From assembly GCF_026015965.1 (NCBI RefSeq), contig NZ_CP110383.1, forward strand, positions 281,808-345,807: a stretch of DNA of 64,000 bases, in the 5' to 3' direction. Positions 1 through 64,000 of this stretch are shown in pieces; the first letter of the stretch is position 1, and each line of letters starts with the position of its first letter. The DNA comes from Selenomonas sputigena (lineage in GTDB: Bacteria > Bacillota > Negativicutes > Selenomonadales > Selenomonadaceae). The notes below the pieces were generated by a model. The model was not told where the DNA came from. It searched no databases and worked only from the letters and a program-made list of their open reading frames with translations. Made by a program: the position numbers and the translations under genes.

Positions 1-1
1 C

Positions 2-853
2 ACAGGAAAATACGCCGACAAGAACGCCGCCAGAGATAAAGCCGTGACCTTTGACGGGCTGACGCTCACGGGCACGGGCGCGGGGAACTATGTGCTGAAT
101 AGCCCCACGCTCACGGGCATAGGCACGATCATGCGGCGTGCGCTGACGCTCGGCGCAGTCGCGGCGCAGAGCAAGACCTACGACGGCATGACCTTGGCAG
201 ACGCATCGAAGTTCCACGCGGCACTGAACAATGCCGTCGCGGGCGACAGCGTAACAGCCGCCGCCACAGGTGCAGCCTACAACGATAAGAACGTCGCCGG
301 AGCAAGCAGGATCAACTATACGGGTGTCGACCTCGCGGGTGCGGATGCGGGGAATTACACGCTCGCCGCGACCGCTGCGCAGGGGACGGGCACAATCACG
401 CACCGTGAGCTGACCCTCACCGCCGCACCGCACAGCATCGTGCAGGGAGAGCCGCTGCCATCCTTCACGGGACGTGCGGAAGGCTTCGTCGACGGTGAAG
501 ACGCATCCGTATTCGGTGCAGACGGCTTGACGTTTGAGAGCACAGTGACGAATACCGAAACGCCCGGCAGCTACGGCGTCACAGGGCGCATCGGTGGCGT
601 CACAGACGGCGTTCTCGGCAACTACCGCATCCGACAGGCGGCGGGCAACGCGACTGCCTTCACCATCCATGCCGCAGCACTGCCGGGCGGACTCCTCGCC
701 GCGCTCGTGCAGGACGCTGCGCCGCGCTTTGACTTCGGTTTCGGCGACACCGTCTACCTCTATGGCACCGCGCGTCCCATCCGCGCCGCAACGCTCGGAC
801 TCTACCGCTTCGATGCGGAAGATGACCTCGAAATTCAGGGCTTGCGTCTTTGA
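2..853 (+). CDS. Filamentous hemagglutinin-type TPS adhesin, C-terminal part (tpsA1), cut by window edge
   Basis: The frame is open from the left edge to the TGA at 851-853, so only the C-terminal 283 residues are present. They contain one partial and one complete YDG/MBG-type beta repeat (KTYDGMTLAD), then an MBG-like domain (HSIVQGEPLPSFTGRAEGF) and a conserved tail. The tail is almost identical to that of the complete adhesin at 6057-10187. By family knowledge this is the exoprotein of a two-partner secretion pair, exported through the TpsB pore encoded next (1185-2828). The missing N-terminus should carry the signal peptide and TPS domain. Near identity with the downstream copy suggests a duplicated locus kept alike by gene conversion. 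Confidence 0.85.
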   Translation, partial: TGKYADKNAARDKAVTFDGLTLTGTGAGNYVLNSPTLTGIGTIMRRALTLGAVAAQSKTYDGMTLADASKFHAALNNAVAGDSVTAAATGAAYNDKNVAGASRINYTGVDLAGADAGNYTLAATAAQGTGTITHRELTLTAAPHSIVQGEPLPSFTGRAEGFVDGEDASVFGADGLTFESTVTNTETPGSYGVTGRIGGVTDGVLGNYRIRQAAGNATAFTIHAAALPGGLLAALVQDAAPRFDFGFGDTVYLYGTARPIRAATLGLYRFDAEDDLEIQGLRL

Positions 854-863
854 TGGCGCATAC

Positions 864-1145
864 CCGTGCTTCTTAAGGAAACACTGATAAAATGAAGTCG
901 CCCAGATTTGCATAGATGCGCTGTATCTATAGCGGTCAACGTCAACCAATCATGCGGCGTGCTTCGCACTTGCATTCTTGGGACGTTTTCGCATACGAGC
1001 CGTTGCCCAATCGCCTGCGTCCTTCGGACTTGACTCTTGGACGGCTCAGCAAGGAGACAAACCACAGGCGTAGCGGTGCTACGTCGAGGATTTGTCGACG
1101 ACGAGAGGACAGCACAGATATGTGAAGATGGGTGGCTGAATTTAT
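864..1145. mobile_element. About 282-bp terminal-inverted-repeat insertion (MITE-like) between tpsA1 and tpsB1
   Basis: The gap between tpsA1 and tpsB1 is 331 bp, whereas the matching gap between tpsA2 and tpsB2 (10188-10236) is 49 bp. The flanks of the two gaps match up to 863 and from 1146, so 864-1145 is an extra block. Its ends are imperfect inverted repeats: TTAAGGAAACACTGATAAA near 873-891 and its complement TTTATCAGTGCTTCCTT at 1141-1157. It encodes no recognisable protein and contains two stem-loops of a dispersed family (938-987, 997-1047). Whether this is insertion here or loss at the other site is not decided by sequence. Confidence 0.7.
938..1047 (+). repeat. Dispersed hairpin family, two-hairpin module, copy 1
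   Basis: Two stem-loops follow each other. Hairpin a (938-987) has outer arms AACGTC/GACGTT and hairpin b (997-1047) has GAGCCGT/ACGGCTC. Both enclose the same core: CCAATC, then a short GC stem capped by TTCG, then CTTGG. The same module, with identical arms, is at 29760-29866 on the minus strand. Single-hairpin relatives with different arms are at 56580-56953 and 63549-63653. Confidence 0.75.
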
Positions 1146-1184
1146 CAGTGCTTCCTTGAATCTTTGTGAAAAGGAGTCTTTCCG

Positions 1185-2828
1185 TTGAAGATGAAAGCAA
1201 AACACTCGCACCTCAAACTTGCGCTGCCCCTTGCGGCGGCGCTTCTCCTGCCGGGCACAGCCTTCGCCGCGACGAACCTGCAGCCATCCGATGCGCGCCT
1301 GCCTGAAAAGGCGCAGGAAAACGCGCTCGAAAGCCGCCTGCCGAACCATGCAGGCGGCGGCAAGGCGATGATGCCTTTTCGCCTCTCGCGCATCGACGTC
1401 GAGCAGGACGGCACGCAGCTCTCCACCAAGGCTCTCGACGAAAGAATCGCGTCCTACCTTCGCCGCCCGATTTCTGAAGCCGATGTCAACGACCTGCTCG
1501 CCGAACTCACGCAATATGCACGCAGCCACGGCTACCCTGCGGCATCCGCCTACCTGCCGGCACAGTCGAATGCGGACGGCACGCTCACCATCCGCATCCT
1601 CGCCGGACGCTATGGCAAAATCACCGTTGAAAACAGCGCCGCCATCAGCGACGCGAAAATCGAGCGGCTCGCCCATGCACTCAAAGAAGGCGCACCCATC
1701 GAAGGCAAGTCCTTGGAAACCGCCCTATACAACATCTCCGCCCTCGGCGGCATCGAAGCGGCAGGGCTTCTCTCGGCGGGCACAACCTTCGGCACGGGCG
1801 ACCTCACGATCCGCGTCAAGGACGGCAAACGCCAGAGCTATGTCCTCTACAGCGAGAACTACGGCAGCGAACCCTCGGGCCGCTACCGCTTCGGTCTGCA
1901 GGGGAGCTTGGAAAACCTCACGAAGAGCGGCGACCGCCTGAACCTGGGGCTGACCCTCTCCAACAAAGACCTGCACAACTACAGTATCAGCTACAGCCAC
2001 CCCGTCGGCGCCGACGGCACCACGCTCGGCATTGGCGTCAGCCGCATGGACTACGAGCTGTCGGGAGCTTTCCGCCGTCTCGGTGCAGAAGGCACGGCGG
2101 ACACCTTGAGCCTCTTCGGCACGACGCCCCTTTGGCGCACGGCGCAAAGCTCGCTCGCCGTCACCTACGGCTGGGACTGGCGCAGGCTCAAGGACGAGTA
2201 CAAGAAGATCGGCATGGAGCTTGAAAAGCACAGCAGCACCTTCCATCTCGGCATCAAAGGGGCAGAGCGTCAATATCGCACCTCGTGGAGCTACGACCTC
2301 ACGGGCTACTGCGGACATCTCGGCGCGGACTCTGACTGGGCGCGTCGGCAGATGAAGCGTGCGGGTACGGAAGGCAGCTTCACGAAAGCCGTGCTGAACC
2401 TCAACCTGCGCCACGAGATCAGCGACCGCTGGAACATCAGCCTCAAGGCGCAGGCGCAGAAAGCCGGAACGAACCTCGACAGCTCGGAAGAAATCTACCT
2501 CGGCGGAGCGAACGGCGTACGCGCCTATCCGCAGGGCGAAGCCTCGGGCGACAACGGCTATTTGGGCAGCATTGAGCTTTCGTACCGTACGGACGTGCCG
2601 AATCTCGCCCTCAGCACCTACTTCGACATGGGTCGCGTGCAGTACGCCAACGATGGAAAAGACGGCAGCGAAACCCTCAAAGGCTGGGGCATCGGCGTCA
2701 CCTACAGCCGCCCCGGCGACTACTTCCTGCGCCTCGACTGGGCACGCCGCATCGGTCTCGCCAATAACGCGAGCGACGATGCCAAGGCAAAGAACCGCCT
2801 GTGGTTCATGGTCGGCAAGGTCTGGTAA
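1185..2828 (+). CDS. TpsB outer-membrane transporter, ShlB/FhaC/HecB family (tpsB1)
   Basis: 547-residue Omp85-type TPS pore that exports the adhesin encoded upstream. A signal peptide (residues 1-28, ending AFA), a POTRA region (about 60-215, with an RSHGYPAA segment) and a C-terminal beta barrel ending in Val-Trp, the usual barrel assembly signal, are visible. The TTG start is favoured because AAGGAG at 1171-1176 lies 8 nt upstream; ATG at 1191 would be too far. It differs from tpsB2 (10237-11880) at about two dozen residues, nearly all before residue 300. A rho-independent terminator follows at 2837. Confidence 0.93.
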   Translation: MKMKAKHSHLKLALPLAAALLLPGTAFAATNLQPSDARLPEKAQENALESRLPNHAGGGKAMMPFRLSRIDVEQDGTQLSTKALDERIASYLRRPISEADVNDLLAELTQYARSHGYPAASAYLPAQSNADGTLTIRILAGRYGKITVENSAAISDAKIERLAHALKEGAPIEGKSLETALYNISALGGIEAAGLLSAGTTFGTGDLTIRVKDGKRQSYVLYSENYGSEPSGRYRFGLQGSLENLTKSGDRLNLGLTLSNKDLHNYSISYSHPVGADGTTLGIGVSRMDYELSGAFRRLGAEGTADTLSLFGTTPLWRTAQSSLAVTYGWDWRRLKDEYKKIGMELEKHSSTFHLGIKGAERQYRTSWSYDLTGYCGHLGADSDWARRQMKRAGTEGSFTKAVLNLNLRHEISDRWNISLKAQAQKAGTNLDSSEEIYLGGANGVRAYPQGEASGDNGYLGSIELSYRTDVPNLALSTYFDMGRVQYANDGKDGSETLKGWGIGVTYSRPGDYFLRLDWARRIGLANNASDDAKAKNRLWFMVGKVW

Positions 2829-2836
2829 GAGAAAAG

Positions 2837-2884
2837 AGGGGCTGTTGCATAAGTCGAATTTGACTCATGCAACAGCCCCTTTTC
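2837..2884 (+). terminator. Intrinsic terminator after tpsB1
   Basis: AGGGGCTGTTGCAT at 2837-2850 pairs with its complement at 2866-2880 and is followed by a T run. It ends the tpsA1-tpsB1 transcript. Confidence 0.85.
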
Positions 2885-2888
2885 AGTC

Positions 2889-2917
2889 TTGACAATATTC
2901 ACTGCAATGCATACTAT
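2889..2917 (+). promoter_or_regulatory. Sigma-70-type promoter for the PD-(D/E)XK nuclease gene
   Basis: TTGACA (2889-2894), 17-bp spacer, TACTAT (2912-2917), immediately after the tpsB1 terminator. It shows that the TTG at 2889, in frame with the next gene, is a -35 box rather than a start codon. Confidence 0.75.
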
Positions 2918-2951
2918 GATAGTAGAAGCGTATGGGGAGGGGAGCGAACCT

Positions 2952-3803
2952 GTGAGAATAATCAAGAAAGATATTCCTGCAGAATATTGTGCATTGATAC
3001 AGAAATTCCGCTTGATCGATGATGCGTTTTTCAACGTATGTTTTGACAACTATATCGAAGGAATGCAGCTCTTATTGCATATCTTTTTCGGTCGGGATGA
3101 TCTCATCGTCAAGCATGTTGTCACGCAGCAGAGTGCGGACAATCTCTATGGTCGCGGCGTGCGCTTTGATGTGTTGGCAGAAGACAGTGAGGGGAAACTC
3201 TACGACTGTGAAATTCAGCGTGCCAATGAAGGTGCGATTCCGCGCAGGGCACGCTACAACAGCAGCATGATGGATTCGCGGGAACTGGCAAAAGGAGAGG
3301 ATTTCTCGTCACTTCCGGAAACATGGGTGATCTTCATCACGGAGAACGACATCTATGGAGCAGGTTTCCCGCTGTATCATGTGGAGCGGATCATAGAGGA
3401 GCTTCAGCGCCCGTTTGATGATGGGGCGCATATCCTCTACGTCAACGGCGCAAACCGTGACGACACGCCGCTTGGGAAGCTCATGCAGGATTTCTTTTGT
3501 GAGAATCCGAAGAAGATGAATTACAAAGAACTTGCTGAACGTGTCGATTATTTTAAGGCAGAAGCAGAAGGAGTGAATACTATGTGTGAACTGATGGAAA
3601 AATTTGGTGAGAGGAAACTGGAAGAGGGACGTATGGAAGGACGCCTTGAGGGACGTGCTGAGGGACGTGCTGAGGGACAGCGCAGGATGCTTGATATGGT
3701 GCGTTCTTTGTTCGCGCTGAATGTTCCCCTTGAGGTGATCGAGAAGGCGAGCGGCTTGACGCGTGCGGAGATTCTGGCGCTGCAAGATGCGCCTGCCGAA
3801 TAG
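2952..3803 (+). CDS. PD-(D/E)XK nuclease family transposase (Rpn/TIGR01784-like)
   Basis: 283 residues. The N-terminal half contains the pattern RFDVLAED...YDCEIQ, the D-x(n)-ExQ core of PD-(D/E)XK nucleases in the Rpn/transposase_31-like family. The C-terminus has a short Arg-Glu-Gly repeat (EGRMEGRLEGRAEGRAEG), typical of these proteins. GTG 2952 is chosen because GGAGGGGAG (2936-2944) lies 7 nt upstream and the promoter is at 2889-2917. By family knowledge such proteins promote recombination or act as selfish nucleases. It sits in the middle of the duplicated TPS locus, so a role in the rearrangements there is possible but unproven. Coding is AT-richer than its neighbours, suggesting acquisition. 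Confidence 0.85.
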   Translation: MRIIKKDIPAEYCALIQKFRLIDDAFFNVCFDNYIEGMQLLLHIFFGRDDLIVKHVVTQQSADNLYGRGVRFDVLAEDSEGKLYDCEIQRANEGAIPRRARYNSSMMDSRELAKGEDFSSLPETWVIFITENDIYGAGFPLYHVERIIEELQRPFDDGAHILYVNGANRDDTPLGKLMQDFFCENPKKMNYKELAERVDYFKAEAEGVNTMCELMEKFGERKLEEGRMEGRLEGRAEGRAEGQRRMLDMVRSLFALNVPLEVIEKASGLTRAEILALQDAPAE

Positions 3804-3851
3804 TATGGCTGTGCGAAGAGAGTCTTCTTCGCGATAAGATTTTTTGACACT

Positions 3852-3890
3852 AAGACCGCCGCATCGTTCGATATGCGGCGGTCTTATTTT
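3852..3890 (+). terminator. Intrinsic terminator after the nuclease gene
   Basis: A 13-bp perfect stem, AAGACCGCCGCAT (3852-3864) with ATGCGGCGGTCTT (3873-3885), is followed by ATTTT. A lone end of the inverted-repeat element family (TTTATCAGCGTTTCC) starts directly after, at about 3888-3902. Confidence 0.85.
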
Positions 3891-3971
3891 ATCAGCGTTT
3901 CCTTTATCACTTTTCAGCAAGTATCGGTCACTTTCTGCAATTTGCTTGCTTATCATGCAGCGACGTATTAA

Positions 3972-4181
3972 AAGGACGGCAAGCGCCAGAGCTTCGCCCT
4001 CTACAGCGAGAACTACGGCAGCGAAACCCTCAAGGGCTGGGGCGTCGGCGTCACCTACAGCCGCCCCGGCGACTACTTCCTGCGCCTCGACTGGGCGCGG
4101 CGCATCGGCCTCGCCAATAACGCGAGCGACGACGCCAAGGCAAAGAACCGCCTGTGGTTCATGGTCGGCAAGGTCTGGTAA
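3972..4181 (+). pseudogene. Internally deleted tpsB remnant
   Basis: An in-frame 69-residue piece joins residues matching KDGKRQS...YSENYGS of tpsB (around residue 210) directly to the last 53 residues (TLKGWG to KVW). It has no start codon, signal peptide or POTRA region. The junction lies in ACGGCAGCGAA (4015-4025), an 11-nt word found at both boundary sites in intact tpsB (about 1860 and 2660), so about 800 bp were probably lost by recombination between short direct repeats. The 3' flank (4182-4245) matches that of tpsB2 rather than tpsB1, so this is the relic of a third TPS unit. Confidence 0.85.
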
Positions 4182-4264
4182 GAGAAAAGCAAAAGAGCGC
4201 GATACACAAAAAGCAGCTGAGAGCACGCAATTCGGCTGCAAAAGATGGCTGCATGAATCTTCTC

Positions 4265-4993
4265 CTATGACAGAAATCCCGCACGCATCTTCTTCAGCAT
4301 ATAGGCGCGGTAGATGCGCTCGACCTCGCTTTTGCGGCGCGTTGCAATCGGCAGCAGCGTGCCGTCGGAGAGCAAAATGCCCTCAGGCGTCAGTTGATGG
4401 ATCTCGTCCATATTGACCAGCAGACTGCGGTGACAGGAAAGGAACATCGGCATGGCATCGAGCAGCTCCCGTGCGCGGGCGAGCGTCATATAGGGGGAGA
4501 GCGTCGTGCCGTCCGTCAGATGAAACGAGCAGCGACGCCCGTCGGCATCGACATAGCGGATGTGCTCGATCGGTATGCGCTGCTCCGTGTATTCGATCGT
4601 GAGCGGGATCGTCGGGCGCTCCTTCTTGAAAAAAGGCGTACGCGCCAATGCCTCGCGCACCCCCTCCTCCGTCACGGGCTTGATGAGGTAGTGCGCCGCC
4701 GTCACGCCGAACGCTTCCACTGCATGATCGCGGCTCGTCGTCACGAAGATGATCGCGCAGTTCATATTGAACGAGCGCAGAATCTGTGCCGTTTGGATGC
4801 CCGTGCGCTCCCCCAGATAGATATCGAGAAAGACAATGTCGGCGCGTGCGGCGGACATGTGCGCGAGGAACTTCTTGTCGTCCGTGAACGCGCGAATCAC
4901 GGGGCGCGGCGTATGCTCGGCGCATACGCTTTCGAGAAGATCGCAAAGCCGGTTCAGATCTTCCGGCATATCGTCCAGTACAGCAATATTCAT
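4265..4993 (-). CDS. LytTR-family response regulator, orphan
   Basis: 242 residues. The N-terminal receiver domain has the acidic pair D7-D8, phosphoacceptor D57 in VFLDIYLGE and a conserved Lys in HYLIKPV. The C-terminal LytTR DNA-binding domain (about 130-235) includes FLSCHRSLLVNMDEI, the characteristic LytTR segment. Family members bind direct repeats and often control surface or export genes. No histidine kinase gene is adjacent, so the input signal is unknown. It is divergent from the sodium-channel/tpsA2 unit, making that unit an obvious candidate target. Its promoter carries a perfect 13-bp inverted repeat (5019-5054). Confidence 0.92.
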   Translation of the reverse strand: MNIAVLDDMPEDLNRLCDLLESVCAEHTPRPVIRAFTDDKKFLAHMSAARADIVFLDIYLGERTGIQTAQILRSFNMNCAIIFVTTSRDHAVEAFGVTAAHYLIKPVTEEGVREALARTPFFKKERPTIPLTIEYTEQRIPIEHIRYVDADGRRCSFHLTDGTTLSPYMTLARARELLDAMPMFLSCHRSLLVNMDEIHQLTPEGILLSDGTLLPIATRRKSEVERIYRAYMLKKMRAGFLS

Positions 4994-5012
4994 CGTATGA
5001 CCTCCTCATCAT

Positions 5013-5041
5013 ATTCTAGGGAAATCCATGCGGATTTGCAA
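5013..5041 (-). promoter_or_regulatory. Promoter of the LytTR regulator gene
   Basis: On the minus strand, TTGCAA (5036-5041), 17-bp spacer, TAGAAT (5013-5018), about 20 nt before the start codon. GGAGG precedes the ATG. Confidence 0.75.
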
Positions 5042-5054
5042 GCATGGATTTCCC
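5019..5054. promoter_or_regulatory. Perfect 13-bp inverted repeat over the LytTR-gene promoter (operator candidate)
   Basis: GGGAAATCCATGC (5019-5031) and its exact complement (5042-5054) are separated by 10 bp. One arm lies in the promoter spacer and the -35 hexamer is in the loop, so a protein bound here would block transcription. No T run follows, so it is not a terminator. Confidence 0.6.
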
Positions 5055-5143
5055 GCTTTTGCGTTCATGCCATACTTTCGGCGTTTGTGCCAACTTTTCT
5101 TGACCTTTCGTATAAATGTGAGAAAATAGAAAAAATAAGGTCT

Positions 5144-5171
5144 TTGGTCTTAATGAAAGAGATTATATAAG
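5144..5171 (+). promoter_or_regulatory. Possible promoter for the sodium channel-tpsA2-tpsB2 unit
   Basis: TTGGTC (5144-5149), 16-bp spacer, TATAAG (5166-5171) in an AT-rich stretch about 70 bp before the channel start. The match is moderate. Confidence 0.45.
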
Positions 5172-5241
5172 ACAAAGGAGTGTCGCGCCTTTGTTTCATT
5201 TCTGTCTGTGCCGCCGGCGACAGCGGCAGAATGGGAGGATT

Positions 5242-6060
5242 ATGAACGTACTGGAAGAAGCGCTTCATTGGAAGCATACGCAAAAGATCATCACTTTTGT
5301 CATCATCCTCAATGCCGCCGTATTGGGCATATTGACGAATCGAACACTGTCCGCCGAAGAAGTCTTGTTTCTCGAAGCAGTCGACAAAGCCTGTCTGGTG
5401 ATTTTCACCGTCGAGTTGATTGCAAAACTGCTCGTTTATCGGCGAAGTTTTTGGTCAGAGGGCTGGAACATCTTTGATTTCGTCATCGTCCTCAGTTCCA
5501 TCGTCTTCATCTCCTCCAGTATTTCGGTCATACGAGCCTTCCGTATCTTCCGACTGCTCAAGGCGCTCGCCGAGTTCCCTGAGCTGCAGATTCTCGTATC
5601 GTCCATGCTCAAGGCGATTCCCAGCATGACGTGGGCGCTTCTGCTGCTCTTCATCGTCTTCTATATCTTTGCCGTTTTCGGCAGTACGATGTACGGCGAT
5701 GCGTTTCCCGAGCTGTTCGGCGACATCGGCGGCTCCATGTTCACGCTGTTCCAGGTCATGACCTTTGAGTCATGGGCGACCGCCGTGGCGCGGCCAATCA
5801 TGGCAACGTATTCTTATGCATGGGTATACTTTTTGGTGTTCATTCTTCTTACCGCCATCACGCTCTTGAACGTCATGGTCGGCATCGTGGTCGAGGCGGT
5901 CGGCACCATCTCCGCAGCGGTCAAGGAAAAGCAGGCGGAAGAAGCGGCGGAGAACGCACCGCCCGAGGTGCGAAGAGCCGATGAAATCGAAGCCGAAATC
6001 CGTCAGCACCTTGCACAAATCGAAGCATTGTTACAGAAAAGAAAGGATGAAGCAATATGA
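5242..6060 (+). CDS. BacNav-type voltage-gated sodium channel
   Basis: 272 residues, the usual length for NaChBac/NavAb-like channels. Six membrane segments are visible. S4 carries charges every third residue (R98, R101, R104, K107). The pore helix and selectivity filter read QVMTFESWA (T174-F175-E176-S177-W178), where most relatives have TLESW. S6 is followed by an acidic, helical C-terminal tail (about 235-272) that forms a coiled-coil bundle in the family. Start: GGGAGG precedes ATG 5242, with only 3 nt spacing. Four such subunits form an inner-membrane Na+ channel. The stop overlaps the start of the tpsA2 adhesin by 4 nt (ATGA), implying cotranscription and possible translational coupling, an unexpected pairing. 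Confidence 0.9.
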   Translation: MNVLEEALHWKHTQKIITFVIILNAAVLGILTNRTLSAEEVLFLEAVDKACLVIFTVELIAKLLVYRRSFWSEGWNIFDFVIVLSSIVFISSSISVIRAFRIFRLLKALAEFPELQILVSSMLKAIPSMTWALLLLFIVFYIFAVFGSTMYGDAFPELFGDIGGSMFTLFQVMTFESWATAVARPIMATYSYAWVYFLVFILLTAITLLNVMVGIVVEAVGTISAAVKEKQAEEAAENAPPEVRRADEIEAEIRQHLAQIEALLQKRKDEAI

Positions 6061-9000
6061 AAACAGCATCGAACAAACAGCTGCGCCGCACCATCCTCTG
6101 TGCGCTCTTTGCAGGCATCGTCGCCGCCCCCTTTGCCGCGCAGACGGCGTATGCGCTGCCCATCGAGGGCACGAACGCAGCGACGAACAAGACCGAGGCA
6201 GACATCTCCACGAGCGGCACGGTCATGGACATCACGGGCAAGACCGCGCACAATATCCTCAAATGGGAGAACTTCTCCATCGACTCGGGCGAGAAGGTGC
6301 GCTTTGATGGCGGACATCAGACGCGCGACTATCTGAACCTCGTCACGGGCGAGGGCGCGTCGAACATCTACGGAACGATCGAGGGCGGCAGGAACGTCTA
6401 CCTCGTCAACCCGCACGGCATCCTCTTTGCCGCAGGGTCACAGGTGAATACGGGCGCACTCTACCTCTCGACGGCGAATCCCACAGACATTGCCACAGCG
6501 ACGAACGCATTCAAGACAAACGGCACAAGCCCCCTCACAGCGAGCGCACAGATGGGCGACGTGCTGAACCTCGGCACGGTAAAGACGAGCAAACTCTACA
6601 TCGAGGGCAAGAACGTCAAAGTCCTCAACACGGATGATGTGAAGAACACGGCGGGCACTGCGGCGCTTACGGGGACGGACGTCACCATCCGCAGCGAAGA
6701 AACGCCGCATATCGGCTACGATGTCGGCAATAAAATCACGAGGAACTTCACCATAAACGGCGGAACTTCCTCGAAGACGGTCTCCGACTATGCGAGTACG
6801 ACTGCCGCGCATCATGCCGCATCTGCAAAATCGCGCGGCTGGGATGTCAAAAAGTTGAACGGCACCGAGGCGCATACGGACTATGATTATATGCGCGTGC
6901 ATGACGTCTACGAGCTGCAGAATATGGACGCGATTCAGGAGAATCACGGGGGTGCAGGTCAGGATAAGACGATCGGCAGATATATGCTCGCGAATGACAT
7001 CGCGGCAAGCGAGACAAAGGACTGGACAGGGGGTTTCCAGTCGATTGGCACCAGTAACAAGGTCTTTTGGGGACGATTTGACGGCGCAGGGCACACGATC
7101 ACGGGGCTTAACGTTCAGCCGGGGAATGCAGGGGCTACGGAGGATGAAGATCGCGGGATGTTCGGATACACCAAGCAGGCGGTCATCGAGAATGTCTCCC
7201 TGAAGGATGCCTCCGTGTCGGGAACGAAGCAAGTCGGCGGCATTGTGGGAACTGCAGACGACCACTCTGTCATACGGAACGTCTCCTTCAGCGGTAAGGT
7301 CCAGGGACCCGGTACTGGAAATACCGCTGGTACCTCGATCGGCGGCATTGTGGGAAAGCTAAATTTCGGAAGCAGCATTGAGAACGCCTACAACGAGGGC
7401 ACGGTCGAAGGGAACTCTCTTGTCGGCGGCATTGTGGGCTTTGCGTATCAACAGAACACCATTCAGAACGTCCGGAATGCGGGCAAGGTCGTAGGAAATA
7501 AGAACCTCGGCGGCATTGCGGGAGAGGCAGGGTATGACACCAACATTTGGAACGCCCTGCAGACGGGAACCGTGGAGCAAAGATCGGGACAGAGTGATCC
7601 AAACGTCGGCGGCGTTGTGGGATTTTTGGATGACAACAGCACGGTCGCCCATGCCGTATGGAAGAAGGGCAGTGTAACGAATGGGAGCGGCACTCTGATC
7701 CGGAACGGCATCGGCGCTACACTGCAAAATAGTACAGCGACCGATGTTGAGGAGCGCGACGAGGCGCAGATGAAGCTGGCAGAGACGTATAAGGACTGGA
7801 AGGACGGGAGCGGCAAGGCTCTCGTTGCCACCGAGGGCGGCAAGAGGGCGCCGTGGCGCATCTACGACGGCAAGACCATGCCGCTCCTCACGGCATTCCT
7901 CCGGACAAAGCATCTTGCAAACCGCGAGAAGGTCTACGACGGCACGGCTCCGACGATTGCGGGCGGCGACCATATTTCCCTCGATGCAGAGAAAAACGTC
8001 GGCACATATCATGCCTACAGCGAGCAGTATGACATCATCGGCGGCGCGTACACCGTCAAGCCGAAGGAGCTGACGCTCGGCTTTACGAGCGGCACGCGCT
8101 TTGACAAGACCTATGACGGGGGGCTAGATACCGTCACGCGGACGCTCACGAAGGGGCAGCACTATAATCTCGGTGGCTTTGTCGGCAGCGATGGCGCGGA
8201 TGTCGAACTGGCGGGTGCTGTCACGGGCAAGTATGCGGACAAGAACGCAGGCAGGGATAAGGAAGTGACGTTCCAAAATCTCGCGCTCACAGGCACAGGC
8301 GCGAAGAACTATACCATCAAAAAGGCGCAGGGCGTGGGGACAATCACGCCGAAGGCTCTGACGCTCGACCTCGTGGGCGGCACGCGCTTTGATAAGACCT
8401 ACGACGGCAATGCAAACGTCACGCAGGCACTCGCGAAGGGGACGAACTACACCCTCACCGGCTTTATCGGCACGGAGGGCGACCACCTCGCACTCGCCGC
8501 CGCCACGGGCACGTATACGGACAAGAATGCCGCCACAGACAAAACCGTCACCTTTGGCGGGCTGACGCTCACGGGTACGGGCGCGGGCAACTACACGCTG
8601 AACAAGACCACGCTCACGGGCATCGGCACGATCGCGCGGCGTGCGCTGACGCTCGGCGCAGTCGCGGGGCAGACAAAGACCTACGACGGTACGACCGACG
8701 CAGACACGTCGAAGTTCGGCGCGGTACTGAACAATGCCATCGCGGGTGACAAGGTGACGGCGACCGCCACGGGTGCGGCGTACAACGACAAGAACGTCGT
8801 CGGGGCAAGCAGGATCGACTACACGGGTGTCGGTCTCGCGGGTTCGGATGCCGGGAACTACACGCTTGCCGCCACCACGGCGCAGGGCGCGGGCACGATC
8901 GCAAAGCGTGCGCTGACCGTTGGCGAAGTAACGGCGCAGAGCAAGACCTACGACGGCACGACCTCCGCAGACACGTCGAAGTTCCGTGCGGCACTCGGTA

Positions 9001-10187
9001 ATCTCGTCGCGGGCGAGGAAGGCAGCGTAGCGGCAACCGCCACGGGCGCGACCTACAACGACAAAAACGTCGCTGCGGCAAACAAGGTGAGCTATACGGG
9101 CGTTGCGCTCCAAGGCACAGGCGCGGGGAACTACAGTCTCGCCGCGATGACGGCACAGGGGGCGGGCAGCATCACGCCGAAGGAGCTGAATCTCGCGCTC
9201 GTGGGCGGCGCACGCTTTGACAAGACGTATGACGGCAATGCAAACGTGACGCAGACGCTCGCGAAGGGTGGGAACTATACCCTCACGGGCTTTGTCGGCA
9301 CGGAGGGCGACCACCTCGCACTCGCCGCCACCACGGGTACGTATACGGCGGGCAAAGACGCGAGGACAGACAAGGAAGTGACGTTTAAGAATCTCACGCT
9401 CACGGGGATGGGCGCGGGCAACTACACGCTCGATAAGACTGCGCTCACAGGCATCGGCACGATTGCGCGGCGTGCGCTGACGCTCGGTGCAGTCGCGGCG
9501 CAGACAAAGACCTACGACGGCACGAGAGCCGCTGACGCATCGAAGTTCCGCGCGGCGCTCACGGGTACCATCGCGGGGGATAATGTCACCGCCGCCGCCG
9601 CAGGTGCAGCCTACAACAACAAGAACGTCGCGGCGGCAAATCGCATTGACTACACGGGTGTCGGTCTCGCGGGTGCGGATGCGGGCAACTATAGCCTCGC
9701 TGCGACGACTGCGCAGGGGGCGGGTACGATCACGCACCGTACGCTGACCCTCACCGCCGCACCGCACAGCATCGTGCAGGGAGAGCCGCTGCCATCCTTC
9801 ACGGGACGTGCGGAAGGCTTCGCCGACGGTGAAGATGCAGCCGTACTTGGTGCGGGCGACTTGATGTTTGAGAGTGCGGTGACGAATACCGAAACGCCCG
9901 GCAGCTACGGCGTCACAGGGCGCATCGGCGGCATCACGGACGGCATCCTCGGCAACTACCGCATCCGACAGGCGGCGGGCAACGCGACTGCCTTCACCAT
10001 CCATGCCGCAGCACTGCCGGGCGGACTTCTCGCCTCGCTCGTGCAGGACGCTGCCCCGCGCTTCGACTTCGGTTTCGGCGACACCGTCCACATCTATGGC
10101 ACTGCGCGTCCCATTCGCGCCGCAACGCTCGGACTCTACCGCTTCGCTGCGGAAGAGGGCCTCGAAATTCAGGGGTTGAGCCTTTGA
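6057..10187 (+). CDS. Filamentous hemagglutinin-family TPS adhesin with GLUG and YDG/MBG repeats (tpsA2)
   Basis: 1376 residues. A signal peptide (1-34, ending AYA) is followed by the TPS/haemagglutination-activity domain (about 35-190), with the secretion motif region NVYLVNPHGILFAAGSQVNTG. GLUG-type GGIVG repeats lie at about 380-530. Six YDG-type repeats of about 80-95 residues (each with KTYDG) span about 680-1235. An MBG-like domain and a conserved C-terminus follow. Ribosome site AAAGGA (6042-6047) lies inside the channel gene. Its partner pore is encoded 50 bp downstream. Inferred role: a large surface or secreted adhesin that crosses the outer membrane through TpsB2. Repeats and GC-rich codons make it prone to recombination with tpsA1. 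Confidence 0.93.
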   Translation: MKTASNKQLRRTILCALFAGIVAAPFAAQTAYALPIEGTNAATNKTEADISTSGTVMDITGKTAHNILKWENFSIDSGEKVRFDGGHQTRDYLNLVTGEGASNIYGTIEGGRNVYLVNPHGILFAAGSQVNTGALYLSTANPTDIATATNAFKTNGTSPLTASAQMGDVLNLGTVKTSKLYIEGKNVKVLNTDDVKNTAGTAALTGTDVTIRSEETPHIGYDVGNKITRNFTINGGTSSKTVSDYASTTAAHHAASAKSRGWDVKKLNGTEAHTDYDYMRVHDVYELQNMDAIQENHGGAGQDKTIGRYMLANDIAASETKDWTGGFQSIGTSNKVFWGRFDGAGHTITGLNVQPGNAGATEDEDRGMFGYTKQAVIENVSLKDASVSGTKQVGGIVGTADDHSVIRNVSFSGKVQGPGTGNTAGTSIGGIVGKLNFGSSIENAYNEGTVEGNSLVGGIVGFAYQQNTIQNVRNAGKVVGNKNLGGIAGEAGYDTNIWNALQTGTVEQRSGQSDPNVGGVVGFLDDNSTVAHAVWKKGSVTNGSGTLIRNGIGATLQNSTATDVEERDEAQMKLAETYKDWKDGSGKALVATEGGKRAPWRIYDGKTMPLLTAFLRTKHLANREKVYDGTAPTIAGGDHISLDAEKNVGTYHAYSEQYDIIGGAYTVKPKELTLGFTSGTRFDKTYDGGLDTVTRTLTKGQHYNLGGFVGSDGADVELAGAVTGKYADKNAGRDKEVTFQNLALTGTGAKNYTIKKAQGVGTITPKALTLDLVGGTRFDKTYDGNANVTQALAKGTNYTLTGFIGTEGDHLALAAATGTYTDKNAATDKTVTFGGLTLTGTGAGNYTLNKTTLTGIGTIARRALTLGAVAGQTKTYDGTTDADTSKFGAVLNNAIAGDKVTATATGAAYNDKNVVGASRIDYTGVGLAGSDAGNYTLAATTAQGAGTIAKRALTVGEVTAQSKTYDGTTSADTSKFRAALGNLVAGEEGSVAATATGATYNDKNVAAANKVSYTGVALQGTGAGNYSLAAMTAQGAGSITPKELNLALVGGARFDKTYDGNANVTQTLAKGGNYTLTGFVGTEGDHLALAATTGTYTAGKDARTDKEVTFKNLTLTGMGAGNYTLDKTALTGIGTIARRALTLGAVAAQTKTYDGTRAADASKFRAALTGTIAGDNVTAAAAGAAYNNKNVAAANRIDYTGVGLAGADAGNYSLAATTAQGAGTITHRTLTLTAAPHSIVQGEPLPSFTGRAEGFADGEDAAVLGAGDLMFESAVTNTETPGSYGVTGRIGGITDGILGNYRIRQAAGNATAFTIHAAALPGGLLASLVQDAAPRFDFGFGDTVHIYGTARPIRAATLGLYRFAAEEGLEIQGLSL

Positions 10188-10197
10188 TGGCGCATAC

Positions 10198-10212
10198 CAG
10201 TGTTTCCTTAAA
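10198..10212. other. Empty or resolved site of the 282-bp inverted-repeat element
   Basis: CAGTGTTTCCTTAAA lies where the tpsA1-tpsB1 gap holds the extra block 864-1145. The bases on both sides match the filled locus. The word itself resembles one element end, so it may be a target or a scar. Confidence 0.6.
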
Positions 10213-10236
10213 TCTTTGTGAAAAGGAGTCTTTCCG

Positions 10237-11880
10237 TTGAAGATGAAAGCAAAACGCCCGCACCTCGTACTTGCACTGCCCCTTGCGGCGGCGCTCTTTG
10301 TGCCGGGCACAACCTTCGCTGCGACGAACCTGCAGCCATCCGATGCGCACCTGCCGGAAAAACCACAAGAAAACGCGCTCGAAAGCCGCCTGCCGAACCA
10401 TGCAGGCGGCAGCAAGGCGATGATGCCTTTTCGCCTCTCGCGCATCGACGTCGAGCAGGACGGCACGCAGCTCCCCCCCAAGGCTCTCGACGAAAGAATC
10501 GCGCCGTACCTTCGCCGCCCGATTTCTGAAGCCGATGTCAACGACCTGCTCGCCGAACTCACGCAATATGCGCGCAGCCACGGCTACCCTGCGGCAGCCT
10601 CCTACCTGCCGGCGCAGTCGAATGCGGACGGCACGCTCACCATCCGCATCCTCGCCGGACGCTACGGCAAGATCAAGATCGAAAACAGCGCTGCCATCAG
10701 CGACGCAAAAATCGAGCGGCTTGCCCATGCCCTCAAAGAAGGCGCACCCATCGAAGGCAAGCCCTTGGAAACCGCCCTATACAATATCGCCGCCCTCGGC
10801 GGCATCGAAGCGGCAGGGCTTCTCTCGCCGGGCACAACCTTCGGCACGGGCGACCTCACGATCCGCGTCAAGGACGGCAAGCGTCAGAGCTATGTCCTCT
10901 ACAGCGAGAACTACGGCAGCGAACCTTCGGGCCGCTACCGCTTCGGTCTGCAGGGGAGCTTTGAAAACCTCACGAAGAGCGGCGACCGTCTGAACCTGGG
11001 GCTGACCCTCTCCAACAAAGACCTGCACAATTACGGTATCAGCTACAGCCACCCCGTCGGCGCTGACGGCACCACGCTCGGCATTGGCGTCAGCCGCATG
11101 GACTACGAGCTATCGGGAGCTTTCCGCACGCTCGGCGCAGAAGGCACGGCGGACACCTTGAGCCTCTTCGGCACGACGCCCTTGTGGCGCACGGCGCAAA
11201 GCTCGCTCGCCGTCACCTACGGATGGGACTGGCGCAGGCTCAAGGACGAGTACAAGAAGATCGGCATGGAGCTTGAAAAGCACAGCAGCACCTTCCATCT
11301 CGGCATCAAAGGGGCAGAGCGTCAATATCGCACCTCGTGGAGCTACGACCTCACGGGCTACTGCGGACATCTCGGTGCGGACTCTGACTGGGCGCGTCGG
11401 CAGATGAAGCGTGCGGGTACGGAAGGCAGCTTCACGAAAGCCGTGCTGAACCTCAACCTGCGCCACGAGATCAGCGACCGCTGGAACATCAGCCTCAAGG
11501 CGCAGGCGCAGAAAGCCGGAACGAACCTCGACAGCTCGGAAGAAATCTACCTCGGCGGAGCGAACGGCGTACGCGCCTACCCGCAGGGCGAAGCCTCGGG
11601 CGACAACGGCTATTTGGGCAGCATTGAGCTTTCGTACCGTACGGACGTGCCGAACCTCGTCCTCAGCACCTACTTCGACATGGGTCGCGTGCAGTACGCC
11701 AACGACGGAAAAGACGGCAGCGAAACCCTCAAAGGCTGGGGCATCGGCGTCACCTACAGCCGCCCCGGCGACTACTTCCTGCGCCTCGACTGGGCGCGCC
11801 GCATCGGCCTCGCCAATAACGCGAGCGACGACGCCAAGGCAAAGAACCGCCTGTGGTTCATGGTCGGCAAGGTCTGGTAA
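10237..11880 (+). CDS. TpsB outer-membrane transporter, ShlB/FhaC/HecB family (tpsB2)
   Basis: 547 residues with signal peptide (1-28), POTRA region and a beta barrel ending in Val-Trp. It should secrete the tpsA2 adhesin encoded just upstream. TTG 10237 is chosen because AAGGAG lies 8 nt upstream, exactly as in tpsB1. Compared with tpsB1, the last 250 residues differ at about one position while the first 300 differ at over 20. This uneven pattern fits gene conversion of the barrel-coding half. A strong terminator follows at 11968. Confidence 0.94.
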   Translation: MKMKAKRPHLVLALPLAAALFVPGTTFAATNLQPSDAHLPEKPQENALESRLPNHAGGSKAMMPFRLSRIDVEQDGTQLPPKALDERIAPYLRRPISEADVNDLLAELTQYARSHGYPAAASYLPAQSNADGTLTIRILAGRYGKIKIENSAAISDAKIERLAHALKEGAPIEGKPLETALYNIAALGGIEAAGLLSPGTTFGTGDLTIRVKDGKRQSYVLYSENYGSEPSGRYRFGLQGSFENLTKSGDRLNLGLTLSNKDLHNYGISYSHPVGADGTTLGIGVSRMDYELSGAFRTLGAEGTADTLSLFGTTPLWRTAQSSLAVTYGWDWRRLKDEYKKIGMELEKHSSTFHLGIKGAERQYRTSWSYDLTGYCGHLGADSDWARRQMKRAGTEGSFTKAVLNLNLRHEISDRWNISLKAQAQKAGTNLDSSEEIYLGGANGVRAYPQGEASGDNGYLGSIELSYRTDVPNLVLSTYFDMGRVQYANDGKDGSETLKGWGIGVTYSRPGDYFLRLDWARRIGLANNASDDAKAKNRLWFMVGKVW

Positions 11881-11967
11881 GAGAAAAGCAAAAGAGCGTG
11901 ATACACAAAAAGCAACAGACCGCACGCAATCTGGCTGTAAAAACAAGCGAAATGGCAGCCGGCAGAC

Positions 11968-12005
11968 AACAGCCCCCTTCTTTTTGAAAGAGAAGGGGGC
12001 TGTTT
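11968..12005 (+). terminator. Intrinsic terminator after tpsB2
   Basis: AACAGCCCCCTTC (11968-11980) pairs with GAAGGGGGCTGTT (11992-12004), followed by T residues. It closes the channel-tpsA2-tpsB2 unit. Confidence 0.85.
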
Positions 12006-12008
12006 CCT

Positions 12009-12034
12009 TAAGGTTTTCTGCGAGGAAACGATAA
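12009..12034 (+). promoter_or_regulatory. Sigma-28 (FliA/SigD)-like promoter candidate
   Basis: TAAGGTTT (12009-12016) resembles the sigma-28 -35 TAAAGTTT, and AACGATAA (12027-12034) resembles the -10 GCCGATAA, with 10 bp between them. It lies about 35 bp before the gene at 12069. The similar arrangement before the YjfB-type gene at 56265 supports it. Confidence 0.45.
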
Positions 12035-12068
12035 ATATAATGAGGAAGATCAACGTGCAGGGAGGCGA

Positions 12069-13175
12069 ATGAAGATGAAAATTCATGCGAACGATAATCG
12101 TGCGATCGTGGGGAAGAATATAGCGGCACAAAATACACAGGCTATGAGTCGGGCAGGGGACAGGAAATCCGTGGCGGCATCCTTACAGGGGGAAGGTTCG
12201 ATAAAAAGAGAATCGTCGTCCTTCCAGTCGCTCGCGCATGAGGTTTCCATCAGCGACGAGGGGAGAAAGCTTGCAGCGGCAAATCAAGCGCCTGCTCAAC
12301 GGGTGGAAACGTGGGAGATGGCTTCGGTTGAGCCGCTTGAAGATAGTATGTATCATGATTTTTATTCGGATTATGAGCGCGCTTCTTTATCCAGAACGAT
12401 GCGCGATTTAGAAAATGGCATCCGAGGTATTTTGCAGCTTGGCAGTAAAAATCCTGGTTTGGCAGTCGGCAGCATTCGTGTGGAGGTGATCCGACAGCTC
12501 AATGCCTATGGGCATCATCAAAAGGCTTTGGGGCATACCTTGCTGGGCGATCCGTATTTGAACAGTATTCTTGATCGCTTGGGAGCGCTTGATCCCAAAT
12601 GCGAAAATCCACTGGTGAACAAGCTTCGATCCCTTGTGGGAAATACAATGATTGGCAAGGATAATGATTTTCTTACACACGAAGAAAGCGCTGGGCTTAT
12701 AAAAGAATACCGTGACTATCTCGGCATGAAACCAGACACGCTGAGTAACATGCCAAAAAAGGCGGGCAGATATTTCAATGAAAAGACAGCGGCATACGGA
12801 TTCTTCCAAGAGATGAGCCGCAAGGCGAAAAATATGGAAGAGCTTCTCTCTGCCATGCTTGGAGAAGATCATACGGGAGGCAAAAAGGATAAGAAAGCGG
12901 AGAATCCTACAGACCTTTCACAGCTCATTGCCGAGAAGAAGACTGACCTTGATGATGGCATGAAAGCATATAAGAAGAGCTTACGAACCCTTCACCGTAT
13001 CGCAGACGACAAGGGCGAGGGAGAAGACGGCAGACTCTCAGAACGGGAGCAAGCGGAAGAGAAAAAACGACTGATCCCGAGCGTCACAGCCTTCGATTGG
13101 GACCGCATCTCGGAGCAATATCTAAAGGAAAATCCCGAGCTTGCCGCCATTTTTTCCGACAATGGTATGCGGTAG
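12069..13175 (+). CDS. Protein of unknown function, 368 aa
   Basis: I do not recognise a family. The protein is hydrophilic, with no signal peptide or membrane segment. It starts with an Asn/Ala/Gln-rich stretch (HANDNRAIVGKNIAAQNTQ). The middle (95-260) looks helical. The C-terminal third is rich in Lys, Glu and Asp and contains a DDKGEGEDGRLSEREQAEE segment that could be EF-hand-like, but this is uncertain. GGAGG (12061-12065) precedes two ATGs; 12075 has better spacing (9 nt) than 12069 (3 nt). Base composition is AT-richer than that of neighbours. It stands alone between a terminator and a 570-bp gene-free stretch. The sigma-28-like promoter upstream hints at co-regulation with motility genes. 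Confidence 0.75.
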   Translation: MKMKIHANDNRAIVGKNIAAQNTQAMSRAGDRKSVAASLQGEGSIKRESSSFQSLAHEVSISDEGRKLAAANQAPAQRVETWEMASVEPLEDSMYHDFYSDYERASLSRTMRDLENGIRGILQLGSKNPGLAVGSIRVEVIRQLNAYGHHQKALGHTLLGDPYLNSILDRLGALDPKCENPLVNKLRSLVGNTMIGKDNDFLTHEESAGLIKEYRDYLGMKPDTLSNMPKKAGRYFNEKTAAYGFFQEMSRKAKNMEELLSAMLGEDHTGGKKDKKAENPTDLSQLIAEKKTDLDDGMKAYKKSLRTLHRIADDKGEGEDGRLSEREQAEEKKRLIPSVTAFDWDRISEQYLKENPELAAIFSDNGMR

Positions 13176-13748
13176 GGCTCCGTTTGGCAATCGTCCGGTG
13201 CATCTGTCTGCCAACGAATCTTGCGACCGTCTTTGGTGATCTGAGATGTGACGGACGCCGTCTTTGCCAAGTGGAGGGTGCATCGTTAGATTGTATCAAA
13301 GTTAGGGGTAAGACGGATGTCTAATGCGTGAAAATGATACAAAGGCTATCGCCGTCATACGCTGTGAAACCACAGTCTGCAAGGGCTTTCAGAGATCTCC
13401 TTGTCTGGAAGCCCGTTGATTTTTGACGATGGTCAGCGATTTTTCGCTCGATGGAAGCTCGACCAACAGGCAGGGGTGTCAAAGCGTTTGACACCCCTAT
13501 GGCGCACCCGAAAGGAAAAATATCAGAGTTCATGAAGCTGCACTTGTCAACAAAAACTGGACACAAAAATTCCAAAATAGTCATAAAAAAGCTAAATGCT
13601 AGACAACCCTATCGAAGAGTTAGACAACCGTTGAAAACGGAGCGTTTCTTCCCAATCTTTTCTCTGGCGGCAGGTTTTTCGCCATAAAAGTCGAATAATG
13701 GTGATAAGGATGAAGGATTACAGTGATTTTTGAAGGGAGGTGGAAAAG
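13176..13748. other. 573-bp stretch without a recognisable gene
   Basis: Short open frames on both strands (for example minus-strand 13321-13584) show no family signature and no ribosome site. Composition is AT-rich and looks like decayed sequence. The only clear structure is a perfect 12-bp inverted repeat at 13472-13498. The end of the region carries the ribosome site of the HIT gene. Confidence 0.6.
13472..13498. repeat. Perfect 12-bp inverted repeat with 3-nt loop
   Basis: AGGGGTGTCAAA (13472-13483) and TTTGACACCCCT (13487-13498) flank GCG. No T run follows, so a protein-binding site or a cruciform is more likely than a terminator. Confidence 0.6.
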
Positions 13749-14096
13749 ATGGCAGACTGCATTTTTTGCCGTATCGCGGCGAAGGAGATTCCCGCGACAG
13801 CGGTCTACGAAGATGATTCCGTCATCGCCTTCAAGGATCTTGAGCCGCAGGCGCCCGTGCATGTACTCATCATTCCGAAGAAGCATATCAAGAGTTTGCT
13901 CGGCTTGACGCAGGAGGACAGAGCACTCGTCGCGCACATCCATGTCGATGTCGTGCCGCAGCTTGCAAAGGAACTGGGACTTGCGGAAAAAGGCTTCCGC
14001 GTCGTTGTCAATACGGGCGAGGAAGGCGGGCAGACCGTCGGGCATCTGCACTTTCATCTCTTGGGCGGACGTTCCATGCAATGGCCGCCTGGTTGA
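13749..14096 (+). CDS. HIT-family (HinT-like) nucleotide-binding protein
   Basis: 115 residues, standard for HinT-like purine nucleoside phosphoramidases. CIFCRI near the N-terminus and the histidine triad HLHFHLL near the C-terminus are both present. Family members hydrolyse AMP-N-linked substrates in the cytoplasm. ATG 13749 is chosen over GTG 13740 because GAAGGGAGG ends at 13740, 8 nt upstream. It directly precedes the rpsU promoter, and HIT-rpsU adjacency is common in Firmicutes. Confidence 0.95.
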   Translation: MADCIFCRIAAKEIPATAVYEDDSVIAFKDLEPQAPVHVLIIPKKHIKSLLGLTQEDRALVAHIHVDVVPQLAKELGLAEKGFRVVVNTGEEGGQTVGHLHFHLLGGRSMQWPPG

Positions 14097-14099
14097 TGG

Positions 14100-14129
14100 T
14101 TGACATCAAAAAGGGAAATCATGTATAAT
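14100..14129 (+). promoter_or_regulatory. Promoter of rpsU
   Basis: TTGACA (14100-14105), 18-bp spacer, TATAAT (14124-14129). It starts 4 bp after the HIT stop codon. Confidence 0.85.
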
Positions 14130-14211
14130 GTTAGCGTGCACGATGCAGTGTTGGCAATTTTCATGCCTGCCTTCCCGTGCGCCCCAAATCTAGTGGAGGG
14201 GGGGAAGAACA

Positions 14212-14394
14212 ATGGCAAATGAGGTCAAAGTAGGAAAGAACGAAACGATCGACAGTGCTCTCCGCAGATTCAAGCGTACCTGCCAGAAGGCTGGTACTTT
14301 GGCAGAAGTTAGGAAACGTGAACATTACGAGAAACCGAGCGTCAAGCGCAAGAAGAAGTCCGAGGCGGCTCGTAAGCGCAAGTTCCGCGCATGA
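14212..14394 (+). CDS. rpsU: 30S ribosomal protein S21
   Basis: 60 residues, basic, with the S21 pattern ([13 protein letters not shown], then REHYEKPS and a Lys/Arg-rich tail). It binds the 3' domain of 16S rRNA in the small subunit and helps start translation. GGAGGGGGG lies upstream of ATG 14212. It has its own promoter and terminator, so it is a monocistronic unit. Confidence 0.97.
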
Positions 14395-14430
14395 TGATTC
14401 GTGATGGAAGCGTGTGAGAGAAGCTGAAAC

Positions 14431-14466
14431 AAAAATCCGCAAAGCGTATGCTCTGCGGATTTTTTT
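14431..14466 (+). terminator. Intrinsic terminator after rpsU
   Basis: AAAATCCGCA pairs with TGCGGATTTT, followed by a run of seven T. Confidence 0.85.
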
Positions 14467-14560
14467 CTTGCGCCATCTGGCGGAATCCTGATGGAAACGG
14501 CAGAGAAAACATCTGCTCCGAGAAGAAATAAGAAAAAATAATATAAATATACAAGGACTC

Positions 14561-14589
14561 TTTCCAAACTTACGATAATCTGCTATAAT
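14561..14589 (+). promoter_or_regulatory. Promoter of the NhaD/ArsB-type permease gene
   Basis: TTTCCA (14561-14566), 17-bp spacer, TATAAT (14584-14589). It leaves a leader of about 165 nt before the start codon. Confidence 0.6.
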
Positions 14590-14620
14590 AGGCGCAGGGC
14601 AATTTAATAAGTGAAATTTA

Positions 14621-14717
14621 GGCGGAGTCTGTTCAATCAAGGGCTCCGTCTATTTTTCGGTCGGCTGTCCGTCGTTCTTCTGCCTCTCCAGCTTGACGGG
14701 GGAGGGCGGACAGAAAG
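14621..14717 (+). promoter_or_regulatory. Structured leader with terminator-like hairpin before the permease gene
   Basis: GGCGGAG (14621-14627) pairs with CTCCGTC (14644-14650), followed by TATTTTT, a weak intrinsic terminator inside the leader. Next come the nested complementary words CTGTCCG and CGGACAG (about 14667-14713), enclosing a CCTCTCC/GGGGGAGG stem. The layout suggests attenuation or a riboswitch-type leader. I do not recognise a known riboswitch consensus. Confidence 0.45.
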
Positions 14718-14762
14718 GTGCAGGAGACTGTCTGGCAGGCAGTCAAATTCAAGGAGGTTTTT

Positions 14763-16043
14763 ATGGAACAGGAAACAATAGCTGGTATCATCTTCGTTGC
14801 GATGTATGCGGTGATCGTCTCTGAGAAGATCCATCGCACGATCATTGCGATGATCGGCGCACTGCTCATGATCGTCATGGGCATCATGACGCAGGAGACC
14901 GCCATCCACCACATCGACTTCGACACCCTCGGGCTTTTGATCGGCATGATGATCATTGTCGCCATCACGAGCAAGACGGGGTTGTTCAACTTCATCGCCG
15001 TCTGGGCAGCGAAAAAGGCGAAGGCCGACCCCGTGAATCTCTTGGTCTACTTGTCACTGATCACGGCTGTTTGCTCGGCGTTTCTCGACAACGTGACGAC
15101 GGTTCTCTTGATGGTGCCGGTCACGTTCAGCATCACGACGAAGCTCCATGTCGATGTTATGCCGTATCTTTTGGCGCAGGTCATCGCATCGAACGTTGGC
15201 GGCACGGCGACGCTCATCGGCGATCCGCCGAACATCATGATCAGCAGCGCGGTCAAGGAACTGACGTTTGCAGCGTTCATTGAGAACCTTGCGATCATCT
15301 CGATCATCAACCTCATCCTCATCACGGCGATCTTCGTTCTGCTCTATCGCAAGCATTTGACGACGAAGCCCGAACTCAAGGCTCTCGTGATGCAGGAGAA
15401 CGAGTGGGACGAGCTCAAAGACATCCCGCTTCTCAGGAAGTGCCTGTTCGTGCTCGGCCTTGTCATCTTGATGTTCTTCCTGCATTCGCTGACGGGCCTT
15501 GAGTCCTCGCTCATCGCGATTGCGGGCGCGTTCCTGCTGCTCCTCTTGGTCGGCAAGGAAGAGTTTGTGGAGCACGCGATGCACGGCGTCGAGTGGCCGA
15601 CGATCTTCTTTTTCATCGGTCTTTTCATCGCTGTCGGCGGTCTCGTGGAGACGGGCGTCATCCGCAATCTCGCGGTACAGGGCGTCAACCTTACGGGCGG
15701 CGACGTGACGAAGACGTCGATGCTCGTTCTCTGGATGAGCGCGATCGTTTCGGCTTTCCTCGACAACATCCCGTTCGTCGCGACGATGATTCCGCTGATC
15801 CGGGATATGGGCGCGATGGGCGTCTCGAATCTTGAGCCGGTTTGGTGGAGCCTCGCGCTTGGCGCCTGCCTCGGGGGCAACGGCACGATCATCGGTGCAT
15901 CTGCGAACGTCATCGTCGCGGGCATGGCGGCGGAGAGGGGCATCCCCATGACGTTCGTCCGCTTCATGATGGTCGGCTTCCCACTGATGATCCTGACGAT
16001 CCTCACGTCGACGGTCTACGTCTACCTGCGCTATCTCATGTAA
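14763..16043 (+). CDS. NhaD/ArsB-family (SLC13-like) inner-membrane permease
   Basis: 426 residues with about 11-12 hydrophobic segments. The twice-repeated pattern AFLDNVTTVLL (about residue 110) and AFLDNIPFVATMIPL (about 325), with GNGTIIGASANV near 370, is typical of the ArsB/NhaD and P-protein group of the ion-transporter superfamily. Members carry Na+/H+, arsenite or organic anions; the substrate here cannot be read from sequence. ATG 14763 follows AAGGAGG (14751-14757). It is preceded by a structured leader and followed by a terminator, so it is transcribed alone. Confidence 0.88.
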   Translation: MEQETIAGIIFVAMYAVIVSEKIHRTIIAMIGALLMIVMGIMTQETAIHHIDFDTLGLLIGMMIIVAITSKTGLFNFIAVWAAKKAKADPVNLLVYLSLITAVCSAFLDNVTTVLLMVPVTFSITTKLHVDVMPYLLAQVIASNVGGTATLIGDPPNIMISSAVKELTFAAFIENLAIISIINLILITAIFVLLYRKHLTTKPELKALVMQENEWDELKDIPLLRKCLFVLGLVILMFFLHSLTGLESSLIAIAGAFLLLLLVGKEEFVEHAMHGVEWPTIFFFIGLFIAVGGLVETGVIRNLAVQGVNLTGGDVTKTSMLVLWMSAIVSAFLDNIPFVATMIPLIRDMGAMGVSNLEPVWWSLALGACLGGNGTIIGASANVIVAGMAAERGIPMTFVRFMMVGFPLMILTILTSTVYVYLRYLM

Positions 16044-16054
16044 TCTGTCTTTTT

Positions 16055-16089
16055 GCCTCCCTCGCTTGCGGGGGAGGCTTTCTTTTTTC
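16055..16089 (+). terminator. Intrinsic terminator after the permease gene
   Basis: GCCTCCC pairs with GGGAGGC around a short loop, followed by TTTCTTTTTT. Confidence 0.85.
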
Positions 16090-16090
16090 T

Positions 16091-16237
16091 ATGCGGCACG
16101 TGAAAGAAATGACCTTAGTCGAGCAGGATTTATGTCGCGCGGCTAGAAAAGAGGCAGAAGCAATTAAAATCATTGTGCAGCGCCGTTTGACTGTCGATGC
16201 ATTCGCTGAAGGATCGCTGATAAATGAAGTCGCCTGA
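16091..16237 (+). CDS. Possible 48-aa protein, unknown
   Basis: A short frame starting MRHVKEMTLVEQDLCRAARKE, hydrophilic and helical-looking. Its last codons run into the inverted-repeat element at 16209, so it may be a gene truncated by that element or no gene at all. There is no convincing ribosome site, and the start overlaps the tail of the permease terminator. Confidence 0.2.
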   Translation: MRHVKEMTLVEQDLCRAARKEAEAIKIIVQRRLTVDAFAEGSLINEVA

Positions 16238-16276
16238 ATGTGCAAAAATGGGCGATTGAGGGGATCAGCGATTTCC
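16209..16276. mobile_element. Short inverted-repeat element (about 68 bp), relative of the 864-1145 element
   Basis: The left end, AAGGATCGCTGATAAATGAAG (from 16209), matches the left end of the 864-1145 element over about 40 bp (CTGATAAA(A)TGAAGTCGCC). The right end (16264-16276) carries the complement ATCAGCGATTTCC. It has no coding capacity and looks like an internally deleted MITE. Confidence 0.55.
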
Positions 16277-16319
16277 TGAATCGTCGAGGCAAGCGGTGTT
16301 TCCTTTGGAGGGATTTTCT

Positions 16320-16592
16320 GTGAAATTTTCTTCGGGGCGCGGCTTTGGCATGTGTGCCGTATTTGTTTTTACCGGCGCGGTGCTCGGTGGACTCTTGGGT
16401 GAGGCTCTGCGCGGCGTGGAGGCGCTTTCTTCGATTGCACCGCTTCTTTCCGAGACGCATCCGGCGTTCGTCTTGGCGCCCGTGGCGATCGATCTCTTCG
16501 TCGTCAGCGTCAGTTTCGGCCTTTCTTTCACGCCGAACATCATGAGTCTCGTCGGCGTCATCGTCGCGCTCGTTCTTTTCCGACGTTATTGA
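16320..16592 (+). CDS. Small membrane protein, DUF4321-like
   Basis: 90 residues with two hydrophobic segments (about 10-32 and 55-85) and a conserved look (GRGFG...GAVLGGLLGEAL, FGLSFTPNIMSLVGVI). It resembles the DUF4321 family, often found next to maf in Negativicutes and Clostridia. Function is unknown. GTG 16320 is preferred because TTGGAGGG (16306-16313) lies 6-7 nt upstream. Its stop is 13 bp before maf, so it probably leads the maf-radC unit. Confidence 0.75.
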   Translation: MKFSSGRGFGMCAVFVFTGAVLGGLLGEALRGVEALSSIAPLLSETHPAFVLAPVAIDLFVVSVSFGLSFTPNIMSLVGVIVALVLFRRY

Positions 16593-16605
16593 GGAGGTTG
16601 GATCC

Positions 16606-17178
16606 ATGTTCATCCTGGCATCGGCTTCGCCGCGCCGCCGCGATCTTCTCGCGCAGATCGGCGCTTCGTTCCGCGTGGAAGTGAGCGAGGCTGAAGAGGT
16701 GCGCGAGGCGAAGACAGCGGAGAAGCTTGTCCGCATCAATGCACTCGCCAAGGCACGCGCCGTGGCGGCGCATGCGACGCTTCCCGTGCTCGGTGCTGAT
16801 ACTGTCGTCGCGCTCGCCGGGCACATCTTCGGCAAGCCTGCAGATGAGAGGGAGGCGCACGAGATGCTCGCCGCGCTCTCGGGGCGTGCGCACGACGTTC
16901 TGACGGGCGTCGCATGGTGCAGGGGCGGCCAAGAGTTCTCGACGGTCGAGAAGACGCGCGTCTTCTTTGCCGCGCTTTCAAAAGAGATGATCGCGCGTTA
17001 CGTCGCTACGGGCGAGCCTTTGGGCAAGGCGGGCGCCTATGCCGTGCAGGGGCGTGCCGCCGTCTTCGTCGAACGCATCGAAGGCTCGTTCTCGAACGTC
17101 GTCGGACTGCCGCTTCATGCGGCGGCTCATCTTGCAGAAAAAGCGGGGGTCGATCTCTATGACGCTTCTCGTGCGTGA
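16606..17178 (+). CDS. maf: Maf-family nucleoside triphosphate pyrophosphatase
   Basis: 190 residues with the Maf signature ASASPRRRDLLAQIG at the N-terminus, LGADTVV in the middle and KAGAYAVQG towards the end. Maf proteins cleave non-canonical or standard dTTP/UTP to the monophosphate and affect septum formation. GAGG precedes ATG 16606. Its 3' end overlaps radC by 20 nt. Confidence 0.95.
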   Translation: MFILASASPRRRDLLAQIGASFRVEVSEAEEVREAKTAEKLVRINALAKARAVAAHATLPVLGADTVVALAGHIFGKPADEREAHEMLAALSGRAHDVLTGVAWCRGGQEFSTVEKTRVFFAALSKEMIARYVATGEPLGKAGAYAVQGRAAVFVERIEGSFSNVVGLPLHAAAHLAEKAGVDLYDASRA

Positions 17179-17848
17179 TCTGCCCGCCGACGAGCGGCCG
17201 CGCGAAAGGCTTCTGGCCGAGGGCGCGGCGAGCCTTTCCAACACGGAACTTCTCGCCGTTCTCCTGCGCACGGGCGTCAAGGACGACTCGGTGCTCCGCG
17301 TCGCCGAGAAGGTGCTCGCGCTCTACAAGGAGCGCGGACTCGCCGCCATCACGCAGATGAGCGCGAAGGAGCTTTCGTCCATCAAGGGCGTGGGCATGGC
17401 GAAGGCGGCGACGATCCTCGCCGCCGTCGAACTCGGACGCCGCCTCGCGCTCAAGGCGGCAGAGGAGCGGACAATCGTGCACGGCCCAGCGGATGCCGCT
17501 TCCTATGTCATGCCGCGCTTTCGCTTCGAGCGCAGGGAGCACTTCGCCGTGCTGCTTTTGAATGCGAAAAACCACATCCTTGCCTTGAAGACGATTTCCG
17601 TGGGAACGCTCACATCTTCCGTCGTTCATCCGCGCGAGGTGTTCCAGGCGGCGATCGAGCAGTCGGCGGCGGCCGTCATCCTTGTCCACAATCATCCGTC
17701 GGGCGATCCTGCGCCGAGCGGCGAGGATCTCGCCGTGACGCGCCGCATGGTGGAGGCGGGGGAGATCATGGACATCCCCGTGCTCGATCACGTCATCGTA
17801 GGTTATGATAAATTTATTTCCCTAAAAGAAGAAGGTATGATACAATAG
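17159..17848 (+). CDS. radC: RadC-family JAB/MPN-domain protein
   Basis: 229 residues. A helix-hairpin-helix-like N-terminus (LSNTELLAVLLRTG; IKGVGMAKAATILAAVELG) is followed by a JAMM domain with VHNHPSGDPAPSGED, the metal-binding HxH...D set. The family is conserved between maf and mreB in Firmicutes. Its biochemical role is unsettled despite the DNA-repair name. ATG 17159 lies inside the end of maf (20-nt overlap). Confidence 0.93.
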   Translation: MTLLVRDLPADERPRERLLAEGAASLSNTELLAVLLRTGVKDDSVLRVAEKVLALYKERGLAAITQMSAKELSSIKGVGMAKAATILAAVELGRRLALKAAEERTIVHGPADAASYVMPRFRFERREHFAVLLLNAKNHILALKTISVGTLTSSVVHPREVFQAAIEQSAAAVILVHNHPSGDPAPSGEDLAVTRRMVEAGEIMDIPVLDHVIVGYDKFISLKEEGMIQ

Positions 17849-17958
17849 AACTCGTATCTTCATCAGCCATTATATCTATGATTGACGAGGCTTTTTGACA
17901 GATTTTTGCAGACGTGTTTTATGGGATGCGTGTGAAGAGAAGGGAGTTTTATTTCAAC

Positions 17959-18999
17959 ATGTGGAGTCTTTTTGGTGGCTTGTCCCGCGATATGGGCATC
18001 GACCTTGGAACCGCGAATACATTGGTGCATGTGAAAGGCAGGGGCATCGTTCTGCGCGAGCCGTCTGTCGTAGCGATAAAGAGTGAGAACGGCGAGGTGC
18101 TCGCTGTCGGTGAGGACGCGAAGCGCATGATTGGCAGGACGCCGGGCAACATTATCGCCATCCGTCCAATGAAGGACGGCGTCATCGCCGACTTCGACGT
18201 GACGCAGGCGATGCTCAAGTACTTCATCCGAAAGTCGATGAATACGAAGTCCTTCGTGCGCCCGCGCGTCGTCGTCGGCGTTCCTTCGGGCGTGACCGAG
18301 GTCGAAAAACGTGCTGTCATCGATGCGGCGCAGCAGGCGGGAGCGCGTGAAGCCTACCTCATCGAAGAGCCGATGGCGGCGGCGATCGGCGCAGGGCTTC
18401 CTGTCGAGGAAGCGACGGGAAGCATGGTCGTCGACATCGGCGGCGGTACGACGGAGATTGCCGTCATCTCGCTCGGCGGCATCGTCACGAGCCGCTCGAT
18501 CCGCATCGGCGGCGACGAGATGGATTCGTCCATCGTGCAGTACATCAAGCGCCAGTACAACCTCATGATCGGCGAGCGCACGGCGGAGGAAATCAAGATC
18601 ACGATCGGCTCCGCCATCGTGACGCCCGACGTTGACCGTGAAATGGACATCCGCGGACGCGACCTCGTCAGCGGTCTGCCGAAGACGCTCTCGATCCGCG
18701 CGAGCGAGGTCAGGGATGCTCTGAATGAGCCGATCTACAAGATCGTCGACGCCGTCAAAGGCACGCTTGAAAAGACGCCGCCGGAGCTGGCGGCCGATGT
18801 CATGGATCACGGCATCATGATGACGGGCGGCGGCGCGCTCCTGACGAACCTAGATAAACTGCTGAGCCACGAGACGGGCATGCCCGTCCTCATCGCGGAA
18901 GACCCCTTGTCCTGTGTCGGCGAAGGCACGGGCAAGTCGCTTGAAAACATCGAGCTTCTAAAGCGCGTCGTGATGATCTCTAAGAAGTTGAGACAATGA
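17959..18999 (+). CDS. mreB: Rod shape-determining protein MreB
   Basis: 346 residues. The actin-fold motifs are present: phosphate 1 [36 protein letters not shown] and phosphate 2 [13 protein letters not shown]. MreB forms membrane-bound filaments that steer the elongation machinery. ATG 17959 ([15 protein letters not shown]) matches the family N-terminus; AGGGAG lies 12 nt upstream. A moderate TTGACA element at 17895-17900 may serve a promoter here. The stop overlaps mreC by 4 nt. Confidence 0.97.
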
Positions 19000-20072
19000 G
19001 CCGCATACGCAGAGACGACCAGGACTCGAACCGCAAGGTCTGGCTGCTCCTCGTTGCGCTCGTCTGCGTCCTCTGCCTCGTGTTCTTTGCGGGAAAGGGC
19101 AGGTTTCAGTCCCCCTTCCTGAGCCGCGCCGCCGAGACGGTGCTGCGTCCCCTCCAGTCCGCGACGGCCTGGGTGGGAGACAAGATCCACAGCCTCGGTA
19201 CGGAGTTTTGGGAAGTCTATTACGTCTACGACCAGAATCGTATGCTGAAGAACGAGGTGGAAGGGCTGCGCGTGCAGAATCTCGAAGCGAACGAAGCGCT
19301 TGCTGAAAATGCACGCCTCAAGGCGCTTCTCGGCTACAAGCAGACGAAGACGCAGTTCGACCTCGTGGCAGCCCGCGTCATCGGACGCGACTATGCGACG
19401 TGGTCGGGCGTCATCGTCATCGACCGCGGTACATCGAGCGGCGTGCATGAGAACATGCCCGTCGTGACGGAGAAGGGACTCGTCGGCGTCGTCGTTGAGG
19501 CCGCGCCGTACTCCTCGAAGGTGCGGCTGATCCTCGACCCGCGCGCCGCCGTCGGCACGATCGTGCAGCGGCAGGAGTCGCGCGTCGCGGGCATCGTCGA
19601 GGGCGATCCAGCCAATCCCCTGATGCCGCGCATGAAAAACATTCCGAAGTCCGCCGATGTCGTCGAGGACGACGTCGTCGTGACGTCGGGCTACGGCGGC
19701 GTCTATCCGAAGGGGCTTCTCGTCGGCACGGTCAAAGCGTTGAAGAACGACGAGGGCGGCCTGTTGAAGTACGCCGTCTTAGAGCCTGCCGTCGACTTCC
19801 AGCGTTTGGAGGATGTCGCCGTCATCGTGGCGTCGCGCGAGGCGCCGCCCGCACCGATCACGCCGCCCGCGCAGACGCCGGGCACGGAGACGGACCCGGC
19901 GGCAGAGAAGGCGGCAGCAGAAGCGGCGAAGCGTGCGGCATCGCAGCCTGCGCCTGCTCCCGCTCAGCCGGCCGCACCGGCGCAGCCGAAGCAGCCGGCG
20001 AAACAGCAGAACGCCCAGCCTGCCGTGCAGCCGCAGGGCGCACAGAAGCGCGAGGCAGGTGCGCGGCCATGA
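18996..20072 (+). CDS. mreC: Rod shape-determining protein MreC
   Basis: 358 residues: a single membrane anchor (about 14-30), a coiled-coil (about 75-110) and the beta-rich periplasmic domain with [22 protein letters not shown]. The last 80 residues form an unusually long Pro/Ala/Gln-rich tail, probably disordered. MreC links MreB, MreD and PBP2. It overlaps mreB and mreD by 4 nt each, so the cluster is translationally coupled. Confidence 0.95.
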
Positions 20073-20569
20073 TCAGCTACCGCAGGATCTTCTTTTGGCT
20101 TGCGTTCGTGATCGCACTCTTCGTCCTGCAGACCTCATTTTTCCCCGTATTTTCCTGGAACGGCGTTTCGGTGAACCTCATGCTGGTTCTTACCGTTTCG
20201 TGGAGCCTCCTTTACGGGGCGCGCCGCGGTGCTTTTCTGGGCTTCATGACGGGACTCCTGCAGGATCTCACCACGGGCATGTTCTTCGGCATGGACGTCT
20301 TCGCCTTGACGATCATCGGCTATGCCACGGGCGCATTTTCGCGCAACGTGTTCAAGGATCCCGTGTTCCTGCCTGCGATGGCGACGATGTGGGCGACGGC
20401 CGCGCACTATTTCTTTGTGCTCGTTCTCATGCTGCTTCTCGGCTACGGCTTCAGTCTGCTCTATGTTGTCAAGACACTTCTTCCGGCGCTTTGCTGGAAC
20501 GTTCTTTTCGCCTACCCCGTCTATCGCGCGGCGAGCCGCATGCAGTCGTGGCTGGGGCGGCGAAAGTAA
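20069..20569 (+). CDS. mreD: Rod shape-determining protein MreD
   Basis: 166 residues, almost wholly hydrophobic, with about five membrane segments and the family motif FLGFMTGLLQDLTTG. It is an inner-membrane partner of MreC and PBP2. Start ATG overlaps the mreC stop (ATGA). Confidence 0.92.
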   Translation: MISYRRIFFWLAFVIALFVLQTSFFPVFSWNGVSVNLMLVLTVSWSLLYGARRGAFLGFMTGLLQDLTTGMFFGMDVFALTIIGYATGAFSRNVFKDPVFLPAMATMWATAAHYFFVLVLMLLLGYGFSLLYVVKTLLPALCWNVLFAYPVYRAASRMQSWLGRRK

Positions 20570-20650
20570 CGGCCGGGGCGCAGCGCCTCTCAGGGAAAAG
20601 ATCAAGGCGCCTTGCGGGGCGTCTTCTTGTCTGAATGGGGAGATATACCT

Positions 20651-22468
20651 TTGGAAGAAAATGAAAACGAGTATGCAGGGCGCATGCATGTGCTCGGCGG
20701 CGTCATCGTCGCCGTCATCGTTGTGCTTCTGCTGCGGCTCGTCTATCTCCAAATCTACGACGGCGACTATTATGCGAGCCTTGCGGACGGCAACCGCATT
20801 CGCATCATCCCGAGCGTCGCGCCGCGCGGCAATTTCTTCGACCGCAATGGCACGCCTCTCGTCATGAACCGCCCGAGCTTCACCGTGTCGCTCTTGCCAC
20901 TGTCGGGTACGATTCCCGAGGACGTCATCGAGCGATTGTCCGTGCTCCTTCATGTGCCGACGGAAGAGATCCACAAGAAGATCGACGCACATGTCGGCTT
21001 CGATCCCATACGCATCAAGCAGGACATCGGCCCTGAAGTCTATACGATCATCGAGGAACAGCGCGACAAGTATCCGGGCGTCATGATCGAGGCGCAGCCG
21101 ATCCGCGATTACGTCTACAAGACGTGGGGCGCACACGTCTTCGGTTACGTCAGCGAGATCAGCAACGAGGAACTGGAAAAGCGCAAGGCGGAAGGCTACA
21201 AGTCGGGCGACATCGTCGGCAAGTTTGGCTTGGAGCGCGTCTACGACAAGACGGTGCGCGGCACGGACGGCGGCAGGCAGGTCGAGGTCGACGTTGCGGG
21301 CAAGCCCGTGAACAACCTCGGTACGAAGGAGCCGATCGCGGGCAACGACCTCGTCCTCACGATCGATGCGACGATCCAGGTCGCCGCCGAACGAGCCATC
21401 GATCAGCAGCTTTCCGCCATCGGCGCTAACGCGGCGGCAGCTGTCGTCATGAATCCGCAGACGGGCGAGGTGCTCGCCCTCGTGAGCCGTCCGTCCTTTG
21501 ATCCGAACCTCTTCGTCAATGGCATATCGACGAAGGATTGGAAGGTTATCAACGAGAATCCGTATCATCCGATGGACAACAAGGCGATCACAGGCGAATA
21601 TCCGCCAGGATCGACCTTCAAGATTGTCACGGGCACCGCTGCGCTGCAGGAAAACGTCGTCTCGCCGAATGAGATCATCTACGACTCGGGACGTCATTGG
21701 ATCATCCCAAAGGGCAATGCGGGCGGCGAAGCGCTCGGCCCTATCAATTTCATCCAGGCGCTCGCCCACTCGGACAACGTCTACTTCTATGAGATGGGCA
21801 ATCGACTTGGCGTCGACCGCCTCGGCGAGTACGCGCGCATGTTCGGCGTCGGCTCGAAGACGGGCATTGACCTGCCCTACGAGGCCGAAGGTCTCGTGCC
21901 GAGCCGCGAGTACAAGAAGAAGGTCTACGAGGACGACTGGTATCTGTCGGAGACCTTCGATGCGGCGATTGGGCAGGGATTCGACCTTGTGACGCCGCTG
22001 CAGGCGGCCGCCATCATGGGGACGATTGCAGCGAACGGTGACCGCTATCAGCCGCATCTTGTGCAGCGCATCGTAGGACCTGACGGCAATACGGTTGAGA
22101 CGATAAAGCCCAAGCGCATCGGCAGGCTCGATGTGCGCCCCGAGGTCATCGCGCTCGTGCAGCAGGGACTCAGGGACGTCACGAAGTACGGCACGGCGGC
22201 GGCGGCCTTTGGCGCGAAGTATCCCGTCGACATCGCGGGCAAGACGGGGACGGCGGAGAACTCGCACGGGCGCGACCACGGCTGGTTCGTTGCCTATGGG
22301 CCATTCAACAACCCGACGATCGTCGTCGCGGTCATCGTCGAGCAGGGCGGCTTCGGCTCTCTGTCCGCCGTGCCGATCGGCAAGAAGATCCTCGACGCGG
22401 CTTTTGGCCTCGATACGCCCGAAGTCAAAGCTGTTCGTCAAGAAGTGGCGGCGCGGCAGAAATCTTGA
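20651..22468 (+). CDS. mrdA: Penicillin-binding protein 2 (elongation transpeptidase)
   Basis: 605 residues. A membrane anchor (about 17-37) is followed by a PBP dimerisation domain and a transpeptidase domain. Catalytic motifs are STFK (S321), SDN in AHSDNVYFYEMG, and KTG (531-533). It crosslinks lateral-wall peptidoglycan with RodA as the glycosyltransferase partner; rodA lies 1.9 kb downstream. TTG 20651 is chosen because GGGGAG (20637-20642) sits 8 nt upstream and no ATG is well placed. Confidence 0.95.
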   Translation: MEENENEYAGRMHVLGGVIVAVIVVLLLRLVYLQIYDGDYYASLADGNRIRIIPSVAPRGNFFDRNGTPLVMNRPSFTVSLLPLSGTIPEDVIERLSVLLHVPTEEIHKKIDAHVGFDPIRIKQDIGPEVYTIIEEQRDKYPGVMIEAQPIRDYVYKTWGAHVFGYVSEISNEELEKRKAEGYKSGDIVGKFGLERVYDKTVRGTDGGRQVEVDVAGKPVNNLGTKEPIAGNDLVLTIDATIQVAAERAIDQQLSAIGANAAAAVVMNPQTGEVLALVSRPSFDPNLFVNGISTKDWKVINENPYHPMDNKAITGEYPPGSTFKIVTGTAALQENVVSPNEIIYDSGRHWIIPKGNAGGEALGPINFIQALAHSDNVYFYEMGNRLGVDRLGEYARMFGVGSKTGIDLPYEAEGLVPSREYKKKVYEDDWYLSETFDAAIGQGFDLVTPLQAAAIMGTIAANGDRYQPHLVQRIVGPDGNTVETIKPKRIGRLDVRPEVIALVQQGLRDVTKYGTAAAAFGAKYPVDIAGKTGTAENSHGRDHGWFVAYGPFNNPTIVVAVIVEQGGFGSLSAVPIGKKILDAAFGLDTPEVKAVRQEVAARQKS

Positions 22469-22580
22469 TATAATAGAATCGTATTACAGCAAGGAGAAAC
22501 GACAGGGCAAATGCACCGAAGCCGTTTCTTGACCCTTTGTGCGGCGCATCGTCGCACACGCACGCAAAAGCGAGGAAATC

Positions 22581-23282
22581 ATGGAGAAAGAAAGCGTATT
22601 GTTCAAGGGGCTGAAGACGGGGCTTCTGCTCGTGCTGGTGGGAAAGCCCGAGTTTTCTGTTGTTGAGCGCGAGATTCGTGAAAAGCTGGAATCGAGCGCC
22701 CTGTTCTTTCGGCGCGGCACGGTCATCGAGTGGCGCACGGGGACGTTCACGGCGAAGGAAAGCCTCGCTCTGAAGAAGCTCTTCCTGCAGCACGGTTTGT
22801 ACTTCCGTGAGATGAAGGAAGAAGCTGATGCAAAGAAGCCTGTCGTCAGCGCGGTGAGCGGGGCGGCGGCAGCGGCGCGGGCGGGAGCCGTCCTCGGCAG
22901 GAAGAAGGCGGAGTCTTCCGAGATGAAGACAGAGCCGGACGCGGACAAGAAGGACGTGCAGATGCTCGTCGTGAACCGCACGCTTCGCGGCGGGCAAGAG
23001 GTGCAGAGCCAAGGCTCGGTGCTCGTTCTCGGCAACGTGAACCCCGGGGCGCAGGTCATCGCAGGCGGCAGCATCGACATTCGCGGCACTTGCCGCGGCA
23101 TCGTCCATGCGGGCGCCTATGGCGACAGGGATGCCATCATCATCGCGGATCACCTGATGCCCGTGCAGATCCGCATCGCCGATGTCATAGCGCAGTCGCC
23201 CGAGCAGTATGAGAAGCCGGAGCTTGCCGAAAGGGCGAGCGTGCAGGATGGACGAATCGTGATTGAACCGATAGAAAGGTAG
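22581..23282 (+). CDS. minC: Septum-site inhibitor MinC
   Basis: 233 residues. The N-terminal FtsZ-inhibiting domain (1-80) is joined by an Ala-rich linker to the C-terminal beta-helix domain with RGGQEVQSQGSVLVLGNVNPG and HAGAYGDRDAIIIA, typical of MinC. ATG 22581 has GCGAGGA 5-6 nt upstream. The 112-bp gap after mrdA contains a TATAAT at 22469 without a good -35 box. Confidence 0.94.
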   Translation: MEKESVLFKGLKTGLLLVLVGKPEFSVVEREIREKLESSALFFRRGTVIEWRTGTFTAKESLALKKLFLQHGLYFREMKEEADAKKPVVSAVSGAAAAARAGAVLGRKKAESSEMKTEPDADKKDVQMLVVNRTLRGGQEVQSQGSVLVLGNVNPGAQVIAGGSIDIRGTCRGIVHAGAYGDRDAIIIADHLMPVQIRIADVIAQSPEQYEKPELAERASVQDGRIVIEPIER

Positions 23283-23292
23283 GAAGCAGCCG

Positions 23293-24096
23293 ATGGCAGA
23301 AGTTATCGTTATCACCTCAGGCAAGGGAGGAGTCGGCAAGACGACGACCACGGCGAATATTGGCGTGGGACTCGCGAAGCGCGGCAAGAAGGTCGTGCTC
23401 ATCGACACCGATACGGGGCTCAGGAATCTCGATTTGCTCCTAGGACTCGAACGCCGCATCGTCTATACACTCGTCGACGTCATCCAGAAGCGCACGACGT
23501 ACAAGAGGGCGCTCGTGCGCCACAAGAAGTATGAGACGCTCTTCTTGATGCCGACGTCACAGGTCGCGGACAAGTCGGCGATCGAACCCGAGCAGATGAA
23601 GGAACTCATCACTGAGATGAAGGGAGAGTTCGACTACATCCTCGTCGACTGCCCGGCGGGCATCGAGCAGGGCTTCCAGACGGCGGTCATCGCAGCGGAT
23701 TGGGCGATCGTCGTCACGATGCCCGAGATCGCCGCCGTGCGCGATGCCGACAAGATCATCGGCAGACTGCAGAACGACGGCAAGGAGATCAAGCTCGTCG
23801 TCAACCGCATTCGCTCGCAGATGGTCAAGGACGGCACGATGCTCGACATGGATGCGATCAACGACATCCTGTCCCTGCCGTGCATCGGACAGATTCCCGA
23901 CGATGAGAAGGTCATCGATTCGGCGAACCGCGGCGAGCCGGTCATTGACAATGCGAACTCGCTCGCAGGCAAGGCGTATGCCAACGTCGTTTCGCGCATC
24001 ATGGGCGAGGATGTGCCCTTTCTTGAAGCACCGAACGAGAGCTTCCTGCAGCGGCTCAAGAACATGATCCTCGGAAGGGGGAAGCGTGATGATTGA
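23293..24096 (+). CDS. minD: Septum-site ATPase MinD
   Basis: 267 residues. The deviant Walker A KGGVGKTTTT (K11 and K16), the DTDTGLRNLD segment and the C-terminal amphipathic helix (FLQRLKNMIL) for membrane binding are visible. MinD recruits MinC to the membrane and is released by MinE, keeping FtsZ away from the poles. It is 10 bp after minC and overlaps minE. Confidence 0.97.
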   Translation: MAEVIVITSGKGGVGKTTTTANIGVGLAKRGKKVVLIDTDTGLRNLDLLLGLERRIVYTLVDVIQKRTTYKRALVRHKKYETLFLMPTSQVADKSAIEPEQMKELITEMKGEFDYILVDCPAGIEQGFQTAVIAADWAIVVTMPEIAAVRDADKIIGRLQNDGKEIKLVVNRIRSQMVKDGTMLDMDAINDILSLPCIGQIPDDEKVIDSANRGEPVIDNANSLAGKAYANVVSRIMGEDVPFLEAPNESFLQRLKNMILGRGKRDD

Positions 24097-24367
24097 AGCT
24101 TTGCTCAAGATTTTCGGCAAGCAGGGCAAGTCGTCGCGCGAGATCGCCCATGATCGTCTGAAGGTCGTCCTGATCCACGACCGCTTGAGCGTTTCGCCCG
24201 AGGTCATGGACAAGATCAAGACCGACATCATCCACGTCATTTCTAACTATGTGGAGATCAATCAGAAGGACATGGAGATCTCGCTCGCCAACGATCAGGA
24301 TTCCGTCGCGCTCATCGCGAACATTCCCGTGAGCCGAATGAAGCCCAAGGAAAGCAGCAGACGCTAG
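24089..24367 (+). CDS. minE: Cell-division topological specificity factor MinE
   Basis: 92 residues. The MinD-contact helix region (SREIAHDRLKVVLIHDR) and the C-terminal topology domain are both present. GAAGGGGG (24074-24081) precedes ATG 24089; GTG 24086 is an alternative. It overlaps the minD end by 8 nt. Confidence 0.93.
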   Translation: MIEALLKIFGKQGKSSREIAHDRLKVVLIHDRLSVSPEVMDKIKTDIIHVISNYVEINQKDMEISLANDQDSVALIANIPVSRMKPKESSRR

Positions 24368-24382
24368 GAGGCACAGGGGAAA

Positions 24383-25486
24383 ATGAACAAGCGTTGGCTC
24401 AGGCGCATGGACTTCACATTGATCGGTGCGACGGCGGCGATCATCGTCATGAGCCTCATCGTCATCGGCAGCGCCACGCACATCAATACGGCGGGCGGCG
24501 ATCACTACTGGTTCGTGCAGAAGCAGGGCGCATTCGTCGTCTTGAACGTGCTCTTCGCCATATTCCTCATGAACTTCGACTACAAGGCACTGCAGAACTA
24601 TGGCAAGAATCTCTACATCTTCAATGCCGTCATGCTTCTCCTCGTCATGATCATCGGCCAGACGGCGCTCGGCGCACAGCGCTGGATTCAGCTAGGCCCC
24701 ATCACCCTGCAGCCGTCGGAGTTTTCGAAGATCATCATGATCATCGCGCTTGCTGCGATGCTGGAAGATCGCGTGGGAAAACTCAATACCGTAAGCGACA
24801 TCCTGCCCGTCGTCGGCTATGTGGCGTTGCCGTTCTTCCTCGTCCTCAAGCAGCCCGATCTCGGCACGTCGCTCGTTTTCATCGCCATTCTCTTGGGCAT
24901 GATGTTCGTCGCGGGCGTGAACCTTCGCATACTTGCGGCAGGCTTTGCGGCGGGCATAGCGGCGTCGCCTCTTCTCTGGCTCTTTTTGAAGGATTACCAG
25001 AAGATGCGCCTCAAGGTTTTTCTCGATCCGAGCGTCGACCCGCTTGGCTCGGGTTATCACATCATTCAGTCGAAAATTGCCATCGGCTCGGGGCTGATCT
25101 TCGGCAAGGGGCTTTTCGGCGGTACGCAGAGTCAACTGAACTTCCTGCCCGAGAACCACACGGATTTCATCTTCGCCGTCGTCGGCGAGGAACTGGGCTT
25201 CGTCGGTGCGGCGGCGCTGCTTCTTTTGTACCTCGTCGTGCTCTGGCGCGGCGTGAAGATCGCGCGTGACGCGAGCGACACTTTCGGCCGGCTGCTCGCC
25301 GTCGGCATCACCTCGATGCTCGCTTTCCATGTGCTCGTCAACGTCGGCATGACGACGGGCATCATGCCCGTCACGGGCATACCGCTGCCGCTCATGAGCT
25401 ACGGCGTCAGTTCGCTGACGACGAATTTGATCGCGATTACGATCTTGCTCAACATCCACATGCGCAAGGCAAAGTTTGTATTCTGA
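24383..25486 (+). CDS. rodA: Rod-shape SEDS glycosyltransferase RodA
   Basis: 367 residues with about ten membrane segments. SEDS motifs are visible: LGAQRWIQLGPITLQPSEFSKI, LKQPDLGTSLVF and LPENHTDFIFAVVGEELGF. RodA polymerises lipid II and works with PBP2 encoded upstream. It is 15 bp after minE, so the Min genes are embedded in the elongasome operon. Confidence 0.95.
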   Translation: MNKRWLRRMDFTLIGATAAIIVMSLIVIGSATHINTAGGDHYWFVQKQGAFVVLNVLFAIFLMNFDYKALQNYGKNLYIFNAVMLLLVMIIGQTALGAQRWIQLGPITLQPSEFSKIIMIIALAAMLEDRVGKLNTVSDILPVVGYVALPFFLVLKQPDLGTSLVFIAILLGMMFVAGVNLRILAAGFAAGIAASPLLWLFLKDYQKMRLKVFLDPSVDPLGSGYHIIQSKIAIGSGLIFGKGLFGGTQSQLNFLPENHTDFIFAVVGEELGFVGAAALLLLYLVVLWRGVKIARDASDTFGRLLAVGITSMLAFHVLVNVGMTTGIMPVTGIPLPLMSYGVSSLTTNLIAITILLNIHMRKAKFVF

Positions 25487-25512
25487 GAGAGGAATTATTC
25501 TGGGGAGGATTT

Positions 25513-27366
25513 ATGGTCAAGTTGGAACAGGAGATGCTTCAGGCTGTCGAGAAACCCGCACGCTATACGGGCGGTGAATGGAACGCGCAGCCGAAGGACT
25601 CCGCCGCCGTCCTTTGCCGCATCGCGCTCGCGATGGCGGACGTCTATGAGGTCGGCATGTCAAACCTCGGGCTGAAGATTCTCTATGAGATTTTGAACCG
25701 CCGCGATGACATCGCGGCGGAACGTGTTTATGCGCCCTGGCTCGATATGGAAGAGGAAATGCGCCGCCGCGGCATCCCGCTCTTTTCGCTCGAAACCTTC
25801 AGGGAGATTTCTTCCTTCGACATCCTCGGCTTCTCGCTGCAGTACGAACTTCTCATCACGAACACGCTCAACATGCTTGACCTCGCAGGGCTGCCGCTCC
25901 ATGCGGCGGAGCGCACGAACGAGCAGCCCTTCGTCATCGGCGGTGGTCCTTGCGTATACAACACGGAGCCAATCGCCGACTTCTTCGACTTCTTCGTGCT
26001 CGGCGACGGCGAGGAAATCGTCGTCGAGGTGTGCGACGCCTTGATCGCCTGGAAGAAGGAGGGTCGCCCGGACGGCAGGCGCGGCTTCCTGCGCCGCGCT
26101 GCGCGGATTCCGGGCGTCTATGTGCCGTCCTTTTATGCGCCCGAGTACGATGCGCAGGGCATGTTCACAGGGCTTCGCATCCTCGATGAGGCAGCTTCGC
26201 CGCAAATCTATCGGCGCGTCGTCAAGGATCTCGATGCCGCGCCCTTTTTGGAAAAGCCCGTCGTGCCGTACCTCGGCATCGTGCACGACCGCCTCATGCT
26301 GGAGCTTTTCCGCGGCTGCACGCGCGGCTGCCGCTTCTGTCAGGCGGGCATGGCGTACCGCCCCGTGCGCGAGCGCCGTCCCGAGACGCTCGAATCTATG
26401 GCGCGCACGCTCTTCGATTCGACGGGCTACAACGAGATGTCCTTGACGTCGCTCTCGTCCGCCGACTACTCGTGTCTCTCGCCGCTCGTCGACGGGCTTC
26501 TTGCCGGCACTCAGGGCGAGCGCGTGAGCTTTTCCCTGCCGTCTTTGCGCATCGATAGTTTCTCCGTCGACATCGCCGAGCGACTGCAGCAGGTGCGAAA
26601 GAGCGGCCTGACGTTTGCGCCCGAGGCGGGCACGCAGCGCCTGCGCGACGTCATCAACAAGAACGTGACGGAAGACGACTTGCTGCACTCGGTGCGCACG
26701 GCGTTCGAGCAGGGCTGGAAGGCGGTCAAGCTCTACTTCATGATGGGGCTGCCGACCGAGACGGACGAGGATATCGTCGGCATCGCAGAACTCGCGCAGA
26801 AAGTCGTCGACTGCTACAAGGAAGTCAAGGGGAAGCGCGGCGTCAAGGTCACGGTGTCCGTCTCGTGCTTCGTGCCCAAGGCGTACACGCCGTTCCAGTG
26901 GTTCGCGCAGGTGCCGCAGGAAGAATTCGAGCGAAGACAGCGGCTCTTGAAGGAGAGCATACGCGACCGCGCGATCTCGTTTCACTACCATGACGCGCGC
27001 GCGAGCGTCCTCGAAGGAGCGCTGTCACGCGGCGATCGCAGGCTCTCCGCCGTCATCGAGACGGCGTGGCGAAACGGCGCGAAGTTCGACGGCTGGACGG
27101 ATCAGTTCAAGGATGAGGTTTGGAAGGACGCCTTTTGCCGCTGCGGCGTTGCGCCCGAGTTCTATAGCCGGCGCACGCGCGATCCAGAAGAAGTCCTGCC
27201 GTGGGCGCACACGAGCCCTGGCGTGTCTGAGGACTTTTTGCGCCGCGAGTGGCAGCGTGCACAGGAAGCGGCGCTCACGCATGACTGCCGGCGCGAAACG
27301 TGTACGGGCTGCGGCGTCTGTCCCGAGCTTGGCTGCGACGTCGTCGATTGGAGGGGAGAAGTATGA
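25513..27366 (+). CDS. TIGR03960-family radical SAM protein (B12-binding-like N-terminus)
   Basis: 617 residues. The radical-SAM core has CTRGCRFC (CxxxCxxC) near residue 270. A cobalamin-binding-like N-terminal domain precedes it, and a Cys-rich end (ETCTGCGVCPELGC) follows. It is always paired with the TIGR03936 protein, encoded next with a 4-nt overlap. The function of the pair is not established; its place before rng suggests an RNA or ribosome link, but that is inference. GGGGAGGA precedes ATG 25513. Confidence 0.9.
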   Translation: MVKLEQEMLQAVEKPARYTGGEWNAQPKDSAAVLCRIALAMADVYEVGMSNLGLKILYEILNRRDDIAAERVYAPWLDMEEEMRRRGIPLFSLETFREISSFDILGFSLQYELLITNTLNMLDLAGLPLHAAERTNEQPFVIGGGPCVYNTEPIADFFDFFVLGDGEEIVVEVCDALIAWKKEGRPDGRRGFLRRAARIPGVYVPSFYAPEYDAQGMFTGLRILDEAASPQIYRRVVKDLDAAPFLEKPVVPYLGIVHDRLMLELFRGCTRGCRFCQAGMAYRPVRERRPETLESMARTLFDSTGYNEMSLTSLSSADYSCLSPLVDGLLAGTQGERVSFSLPSLRIDSFSVDIAERLQQVRKSGLTFAPEAGTQRLRDVINKNVTEDDLLHSVRTAFEQGWKAVKLYFMMGLPTETDEDIVGIAELAQKVVDCYKEVKGKRGVKVTVSVSCFVPKAYTPFQWFAQVPQEEFERRQRLLKESIRDRAISFHYHDARASVLEGALSRGDRRLSAVIETAWRNGAKFDGWTDQFKDEVWKDAFCRCGVAPEFYSRRTRDPEEVLPWAHTSPGVSEDFLRREWQRAQEAALTHDCRRETCTGCGVCPELGCDVVDWRGEV

Positions 27367-28046
27367 AGCTGCGCGCACTCTTGACGAAGGGCGAGGAGAT
27401 CCGCTTCATCTCCCATCTCGATTACGCTGCGCTCATCGAGCGGGCGATCCGCCGCGCCAAATTGCCCGTCGCCTATTCGGAGGGGTTCAACCCGCACATG
27501 AAGTTCTCGTTCGCTTCGGCGCTCGCCGTGGGTGTGACGAGCGAGGCGGAGGTCATGGACGTGGAACTGTCGCGCCCCGTCGCGCAGCCCGAGGCGTGGG
27601 ACAGGCTCGCCGCCGCCCTGCCGCCGGGCGTCCGCCTCGGTCGCCTCGTCCCGTACGAGGGCAAGGCGAAGTCGCTGATGGCGGCGGTCGACCGCGCCGA
27701 GTACCGCGTGCGCGTGCCCTATGCGGGCGCGGAGGAGGCGGCGCGGCGCGCTGTCGCCGCCTTCTTCGCTGCGCCCGAGGCCATCTATCGGCGCGTCCTG
27801 CCGAAGAAGACGCGTGAGGTCGATGCGAAAGCGTACCTGAAGGAAATCCGCGTCGAAAAAGAGGGTGGCTGCCTGCTGCTCTTTCTCGCCATCGCCGTCA
27901 CGCCTGCGGGAAGTCTGAAGCCTGGCGAGGCGATCGGGCTTCTAGCGCACGACTTCGGTCTCGCCGTCGAGCCGAGGGAGGCCCAGATCTGCCGCACGGC
28001 GCTCCTCTCGGGCGGCAAAGACCTTTTCACCCTGATCGAATCGTAA
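27363..28046 (+). CDS. TIGR03936-family radical SAM-associated protein (DUF2344)
   Basis: 227 residues with the family N-terminus (FISHLDYAALIERAIRRAKLPVAYSEGFNPHMKFSFA). In some bacteria it is fused to the radical-SAM protein encoded upstream. Here the two are separate, overlapping by ATGA. It has no catalytic motif that I recognise. Confidence 0.88.
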   Translation: MKLRALLTKGEEIRFISHLDYAALIERAIRRAKLPVAYSEGFNPHMKFSFASALAVGVTSEAEVMDVELSRPVAQPEAWDRLAAALPPGVRLGRLVPYEGKAKSLMAAVDRAEYRVRVPYAGAEEAARRAVAAFFAAPEAIYRRVLPKKTREVDAKAYLKEIRVEKEGGCLLLFLAIAVTPAGSLKPGEAIGLLAHDFGLAVEPREAQICRTALLSGGKDLFTLIES

Positions 28047-28075
28047 GACCGATACCCATCGATGGAGTTGATGTG

Positions 28076-29515
28076 ATGAAAACCATTCTTGTAAACTGCG
28101 CTCCCGAAGAGACGCGCATGGCGATCGTGGAAAGCGAAGAGCTTCTGGCGGTCGAGGTTGAGCGCGAGTCGCAGTCGCACCTCGTCGGCAACATCTACAA
28201 GGGACAGGTGCAGAACGTCCTGCCGGGCATGCAGGCGGCTTTCGTCGACATCGGTTGGGAGAAGAATGCTTTCCTCTACATCGGCGACGGCGTGCCGCAC
28301 GAGGGCGCACAGAAAACGACGCCCGCCGCACGCATCCACATCGGCCAGCGGCTTCCCGTACAGATCACGAAGGACGCCATCGGCACGAAGGGGCCGCGTG
28401 CGACAATGCACCTGTCGATTCCGGGCAGGAACGTCGTGCTCATGCCGACGGCCGCCTACATCGGCATTTCGCGGCGCATCGAGGGCGAGGCCGAGCGTGC
28501 GCGGCTTCGGGAGATCGCCGCGCGCATCTGCCCGGCGGGCATGGGACTCATCATCCGCACGGCGGCGCACGGGCAGACGGAGGAGAGTTTCCAGGAGGAC
28601 GTCGACCGCCTCGTGCGCCTCTGGCAAACCCTGCAGGCGAAAAACAAGATGGCGAAGGCGCCGGCGCTCCTCTACCGCGACGCCGATCTCATCGTGCGTC
28701 TCGTGCGCGACTCCTTCACAGAAGAGATTGATGCGCTCTACATCGATGACGCCGACGCCTGCCGTCGCGTGAGGGAACTCGTCGAATCCATCTCGCCCGA
28801 GCTTGCACAAAGAGTCCATCTCTACGAAGAGCGCGAGCCGCTCTTTCGTCGCTACGGCGTGGAGGAAGAAATCGAGCGCCTCGGCGAGCGCGAGGTCGTG
28901 CTTCCCTCGGGCGGCTCCATCGTCATCGACAAGACGGAGGCGCTGACCGCCATCGACGTGAATACGGGGCGCTACGTCGGCAAGGCGAATCTCGGCGACA
29001 CGGTCTACCGCACGAACCTCGAAGCGGCGGCTGAGATCTTGAAGCAGATCCGCCTCAGGGACATCGGCGGCATCATCCTCGTCGACTTCATCGACATGGA
29101 CACGGACGAGCAGAAGGAAAAGCTCCTCGCCTTCCTGCGCGACCGCGTGCGCTTCGACCGCACGAAGACGAACATCGTCGACATCACGGCGCTCGGCCTC
29201 ATCGAGATCACGCGCAAGAAGTCGCGGCAGAACTTGGAGAGCATCATCTACAGCCCGTGCCCTTACTGCCACGGTCGGGGCAGGGTCGAATCGCCCGAGA
29301 CGATCGCCATCCGAATCTGCCGTGACATCCGCCGCTTGGAGAGCAAGGCGCACGCGGGCGCTTATGAAATCGAAGTAGCGAGCCGCATCGCACGCGCCGT
29401 GGAAACCGCCGAGCCGCTCGCACACCTCGCCGCCGAACTCGCGCTTCGCCTGACCGTCGTCGCCAAGGACGTCATGGCGCTCGAAAGCTACACGATCTTG
29501 CCCAAGGAAGATTGA
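28076..29515 (+). CDS. rng: Ribonuclease G/E family endoribonuclease
   Basis: 479 residues. An S1 RNA-binding domain lies at about 38-120, then the RNase E/G catalytic core, with DVNTGRYVGK and VDFIDMD providing metal-binding Asp residues, and the zinc-link pair CPYCHGRG near residue 395. It processes 16S rRNA and mRNA. GGAG (28064-28067) favours ATG 28076 over GTG 28073. In many relatives rplU-rpmA follow; here a small-RNA candidate and a repeat follow instead. Confidence 0.95.
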   Translation: MKTILVNCAPEETRMAIVESEELLAVEVERESQSHLVGNIYKGQVQNVLPGMQAAFVDIGWEKNAFLYIGDGVPHEGAQKTTPAARIHIGQRLPVQITKDAIGTKGPRATMHLSIPGRNVVLMPTAAYIGISRRIEGEAERARLREIAARICPAGMGLIIRTAAHGQTEESFQEDVDRLVRLWQTLQAKNKMAKAPALLYRDADLIVRLVRDSFTEEIDALYIDDADACRRVRELVESISPELAQRVHLYEEREPLFRRYGVEEEIERLGEREVVLPSGGSIVIDKTEALTAIDVNTGRYVGKANLGDTVYRTNLEAAAEILKQIRLRDIGGIILVDFIDMDTDEQKEKLLAFLRDRVRFDRTKTNIVDITALGLIEITRKKSRQNLESIIYSPCPYCHGRGRVESPETIAIRICRDIRRLESKAHAGAYEIEVASRIARAVETAEPLAHLAAELALRLTVVAKDVMALESYTILPKED

Positions 29516-29547
29516 GGCAGACATGCATGTGATGTTGTTTCGGAAAT

Positions 29548-29576
29548 TTGACGAAAGTTTCGTCATGTCGTATAAT
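29548..29576 (+). promoter_or_regulatory. Strong promoter after rng, for a candidate small RNA
   Basis: TTGACG (29548-29553), 17-bp spacer, TATAAT (29571-29576), followed within 55 bp by a terminator and no start codon with a ribosome site. Confidence 0.8.
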
Positions 29577-29582
29577 AAGCAT

Positions 29583-29678
29583 AGAAAAGGTGCTGCCGGC
29601 AAGCGGTCAGCCCCAAAGTTTTAGTAAAGGAATATCCCGCCTAAAGTTTGGGTGCTAGAGGCGGGGTATTCTTATTTT
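29583..29678 (+). ncRNA. Candidate small RNA of about 95 nt downstream of rng
   Basis: Delimited by the promoter at 29548-29576 and the terminator ending at 29678. No reading frame of more than a few codons has a ribosome site. CCCAAA (29612-29617) can pair with TTTGGG (29647-29652) in the loop of the terminator stem, giving a pseudoknot-like fold. I do not recognise a known RNA family. It might instead be a leader cut off from a lost gene such as rplU. Confidence 0.55.
29630..29678 (+). terminator. Intrinsic terminator of the small RNA
   Basis: GAATATCCCGCCT (29630-29642) pairs with AGGCGGGGTATTC (29659-29671), followed by TTATTTT. Confidence 0.85.
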
Positions 29679-29759
29679 GCTTTTAACGCAACGATGCAAA
29701 TCGTCACGCAGAAAACCAACGATAAAAAATCGTACAGCTCCATAAGCAACGCCCCTGCT

Positions 29760-29866
29760 GAGCCGTCCAAGAAGCAAGCCCGTGGGCGTAGCTGATTGGC
29801 AAACGGCTCGTATGCGAAAACGTCCCAAGAGCGTGAGCCGAAGGCGAAGCGCGATTGGCTGACGTT
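29760..29866 (-). repeat. Dispersed hairpin family, two-hairpin module, copy 2
   Basis: This is the reverse complement of the module at 938-1047. Arms GAGCCGT/ACGGCTC (29760-29809) and AACGTC/GACGTT (29819-29866) and the linker TTCGCATAC are identical, while the loops differ. It lies alone between the small RNA and the rpsB promoter. Confidence 0.75.
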
Positions 29867-29960
29867 GACCGCCTTTCAGGGGCAAGAATCGACCGCCTAC
29901 CGTTTGGGCAGCACCATTCATATTATAGCATAGGTTTGCGCTTTTGTGTGCTTTTCCCAC

Positions 29961-29989
29961 TTGCTTTTCCACCCCATTTATGCTAAAAT
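29961..29989 (+). promoter_or_regulatory. Promoter of rpsB-tsf
   Basis: TTGCTT (29961-29966), 17-bp spacer, TAAAAT (29984-29989) with an extended -10 TG. A leader of about 100 nt follows, containing CTGC...GCAG and GCTCC/GGGAG stems, a plausible site for S2 autoregulation. Confidence 0.7.
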
Positions 29990-30096
29990 GCTTCACGGTG
30001 TCTATAACGCACGCGCACTGACGTCTGCCCTGTGCTCCTTTGGGAGTGGTGCAGAGGATGAGGGGCGCGGAGGAAAAAACAGGAGGTGCACCAATT

Positions 30097-30819
30097 ATGG
30101 CAGTAGTTTCTATGAAACAACTTTTGGAGGCCGGTGTCCATTTCGGACATCAGACCCGCCGTTGGAATCCGAAGATGGCGAAGTACATCTTCACGGAGAG
30201 GAACGGCATCTACATCATTGATTTGCAGAAGACCGTGCGCAAGGTTGACGAGGCGTACAACTTCCTTCGCAGCTTGGCGGAAGAGGGCAAGAGCGTTCTC
30301 TTCGTCGGCACGAAGAAGCAGGCGCAGGACGCCGTGAAGGAAGAGGCGACGAAGGCTGAGATGTTCTATGTCAACGAGCGTTGGCTCGGCGGCATGTTGA
30401 CGAACTATCAGACAATCCAGAAGCGCATCCGCCGCTTGAAGGATCTTGAGCGCATGGAAGAGGACGGCACGTTTGACGTTCTGACGAAGAAGGAAGTCCT
30501 GCAGCTGCGTCACGAGATGACGAAGCTGGAGAAGTTCCTCGGCGGCATCAAGGAGATGAACCGTCTGCCGGGAGCGCTCTTCGTCGTCGATCCGCGCAAG
30601 GAGCGCATCGCCGTCGCTGAGGCGAGAAAGCTCAACATCCCCATCGTCGCAATCGTTGATACGAACTGCGATCCCGATGAGATCGACTATGTGATTCCGG
30701 GCAACGACGATGCGATCCGTGCCGTCCGCCTTTTGACGAGCGCGATGGCGAGCGCCATCGTCGAGGGTCGTCAGGGTCAGGCAGGTGCAGGCGAGGAGGC
30801 GCAAGATGGCAAAGATTGA
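30097..30819 (+). CDS. rpsB: 30S ribosomal protein S2
   Basis: 240 residues with family motifs [34 protein letters not shown] and VDPRKE. It sits on the back of the 30S subunit and is needed for S1 binding. AGGAGGTG (30081-30088) precedes ATG 30097. It overlaps tsf by 14 nt, the standard rpsB-tsf operon. Confidence 0.98.
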
Positions 30820-31681
30820 CGCAAAGATGGTCAAGGAGCTGCGCGAGCGTACGGGCGCAGGCATGATGGACTGCAAGAAGGCGCTGACGGAGACCGACGG
30901 CGACATGGACAAGGCGATCGACTACCTGCGCGAGAAGGGCATTGCGAAGGCTGAGAAGAAGGCCGGCCGCATCGCTTCCGAGGGTGTCGTTGCAGCCTAT
31001 GTTGCGGACGATGCGAAGGTCGCGGCGCTCGTTGAGATCAACTGCGAGACGGACTTTGTCGCCGTTACGGAGAAGTTCCATGAGCTTTGCGACAAGATCG
31101 CCAAGCACATCGCAGAGACGAATCCTGCCGACCTGGACGCCTTGAATGCGAGCACGCTTGAAGGCAAGACGGTGGCGGAAATCGTCACGGAAGCTGTCGC
31201 GAGCATCGGCGAGAAGATTTCGCTGCGCCGCTTCGAGCGCTATGAGAACGCTTCGGGTCGCATTGCAAGCTACATCCACATGGGCGGCAAGATCGGCGTG
31301 CTCGTCGACCTTTCGGGCGGCACGGCGGAGATCGGCAAGGATGTCGCCATGCACATCGCAGCGTCTGCGCCGACGGCAATCGACCGCTCGGGCGTGAAGA
31401 CGGAAGACCTTGAGCACGAGAAGGAAGTTCTGCGCGCGCAGGCTCTCGAAGAGGGCAAGCCCGAGAAGATCGTGGAGCGCATGGTCGAGGGTCGCATCAA
31501 CAAGTTCTATCAGGAAGTGTGCCTGCTGGAGCAGCCCTTCGTCAAGGATCCGGACAAGAAAGTTCAGGAGGTCCTCGGCGATGTCAAGGTCGAGCGTTTC
31601 GTGCGCTTCGAGCTTGGCGAAGGTCTTGAGAAGAAGTCGGAAGACTTCGCGGCTGAGGTCGCTGCTCAGATCAAGGGCTAA
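30806..31681 (+). CDS. tsf: Translation elongation factor Ts
   Basis: 291 residues. The N-terminal UBA-like helix bundle with [15 protein letters not shown] and the TDFVA core motif are present. EF-Ts recycles EF-Tu by exchanging GDP for GTP. ATG 30806 has GAGGAGG upstream inside rpsB. A terminator follows at 31698. Confidence 0.98.
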
Positions 31682-31697
31682 GAGATTTGGAATAAGA

Positions 31698-31749
31698 GAG
31701 CTGCTGCATGGCGATGGATGAAAAATGTTTCTGTGCGGCAGCTTTTTTC
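31698..31749 (+). terminator. Intrinsic terminator after tsf
   Basis: AGCTGCTGCA pairs with TGCGGCAGCT across a 28-nt loop, followed by TTTTTT. Confidence 0.75.
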
Positions 31750-31909
31750 CTGCCATTTTCAGGAAGTTGTCGCGAAAATGCACAACACCTTAGGAAGTTC
31801 TAACGGCAGGGCGGTTTTCTGAAAAGTGAAGAGGATTATTTCCAGCTTCGTCGAATAGGGAAGAAAAGCAACGAGATGGGAAGATACTTCTGCAAGGAGG
31901 ACGTTCATT

Positions 31910-32638
31910 TTGGATATTGCCAGCTACAAGCGTGTCGTTTTGAAACTCAGCGGTGAATCTCTCGCAGGAGATCAGGGCTTCGGTATCGACCTGCCGACCG
32001 TCGACGCCATTGCGGCCGAGGTCAAGAAGGTGCGCGAGCACGGCATTGACGTTGCCGTTGTCGTCGGCGGCGGCAATATCTGGCGCGGTCTTGCGGGAAG
32101 CGACAAGGGCATGGATCGGGCGCAGGCAGATTACATGGGAATGCTCGCGACCGTCATGAACTCGCTCGCCTTGCAAAGCTCTTTGGAGAATATCGATGTC
32201 GATACGCGCGTGCAGAGCGCCATCGAGATGCGTCAGATTGCCGAGCCGTACATTCGCCGCAAGGCTGTGCGCCATCTCGAAAAGGGACGCGTCGTGATCC
32301 TGGCGGCAGGCACGGGAAATCCATACTTCTCGACCGACACGACCGCGGCTCTTCGTGCTGCTGAGATCGAAGCGGACGTCATCCTCATGGCGAAGAAGGG
32401 GGTTGACGGCGTCTACGATTCTGACCCGCGCAAGAATCCTGCGGCAAAGAAGTTCAGCCGCCTCGCATACATGGAGGTTCTGAATCGTGGTCTCGCTGTC
32501 ATGGACTCGACGGCGACGAGTCTCTGCATGGACAATAAGATTCCCATCGTCGTATTCAATATTGATAAGCATGAGAATATCCTCAAGGCTGCGGTCGGCG
32601 AGGATATTGGCACGATTGTAGGGGGAGAGGAAGCATGA
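31910..32638 (+). CDS. pyrH: Uridylate kinase (UMP kinase)
   Basis: 242 residues of the amino-acid-kinase fold. [12 protein letters not shown] at the N-terminus, [11 protein letters not shown], and [14 protein letters not shown] are UMP-kinase signatures. It makes UDP from UMP. TTG 31910 is supported by AAGGAGG 9 nt upstream. A 228-bp gap containing the tsf terminator precedes it. It overlaps frr by 4 nt. Confidence 0.97.
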
Positions 32639-33192
32639 TCAAGGATATTTTCAGTGCACAGGAAGAGCGCATGAAGAAGACGCTCGAAGCGCTGCGCCGC
32701 GATTTTGGCTCGCTGCGCGCTGGACGCGCAACCCCTGCGCTCCTCGATCGCGTGATGGTCGACTACTATGGTCAGCCCACGCCTGTGAGCCAGGTCGCGG
32801 CAATCGCTGTGCCCGAGCCGCGCATGCTCATGATCACGCCTTGGGAGAAGACGATTCTGCACGACATCGAGAAGGCGATCATGAAGTCCGATCTTGGACT
32901 CACGCCAAACTCCGACGGCACAGCGGTACGGCTTTCCATTCCGCAGCTCACGCAGGAGCGTCGCACGGAACTCGTGAAGTCGCTGAACAAGAAGACGGAG
33001 GATGCGAAGGTCGCGATCCGCAACATTCGCCGCGATGCGAACGAGCAGATGAAGAAGCTCGAAAAGGCGAAGGAAATCACCGAGGACGACGCGAAGAAGG
33101 GCCAGGACGACATGCAGAAGCTTGTCGACAAGTACATCAAGGCCGTGGAAGATGCGCGCGTCGTCAAGGAAAAGGAAATCATGGAAGTCTGA
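32635..33192 (+). CDS. frr: Ribosome recycling factor
   Basis: 185 residues, tRNA-shaped three-helix family. [13 protein letters not shown] and RKNIRRDAN-like segments (here [18 protein letters not shown]) are typical. With EF-G it splits terminated ribosomes. GGGGAGAGGAAGC precedes ATG 32635 at the end of pyrH. Confidence 0.97.
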
Positions 33193-33419
33193 TGGAAGAA
33201 GTCGATGTTTTGGGCATTCCCTGGCAGGAGGCGAAAGAGCGTCTTGAGGCGCTCGGATTCCTCTATGAGGTGGAGTGGACACGTCCCACACGAGATTTTT
33301 TTCCGATAGATGAGCAGTCTCCCTATGTCGTGCGGCAGAGGCGAGAAGGCGATAAGATAAAGCTCGTGCTTGCAGCGCGGCTGCGAAAGGAGGTGTCCTG
33401 TCATGGCTTACAAGATTAG
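33192..33419 (+). CDS. Small PASTA-like protein
   Basis: 75 residues resembling one PASTA domain: DVLGIPWQEAKERLEALGF at the start and GDKIKLVLA at the end. It has no signal peptide, so if real it is cytoplasmic, unlike PASTA domains of wall kinases. It overlaps the frr stop by 1 nt and runs 17 nt into the ferredoxin gene, a tight arrangement that supports translation. Function unknown. Confidence 0.6.
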   Translation: MEEVDVLGIPWQEAKERLEALGFLYEVEWTRPTRDFFPIDEQSPYVVRQRREGDKIKLVLAARLRKEVSCHGLQD

Positions 33420-33573
33420 CGAAGAGTGCATTTCGTGCGGTTCGTGCGCCGGTACCTGTCCCGTCGAGGCGATCTCGGAGGGTGAGTCCCAGTACGTGAT
33501 TGACCCGGAGAAGTGCATTGAGTGCGGTGCGTGTGCGGAAGGCTGTCCCGTCTCCGCGATTTCCGCGCCCTGA
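33403..33573 (+). CDS. 2[4Fe-4S] ferredoxin
   Basis: 56 residues with two CxxCxxCxxxCP clusters (C9-C12-C15-C19 and C38-C41-C44-C48), the classical clostridial ferredoxin. It carries low-potential electrons for anaerobic enzymes. AAAGGAGGTG precedes ATG 33403 inside the upstream small gene. A strong terminator follows at 33590. Confidence 0.97.
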   Translation: MAYKISEECISCGSCAGTCPVEAISEGESQYVIDPEKCIECGACAEGCPVSAISAP

Positions 33574-33589
33574 CGCGCAGAAGCGCATG

Positions 33590-33619
33590 AAAAAACCGCT
33601 GCCGGGCAGCGGTTTTTTT
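33590..33619 (+). terminator. Intrinsic terminator after the ferredoxin gene
   Basis: AAAAACCGCTGCC pairs with GGCAGCGGTTTTT. It has T on one side and A on the other, so it may also serve minus-strand purF. Confidence 0.85.
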
Positions 33620-33643
33620 GTGCGCCTTCGAGGGAGCGCTTCC

Positions 33644-35065
33644 TCAGCCTTCGCTTTCGGAGAGTTTCTTCTCGAAGCGGTCTTTGTTCGTATTCTGCGG
33701 GATACTCGTCGGATAATCGCCGCTGAAGCAGGCGTCGCAGCATGGGATGTTGCCGGCGAGTGCGGGCAGCGATTCGATCGGCAGGTAGCCTAGGGTGTCG
33801 GCGCCGACGATCTTCGTGATTTCCTCAAGCGTGTGGTGCGCGGCGACGAGGTGATCGGCAGAGTCGATGTCCGTGCCGTAGTAGCAAGGATGGAGGAACG
33901 GCGGCGCAGAGATGCGCAGGTGGATTTCCTTCGCGCCCGCCTTGCGGATGAGGTCGGTGATGCGCTTGCTCGTCGTGCCGCGCACGATGGAGTCGTCGAT
34001 GAGCACGACCCTTTTGCCGTAGACGGTTTCGGCGATGGGATTGAGCTTGATGCGCACCTTGTCGACGCGGTTTTCCTGCCCGGGTGCGATGAAGGTGCGG
34101 CCGATGTACTTGTTCTTGATAAGCCCGATGCCGTAGGGGATGCCCGAGGCGCGGCTGTAGCCGAGCGCCGCGTCGAGTCCCGAGTCGGGCACGCCGATGA
34201 CGACGTCGGCGTCGACGGGATGCTTGGCGGCGAGGATCTCGCCAGCACGCGTCCTTGCCGCGTGGATGGAAACGCCGTCGATGATGGAGTCGGGACGTGC
34301 GAAGTAGATGTACTCGAAGACACACGATTTTCTAGGCTTCGTATGACAGTGTTCCAAGCGGCTCGTCATGCCGTCCTTCGTGAAGACGAGGATCTCGCCG
34401 GGCAGGAGGTCGCGCTCGAACTCGGCGCCGACGGCGCTCAACGCACAGCTCTCGGAGGCGACGATCCAGGTGCCGTCCGGCATCTTGCCGTAGCAAAGCG
34501 GACGGAAGCCCTGCGGGTCGCGCACGGCGACGAGCTTGGCGCTCGACATCAGACACAGTGAATAAGCGCCCTCCAGGCGGTTCATCGTTTGACTGACCGC
34601 ATCTTCGATGGAGGGAGTCTTGAGCCGTGCCTGCGTGATGAGGTAGGCGATGATCTCTGTGTCGATCGTCGTGTGGAAGATTGCACCCGCGAGTTCGAGC
34701 TTATCGCGCAGGATATCGGCGTTGCTGAGGTTGCCGTTGTGTGCGAGCGCCAGCTTGCCCTTCTGGTGGTTGATGGCGAGCGGCTGACAGTTGCGGCGGC
34801 TCGTCGCTCCCGTCGTGCCGTAGCGCACATGACCGACGGCCATCGTGCCCTCGGGGAAGCGCGAGAGGACTTCGTGCGAAAAGACGTCGTTGACGAGTCC
34901 GAGATCCTTGTGCGAGGAAAAGACGCCGTCGTCGTTCACGGTGATGCCGCAGCTCTCCTGGCCGCGGTGCTGCAGCGCGTAGAGTCCGTAATACGTCATC
35001 GCGGCGACGTTTGCCGGCTCGGGGGAAAATGCGCCGAATACGCCGCATTCTTCATGTATGCTCAT
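33644..35065 (-). CDS. purF: Amidophosphoribosyltransferase
   Basis: 473 residues. A six-residue propeptide precedes C7 (EECGVFG), the N-terminal nucleophile of the glutaminase domain. The phosphoribosyltransferase domain has the PRPP loop VVLIDDSIVRGTTS. Late cysteines (CDACFSGDYPT) fit the Fe-S-containing Bacillus-type enzyme. It commits PRPP and glutamine to purine synthesis. It stands alone here rather than in a pur operon. Confidence 0.97.
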   Translation of the reverse strand: MSIHEECGVFGAFSPEPANVAAMTYYGLYALQHRGQESCGITVNDDGVFSSHKDLGLVNDVFSHEVLSRFPEGTMAVGHVRYGTTGATSRRNCQPLAINHQKGKLALAHNGNLSNADILRDKLELAGAIFHTTIDTEIIAYLITQARLKTPSIEDAVSQTMNRLEGAYSLCLMSSAKLVAVRDPQGFRPLCYGKMPDGTWIVASESCALSAVGAEFERDLLPGEILVFTKDGMTSRLEHCHTKPRKSCVFEYIYFARPDSIIDGVSIHAARTRAGEILAAKHPVDADVVIGVPDSGLDAALGYSRASGIPYGIGLIKNKYIGRTFIAPGQENRVDKVRIKLNPIAETVYGKRVVLIDDSIVRGTTSKRITDLIRKAGAKEIHLRISAPPFLHPCYYGTDIDSADHLVAAHHTLEEITKIVGADTLGYLPIESLPALAGNIPCCDACFSGDYPTSIPQNTNKDRFEKKLSESEG

Positions 35066-35106
35066 TCCTGTGCCTCCTGCTTGGGGGATACTTCTTTTTC
35101 CCCTAC

Positions 35107-35135
35107 ATCGTACACCATGAGAAAAATCATGTCAA
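35107..35135 (-). promoter_or_regulatory. Promoter of purF
   Basis: On the minus strand, TTGACA (35130-35135), 17-bp spacer, TACGAT (35107-35112), about 40 nt before the start codon. GGAGG lies just before the ATG. Confidence 0.8.
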
Positions 35136-35391
35136 TGGAACGACTGTATACAAAATACGCAGAAGGATGTGTACGGCTGGCAGCGGATTAAAATTTCTCG
35201 TGAAGCACAATAAATGATCCTAAGGGAAGGATTTCAAAAGGTGCATGTCGAAAAAGAAAAAAGCTAGGCTATGTCTGATGGATTGGCTTTTCCTGCAAAC
35301 GGGTGGGCATACGTCCGGCAGGTTCCTATTTTAGGAGAAAGACTGCACGAAGCAGCATATCCATGAATTTAGAGCAAGGGAGATCATTGGC
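35136..35391. other. Gene-free region between purF and the orphan tpsB
   Basis: It holds the upstream side of the purF promoter and the leader of the next gene. Short complementary words (ATCCT/AGGAT near 35217-35232; CCTGC/GCAGG near 35293-35321) suggest hairpins, but I recognise no riboswitch. AAGGGAG precedes the ATG at 35392. Confidence 0.5.
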
Positions 35392-37038
35392 ATGAAAAAC
35401 AAGCTGCACCATACTTTGACGAGGGCGGTGCTCTTGGGGCTTCTCGCGAGCACGGCGGCGGCGCCGGCATATGCCGCGTCTTCGCTGTCAAAGCCCGGGC
35501 AGGACATCGAAGGGACGCTGCCTGGGGCAGAGGCGGGCGTCGAGAACAACATGAAGAAGAACACGGCGACGAACGAAGTAAAGTTCCTCGTGAAGAACAT
35601 CCAGCTCGATGTCGAGGACGAGATCAAGTTCAACAATGCCGAGATTCGTGACATTCTCTTAGCGCGCATCGGCAAGGAGACGACGCTTGCGGGGCTCAAC
35701 GACCTGCAGGATCAGATCACGGCGTACTGCCGCAGCCATGGCTATCCGGCTGCTGCCGCCTACCTTCCCGCGCAGGAGTCCGAGGACGGGAATGTCATCA
35801 TCAAGGTCATTCCTGGCCGTTACGGTGATGTGAAGCTCGACAACAAGAGCCGGTTCAAGGATGCGGCGGCGCAGGGTTTCCTTGCAGGGCTAAAGAAGGG
35901 CGAGATCATCCGCACGAAGGATCTTGAGACGGCGCTCTACACGATCAGCGACTTCAGCGGAGCGCGTGCCGTCGGCACGCTCAGCGCGGGAAAATCGTTC
36001 GGAACGAGCGATGTGACCGTGCATATCGAGGACGGCAAGCCGTCTTCGAGCATCGTCTACGCCGAGAACTATGGCAGCGAGGCTACGGGACGCTACCGCT
36101 ACGGCGCACAGCATTCGATCTACAACGTCGACGGCATGGGATCGAAGGTCAATGTCGGTGCCTTGATTTCCAATAAGTCGCTGCACAACTACTATGTGAA
36201 CTACGAAGCGCTCGTTGGACACGGCGGCACGTCGCTCGGCATCGGCTACAGCCGCATGGACTATGAGGTCGGCGGACCTCTGAAGCGTCTGGGAGCGCAT
36301 GGCACGGCGGATACGATCAGCGTCTATGGCAGCCGCCCTATCTACCATACGACGGACGAAAAGCTCGCCCTTACCTACGGCTATGATTACCGTAGGCTTA
36401 AGGATGATATGGACGCTTTCGGCGGCATGGCGGACAGCAAGAAGCACTCGCACGATCTCCATGCCGGCGTAGAAGGCTTTTGGCGTGACCGCAAGAGCGG
36501 CCTTTCGCTGAACTACAATTTCGTGCTGACAGCAGGCAACGTTACGGCGGATTCGTGGTATGCAAAGAAACTGGCGAAAAGTGCGGGAACAGACGGTGGC
36601 TTCACGAAGGCGGAGGCAAAGGTCACAGCCGTTCAGTCGCTTGGCAAGCAGGCGGATGTCATGGTAAAACTGTCAGGTCAGGCGGCATCGAAGAATCTCG
36701 ATAGTTCCGAACAGATGTATTTGGGCGGTGCTAATGCCGTACGCGCCTATCCGCAGGGCACAGGCACGGGGGATAAAGGGATACTCGGTACGGTTGAGTT
36801 CCGCTACTACACCGATGTGCCAGGGCTTGTCGCGAGTACCTACCTCGACGCAGGCCGCAGTTCGTTTGACGGCAGCACGACGACGCTGAAAGGGTGGGGT
36901 GTCGGTCTCGCCTACAATGCGCCCGACTGGTTCGCGCGCATCGATTATGCACGTCGCATCGGCTTGGGTCGATCATCCAACGAAACCATATCGGCGGATC
37001 GCGGACGCTTCTGGTTTCTTGCGGGCAAGATCTGGTAA
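35392..37038 (+). CDS. TpsB-family outer-membrane transporter, orphan (tpsB3)
   Basis: 548 residues with signal peptide (1-28, AYA), POTRA-like region (60-215, RSHGYPAAAAYLPAQ) and a barrel ending KIW. It shares the overall layout with tpsB1 and tpsB2 but diverges along its length, so it is an older paralogue. No tpsA gene is adjacent on either side, so its cargo must be encoded elsewhere. AAGGGAG lies upstream of ATG 35392, and a terminator follows. Confidence 0.9.
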   Translation: MKNKLHHTLTRAVLLGLLASTAAAPAYAASSLSKPGQDIEGTLPGAEAGVENNMKKNTATNEVKFLVKNIQLDVEDEIKFNNAEIRDILLARIGKETTLAGLNDLQDQITAYCRSHGYPAAAAYLPAQESEDGNVIIKVIPGRYGDVKLDNKSRFKDAAAQGFLAGLKKGEIIRTKDLETALYTISDFSGARAVGTLSAGKSFGTSDVTVHIEDGKPSSSIVYAENYGSEATGRYRYGAQHSIYNVDGMGSKVNVGALISNKSLHNYYVNYEALVGHGGTSLGIGYSRMDYEVGGPLKRLGAHGTADTISVYGSRPIYHTTDEKLALTYGYDYRRLKDDMDAFGGMADSKKHSHDLHAGVEGFWRDRKSGLSLNYNFVLTAGNVTADSWYAKKLAKSAGTDGGFTKAEAKVTAVQSLGKQADVMVKLSGQAASKNLDSSEQMYLGGANAVRAYPQGTGTGDKGILGTVEFRYYTDVPGLVASTYLDAGRSSFDGSTTTLKGWGVGLAYNAPDWFARIDYARRIGLGRSSNETISADRGRFWFLAGKIW

Positions 37039-37058
37039 TGGCGAAAAATACATAAGGC

Positions 37059-37105
37059 AGGCTGCCGCACGAAGCAAGGATGGGCTTCGTGCGGCAGCCT
37101 TTTTG
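37059..37105 (+). terminator. Intrinsic terminator after tpsB3
   Basis: A 17-bp perfect stem AGGCTGCCGCACGAAGC with its complement is followed by TTTTT. Confidence 0.9.
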
Positions 37106-37199
37106 TATGGGAGGCTCTCGTGGGACATGAGCAAGGTTATTCTGATCGAGGCACGATTCTTCTGATTTGTGCAAAGAGAAGATAAAATAATAAAAGGGC

Positions 37200-37228
37200 T
37201 TCAACTTCCGCCGCCTTTCCGATATAAT
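37200..37228 (+). promoter_or_regulatory. Promoter of uvrA-brnQ
   Basis: TTCAAC (37200-37205), 17-bp spacer, TATAAT (37223-37228). No SOS-box word (GAAC-N4-GTTC) is seen nearby. Confidence 0.65.
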
Positions 37229-37260
37229 AGGGGGAAGCAGCAAACGGAGGAAAATACTTT

Positions 37261-40097
<2,837 letters not shown>

Positions 40098-40101
<4 letters not shown>

Positions 40102-41432
40102 ATCGATTGAAGAAGAAGGATCTTTTGACTTTGGGCTTCATGATGTTCTCCGTCTTTTTCGGGGCGGGAAACCTCATCTTCCCGCCTGCACTGGGGCAGG
40201 CGGCGGGGACGAACACGCTGTCCGCCATGCTCGGCTTCATGACGACGGGCGTCGGTCTGCCGCTCCTTGGCATCATGGCGATCGCTCTCGCGGGCGGCGA
40301 ATATGTGCAGCTTCTGAAGAGGCGCACGTTTCCCTGGTTTGCGACGGCGCTTCTCGTCATCCTCTACCTTATCATAGGGCCGTTGTTCGCCATGCCGAGG
40401 ACGGGCGCCGTCTCGTTTGAGATCGGCATTCGTCCCTTCGTCGGTGCGGGCGATGTCACGCTCCCACAAGTCATCTACACGGCGCTTTTCTTTGGCGCAT
40501 CGTACTATTTGTCGCTCAATCCGAACAAGCTCATCGACCGCGTGGGCAAGATGCTTACGCCCGCGCTGCTCGTCGTTCTTGTGATCCTCTTTTTGCGTAC
40601 CTTCTGGTCGCCGATGGGGGAGGTGCTCGCTCCGACGGGCGTTTACCTGGAATCGCCCTATGCGCAGGGATTCCAGGATGGCTATCAGACGATGGATCTC
40701 CTCGCGACCATCGCCATCGGCGCGCTCGTCGTCAATGCCGTGCGCTATCGCGGCGTGACCGACACGCGCACCATCGGCAAGGCATGCCTCGCAGCCGGTT
40801 TCATCACCGTATTCCTCATGGCCTGCGTTTACGGCTCTTTGGCCTATCTCGGAGCGACGAGCGTGACGGTTCTCGGACACTCGGAGAACGGCGGACAGCT
40901 CCTCGCCGAAGCCGTGCGCATCTTCTTCGGCGCGGCGGGCAACGTGCTTCTCGCGCTCATCATCATCCTCGCGTGCATCACGACGTGCTGCGGCATCACG
41001 TCGAGCGCAGCGATGTTCTTCCACAAGCTCTTCAAGAAGAAGATTTCCTACGAGCGCTTGCTGCTCTTCTCCACGCTCTTCAGCTTCGGCGCGTCGAACA
41101 TCGGCCTCACGCAGATCATTGCGCTCGCCGTGCCGTTCCTCGTGGCGATCTACCCGCTCGTCATCGTCTTCGTCATCCTCTCGCTCTTCGATCGCTTCAT
41201 TGGCTGGCGAAAGAGCATCTACCAGGGCGCCGTCCTCGTCACGCTCGCCTTCTCGCTGACGGACGCGATGCATGCCGCAGGCTTCGGCTCTGCCGCCTTC
41301 TATGAAATGCTTGCCGCGCATGTTCCGTTCTACGGCGTCATGATGGGCTGGGTCTGCCCGGCGCTCGCCGGAGCGGTCTTAGGATTCATCATCTCGCTCG
41401 GGCAGAAAGCGCCGGCGCCGAAGGAAGCGTAG
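40098..41432 (+). CDS. brnQ: Branched-chain amino acid:cation symporter (BrnQ/LIVCS family)
   Basis: 444 residues with about 12 membrane segments and the family start [19 protein letters not shown]. It imports Leu, Ile and Val, usually with Na+. It begins inside the uvrA stop codon (ATGA), an odd functional pairing, so it is probably cotranscribed. A 24-bp perfect inverted repeat terminator follows. Confidence 0.93.
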
Positions 41433-41452
41433 TGAGCACATGCGGGATGCCT

Positions 41453-41504
41453 CTGCACATGAAAAGAACCCGACGGATGGCCGTCGGGTTCTTTTCATGT
41501 GCAG
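41453..41504. terminator. Bidirectional terminator between brnQ and accC
   Basis: A 24-bp perfect inverted repeat (arms 41453-41476 and 41481-41504) contains TTCTTTTC after the stem centre in both directions. It ends uvrA-brnQ on the plus strand and the thrC-like/accC unit on the minus strand. Confidence 0.85.
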
Positions 41505-41507
41505 GTC

Positions 41508-42914
<1,407 letters not shown>

Positions 42915-42939
42915 AAGTGATGTAGCCTCCTGATTCGTA

Positions 42940-43935
42940 TTATCCTTTGAGTCCCGATCCTGTCAGTGGCACGACGACGCGATAGTTGTCGGGTTTTGCC
43001 GTACCGAAGATTTGCATGGCGCCGGCGAGAGCTGCGGCGCTTGTCGTTTCCACATAGATGCCTCGGCGTCCGAGCATTTCTTTGCACTTCACGATTTCTT
43101 CATCCTCAACGATGAGGACGTCACCGCCGCTGTTCGTGACGGCAGCGAGCATATCGTGCAAACGTTTGGGTGTTTCGATGCGGATCGATTCGGCAATTGT
43201 CTCCGTCTTCGGGCTTGCCGGTATCTTGTTGAACGCCTCGTAGAGCGGTGCACAGTTCTTGCTCTGCACGGGCACGAGGCGTGGCAGGCGGCCGATCTCG
43301 ATGAAGCCGTAGTAAAGCCCTAAGAGCATCGTGCCGTTACCGACGGGCAGGAAGATGTACTCGGGCACACTCTCGCCGAGCTGTTCATAAATCTCGTATG
43401 CCATCGCCTTCATGCCCTCGAAGAAGAGCGGATTGTAGACATGCGAAGCATAGTAGGCGTCGCCGAGGTTTTCCTTGACCGCCTGACACGCGCCCATGCG
43501 GCCGCCTTCGGTCTTGACGATCTTCGCGCCGTAGGCGGCAATCTGACGCAGTTTGTCGGGCGACGTCTCCTTTGGCACGTAGACCGTGCAGTCGATGCCC
43601 GCCGCCGCTGCGTGCGCTGCGATGGAGGCGCCGGCGTTGCCTGCTGAATCGAGCGCGATCTTCTCAATGCCGACATGGTGGATCTCATTGATCAGCGTGT
43701 AGGCTCCGCGATCCTTGAAGGAGCCAGTCGGCAGAAGGTTCTCTGTCTTCAGCAGATACTCGATGCCGTCAATCTTGATGCTCAGAAGATCGGTGTGCAT
43801 GTGTCCGATCGTGACGTCATGCACCGTTTCTTCGTTTGCCGCCTTGTTCAGATGGAACATGCCGCCGCATTCGCAGCGGTAGTTCATCGAGCTGATGGGA
43901 TATTTTTTTTTGCATTTCTCGCAGTAAAAATACAC
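42940..43935 (-). CDS. Threonine-synthase-like PLP enzyme
   Basis: 331 residues. An N-terminal zinc-ribbon-like piece (C5, C8, C21, C23) precedes a fold-type II PLP domain with the Lys motif TGSFKDRGA and phosphate loop SAGNAGASIAAHA. It resembles threonine synthase, but the sequence alone does not exclude a related beta-replacing enzyme. It is shorter than most ThrC. GTG 43935 is the only start near a GGCGGGA site. Pairing with accC is unusual. Confidence 0.8.
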   Translation of the reverse strand: MYFYCEKCKKKYPISSMNYRCECGGMFHLNKAANEETVHDVTIGHMHTDLLSIKIDGIEYLLKTENLLPTGSFKDRGAYTLINEIHHVGIEKIALDSAGNAGASIAAHAAAAGIDCTVYVPKETSPDKLRQIAAYGAKIVKTEGGRMGACQAVKENLGDAYYASHVYNPLFFEGMKAMAYEIYEQLGESVPEYIFLPVGNGTMLLGLYYGFIEIGRLPRLVPVQSKNCAPLYEAFNKIPASPKTETIAESIRIETPKRLHDMLAAVTNSGGDVLIVEDEEIVKCKEMLGRRGIYVETTSAAALAGAMQIFGTAKPDNYRVVVPLTGSGLKG

Positions 43936-44112
43936 GGAGCATCCCGCCTTTCGTCATGGCATATGATTTCCCTTTGTTTAGTATTTTGCCGTCATGAATA
44001 TATTCGCGTTTTCCTGCGCATTTCCTTTTCTTATGTAAATTTTCCTGCATCTCAATTGAAAGTTTTAAGAGAAAAATAAGGACAGCTTTGTGTTTCTCCA
44101 GAGAAAATGTGG

Positions 44113-44141
44113 TTGGCAAAGGAGAAGAAATGATGTATGAT
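44113..44141 (+). promoter_or_regulatory. Promoter of the guanylate-kinase-like gene
   Basis: TTGGCA (44113-44118), 17-bp spacer, TATGAT (44136-44141), giving a leader of about 130 nt. Confidence 0.75.
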
Positions 44142-44215
44142 AGCATGTGAGAGGTTTTTATGACCTTTGTTTTTACTGCAGGGACGGCTTTTTTGATAGA
44201 TATAAGAAGAACGAG

Positions 44216-44270
44216 GAGGGGCGGCCCTCTTTTTCTTTTCCGCCGGCCGTGCAAACGGCCTTCTTAGGAG
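44216..44270 (+). promoter_or_regulatory. Leader terminator hairpin before the guanylate-kinase-like gene
   Basis: GAGGG-GCGG-CCCTC (44216-44229) is followed by TTTTTCTTTT, an intrinsic-terminator form inside the leader. A second hairpin, GGCCGT-GCAA-ACGGCC, follows. This suggests attenuation, though the first stem has only 5 bp. Confidence 0.45.
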
Positions 44271-44276
44271 AGGATT

Positions 44277-44861
44277 ATGACAAATAAGATTTATGCGCTG
44301 GTCGGGCCGCACGCTTCGGGCAAGACGGTGCTGATCGGCAAACTTATGCAGATGGGGATTCATTACATTCCTTTATATACGACGCGGAAACCAGGAAAAA
44401 TCGATTCCGATACGAGATTTTACCGCTTTGTCGGCAAGGCGGAGTTCTTCAAGCAGGAATTCATTGTGCACGTCACATATAAGGGTGACTATTATGGCGT
44501 CTTAAAAAAAGACGTTCTTTCGGCGTTGCAGGAGCATAAGATCAGCCTTGTGATGTTGGAGGCGAATGGCGTCAAGCAGCTCGCGCGCCTTTTGAAAGAG
44601 AATTTCGAGACGATCTTCCTCATGGTCGACTATGTGACGCTCGTCGAGCGCATGATTCGTCTCGGACATAAAAATAGTGAGATAAAGTATCATTTGGAAT
44701 ATGCAGAAAACAACAGTGAGTTTGACAACTGGAAGGACGCTACGCATGTCGTGAAGATCCGGAATGTGGCGAATCCGGGGACGGCGTTTGATCAGATCCT
44801 GGCAATCATGGGATTGATGCGCCTCCTGCCACCGGAGAAGCTCAAGGAATGCGTGCAATAA
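44277..44861 (+). CDS. Guanylate kinase-like P-loop protein
   Basis: 194 residues. The P-loop GPHASGKT is near the N-terminus, and YTTRKPG...FYRF resembles the GMP-binding segment of guanylate kinase. The lid and C-terminal parts match less well than in a housekeeping Gmk, and no rpoZ or coaBC neighbours are present. It is therefore probably a divergent paralogue rather than the main enzyme. AGGAGAGG precedes ATG 44277. AT-rich coding sets it apart from flanking genes. Confidence 0.75.
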   Translation: MTNKIYALVGPHASGKTVLIGKLMQMGIHYIPLYTTRKPGKIDSDTRFYRFVGKAEFFKQEFIVHVTYKGDYYGVLKKDVLSALQEHKISLVMLEANGVKQLARLLKENFETIFLMVDYVTLVERMIRLGHKNSEIKYHLEYAENNSEFDNWKDATHVVKIRNVANPGTAFDQILAIMGLMRLLPPEKLKECVQ

Positions 44862-44944
44862 AGGGGCAGCCTGCAAGGGCTGCTTCTTTATTTTGCAGAG
44901 AAATTTAGTCGACGGAAAATATTTCAAGATTTTTCAAAATATTA

Positions 44945-44973
44945 TTGACAACTTATAGGAGATGTTTTATAAT
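44945..44973 (+). promoter_or_regulatory. Consensus promoter of the large RNA candidate
   Basis: TTGACA (44945-44950), 17-bp spacer, TATAAT (44968-44973), a perfect sigma-70 consensus, the best in the window. Confidence 0.9.
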
Positions 44974-44979
44974 AAAAGT

Positions 44980-45584
44980 GCAGATGGAAGGAGGCATCCC
45001 TTGCGAAGATGTTTGCAGAAAGAGGAGAAACTTTAGTATGCAGACTAGCAAAAATAGCAGAAAAGCTTAAGGTAAGCCGAAGGTTCAGGCATGAGGCGCA
45101 TCGTGGAGGAGGAAGAGCGTATTCCGAGACCATGATGAACAAGCTCACGGAGAGAATCCAAAGGGCGGCAAGCCGTTGCAGTATGGCGGCAGGAAGCGGA
45201 ACGAATATTCATGAAGGGTTGAGGGGCGCTTGCGGAACTGATGTAAGGCAAGACGCAAGTGCCGAAGAATCCACGGATACGAATCCGTGCGTCAAGGCGG
45301 AAGCTCATGCAGCTGCGAAGAACAATGCATGAGTTTGACGCAGAAGAAGAGCAGTTCCGATCAATTCCGAGTCCGAGTAGAAGAATCGTGCGCAGGAACA
45401 GCAGGGCGCATAGTGCCGATACCGCTTGACTGCCGAAAAAGAGCGCCAGAGAGTGCATCTCCATGCGGCAGGGCAAAGGCTTCATGGCTTCGGTGAAACT
45501 CGAGAGATCTGCGGGGGTCGACTTTCAAACAAAAAGGGAACTGGTGCATAAGTTAAGTTCAGCTTATGCACCAGTTCCCTTTTT
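44980..45584 (+). ncRNA. Candidate large structured non-coding RNA, about 605 nt
   Basis: A perfect promoter and a 20-bp terminator bound a stretch with no convincing gene; the longest frames (for example 45009-45332) lack family features and a ribosome site. Helices seen: 5'-3' closing pairs ATCCC (44996-45000) with GGGGT (45514-45518) and GCAGA (45015-45019) with TCTGC (45508-45512); CATCGTGG (45099-45106) with CCATGATG (45130-45137); GGAACTG (45234-45240) with CAGTTCC (45352-45358), enclosing CACGGAT-ACGA-ATCCGTG (45272-45289) and an 11-bp stem 45301-45311/45326-45336; GTGCGC/GCGCAT (45388-45411); CTGCCG/CGGCAG (45430-45471). Size resembles ROOL, OLE or GOLLD RNAs, but assignment to any of these needs a covariance search. 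Confidence 0.65.
45533..45584. terminator. Strong terminator of the large RNA, probably bidirectional
   Basis: A 20-bp perfect stem (45533-45552 with 45563-45582) ends in TTTTT. The opposite strand also has a T-rich tail, so it may stop minus-strand yitT transcription as well. Confidence 0.92.
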
Positions 45585-45666
45585 GTCGTCAATCGTGCTG
45601 CGACCGTTGCTCTTGAGCCTTCATTACGGGGCTACAGCATAGATGTCGAAATTGATCTGTGCAGGT

Positions 45667-46536
45667 TTAATGGCCGCTTTTCTTGAATCTCCCGCCTACG
45701 ATGTCGTGGACGGCGTTGATCGTTACGAAGGCGCTTTCATCGATGTCGAGGACGGTTTCCTTGAGTTTGTTGACTTCGAGGCGCGTGACGACGGAGTAGA
45801 GAACCTTTTTCTCTTCGCCCGTGTAGCCGCCTGCGCCGTAGAGGAGGGTGACGCCGCGTCCCAATCGCTCGGCGAGAGCGACATTGATCTTGTCCGGTTC
45901 GTTCGTGACGATCATGACGGCGTAGGATTCGTCGAGTCCCTGGACGACGACATCGATCATCTTGGCGATGACGAAGTAGGCGACGAGCGAGTACATCGCC
46001 TTGTCCCAGCCGAAGAGCAGGCCGGCGCTCGACAGGATGAAGAGGTTGATGAACATGACGACCTCACCGACGGAGAATACGGATTTCTTGTCGAGGATGA
46101 TGGCGACGATCTCCGTGCCGTCGAGCGAGCCGCCCGAACGAATGATGAGTCCGACGCCGAGGCCGACGATGATGCCGCCGAAGATGGCGGCGAGGAAGAG
46201 ATCCTGCGTGACGGTCGGGAACGGCGCGAAGTAGGCCGACCAAAAGGAGAGTAGGAAGATGGCGGTCATGGTGGCGACAGCGAAGGCTTTGCCGATCTGC
46301 TTGTAGCCGATGTAGAGGAACGGGAGGTTGAAGAGGATGAGAAAGACGCCCAGAGGCTGCTCTGTGATGGCATGCGCCATGATGGAGAGGCCGACGACGC
46401 CGCCGTCGATGATGTTGTTCGGGATGAGGAAGATTTCGAGTCCGACGGCCGTGATGACGGCGCCGATGAAGATCGTCACATATTTCTGCATGAGGGCGAG
46501 CAGGTGCTTCTTGCGGCTTTTCTTTTCTTTTTCCAT
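45667..46536 (-). CDS. YitT-family membrane protein
   Basis: 289 residues with five or six membrane segments (GLEIFLIPNNIIDGGVVGLSIM...SGGSLDGTEIVAIIL) and a C-terminal soluble DUF2179-type domain (about 215-285, LLYGAGGYTGEEKKVLYSVVTRLEV). The family is common in Firmicutes. Transport function is presumed, and the C-terminal domain may bind a nucleotide, but neither is proven. It has no operon partner. Confidence 0.9.
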   Translation of the reverse strand: MEKEKKSRKKHLLALMQKYVTIFIGAVITAVGLEIFLIPNNIIDGGVVGLSIMAHAITEQPLGVFLILFNLPFLYIGYKQIGKAFAVATMTAIFLLSFWSAYFAPFPTVTQDLFLAAIFGGIIVGLGVGLIIRSGGSLDGTEIVAIILDKKSVFSVGEVVMFINLFILSSAGLLFGWDKAMYSLVAYFVIAKMIDVVVQGLDESYAVMIVTNEPDKINVALAERLGRGVTLLYGAGGYTGEEKKVLYSVVTRLEVNKLKETVLDIDESAFVTINAVHDIVGGRFKKSGH

Positions 46537-46637
46537 AAAGCAGGTCCTTTCGTGCAGCTGGACGCTTCCTCAAGGAAGCGGATTCATTCAATGACTCTTT
46601 CATTATACGGAAAAAACAGGATGTGCGCAAATTTTAT

Positions 46638-46666
46638 TTGACAACGGGTGTTTCCTGTGATAGAAT
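46638..46666 (+). promoter_or_regulatory. Promoter of tRNA-Arg
   Basis: TTGACA (46638-46643), 17-bp spacer, TAGAAT (46661-46666). Confidence 0.85.
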
Positions 46667-46699
46667 CACTTATGTTGATTGCGAGAGCGGTCGGCTTGT

Positions 46700-46777
46700 G
46701 ACTCAGTAGCTCAGTTGGATCAGAGTATTTGACTACGAATCAAAGGGTCGGGGGTTCGAGTCCCTCCTGGGTCACCA
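46700..46777 (+). tRNA. tRNA-Arg (anticodon ACG)
   Basis: Acceptor stem GACTCAG/CTGGGTC, D-arm AGCTCAGTTGGATCAGAGT, anticodon stem TTTGA/TCAAA with loop CTACGAA, and T-arm GGGGGTTCGAGTCCCTC fold normally. The discriminator A and CCA are encoded. A promoter precedes it and a terminator follows. Confidence 0.96.
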
Positions 46778-46789
46778 TTTTGAAGTTTT

Positions 46790-46817
46790 GCGCTGGCAGT
46801 AGCCGGCGCTTTTTTTG
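46790..46817 (+). terminator. Intrinsic terminator after tRNA-Arg
   Basis: GCGCTGGC-AGTA-GCCGGCGC is followed by a T run. Confidence 0.88.
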
Positions 46818-46851
46818 TGTGCAAGAGCGCTCGTCGTTCAAAATGCTTTAT

Positions 46852-46884
46852 TAAGCGACTTCATTTTAGCAGCGTTTCCTTAAA
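46852..46884 (-). repeat. Lone end of the inverted-repeat element family
   Basis: The minus strand reads TTAAGGAAACGCTGCTAAAA then TGAAGTCGC, matching the left end of the 864-1145 element. No partner end is found within 150 bp. It lies between the tRNA-Arg terminator and the TetR control region. Confidence 0.55.
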
Positions 46885-46915
46885 ATTATGAAGATGCTTC
46901 ATTTTCTGCTTTAAA

Positions 46916-46969
46916 AATGAAGGGGATTCATGTATAATAGGCAATGAAGGGGATTCATGTATAATAGGC
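46916..46969 (+). promoter_or_regulatory. Exact 27-bp tandem duplication carrying -10 box and operator-like palindrome, upstream of tetR
   Basis: Units 46916-46942 and 46943-46969 are identical. Each holds the inverted repeat TGAA-GGGGA-TTCA followed by TATAAT. Doubling gives two -10 boxes and two possible operator sites 27 bp apart, just before the TetR gene. No good -35 box is seen for either. Confidence 0.65.
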
Positions 46970-47017
46970 AAGGAGAGTTGGAGTGTGCAGGAGACTCCTT
47001 GAGCGAGGAGGATTTGT

Positions 47018-47641
47018 ATGGAAGAAGATAAGATCAGCCGCCGCGAGATGAAGAAGATTCAGTCGCGCAAGGCGATTCTCGATTCGGCGGCAAGCCTGTT
47101 TCAGAGTCGCGGGCTGGAAGATGTTGCGATTGCGGATATCATGAGTGGGGCGGATCTTGGCATCGGTACGTTTTACAATTACTTTGACTCCAAGGACGAT
47201 GTCTTGATGGAACTTCTGGGGCGCATCATGAAGGAACTGGGAGAAAGGGTGCGCGTCCTGTCCGAGGAGCGTAGGCCCGTGACGGAAATCCTGCGCGAGC
47301 TGCTTCTGGCCGCCGCCAGACTTCTTGGGCAGAATCGTTATGTGTTGCCGCTTTTCCTGCGTGCTGCACAGCAGGCGACCTTGCTGAAGCGCTCGGAGGC
47401 GAGCGTTTCGGCGCCGCCTTTCACGGTGCTTTTCACACGCTTGGTTGAGGAAGGCCAAGCGAATGGCGAGTTCCGCCATGACATCCCGACGGCGATCATC
47501 TCAGAACTTTTCCACTCGCTGTTTCAAGCAGCGGCGTTCAGTAAACTGGAAATTCCCTTCGAGGAGAACGTGCGCCTGAAGCTTGGATTGATTCTCGACG
47601 GCATGCGCGTGATTGAAAAGCAGGAAGAGCAAAAGGAATGA
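47018..47641 (+). CDS. TetR/AcrR-family transcriptional regulator
   Basis: 207 residues. The N-terminal helix-turn-helix has the family pattern ILDSAASLFQSRGLEDVAIADIMSGADLGIGTFYNYF. The C-terminal ligand domain is unassigned. It is the first gene of a tight set with ahbC (19-bp gap) and ahbD, so it probably controls heme-synthesis genes and itself through the duplicated palindrome upstream. GCGAGGAGG precedes ATG 47018. Confidence 0.92.
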   Translation: MEEDKISRREMKKIQSRKAILDSAASLFQSRGLEDVAIADIMSGADLGIGTFYNYFDSKDDVLMELLGRIMKELGERVRVLSEERRPVTEILRELLLAAARLLGQNRYVLPLFLRAAQQATLLKRSEASVSAPPFTVLFTRLVEEGQANGEFRHDIPTAIISELFHSLFQAAAFSKLEIPFEENVRLKLGLILDGMRVIEKQEEQKE

Positions 47642-47660
47642 ACGGGAGGATTTTTATTTC

Positions 47661-48857
47661 ATGATCAGTGTAACGAAGCTTCTTTTTGCGCGCGAGTATT
47701 TCGGCGACTCGCTGCGCTATACGAAGAATGCGCATCGAATGAAAAACGGTGCGGCCGAGGGAATGGGCCCCGTCGTCGTCTGGAATTCGACGAAGACGTG
47801 CAACCTCAAGTGTCGCCATTGCTACATGAACTCGGACGCCAAGAAGTATCAGGATGAGCTGACGACAGAGGAGGCGCGGCGCTTCATCGACGACCTCACT
47901 GACTTTCGCGTGCCCGTTTTGCTCTTTTCGGGCGGCGAACCGCTCCTTCGTCCCGACTTCTTCGAGCTTGCCGAGCACGCGGCGGCAAAGGGCGTGCGCC
48001 CGACGCTCTCGACGAACGGCACGCTCATTGACCGCGCGACGGCGCAGCGCATTAAGGACATCGGCGTGGGCTACGTCGGCATCTCGCTTGACGGTCTCAA
48101 GGATGTGAACGACAAGTTCCGCGGCAAGGAGGGCGCCTACGAGGCTGCCATGCGCGGCATAGAGAACTGCACGGCGGTCGGGCAGCGCGTGGGGCTTCGT
48201 TTCACGATCAACCATCATAACATCATGGAACTCGACAAGATCTTCGATTTCATCGAGGAGGAGGGCATCAACCGCGTGTGCTTCTATCACCTCGTCTACT
48301 CGGGGCGCGGCAACGCGATGATGGAAGAGGATGTGACGGCACAGGAATCGCGACGCGCCATGGATACAATCATCCGCCGCACGCAGGACTTCGAGGAGCG
48401 CGGTCTGGAAAAGGAGATCCTGACGGTTGACAATCACTGTGACGGCGTTTACATCTACTTGAAAACGCTCAGGGAGAAGGGCGAGGCAGCGGCCGAGCAT
48501 GTGTGGAAGCACATTTCGATGAACGGCGGCAACCGCTCGGGCATCGCTTTCGGCGAGGTCGATCCCTTAGGCTACGTCCATCCCGATCAGTTCACGCAGC
48601 ACCATACCTTCGGCAATGTGCGCGAGAGGAAGTTCGGCGATATCTGGCAGGACACGTCGAACGCCATCCTAGCGGGACTCAAGGATCGAAAGCCGCTTCT
48701 TAAGGGTCGATGTTCCTCGTGCCGCTACCTCTCGTGCTGCAACGGCAACTTCCGCACGCGTGCTGAGGCGCGTACGGGCGATTTCTGGGCAAGCGATCCT
48801 TCGTGCTATCTGACGGACGAGGAGATCGGACTTGCGCGTGAGGAGGCGGCGATATGA
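47661..48857 (+). CDS. ahbC: Radical SAM protein AhbC/NirJ1 (12,18-didecarboxysiroheme deacetylase type)
   Basis: 398 residues. The radical-SAM cluster motif is C47-x3-C51-x2-C54 (CNLKCRHC), followed by FSGGEPLLRPDF. C-terminal SPASM-like cysteines (CSSCRYLSCCNG) bind a second cluster. It matches the NirJ1/AhbC group, which removes acetate side chains in the siroheme-dependent heme route. GGGAGGA lies 10 nt before ATG 47661. It overlaps ahbD by 4 nt. Confidence 0.85.
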   Translation: MISVTKLLFAREYFGDSLRYTKNAHRMKNGAAEGMGPVVVWNSTKTCNLKCRHCYMNSDAKKYQDELTTEEARRFIDDLTDFRVPVLLFSGGEPLLRPDFFELAEHAAAKGVRPTLSTNGTLIDRATAQRIKDIGVGYVGISLDGLKDVNDKFRGKEGAYEAAMRGIENCTAVGQRVGLRFTINHHNIMELDKIFDFIEEEGINRVCFYHLVYSGRGNAMMEEDVTAQESRRAMDTIIRRTQDFEERGLEKEILTVDNHCDGVYIYLKTLREKGEAAAEHVWKHISMNGGNRSGIAFGEVDPLGYVHPDQFTQHHTFGNVRERKFGDIWQDTSNAILAGLKDRKPLLKGRCSSCRYLSCCNGNFRTRAEARTGDFWASDPSCYLTDEEIGLAREEAAI

Positions 48858-49846
48858 TCATCTCGTGGAACACGACGAACGCTTGCAACATGTACTGCAA
48901 GCACTGCTACCGCGATGCGGGCTGCAAGGCGGAGGAGGAGCTTTCGACGGTGGAGGCGAAGAAGCTCCTCGATGAGATCGCGCGTGCGGGCTTCAAGATC
49001 ATGATCTTTTCGGGTGGCGAGCCTCTGACGCGCCCCGACATTCTGGAACTTGTAGAGCATGCGACGAAGCTTGGTTTGCGCTCGGTCTTCGGCACAAACG
49101 GCACGCTGATCACGCCCGAGATGGCACGCGCCTTAAAGGCGGCGGGCGCGATGGGTATGGGAATTTCGCTCGACTCGATGTCGCCTGCGAAGCACGATAC
49201 GTTCCGCAGCTATCCGGGCGGCTGGGCGGGCGCTGTCGAAGGCATGAAGAATTGCCGCGCGGCGGGGCTGCCGTTTCAGATTCATACGACGGTCATGGAC
49301 TGGAACGAGAAGGAATTGGAGGCGATCACGGACTTCGCCGTGGAACTCGGCGCTGTGGCGCACCACTTCTTCTTCCTCGTGCCGACGGGACGTGCCGAGA
49401 CGATCGAGGAGGAGTCGCTTCGTGCCGAGGCGTACGAGAGCGTTCTGACGCGCATCATGAAAAAGTCGGAGGAAGTGGATATCGAGCTGAAGCCGACGTG
49501 CGCACCGCAGTTTTTGCGCATCGCGGGGCAGATGGGCATCAAGACGCGCTTTCGGCGAGGCTGTCTCGCGGGACTCAGCTACTGCATCATCAGCCCGCGC
49601 GGCAAGGTGCAGCCGTGCGCCTATCTCAACATGGAGCTTGGCGACGTGCGAAAGACGCCGTTCGACGAGATCTGGAGGAACAGCGAGGTGCTGAACAAGC
49701 TGCGCACGCTCGAATATTCGGGCGGCTGCGGCACTTGTGACTACAAGCGTGCCTGCGGCGGCTGCCGTGCGCGTGCTGCCTACTACAACGATGGCGATTA
49801 TATGGCGGAAGAGCCTTGGTGTCTTTACCACGGGCGCAAGGGATAG
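48854..49846 (+). CDS. ahbD: Radical SAM protein AhbD/NirJ2 (heme synthase type)
   Basis: 330 residues. Radical-SAM motif C11-x3-C15-x2-C18 and a C-terminal SPASM-like set (CGTCDYKRACGGCRARA). In the siroheme pathway AhbD decarboxylates iron-coproporphyrin III to heme b. The adjacent NirJ1-NirJ2 pair is typical of anaerobic Firmicutes. ahbA/ahbB and siroheme genes are not in this window. Confidence 0.85.
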   Translation: MIISWNTTNACNMYCKHCYRDAGCKAEEELSTVEAKKLLDEIARAGFKIMIFSGGEPLTRPDILELVEHATKLGLRSVFGTNGTLITPEMARALKAAGAMGMGISLDSMSPAKHDTFRSYPGGWAGAVEGMKNCRAAGLPFQIHTTVMDWNEKELEAITDFAVELGAVAHHFFFLVPTGRAETIEEESLRAEAYESVLTRIMKKSEEVDIELKPTCAPQFLRIAGQMGIKTRFRRGCLAGLSYCIISPRGKVQPCAYLNMELGDVRKTPFDEIWRNSEVLNKLRTLEYSGGCGTCDYKRACGGCRARAAYYNDGDYMAEEPWCLYHGRKG

Positions 49847-49862
49847 TATAATTAGTTAGGCA

Positions 49863-49901
49863 GGGGCGACGGTGCGCCAGAAAGCGTGCCGCCGCCCTTT
49901 T
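49863..49901 (+). terminator. Probable terminator after ahbD
   Basis: GGGGCGACGG pairs imperfectly with CCGCCGCCC, followed by TTTT. Confidence 0.6.
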
Positions 49902-49984
49902 GCGTGAGGCGGCGCGGGATGCTCAAACGGCGGATGTTCGTGCGTGCAGCCTGCAGCAATGGGGGTTGAAGAAAGGCGGCTTTT

Positions 49985-50800
49985 ATGATCAAGCTGGTAT
50001 TTTGTGATATGGACGGCACGCTTCTCGATGGGCAGGGAAATCTGCCTGAAGGACTCGGTGCGATTCTCGCCGAACTCAAGGAGCACGGCGTGATCTTTGC
50101 GCCTGCGAGCGGCAGGCAGTATGCGGCGCTTCTGCGCCATTTCCGACCATGGGCGGAGGATCTCATCTTCTGCGCGGAAAACGGCGCCTACGTCGTGCGG
50201 CGCGGCGAGGAACTTTTCTCCGCAACGATCGCGCCCGCCTTGTGCGAGGAAATCGTGCACCGAGCCACTGCTGTCCAAGGCGGTTATACCGTCTGGTGCG
50301 GCAAGGAGTACGCCTATGTGACGGAGCGCAACGAGGCGTTCTTTAGAGAGATGCAGCAGTATTTCACGGAATACAAGCTGGTCGGGAGCTTCGATGCCGT
50401 GCATGATGCGGCGATCAAGTTTTCTATATGCGATCCTGTGGAGGCGGATGCTGAGCGCACGATCTATCCTTCGCTGCAGGACTTGTCCGAGGAGCTGAAG
50501 GTCGTCGTCTCCTCGAACTATTGGGTGGACATCATGCAAAAAGATGTGAACAAGGGCGCCGCCGTGCGCCGCGTGCAGCAGCTTCTGGGCATTCGCCCCG
50601 AAGAGTGCCTTGCCTTCGGCGACTATCTGAACGACGTCGAGATGCTCGGCGCGGTAGGCGAGAGCTACGCGATGGAGAATGCGCACCCGAAGGCGAAGGC
50701 GGCGGCGAAGCATATCGCGCCGCCCAACACGCAGCACGGCGTGCTGCGCATCCTGCGCCGGCTGCTCGATGAAGGAAAGATGCAAGGAGGAAGATCATGA
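49985..50800 (+). CDS. HAD-superfamily Cof-type phosphatase
   Basis: 271 residues. Motif I is DMDGTLLD (D9 nucleophile), motif II SGRQ, motif III Lys in DVNKGAAV, and motif IV FGDYLNDVEML. The Cof/YbjI-like group has a type IIB cap and dephosphorylates sugar phosphates or cofactors. Substrate unknown. It overlaps the PHP gene by 4 nt. Confidence 0.9.
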   Translation: MIKLVFCDMDGTLLDGQGNLPEGLGAILAELKEHGVIFAPASGRQYAALLRHFRPWAEDLIFCAENGAYVVRRGEELFSATIAPALCEEIVHRATAVQGGYTVWCGKEYAYVTERNEAFFREMQQYFTEYKLVGSFDAVHDAAIKFSICDPVEADAERTIYPSLQDLSEELKVVVSSNYWVDIMQKDVNKGAAVRRVQQLLGIRPEECLAFGDYLNDVEMLGAVGESYAMENAHPKAKAAAKHIAPPNTQHGVLRILRRLLDEGKMQGGRS

Positions 50801-51645
50801 AGCTCGACTATCATATGCATTTGGAATACGGCTCTTACGATGAAGCGTGGGTGGAAGGTTTTTTCCGTGCGGCGGCGGCGCGCGGCGTGGCGGAGATCGG
50901 CTTTTCCGAGCACAGTCACACGTTTCCGGAGTTTGAATCGCTCTATTACGATGATCTCATCTTGGACGACTCCTTCGTCGGCAGTTTTCAGCAGAAGTGG
51001 CTGAAGAAGAACAAGTTCAAGTATACGCTCGAAGAATACTTCGCCTTCATGGCAAAGCTCAAGGAAAAGCACGCGGTCAAGACGGGCATCGAGGTCTGCA
51101 ACTTCCAAGATCAGACGGCTGTTGCAAAAATCCTCGGCAGCTGCGATTTTGACTATGTGATCGGATCGGTGCACTTCATTCGCGGCTGGGCGTACGACTG
51201 GTCCGAGATCAAGGCGGAGTGGGATCGCATCGCGCTCTTTGACATCTACGAATGGTACACGCAGGAGATCGAGAAGCTCTGCGCCTCGAAGCTCTACGAT
51301 GTGCTCGGGCATCCGTTCAACATCCGCCTCTTCCGCTACTTCCCCGATTTTGACGTCACGCCGTTCTTGGAGCGCGCCGTGTGCGCGATGGAAAAGGCTC
51401 AGATGGCGGTCGACATCAACACGGGTACGCTCTACCGCTATCCGATTGCGGAGATCTCGCCCTACGAGGATTTCATGCGCCTCGCGGCGGCGCACAAACT
51501 GCCTGTCATCACGACCTCGGATGCGCACAAGCCCGAGGATGCGGGCGCGTACAATGACGAGGCCGTCGCCTACGCACGGCGCTTCGGCTACGAGACGACA
51601 CTGCGCTTCACGAAGAGGGAGCGCGAGGTCGTGCCGCTCGGCTGA
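50797..51645 (+). CDS. PHP-domain phosphatase, histidinol-phosphatase-like
   Basis: 282 residues with the metal-binding PHP motifs DYHMHLEYG, EIGFSEHSH, VIGSVHFI, LGHPFNIR and TTSDAHKPED. It resembles HisJ/HisK histidinol-phosphate phosphatases, but no other his genes are near, so the true substrate is uncertain. Confidence 0.85.
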   Translation: MKLDYHMHLEYGSYDEAWVEGFFRAAAARGVAEIGFSEHSHTFPEFESLYYDDLILDDSFVGSFQQKWLKKNKFKYTLEEYFAFMAKLKEKHAVKTGIEVCNFQDQTAVAKILGSCDFDYVIGSVHFIRGWAYDWSEIKAEWDRIALFDIYEWYTQEIEKLCASKLYDVLGHPFNIRLFRYFPDFDVTPFLERAVCAMEKAQMAVDINTGTLYRYPIAEISPYEDFMRLAAAHKLPVITTSDAHKPEDAGAYNDEAVAYARRFGYETTLRFTKREREVVPLG

Positions 51646-51670
51646 TCGTTGCAGCCGCTCCTTTCACCTC

Positions 51671-51699
51671 TTGCCAGACATGCGGATTTTTCGTACAAT
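51671..51699 (+). promoter_or_regulatory. Promoter of the MNT-domain gene
   Basis: TTGCCA (51671-51676), 17-bp spacer, TACAAT (51694-51699). Confidence 0.75.
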
Positions 51700-51753
51700 A
51701 GAAAGAGCGAGATGCAGTGCGGCAAGACTGTTGAATGAGAGGAGGGTTTCCTG

Positions 51754-52095
51754 ATGGTTTTGACCTTGGATGAAATCCGCGAAAAAGTTCGCCCAATCTG
51801 TGAGGCGTACAAGGTGAAGCGACTCTTCCTGTTCGGCTCTTATGCACGTGGAGAAGCTACGAAAGAAAGCGATGTGGACTTTCATATTATGTTGGACGAA
51901 GAAACGACTTTGTTGGAATTGGGTGGACTCTATGTAGATCTGGAGGACGCTTTGCAAAAGGAAGTCGATATCGCTACACAAGTTCCAAAGGAGCAGGAGA
52001 TTTTCGGGAAGTATATGGAAAAGGAAGAGATTTTGCTTTATGAAGATCAGCGAGAAAGATGCGCAGGTTCTGCGGAATATAGTCAAGCATTGTGA
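51754..52095 (+). CDS. MNT-type nucleotidyltransferase (MntA-like antitoxin)
   Basis: 113 residues with the minimal nucleotidyltransferase motif GSYARGEATKESDVDF near residue 30. In HEPN-MNT systems this enzyme adds AMP to the HEPN toxin and silences it. Here the partner frame starts inside this gene at 52040 but stops after 28 codons, so the antitoxin seems orphaned. AGAGGAGG precedes ATG 51754. Confidence 0.85.
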   Translation: MVLTLDEIREKVRPICEAYKVKRLFLFGSYARGEATKESDVDFHIMLDEETTLLELGGLYVDLEDALQKEVDIATQVPKEQEIFGKYMEKEEILLYEDQRERCAGSAEYSQAL

Positions 52096-52126
52096 CGCAA
52101 TATGTTGTGAGGGGGAGTCGCCTTGA
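52040..52126 (+). pseudogene. Truncated HEPN (HepT-like) toxin start
   Basis: ATG 52040 opens MKISEKDAQVLRNIVKHCDA, typical of the first helix of HepT/DUF86 proteins, overlapping the MNT gene by 56 nt as in intact pairs. It ends at 52124-52126 after 28 codons, where about 110 are expected. Lost sequence includes the RNase motif RX4-6H. The stop overlaps the start of the next gene, suggesting a deletion joined the two. Confidence 0.7.
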
Positions 52127-53055
52127 AAAACGCATGGGAGAAGTTCTGTTGCGCGGTTGTTGCCGTGCTTCTTTTTGCCGTCGTGCCGTGCCGCGCTCTT
52201 GCTGCGCCCGATGCGTCGGAAGAATGGTATTGGTTGGCATCGGATGCGAAGTACAGCAAGTATTTTGCGCCGAACGAAGTCACGGTCGTCAAGAGTCTCA
52301 ATGTCGCAGGGTTGGAGCGTGCGATGCCAACGGTCATTCACGGCTGGATTAAAACGAGCTTCAGCTATGAAGGCGCAAAGGAGACGATTGCGAACTACGG
52401 CATCAAGGATATCCTGCCCGATCCGGCTGCGCTTGCCTACAGCCTCGCACTCGTCGAGGTCAGTCCGCAGAATCGCACTTTCCGCTATCTGGAAGAGGAC
52501 TTTTACGATGCGCAGGGAAACATCCTTTGGTCGAAGCGCACGCCTGGCTCGGAAAAGGAAATGAACTCGCAGCAGTATGATGAAACCTTTTATGCGGCAA
52601 TCGTCGACAGCGTTTTCGGCATGGGCGAACTGGAGCGTCTGACGAGTTCGGATCGCTGGTATGAGCTTTGGAAAGAAAAGCGGTCGGACGGAGGCGAGGA
52701 GAGCGCCATGGCGGACACCTCGACGATGCGGCTCAAAGGGGAACTGCTCTTTTATTGGGAGTGGGTCACGAAAAAGGACGCTAAGGGAAATACGTTGGAG
52801 GTGCAGTTCCTCAAGCGCGCCTTGAACGTGCCGATGGGCACGGTAAGCACGAAGGATGGCAAGACTTGGACGCCGCAAGCGGGGTGGCAGGATTTGGAGG
52901 AGACGGATCTGACGTTTCACGGCATCCAGCAGGGCAGCAGGGAATATACGGGACTCCTGCGCCTGCGTACCTACACGGCGAAAAACCTCGCGTGGCTCTA
53001 TCGCGCGAGCTTGGAGCCGAACGCCGAGCGGCGTCTCCAACGCGATGAGGAGTGA
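52123..53055 (+). CDS. Secreted protein of unknown function, 310 aa
   Basis: An N-terminal signal peptide (1-28, ending RALAA) is followed by a soluble, Trp/Tyr-rich domain (EEWYWLASDAKYSKYFAPNEV...SVFGMGELERLT). No lipobox is obvious, though C10 and C24 lie in the signal region. I cannot assign a family. Similar secreted proteins of about 300 residues are common in Negativicutes, but that is general knowledge. TTG 52123 follows GGGGGAG. It may have gained its present promoter by the deletion in the HEPN gene. Confidence 0.7.
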   Translation: MKNAWEKFCCAVVAVLLFAVVPCRALAAPDASEEWYWLASDAKYSKYFAPNEVTVVKSLNVAGLERAMPTVIHGWIKTSFSYEGAKETIANYGIKDILPDPAALAYSLALVEVSPQNRTFRYLEEDFYDAQGNILWSKRTPGSEKEMNSQQYDETFYAAIVDSVFGMGELERLTSSDRWYELWKEKRSDGGEESAMADTSTMRLKGELLFYWEWVTKKDAKGNTLEVQFLKRALNVPMGTVSTKDGKTWTPQAGWQDLEETDLTFHGIQQGSREYTGLLRLRTYTAKNLAWLYRASLEPNAERRLQRDEE

Positions 53056-53147
53056 GGTGCGGGCATCACGCTGGGCATCTTTGTCATGAGGAGTGGCTCG
53101 CCCCGTAGGAAAGTCAACGAGCCGATGGACAAGGAAAGGAATTTTTG

Positions 53148-54944
53148 ATGCAGAACAAATACATCCGCAATTTCTCGATTATCGCGCACATCGACCATGG
53201 TAAGTCGACGCTTGCCGACCGCCTCATTGAAAGCACGGGCACTTTGACTGAGCGCGAGATGGAGGCGCAGGTGCTCGACAATATGGAGCTTGAGCGTGAG
53301 CGCGGCATTACGATCAAGGCGCAGACCGTGCGCCTGCACTATCGCGGCAAGGACGGCGAGGTCTATGAACTCAATCTCATCGACACGCCGGGTCACGTCG
53401 ATTTCACATACGAGGTGTCGAGAAGCCTTGCGGCCTGCGAGGGAGCGCTTCTCGTCGTCGATGCGGCGCAGGGCGTCGAAGCGCAGACGCTCGCAAACGT
53501 CTACATGGCGCTGGAGCACGATCTCGAAATCATCCCTGTCATCAATAAGATCGATTTGCCGAGCGCCGATCCCGAGCGCGTCAAAGAGGAGATCGAGGAG
53601 GCGATCGGCCTCGATGCGTCCGAGGCGATCCTGACTTCGGCGAAGACGGGCGTAGGCATCGAGGAGATCCTCGACGCCATCATCGAGCGCATCCCGCCGC
53701 CGAAGGGCGAGGACAATGCGCCGCTTCGCGCTTTGATCTTCGACTCGTACTTTGACTCGTACAAGGGCGCGATCGCGCATGTGCGCCTGATGGAAGGTCA
53801 TATCAAGAAGGGCATGGAACTGAAGATGATGGCGACGGGCAAGACATTCGAGGTGACCGATGTCGGCTGCTTCCGTCCCGCACCTGCCGAGCTCGGCGAA
53901 CTTACGGCGGGAGAAGTCGGCTTCGTCGCGGGAAGTTTGAAGAACGTGCGCGACGTGCTCGTCGGCGATACCGTGACGAGCGCGAAGAACCCTGCACCAG
54001 AGCCGCTGCCCGGCTATCGCGGCGTGACGCCGATGGTCTACTGCGGACTCTATCCCGTGGACAGCGCCGACTACGACAATTTGAAGGACGCGCTCGAAAA
54101 GCTGCAGCTCAATGATGCGGCGCTGATCTTCGAGCCGGAGACATCGATCGCACTTGGCTTCGGCTATCGCTGCGGTTTCTTGGGTCTTCTGCACATGGAC
54201 GTCATCCAGGAGCGGTTGGAGCGCGAGTACGGCATGAAGCTCATCACGACGGCGCCCTCCGTCATCTACCACGTCCACAAGACGAACGGGACGATGCTCA
54301 AGGTCGACAATCCGTCGAAGCTTCCGCCGCCGACGGAGATCGACTTCATCGAGGAGCCGTTTGTCAAGGCGACGGTCATCGTGCCGAAGGACTATGTCGG
54401 CTCCGTCATGGAAGTCTCGCAGGAAAAGCGCGGCACGTTCGAGAGCATGGACTACCTCGACACGAATCGCGTCATGATCATCTACCACATTCCTTTGAGC
54501 GAGATCATCTACGACTACTTTGATCGCTTGAAATCGACGACGCGCGGCTATGCCTCGCTCGACTACGAGCTTGCCGACTATCGCCAGTCGCGCCTCGTGA
54601 AGCTTGACATTCTCTTGAACGGCGATCCCGTCGATGCATTGTCGACCATCGTCCACGCCGACCGCGCCGCGACGCGCGGCCGCCAGCTCGCGCAGAAGCT
54701 CAAGGAGATCATTCCGCAGCAGATGTTCGAGATTCCGATCCAGGCGGCTGTCGGCAACAAGATCATCGCGCGAGAGAACGTGCGTGCCATGCGAAAAGAC
54801 GTGCTTGCCAAGTGCTACGGCGGCGACATATCGAGAAAGCGCAAGCTGCTTGAAAAGCAGAAAGAAGGCAAGAAGCGTATGAAGGCGGTCGGCAGCGTCG
54901 AAGTGCCGCAGGAAGCCTTCATGGCGATATTGAAGATCGACTGA
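53148..54944 (+). CDS. lepA: Elongation factor 4 (LepA)
   Basis: 598 residues. The GTPase domain has [13 protein letters not shown], the switch II region DTPGHVDF and [10 protein letters not shown]; domains II, III and V follow, then the LepA-specific C-terminal domain ([31 protein letters not shown]). It acts on stalled ribosomes. AAGGAAAGGA favours ATG 53148 over TTG 53145. Confidence 0.98.
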
Positions 54945-55031
54945 TTCCCGCGCGGTTCTGCGCTTCCTTTTATTGTGGGAATTGCCGAGCGAAGGGGAAA
55001 GCGAGAATTTGAAAGGAAAAGAGGCGGCAGA

Positions 55032-56183
55032 ATGGGTGATTTCGGCGTGTATGTCCATATTCCCTTCTGCCGCCGCAAGTGCTTTTACTGCGACTTCCCT
55101 TCTTATGCAGGAGAAGAGCGATGGATGAGCCGCTACCGAGAAGCCCTGTGCCGCGAGATTGCGGCGCAGGGCTGTCGCTGTCTGCAGGAAGGGGCAGTGC
55201 GCACCGTCTACATCGGCGGCGGCACGCCGACAACGCTTGCGGCAGACGACCTTCTCGCCGTCGTCTGCACCGTGCGCGAGAGTTTTCGACTGACAGGCGA
55301 GGAAGAGTTCACGGTCGAGGCGAATCCCGGTACGGTCGATGCAAAGCTTCTCGAACGATTGCGCGAGGCGGGCGTCAACCGTCTGAGCTTCGGCGTGCAG
55401 TCGTTTTTCGATGCGCTGCTCACTGCTATCGGGCGCATTCATACGGCACGGGAGGCGGAGGATGCCGTGCGCATGGCGCAGAAGGCAGACTTTCGCGTGA
55501 GCCTTGACCTCATGTACGGTCTGCCTGGGCAGACGCTTTCTGATCTCAAGGACAGTGTGGCGCGAGCCGCTGCGCTCGGCATTGGTCACATCTCCGTCTA
55601 CGGGCTTGCCGTCGAGGACGGCACGCCGTTCGCCCGCATGGAAGAGGCGGGGCGGCTTCATCTGCCGACGGATGACGAATGCGGCGATATGTACGACTAT
55701 ATCACGGCAGAACTGCCACGCTTGGGTTACCGCCGCTACGAAATCTCGAACTATGCGAGGGCGGGCGAAGAGAGCCGCCACAACCTCGCCTATTGGCAGG
55801 ACGTGTCCTACATCGGTCTCGGCGCAGCGGCGCATTCGTATTGGCACGGACAGCGCACGGAGAATGAGCAGGATCTTTGCCGCTACATCGCGTGCATCGA
55901 AGGAGGCCTGTCGCCTGCAAGGGAAGAAGAGCCTTGCTCGCGCGAAAGCCATATCGAAGAATTCGCCTTCCTCGCGCTCCGCACGGCGTATGGTATTGAT
56001 AAGAAGCGCTTTCGCGGCACTTTCGCCTCGGATGTGCACGAGGTCTATGGCGAAGTGATCGCGCGCTTGCAGGCGGCGGGGCTTGTTGAAGAAACGGCGG
56101 TGAGCATACGTCTGACAGAGCAGGGCATGAAGTTTGGCAACCGCGTCTTTGAAGCATTCTTGTTGGAAAGAGATGAAACGTAG
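55032..56183 (+). CDS. hemW: Radical SAM heme chaperone HemW
   Basis: 383 residues. The radical-SAM motif is C13-x3-C17-x2-C20 (CRRKCFYCDF) with GGGTPTTL and a HemN-like C-terminal domain. HemW binds heme and delivers it to respiratory proteins and is often misnamed coproporphyrinogen oxidase. Following lepA is the normal Firmicutes order. GAGGCGG precedes ATG 55032. Together with ahbC-ahbD it indicates that this organism makes and uses heme. Confidence 0.93.
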   Translation: MGDFGVYVHIPFCRRKCFYCDFPSYAGEERWMSRYREALCREIAAQGCRCLQEGAVRTVYIGGGTPTTLAADDLLAVVCTVRESFRLTGEEEFTVEANPGTVDAKLLERLREAGVNRLSFGVQSFFDALLTAIGRIHTAREAEDAVRMAQKADFRVSLDLMYGLPGQTLSDLKDSVARAAALGIGHISVYGLAVEDGTPFARMEEAGRLHLPTDDECGDMYDYITAELPRLGYRRYEISNYARAGEESRHNLAYWQDVSYIGLGAAAHSYWHGQRTENEQDLCRYIACIEGGLSPAREEEPCSRESHIEEFAFLALRTAYGIDKKRFRGTFASDVHEVYGEVIARLQAAGLVEETAVSIRLTEQGMKFGNRVFEAFLLERDET

Positions 56184-56212
56184 CTGCCGCAAGCGGCTTT
56201 GCCGGCAAACTT

Positions 56213-56239
56213 TAAGCTTTCCTCTTATATGTACGATAA
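56213..56239 (+). promoter_or_regulatory. Sigma-28 (FliA/SigD)-like promoter of the YjfB-type gene
   Basis: TAAGCTTT (56213-56220), 11-bp spacer, TACGATAA (56232-56239), close to the sigma-28 consensus TAAAGTTT-N11-GCCGATAA. A 9-bp inverted repeat (TCCTCTTAT/ATAAGAGGA, 56220-56248) overlaps it. Confidence 0.55.
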
Positions 56240-56264
56240 ATAAGAGGAGAAAGGAGCGATTTCG

Positions 56265-56435
56265 ATGGATATGAGCATAGCGGCGATGTCGGTCGATCTA
56301 AGCCAGGCACGCTTCTCGCAGCAGTTCGGCATCTCCGTCATGAAGATGGCGATGGATACGACGGAAGAAGCTGTGGGTGAGATGTTGGAAAGCCTCGACC
56401 CTGCGGTCGGCAACAATATTGATATTGCGGTATGA
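56265..56435 (+). CDS. Small YjfB-family putative motility protein, 56 aa
   Basis: Starts MDMSIAAMSVDLSQARF and ends VGNNIDIAV, matching the compact YjfB/motility-associated family in Firmicutes. It has no membrane segment or cysteine. AAGGAG (56251-56256) lies 8 nt before ATG. The sigma-28-like promoter upstream agrees with a link to flagellar regulation. It is transcribed alone, as a terminator follows 6 bp after the stop. Confidence 0.75.
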   Translation: MDMSIAAMSVDLSQARFSQQFGISVMKMAMDTTEEAVGEMLESLDPAVGNNIDIAV

Positions 56436-56440
56436 AAAAG

Positions 56441-56476
56441 AGGGCTGTCGCACAAAATGTGCGGCAGCCCCTTTTT
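56441..56476 (+). terminator. Intrinsic terminator after the YjfB-type gene
   Basis: AGGGCTGTCGCACA pairs with TGTGCGGCAGCCCCT (one wobble and one extra base), followed by TTTTT. Confidence 0.85.
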
Positions 56477-56530
56477 GCTTGACTCGATCGGTTGACAGCG
56501 CAAGCCTGTGCAAGAGAAAGAAGCGTAAAT

Positions 56531-56638
56531 TACACGCACAAACGTCCACTTTGTGGATATTGTGCGACGCCCTTACCAAAAACCGACCAATCAGTCAGCG
56601 CCCTTTGGGCTTGACTTCTTGGACTTTCATAGTAAAAC
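56531..56638 (+). repeat. Dispersed hairpin family, single-hairpin unit, copy 3 (degenerate)
   Basis: A 5' hairpin GCACAA..GTCCAC-TTT-GTGGAT..TTGTGC (56536-56565) is followed by the CCAATC...GCCCTTTGGGC...CTTGG core (56588-56629). The outer arms no longer pair well. It lies just upstream of the hrcA promoter. Confidence 0.65.
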
Positions 56639-56663
56639 TTTTTTGCGAAAGACAAAAAAGATG

Positions 56664-56692
56664 TTGACTTTTTGACTTTTATCGTGTATATT
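56664..56692 (+). promoter_or_regulatory. Promoter of the hrcA-grpE-dnaK-dnaJ operon
   Basis: TTGACT (56664-56669), 17-bp spacer, TATATT (56687-56692), directly followed by CIRCE. Confidence 0.85.
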
Positions 56693-56703
56693 CTAGTCAT
56701 GGG

Positions 56704-56730
56704 TTAGCACTCAAGGAGATTGAGTGCTAA
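56704..56730 (+). promoter_or_regulatory. CIRCE operator (HrcA binding site)
   Basis: A perfect TTAGCACTC-N9-GAGTGCTAA, 11 bp after the -10 box. HrcA bound here represses the chaperone operon, and heat relieves it. HrcA is encoded by the first gene downstream. Confidence 0.97.
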
Positions 56731-56739
56731 CAGCATGAA

Positions 56740-56953
56740 CTACACGCACAAACGTCCACTTTGTGGACATTGTGCGCCGCCCTTAATGAAAGTTACCCAA
56801 TCGGCCTGCGCCCTTCGGGCTTGGCTTCTTGGACTTTCATAGTAAACTACACGCACAAACGTCCACTTTGTGGACAAAAGTGCGCCGCCCTTAATGAAAG
56901 TTAGCCAATCGGCCTGCGCCTTTCGGGCTTGGTTTCTTGGACTTTCATAGTAG
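56740..56953 (+). repeat. Two tandem 107-bp hairpin-family units in the hrcA leader (copies 4 and 5)
   Basis: Units start at 56740 and 56847 with CTACACGCACAAACGTCCAC. Each has the GTCCAC-TTT-GTGGAC hairpin, then a long stem with arms TGAAAGT/ACTTTCA (56787-56839; 56895-56947) enclosing CCAATCGGCCTGCGCC-TTCG-like core and CTTGG. They lie within the transcribed leader, between CIRCE and the hrcA ribosome site. Confidence 0.8.
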
Positions 56954-56976
56954 ACCTTATCAGAGGGGGTGTGAAG

Positions 56977-58005
56977 ATGCTTGATGAAAGGAAGCAGCGC
57001 ATCCTGCAGGCGGTAGTCGATGACTACATCTCGTCGGCGGAGCCTGTCGGCTCGCGCACTGTGGCGCGGCGTCATGATTTCGGCGTTAGTCCGGCAACGA
57101 TCCGCAACGAGATGGCGGATCTCGAGGATATGGGCTACTTGGAGCATTTGCACACGTCCTCTGGGCGCATCCCTTCGTCGAAAGGGTATCGACTCTATGT
57201 GGACAATCTGCTCTCGCCCGCGCCGATTGACGAGCGCGAGAGGGCGTTGATTGACCACTGGTATCGAAAGCGCGTCAAGCGCGTCGAGAGCGTCTTTCAG
57301 GAGACGGCGAAGATCATTTCGCGACTGACGAAGAATCTCGCGCTCGTCCTTGCGCCGCAGCTGGATGAAGCGGCTTTTCGCACGCTGCAGTTCGTGCCGC
57401 TGGGCGAAGATCGTGTCATCGCCGTCTTGATGACGGACGCGGGCTTCGTGGAGAACCGCGTCGTCAAGATGCCGAAAGGCGCGAGTTTCGAGGATTTCCA
57501 ACGCATGGCGGAGGTCATCAACCGATGTCTGTCGGGCGAGAAGCTTTCCTCCATCGGCACGGCCGCTTTGAAGCGCATACGCGCCGAGGTCATGGACGAG
57601 TCGCTTTATCAGGCGGCAATGGAACTGATTTACGAAGCGCTCGACGAGGAGCGCAAGGAGCAGCGGCTCTATCTCGGCGGCACGACAGAGATGCTTGCGC
57701 AGCCGGAGTTTCGCGATGTGACGCGCGTGCGTGCGCTCCTCTCACTGCTCGAAGAGGAGAACTTCGTCAAAGACGTTCTGCAGAAGAAATCGCAGGAGGG
57801 ACTCGTCGTCACGATCGGCCGTGAGAATGAGTACAGCGGCATTGAGGATTGCAGCATCATTCGCGCGACGTACCACTTGGATGGCGAGTGCTTGGGCACG
57901 ATCGCCGTCTTAGGGCCGACGCGCATGGAGTACGGCAAGGCGATGGCGCTCTTGGGATATCTGAACCACCATATCGCTGCGCTTGTGCAGCCTTTCCGCT
58001 GGTAG
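56977..58005 (+). CDS. hrcA: Heat-inducible transcription repressor HrcA
   Basis: 342 residues. The N-terminal winged helix (MLDERKQRILQAVVDDYISSAEPVGSRTVARR...SPATIRNEMADLEDMGYL) is followed by the GAF-like and dimerisation parts. ATG 56977 is chosen because AGAGGGGG (56962-56969) lies 7 nt upstream; upstream in-frame codons come from the repeat. It represses its own operon at CIRCE and needs GroE activity for folding in known cases. Confidence 0.97.
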   Translation: MLDERKQRILQAVVDDYISSAEPVGSRTVARRHDFGVSPATIRNEMADLEDMGYLEHLHTSSGRIPSSKGYRLYVDNLLSPAPIDERERALIDHWYRKRVKRVESVFQETAKIISRLTKNLALVLAPQLDEAAFRTLQFVPLGEDRVIAVLMTDAGFVENRVVKMPKGASFEDFQRMAEVINRCLSGEKLSSIGTAALKRIRAEVMDESLYQAAMELIYEALDEERKEQRLYLGGTTEMLAQPEFRDVTRVRALLSLLEEENFVKDVLQKKSQEGLVVTIGRENEYSGIEDCSIIRATYHLDGECLGTIAVLGPTRMEYGKAMALLGYLNHHIAALVQPFRW

Positions 58006-58035
58006 CGGCATAGCATGAAATACGAGGTGAAGGGA

Positions 58036-58677
58036 ATGCCATCATTCATGAAGGATGAGTTGAAGAAGAAGGACGAGGAAAAGCTCGAGGAGATGAAGCG
58101 CGAGATCGACGAGGCGGAGGCCGCAGACACTGCGGACGTCGCAGAAGAAGCGACGGGAGATGTCCGCGAGGAGACTGCCGAAGGAAGCCGTGAAGGTACC
58201 GAGGAGGCAGAAAATGGCGCGGACGATCCTGTGAAGCGTGCAGAAAAGCTTGAAGCCGATCTGGCAGAAAAGGACGCACAGATGCTGCGACTGCGCGCGG
58301 ACTTCGACAACTTCCGCCGTCGTTCTGCGAAGGAGCGCGAAGAGCTTGCCGCCGTCGTCACCCAGGGCATCCTCACGGATATGCTGCCGCTCCTCGACAA
58401 CTTCGAGCGTGCACTTTCCGCCGAAGGTTCTGACCTCGACAGCTTCCGCGCAGGCGTTTCCATGATCTACAAGCAGATGCAGGAAGCGCTCGCGAAGAAC
58501 GGCTTGGAAGTCATTGATACGAAGGATAAGAAGTTCGACACGAACTTCCATCAGGCGGTCATGCGCGTGCAGGATCCCGAGAAGGAGGACGATACGATCG
58601 AGCAGGAACTGCAGAAAGGCTACATGGTAAAGGGGCGCGTCATACGCCCAAGCATGGTGCAGGTCGTTTCAAATTAA
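58036..58677 (+). CDS. grpE: Nucleotide exchange factor GrpE
   Basis: 213 residues. An acidic, disordered N-terminus (about 1-75) leads into the long coiled-coil and the C-terminal beta domain (VMRVQDPEKEDDTIEQELQKGYMVKGRVIRPSMVQV). It releases ADP from DnaK. GAGGTGA (58024-58030) supports ATG 58036; ATG 58015 is an alternative with a poorer site. Confidence 0.96.
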   Translation: MPSFMKDELKKKDEEKLEEMKREIDEAEAADTADVAEEATGDVREETAEGSREGTEEAENGADDPVKRAEKLEADLAEKDAQMLRLRADFDNFRRRSAKEREELAAVVTQGILTDMLPLLDNFERALSAEGSDLDSFRAGVSMIYKQMQEALAKNGLEVIDTKDKKFDTNFHQAVMRVQDPEKEDDTIEQELQKGYMVKGRVIRPSMVQVVSN

Positions 58678-58730
58678 GTCAAATAGAGGAAACTCTTTTT
58701 ATAGATATAAACATTTAGGAGGAATTCATC

Positions 58731-60593
58731 ATGGCAAAAGCAATTGGCATCGATTTAGGTACCACGAACTCCGTCGTCTCCGTCATGGAGGGCGGCAAGC
58801 CCGTCGTCATCACGAACCCGGAGGGCAGCCGCCTGACGCCGTCCGTCGTCGGCTTCACGAAGACGGGCGAGCGTCTCATCGGCCAGCTCGCCAAGCGTCA
58901 GGCGGTATCGAACCCTGACCGCACGATCGCGTCGATCAAGCGTCACATGGGTGAGAAGGATTACAAGGTTTCCATCGACGGCAAGGACTACACGCCGCCT
59001 GAGATTTCGGCGATGATCCTGCAGAAGCTCAAAGCGGACGCGGAAGCCTACCTCGGCGAGACGGTGACGCAGGCGGTCATCACGGTGCCGGCGTACTTCA
59101 ACGACAGCCAGCGCCAGGCGACGAAGGATGCGGGCAAGATCGCGGGTCTCGACGTCCTGCGCATCGTCAACGAGCCGACGGCGGCATCGCTGGCATACGG
59201 CGTCGACAAGGGCGGCGAGCACACGGTTCTCGTCTTTGACTTGGGCGGCGGCACGTTCGACGTTTCGATCCTCGAACTCAGCGAGGGCATGGTTGAAGTC
59301 AAGGCGACGAGCGGCGACACGCACTTGGGCGGCGACGACTTTGACCACGCCGTCATGAACTGGATGGTCGAGGAGTTCAAGAAGGAGAACGGCATCGACC
59401 TCTCCGCCGACAAGATGAGTGCACAGCGTCTGTTGGAAGCGGCGGAAAAGGCGAAGATCGAGCTTTCGAGCATGATGGAGACGCCGATCAATCTGCCGTT
59501 CATCACGGCGGACGCCACGGGTCCGAAGCATCTTGACTTGAAGCTCACGCGTGCCAAGTTTGATGAGCTTACGCACGATCTTGTCGAGCGCACGATGGGT
59601 CCGACGCGTCAGGCGATGTCGGATGCAGGTCTTTCGCCTTCGGACATCGACAAGGTGCTTCTCGTCGGCGGTTCGTCGCGCATCCCTGCCGTGCAGGAGG
59701 CCATCAAGGGCTACTTTGGCAAGGAGCCGGATCGCAGCGTGAACCCGGACGAGTGTGTTTCCATCGGTGCGGCAATTCAGGCCGGCATCATCGTCGGCGA
59801 AGTCAAGGACATGCTGCTCCTCGACGTCACGCCGCTTTCTCTGGGTATTGAGACCTTGGGCGGCGTTTCGACGAAGCTCATCGAGCGCAATACGACGATT
59901 CCTGTCAGGAAGAGCCAGATCTTCTCGACGGCAGCGGACAACCAGCCGTCGGTTGACATCCACGTCCTGCAGGGCGAGCGCGAGATGGCTGCGGGCAACA
60001 AGACGCTCGGACGCTTCGAGCTTTCCGATATCCCGCCGGCGCCGCGCGGCGTTCCTCGCATCGAGGTCGCCTTCGACATCGACGCAAACGGCATCGTGCA
60101 CGTCTCCGCGAAGGATCTCGGCACGGGCAAGGAGCAGAAGATCACGATCCAGTCCGACAGCGGCATGAGCAAGGACGACATTGACCGCATGGTCAAGGAA
60201 GCTCAGGCACATGAGGCCGAGGACAAGAAGCAGAAGGAGACCGTGGAGGTCAGAAACCGTGCCGATTCGGCTGTCTATCAGGCGGAGAAGGCGATCAAGG
60301 ATCTCGGCGACAAGGTCGACAAGGCGAAGGCGGACGAAGTGCAGGCGGCGGCCGACAAGGTCAAAGAAGCGCTGAAGGGCACGGACACGGACGCCATCAA
60401 GAAGGCGACGGAAGAGCTGGAAAAGCCGCTCTATGAGATGAGCGCGGCAGCGTACCAGCAGGCGGGCGGCCCTGAGGCTGCAGCAGGCGCGGGCGCAGCT
60501 CCCGGTGCAGGTGCAACGGACGCGGGTGCGAAGAGCGAGGACGACAACGTCGTCGATGCCGAGTACACGGAAGTCAAGGACGACAAGAAATAA
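58731..60593 (+). CDS. dnaK: Molecular chaperone DnaK (Hsp70)
   Basis: 620 residues. The ATPase domain has [24 protein letters not shown] and [11 protein letters not shown]; substrate domain and lid follow, and the end is [10 protein letters not shown] with a Gly/Ala-rich linker before it. TAGGAGG precedes ATG 58731. A terminator hairpin lies between it and dnaJ. Confidence 0.99.
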
Positions 60594-60610
60594 GCGCAAG
60601 AAGTGACGGA

Positions 60611-60647
60611 GAGTGTGGAGCGTGGAGTTCATGCTCCGCACTCTTTT
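60611..60647 (+). terminator. Hairpin terminator between dnaK and dnaJ
   Basis: GAGTGTGGAGC (60611-60621) pairs with GCTCCGCACTC (60633-60643), followed by TTTT. With only four T, partial read-through is likely, lowering dnaJ relative to dnaK. Confidence 0.65.
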
Positions 60648-60690
60648 GACGATAAAGGACAGGCGCACTGGGCGCTGTGAGGTGTTTATT

Positions 60691-61860
60691 GTGAGCGAGA
60701 AACGCGATTACTATGAGGTGCTCGGCCTCTCTAAAGGCGCTTCGGATGCGGACATCAAGAAGGCGTTCAAGAAGATGGCGCGCAAGTACCATCCCGATTT
60801 GAACCGCGACAATCCGAAGGAAGCTGCCGAGAAGTTCAAGGAGGTCAACGAGGCTTATCAAGTCCTCTCCGATCCGCAGAAGAAATCGACGTACGATCAG
60901 TTTGGCCACGCGGCGTTTGACGGTGCGGGTGGCGGTGCAGGAGGCGCAGGGGGCTTCGGCGGTTTCGGCGGCGGCTTCGGCGGCTTTGGCGGCGGCATGG
61001 GCGGCTTCGGCATGGACGACATCATGGACGCCTTCTTCGGCGGCGGCGGTCGTCGTCGTGGGCCGAAAGGCCCTGAGCCGGGCAACGACCTGCGCTATGA
61101 CTTGGAGATCACCTTTGAAGAAGCGGCATTCGGCAAGGAGGTCGAACTGACGGTTCCGCGCACGGAGAATTGTGATGCGTGTCACGGCACGGGCGCGGCC
61201 GAGGGCACGAAGCCCGAGACGTGTCCCGACTGCCACGGCACGGGTCAGGTGCAGAAGGCGCAGCGCACGCCGCTCGGCAACTTCATGACCTCGCGTCCGT
61301 GCAGCCGCTGCGGCGGCACGGGGCAGGTCGTCAAGAATCCGTGCAAGAAGTGCGGCGGCACGGGTCACACGCGCGTCAACCGCAAGATCGAGGTCAAGAT
61401 CCCTGCGGGCATCGACGAGGGGCAGCGCGTGCGCATCTCGGGCGGCGGCGAAGCGGGGCAGCGCGGCGGTCCGAATGGCGATCTCTACGTCTATATCTAT
61501 GTGAAGCATCACAAGCTGTTCAAGAGGAGCGGCGCGGACGTCATCAGCGAGGTGCCGATCTCCTTTGTGCAGGCGGCGCTCGGCGACACGATCGAGGTGC
61601 CGACCATCGACGGCAAGGCGGAACTCAAGATTCCCGCGGGCATCCAATCGGGCACGGTGCTCCGCATGCGCGGCAAGGGCATCCCGCATCTAAGAGGCAC
61701 GGGGCGCGGCGATCAGCATGTGCGCGTCAAGGTCTTGACGCCGCAGAAGCTTACGAGCAAGCAGAAGGACGCACTGAAGGCATTCGGCGACCTCTGCGGC
61801 GAAAGCGTCAATCCCGAGCAGAAGACGTTCAAGGATACGCTGAAGAGTTTCTTCAAGTGA
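60691..61860 (+). CDS. dnaJ: Molecular chaperone DnaJ (Hsp40)
   Basis: 389 residues: J domain with HPD (34-36), Gly/Phe-rich region (about 75-115), four CxxCxGxG zinc-binding repeats (about 160-230) and the C-terminal substrate domains. GTG 60691 is chosen because TGAGGTG lies 6 nt upstream and the protein then starts with [11 protein letters not shown], the family start. Confidence 0.98.
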
Positions 61861-61897
61861 ATATTCGGCGCGAAGTGATTGTCGCGAAAAGGCTAGG

Positions 61898-61928
61898 AAA
61901 GGGGAGCTGCTCCGGCAGCTCCCCTTTG
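61898..61928 (+). terminator. Intrinsic terminator of the chaperone operon
   Basis: AAAGGGGAGCTGC-TCCG-GCAGCTCCCCTTT is a 13-bp perfect stem with T at its end. Confidence 0.85.
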
Positions 61929-61996
61929 TGCTTGCAATATTGGCGGTTTTGTTCAAACGTTATATGCACGTTGTCTTTGCTTTTGCGATGCGTCCG

Positions 61997-62638
61997 CTAT
62001 TTCTTTCGCGCGGCCGGATCGCTCAATCCCTCGATTGCGCCACCTGCAATCGCCCATAGGTAGAGGCTGGCGGTACTTGCGTAGGGAGAGTAGCGCTTCT
62101 TGTAGCGCTCGAATCTCCTGCGGTCGATTTCCTTGTGCCGGTAGAGCATCCGCAGGCCGCGCTGTATGCCGAGGTCGCCGAAGCTCAGGACGTCGGGACG
62201 CCGTAGCGTGAAGATCAGCAGCATTTCCGCCGTCCAGTCGCCGATGCCTTTGAGTGAGGAGAGGGCGCAGATGACCTCGTCATCGCTCATCGCATACAAG
62301 GCGGCGATATTGAAATCACGGTTCGCAACCTTCTCGGCAAAGTCCATGATGTAGTCGACCTTGCGAAAACTCGTGCCGACGGCCTGCAGTTCCTCGCGTC
62401 CAAGGGAAAGCAGATGCGCCGCATCCACCGTGCAGACCTTCTCACAGAGCCTTGCCCAGACGGCTTCCTGCGCCTTCGTCGAGATCTGCTGCCCGATGAT
62501 GTGATGCACGACGGCGGAAAACACGTCGTCATGCACGGGACGCTCCAGCACACCGAGGCTCTCGATGACGGCGGCGAGTTTCTTGTCCTTGGACTTCAAA
62601 TAGGCGATTTCCTTTTCGCCGCAGGGAACATACATCAT
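61997..62638 (-). CDS. HhH-GPD DNA glycosylase (AlkA-like, 3-methyladenine)
   Basis: 213 residues. The helix-hairpin-helix LKGIGDWTAEMLLIF and the catalytic Asp region VLSFGDLGIQRG are typical of AlkA-type glycosylases. It lacks the N-terminal domain of E. coli AlkA, like many Firmicutes forms. It would excise alkylated purines for base-excision repair. It lies 11 bp after the EamA gene. Confidence 0.88.
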   Translation of the reverse strand: MMYVPCGEKEIAYLKSKDKKLAAVIESLGVLERPVHDDVFSAVVHHIIGQQISTKAQEAVWARLCEKVCTVDAAHLLSLGREELQAVGTSFRKVDYIMDFAEKVANRDFNIAALYAMSDDEVICALSSLKGIGDWTAEMLLIFTLRRPDVLSFGDLGIQRGLRMLYRHKEIDRRRFERYKKRYSPYASTASLYLWAIAGGAIEGLSDPAARKK

Positions 62639-62649
62639 GTGCGTCCTTT

Positions 62650-63078
62650 CTACAGTACGGCGATGATCAAACTGCCGAGAGAGATGAGAAAGATGCCGAT
62701 GCCGTGCGTGAGGCTGACTTCTTCCTCAAAAATGAGGATGGCAAGGAGGACGGCGAAGACGACGCTGAGCTTGTCTATGGGAGCGACGCGCGAAACGTCG
62801 CCAGTCTTCAGTGCCATGAAGTAGAAGAGCCACGATGTCGCTCCGGCAATGCCGCTCAAAGCGACGCATGCCAAGGCTCTGCGGTCGGCAAACACTTCGG
62901 GTAGATGTGAGGCATGTCCCTGCACGACCATGACCGCGACGAGGAAGATCGCCATGATGATGCTGCGCACAGCGGTAGCGACGCTGCTGTCCAGCCCTTC
63001 AAGGCCCATCTTGCCGAAGATGGAGACGAAGGCGGCGGAAAGTGCGGAGAGGAGAGCATAGAGAAGCCAAGAGGACAT
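62650..63078 (-). CDS. EamA-family half-size membrane protein
   Basis: 142 residues with five hydrophobic segments, one EamA unit instead of the usual two (PVA: LSAAFVSIFGKMGLEGLDS...APIDKLSVVFAVLLAILIFEEEVS). Such short DMT proteins work as dimers, like EmrE. Substrate unknown. It is the first gene of a pair with the glycosylase and divergent from the toxin promoter. Confidence 0.85.
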   Translation of the reverse strand: MSSWLLYALLSALSAAFVSIFGKMGLEGLDSSVATAVRSIIMAIFLVAVMVVQGHASHLPEVFADRRALACVALSGIAGATSWLFYFMALKTGDVSRVAPIDKLSVVFAVLLAILIFEEEVSLTHGIGIFLISLGSLIIAVL

Positions 63079-63097
63079 GAGTGAAACCTTTCTTTCC

Positions 63098-63126
63098 TTG
63101 TGGACGATACGAAAATATTGTATAAT
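63098..63126 (+). promoter_or_regulatory. Promoter of the small toxin-like gene
   Basis: TTGTGG (63098-63103), 17-bp spacer, TATAAT (63121-63126). Confidence 0.7.
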
Positions 63127-63200
63127 AGCGGCAGAGAACCACCAAAGGCTAAGCGGCTGCTTCTTCCACTTCCATTCTGAAAAGAAGGGAGGTGGCGCGT

Positions 63201-63272
63201 ATGACTTCTTTCGAGTTGATCGTGATTTTGATCTTCGCGACAGGGTACATTATCGTGATAAAAAAGAAATAA
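63201..63272 (+). CDS. Small hydrophobic peptide, type I toxin-like (23 aa)
   Basis: The peptide begins MTSFELIVIL, has one hydrophobic segment and ends in three Lys, the form of Fst/holin-like type I toxins that insert in the membrane. AAGGGAGGTG (63185-63194) lies 6 nt before ATG, a very strong site for so short a frame. An antisense RNA converges on its 3' end. It is too short for ordinary gene finders. A short membrane peptide of another kind is possible. Confidence 0.7.
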   Translation: MTSFELIVILIFATGYIIVIKKK

Positions 63273-63300
63273 CCGCCCCCTCGCCAAAGGATAGCGGTTA
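63258..63300 (-). terminator. Terminator of the antisense RNA
   Basis: On the minus strand, TAACCGC (63294-63300) pairs with GCGGTTA (63270-63276), followed by TTTCTTTTTTATC. It overlaps the last toxin codons. Confidence 0.7.
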
Positions 63301-63354
63301 GTTCTTAACCCATTTCTTTCGGAAGAGGTAGCCGTTTACGGTGGTTCTCTTCTT
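63262..63354 (-). ncRNA. Antisense antitoxin RNA candidate (about 93 nt)
   Basis: Predicted from the minus-strand promoter 63361-63389 and the terminator at 63258-63300. It covers the toxin 3' UTR and the last codons, as in TxpA/RatA and BsrG/SR4 systems. No ribosome site or frame is present. Confidence 0.6.
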
Positions 63355-63360
63355 GTCTAT

Positions 63361-63389
63361 ATCATAGCAGATTCACGACACGCTTGCAA
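63361..63389 (-). promoter_or_regulatory. Promoter of the antisense RNA
   Basis: On the minus strand, TTGCAA (63384-63389), 17-bp spacer, TATGAT (63361-63366). Confidence 0.75.
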
Positions 63390-63528
63390 GTTTTTTGGTG
63401 TTTGGCGTACTACGGCTGATGGTACAACCACAATGGACATATATTGTCACGATAGCAACGAATTTGACGCATCAGACAGGAAGAAAATCGAAGAAGGATT
63501 GAGGGGCTTAGGTCTTGGAAACGAATAA
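63370..63528 (+). pseudogene. C-terminal remnant of an unknown protein
   Basis: An open frame to TAA 63526-63528 encodes FFGVWRTTADGTTTMDIYCH and then SNEFDASDRKKIEEGLRG. It has protein-like composition but no start codon with a ribosome site, and its upstream part lies inside the antisense promoter. Probably the tail of a gene broken by rearrangement. I cannot name it. Confidence 0.35.
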
Positions 63529-63548
63529 GCGGGTATTTTAGGCATAAA

Positions 63549-63653
63549 CTACACGCACAAACGTCCACTTTGTGGACATTGTGCGCCGCCCTTACAGAAA
63601 CCTAACCAATCGGTCTGCACCCTCTGGGCTTGACCTCTTGGGGTTTCATGGTA
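63549..63653 (+). repeat. Dispersed hairpin family, single-hairpin unit, copy 6
   Basis: The same 5' part as the units at 56740-56953 (GTCCAC-TTT-GTGGAC hairpin) is followed by a stem whose arms are GAAACC/GGTTTC (63597-63602, 63642-63647) instead of GAAAGT/ACTTTC. Two arm changes are compensated. Confidence 0.75.
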
Positions 63654-63713
63654 AAAAAATGGAGCTATCCAAATAGCAGTTGGATAACCCCTGAAGCCTT
63701 GAAAATACTAAGC

Positions 63714-63790
63714 TGGTCGGAGCGACGGGATTTGAACCCACGACCTCTTCCACCCCAAGGAAGCGCTCTACCAAGCTGAGCCACGCCCCG
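63714..63790 (-). tRNA. tRNA-Pro (anticodon GGG)
   Basis: On the minus strand the acceptor stem is CGGGGCG/CGCTCCG, the anticodon stem CTTCC/GGAAG with loop TTGGGGT, and the T-arm GTGGGTTCAAATCCC. CCA is encoded. A TATACT at 63799-63804 (minus) may be its -10 box. Confidence 0.95.
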
Positions 63791-64000
63791 ACTGCTTTAG
63801 TATAGCAGACTTCTCCCGAAAAAGCTAGGGGAAATTTTCTTTTTTTAGAAAAACTTTGCGGCGGCAGGATTTTCGGATGGGGGGAGTGCTCGGCTGATCC
63901 ATAATGGAAAGTATTTGAGATTGTGCGCGTGCAAAGGTATAGGAAGAAAGATTCTCACACAAGAGAATGAAGGACTTTTTTCGTTTCGGTAACAAGTGTT
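63791..64000. other. Right-edge region without a recognisable gene
   Basis: AT-rich sequence upstream of tRNA-Pro. ATTCTC-ACACAA-GAGAAT near 63951-63968 forms a small hairpin followed by TTTTTT about 10 bp later. Nothing else is evident; a gene may begin beyond the window. Confidence 0.4.

Follow-up and report, generated by a model that had tools for sequence, protein, structure and literature searches.

A predicted large structured noncoding RNA, probably a new one, in two related Selenomonas-type species

Bacterial RNA families longer than 300 nt are few, and those known have brought unexpected biology to light, for example RNA cages and a membrane-bound ribonucleoprotein. One of the large RNAs, OLE, is about 610 nt long. 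ROOL RNAs are found in phage and prophage genomes, frequently close to tRNA islands, and an example of 659 nt has been described (PMC12286853). GOLLD assembles into a cage of 14 chains, and raiA is monomeric (PMC12286853). OLE was reported to be absent from the whole class Negativicutes (PMC11332333).

The stretch of Selenomonas sputigena DNA analysed here, which we call the window, is 64,000 nt long. It contains a putative transcription unit of about 600 nt, consisting of a body of about 560 nt and a terminator, which is also present in a congener (genome G001). The unit and its neighbours comprise the following features, in window coordinates:

44277-44861, + strand: guanylate-kinase-like (guk-like) neighbouring gene, outside the RNA gene and given as context; same position in G001
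44920-44944, + strand: A+T-rich sequence directly 5' of the -35 box, a possible UP element; near-identical in G001
44945-44973, + strand: promoter TTGACA-17-TATAAT; both hexamers the same in G001, with one change in the spacer
44980-45584, + strand: predicted transcript, a large structured noncoding RNA, based on constraint, fold z-score and pair-preserving changes
45534-45581, + strand: intrinsic terminator hairpin of 20 counted pairs, 9 of them G-C; its arms are rewritten yet still pair in G001
45667-46536, - strand: gene of a YitT-type membrane protein, convergent and downstream of the RNA, given as context

An earlier note on this DNA had described the promoter as perfect and unique in the window, and 44945-44973 is the single exact match to TTGACA-17-TATAAT in the 64 kb. 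Two further sites have one mismatch, and shuffled sequences give an expectation of 0.09 sites with at most one mismatch. The presumed RNA start was placed about 7 nt past the -10 box. The sequence farther upstream of the near-identical segment 44920-44944 is unrelated in G001, and this segment possibly acts as an UP element. The terminator is a strong one, in which T residues follow a long hairpin containing G+C; its stem is longer when folded alone, and its 20 pairs agree with the size claimed earlier. The A-run on the 5' side of this hairpin may double as a stop signal for the convergent yitT gene, so that the terminator would be used in both directions. A tRNA-Arg at 46700 lies beyond yitT, 1.1 kb from the RNA unit, as previously noted. 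In line with the earlier note, no phage gene or OapA neighbour was seen: the adjacent open reading frames are the guk-like and YitT-type ones, as judged by reading their sequences. Beyond yitT, a sequence of about 27 bp ending TGTATAATAGGCAA is directly duplicated upstream of a TetR-type gene (46919-46972). At 59424-59518, ARAGORN predicts a tRNA-Ser (CGA), on which the Rfam tRNA model is silent at its gathering score.

The RNA resembles ROOL in its size, its lack of a known protein partner and its many helices. Unlike ROOL, it is confined to one genus and is surrounded by a guk-like gene, yitT and one tRNA. No phage gene was seen among the neighbouring open reading frames, the single tRNA within 1.2 kb does not constitute an island, and searches of phage records and viral contigs gave no match. 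With OLE it shares its size and an adjoining membrane-protein gene; however, that neighbour is of the YitT type and was not identified as OapA, no oapA was found at the adjacent open reading frames, and, according to the literature, Negativicutes are not an OLE-carrying lineage. Like GOLLD and raiA, it is a large structured bacterial RNA without an assigned mechanism. A scan of both copies against the whole Rfam library, with permissive filters and E values up to 10, returned no ROOL, GOLLD, OLE or raiA, the models of which we take to be part of Rfam 15. The only hits were at chance level; most were to eukaryotic families of hairpins or snoRNAs, and they fell mainly on the terminator. Therefore, membership of any of the four families, which the earlier note had considered, is unsupported. 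It is very unlikely that the RNA is a divergent member of one of them or a missing housekeeping RNA, despite the similar size, paired ends, many helices and nearby tRNA. RNase P RNA (292 bits) and 6S RNA (71.7 bits) are encoded elsewhere in the genome. What remains from the earlier note is its other proposal, a new family. The stand-alone noncoding RNA gene is well supported by the comparison of the two species, but the family has two known members and the RNA is predicted.

The comparison with the congener involves two sequences, the window copy and the syntenic copy in G001. The two RNA bodies differ at 31 of 554 aligned positions (5.6%), whereas 136 of 900 fourfold-degenerate sites differ in six neighbouring genes (15.1%; Fisher P ~1e-8). 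Ordinary spacers nearby differ by 9-18% and contain many indels. The RNA body has one indel, of 2 nt (G001 is longer), in the terminal loop of the 7-bp hairpin at 45272-45289, and the segment 45208-45278 is without a base change. The common island extends from about 44920 to 45533, from promoter to terminator, and both flanking spacers are unrelated in G001. The spacer between the RNA and yitT, including the terminator (45534-45666), is unrelated or has been rewritten there, although the flanking genes are 93% identical. Gene order is the same in the two genomes except for about 3.8 kb, including ABC-transporter-type genes, located in G001 between the guk-like gene and the RNA (L087, reverse complement of 5932-9228); the two genes are adjacent in the window. 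At 56522-56952, the window contains three copies of a 110-140-nt sequence, two of them in tandem about 104 nt apart. They lie on the opposite strand and share 81-89% identity with the segment immediately 3' of the guk-like gene in G001, a repeat family located at the breakpoint.

The low divergence is not explained by a protein. Open reading frames between promoter and terminator are short in all six frames and have no significant Pfam match, and none of the frames of the two strands has a synonymous excess, whether upstream or downstream of the indel. A 107-codon ATG-started frame at 45009 has lost its start codon in G001. The claim that the unit encodes no plausible protein was upheld by the reading-frame, Pfam and frame-by-frame substitution analyses. 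The combination of low divergence with the lack of synonymous excess indicates selection on noncoding sequence. A short frame requires separate consideration: AAGGAGG at 44988-44994 is followed after six bases by a TTG at 45001, 11 codons and a TAG at 45036. The frame is common to both species (MRRCLQKEEKL in the window copy and MRRSLQKEEKL in G001) and might encode a leader peptide or have arisen by chance. The transcript could be an mRNA or dual-function RNA for this peptide, as the textbook spacing of ribosome-binding site and TTG and the intact frame suggest. We consider this improbable, since the frame covers just 36 of the 600 nt, the outer stack of the RNA is predicted to bury the ribosome-binding site, one amino-acid change and one silent change give no signal, and the longer frames are all broken or lack constraint.

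The predicted minimum free energy, with terminator, is -234.1 kcal/mol, compared with -181.0 kcal/mol in shuffles. Without the terminator, the folds of the two copies are 4.5 and 4.7 SD below dinucleotide shuffles, so that predicted stability far exceeds that of shuffles in both species. The predicted fold comprises the following elements:

44985-45097, + strand: 5' side of a nested end-to-end stack; pair probabilities of ~0.8-1.0 in both species, nearly all changes pair-compatible
44985-44990, 44993-45000, 45057-45061, 45066-45071, 45076-45080 and 45088-45097, + strand: segments of the 5' side of the stack
45011-45017/45039-45045, + strand: hairpin within the 5' side of the stack
45099-45137, + strand: hairpin 45099-45106/45130-45137 with inner helix 45111-45114/45122-45125; P >=0.98 in both species
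45216-45272, + strand: hairpin domain of 45216-45220/45268-45272 and the 10-bp helix 45225-45234/45254-45263; P 0.98-1.00 in both species
45272-45289, + strand: 7-bp hairpin 45272-45278/45283-45289, from alignment and pair probability; its loop holds the one indel of the RNA body
45289-45341, + strand: hairpin 45289-45294/45336-45341 with inner helix 45301-45311/45326-45336, an inverted repeat; P 0.91-0.99 in both species
45479-45527, + strand: 3' side of the nested stack; pair probabilities of ~0.8-1.0 in both species
45479-45488, 45490-45494, 45499-45504, 45508-45512, 45513-45519 and 45522-45527, + strand: segments of the 3' side of the stack

The ends of the RNA were previously thought to pair with each other. 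Nested pairing of the ends is supported (44985-44990/45522-45527, 44993-45000/45513-45519 and 45057-45061/45508-45512, all with P of at least 0.95), but the exact coordinates given earlier (44996-45019 with 45508-45518) were not confirmed. Several pair-compatible changes occur in the helix 45066-45071/45499-45504. The 11-bp and 7-bp hairpins reported earlier are both present, with 11-nt arms at 45301-45311/45326-45336 and with the 7-bp stem listed above. The long-range helix 45234-45240/45352-45358, which was said to enclose them, has real complementarity but is predicted in neither species. It could form only as a pseudoknot, because in both species 45225-45234 pairs with 45254-45263 (P=1.00) and the distal strand has other partners. 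The 19-nt loop of this 10-bp helix is wholly invariant. Seven CATG sequences occur in 44980-45533, mostly inside predicted stems, compared with about two expected from base composition.

The pattern of substitutions follows the predicted pairs. As a control, the observed base changes were each reassigned at random to positions carrying the same base. On the fold of the window copy, 21 changes fall at paired sites and 15 of them preserve pairing, compared with 8.3 expected (P 0.002-0.004). On the fold of the G001 copy, 17 of 20 keep the pair, compared with 7.9 expected (reached in 0 of 3000 randomizations), and there are 3 breaks, compared with 9.8 expected (P 0.001). All 17 changes in pairs are compatible with the joint fold, which was itself optimised on both sequences. 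Both arms of the terminator have changed together in G001, where they continue to pair as a long stem; with two sequences only, there is hardly any strict covariation outside the terminator. All six changes that break pairs on the fold of the window copy lie within 45184-45463, in central helices that do not have high probability in G001, and the centre of the fold is therefore tentative. The central multibranch region (45140-45200 with 45350-45470) folds differently between the two species. On the fold of the window copy, 10 changes affect 230 unpaired sites and 21 affect 324 paired sites. That unpaired sites are about as conserved as paired ones suggests that the loops matter for tertiary contacts or ligands. 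Taken together, the gene is very probably under selection on RNA structure.

The RNA was found in no genome beyond the genus. The earlier note had proposed collecting homologues from other Selenomonadaceae. The syntenic copy in the congener was recovered, but a DNA search of 189 family genomes yielded nothing beyond the genus except one weak match in genome G154. A covariance model of 45188-45362 identified the two congeners only, both among 380 class genomes and 398 phylum genomes and, with laxer filters, among 40 close relatives; one match with E=0.07 lies inside a coding gene and was discounted. Phage and plasmid records gave no match. Exact DNA patterns from the conserved stretches detected no homologue in the GTDB genome set and viral contigs, collections that may leave out the window's own and very near genomes; 35 matches to one 17-mer and one to an 18-mer were due to chance and had no extension. 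The yitT and guk-like loci of other genera contain no related RNA, and there an HtpX-like gene often comes after the guk-like one. A more divergent congener, S. lamontii ATCC 33150 (assembly ASM516034v1), with an ANI of about 80% to S. sputigena, has been described (PMC13339959), and it was not found among the genome sets searched. Since the broad searches gave no homologue outside the genus, the support for the fold comes from within it.

The weak match (E=9e-4, 40 nt, 83%) lies inside an intact GIY-YIG/NUMOD3 endonuclease-like gene of G154 (L037:1055-1864), and its translation aligns EGGIPCEDV-C-RKR with EGGIPCEEV-RKR. Several reading frames of the RNA contain NUMOD3-like strings, which makes it tempting to regard the unit as a decayed protein gene, for example of a homing endonuclease (GIY-YIG with NUMOD3 repeats), alignable by descent. 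However, in shuffled controls the purine-rich composition proved sufficient to account for such strings. Frameshift-tolerant alignment, run against 12 NUMOD3 open-reading-frame extracts from the family with one gene represented twice, scored above dinucleotide shuffles solely for the protein that the weak match had singled out, and that excess vanished once the first 60 nt were removed. A decayed-gene alignment, which the earlier note had named as counter-evidence, was thus not obtained. Divergence at a third of the fourfold rate and a kept promoter are also unlike a relic, and we regard this origin as extremely improbable. NUMOD3 is absent from the S. sputigena genome even at E=10. Within the family, one uncultured genus (g13) commonly carries NUMOD3 genes, and the other genera yielded none. 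A back-translated GGIPCE(E/D)V pattern matched 19 unrelated genes in viral contigs.

With its own promoter and terminator, no conserved frame and conserved structure, the locus has the general features of a stand-alone structured noncoding RNA. The same promoter and terminator, together with the intergenic position and the purine-rich 5' end with its AAGGAGG, would also fit a trans-acting small RNA that functions for the most part by pairing with mRNAs, or by titrating a protein (CsrA, for example), and not through a large tertiary fold. This is unlikely given the unusual length and the conservation from end to end, which includes loops as well as stems. The complementary sequences detected elsewhere in the genome are short, chance-level matches inside coding genes. 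GGA motifs, expected in a CsrB-type sponge, are not enriched (13, compared with about 18 expected from base counts). We consider it rather probable that the RNA acts as a structural RNA or ribonucleoprotein and not as a base-pairing regulator.

Own start and stop signals, no protein, an elaborate fold kept in two species and absence from all other genomes searched indicate that this is probably a new large noncoding RNA. The DNA signals, the constraint, the lack of coding constraint, the pair-preserving evolution and the restriction to the genus are directly supported. With moderate confidence, the locus can be viewed as a stand-alone, genus-restricted gene of a large structured noncoding RNA, presumably transcribed. 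Its strong sigma-70 promoter would drive, and its terminator would end, transcription of the body plus terminator. The ends of the transcript would pair as a nested stack around several hairpin domains, resulting in a closed shape, provided that the outer stack forms in cells. Such an RNA would most likely be trans-acting, either as a folded molecule or by scaffolding an RNA-protein particle, and would not serve as an mRNA.

We tentatively speculate that the RNA represents a new ornate family, unrelated in sequence to ROOL, GOLLD and OLE, which in one oral Selenomonas-type lineage forms an RNA-only or RNA-protein complex with a role of its own. The first shuttle vector in S. sputigena has been reported (PMC12089946). 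The lineage belongs to a group of culturable oral bacteria, and the RNA could therefore be deleted and pulled down directly. The finding suggests that large structured RNAs can be lineage-specific, and such RNAs would be missed by searches that rely on broad conservation.
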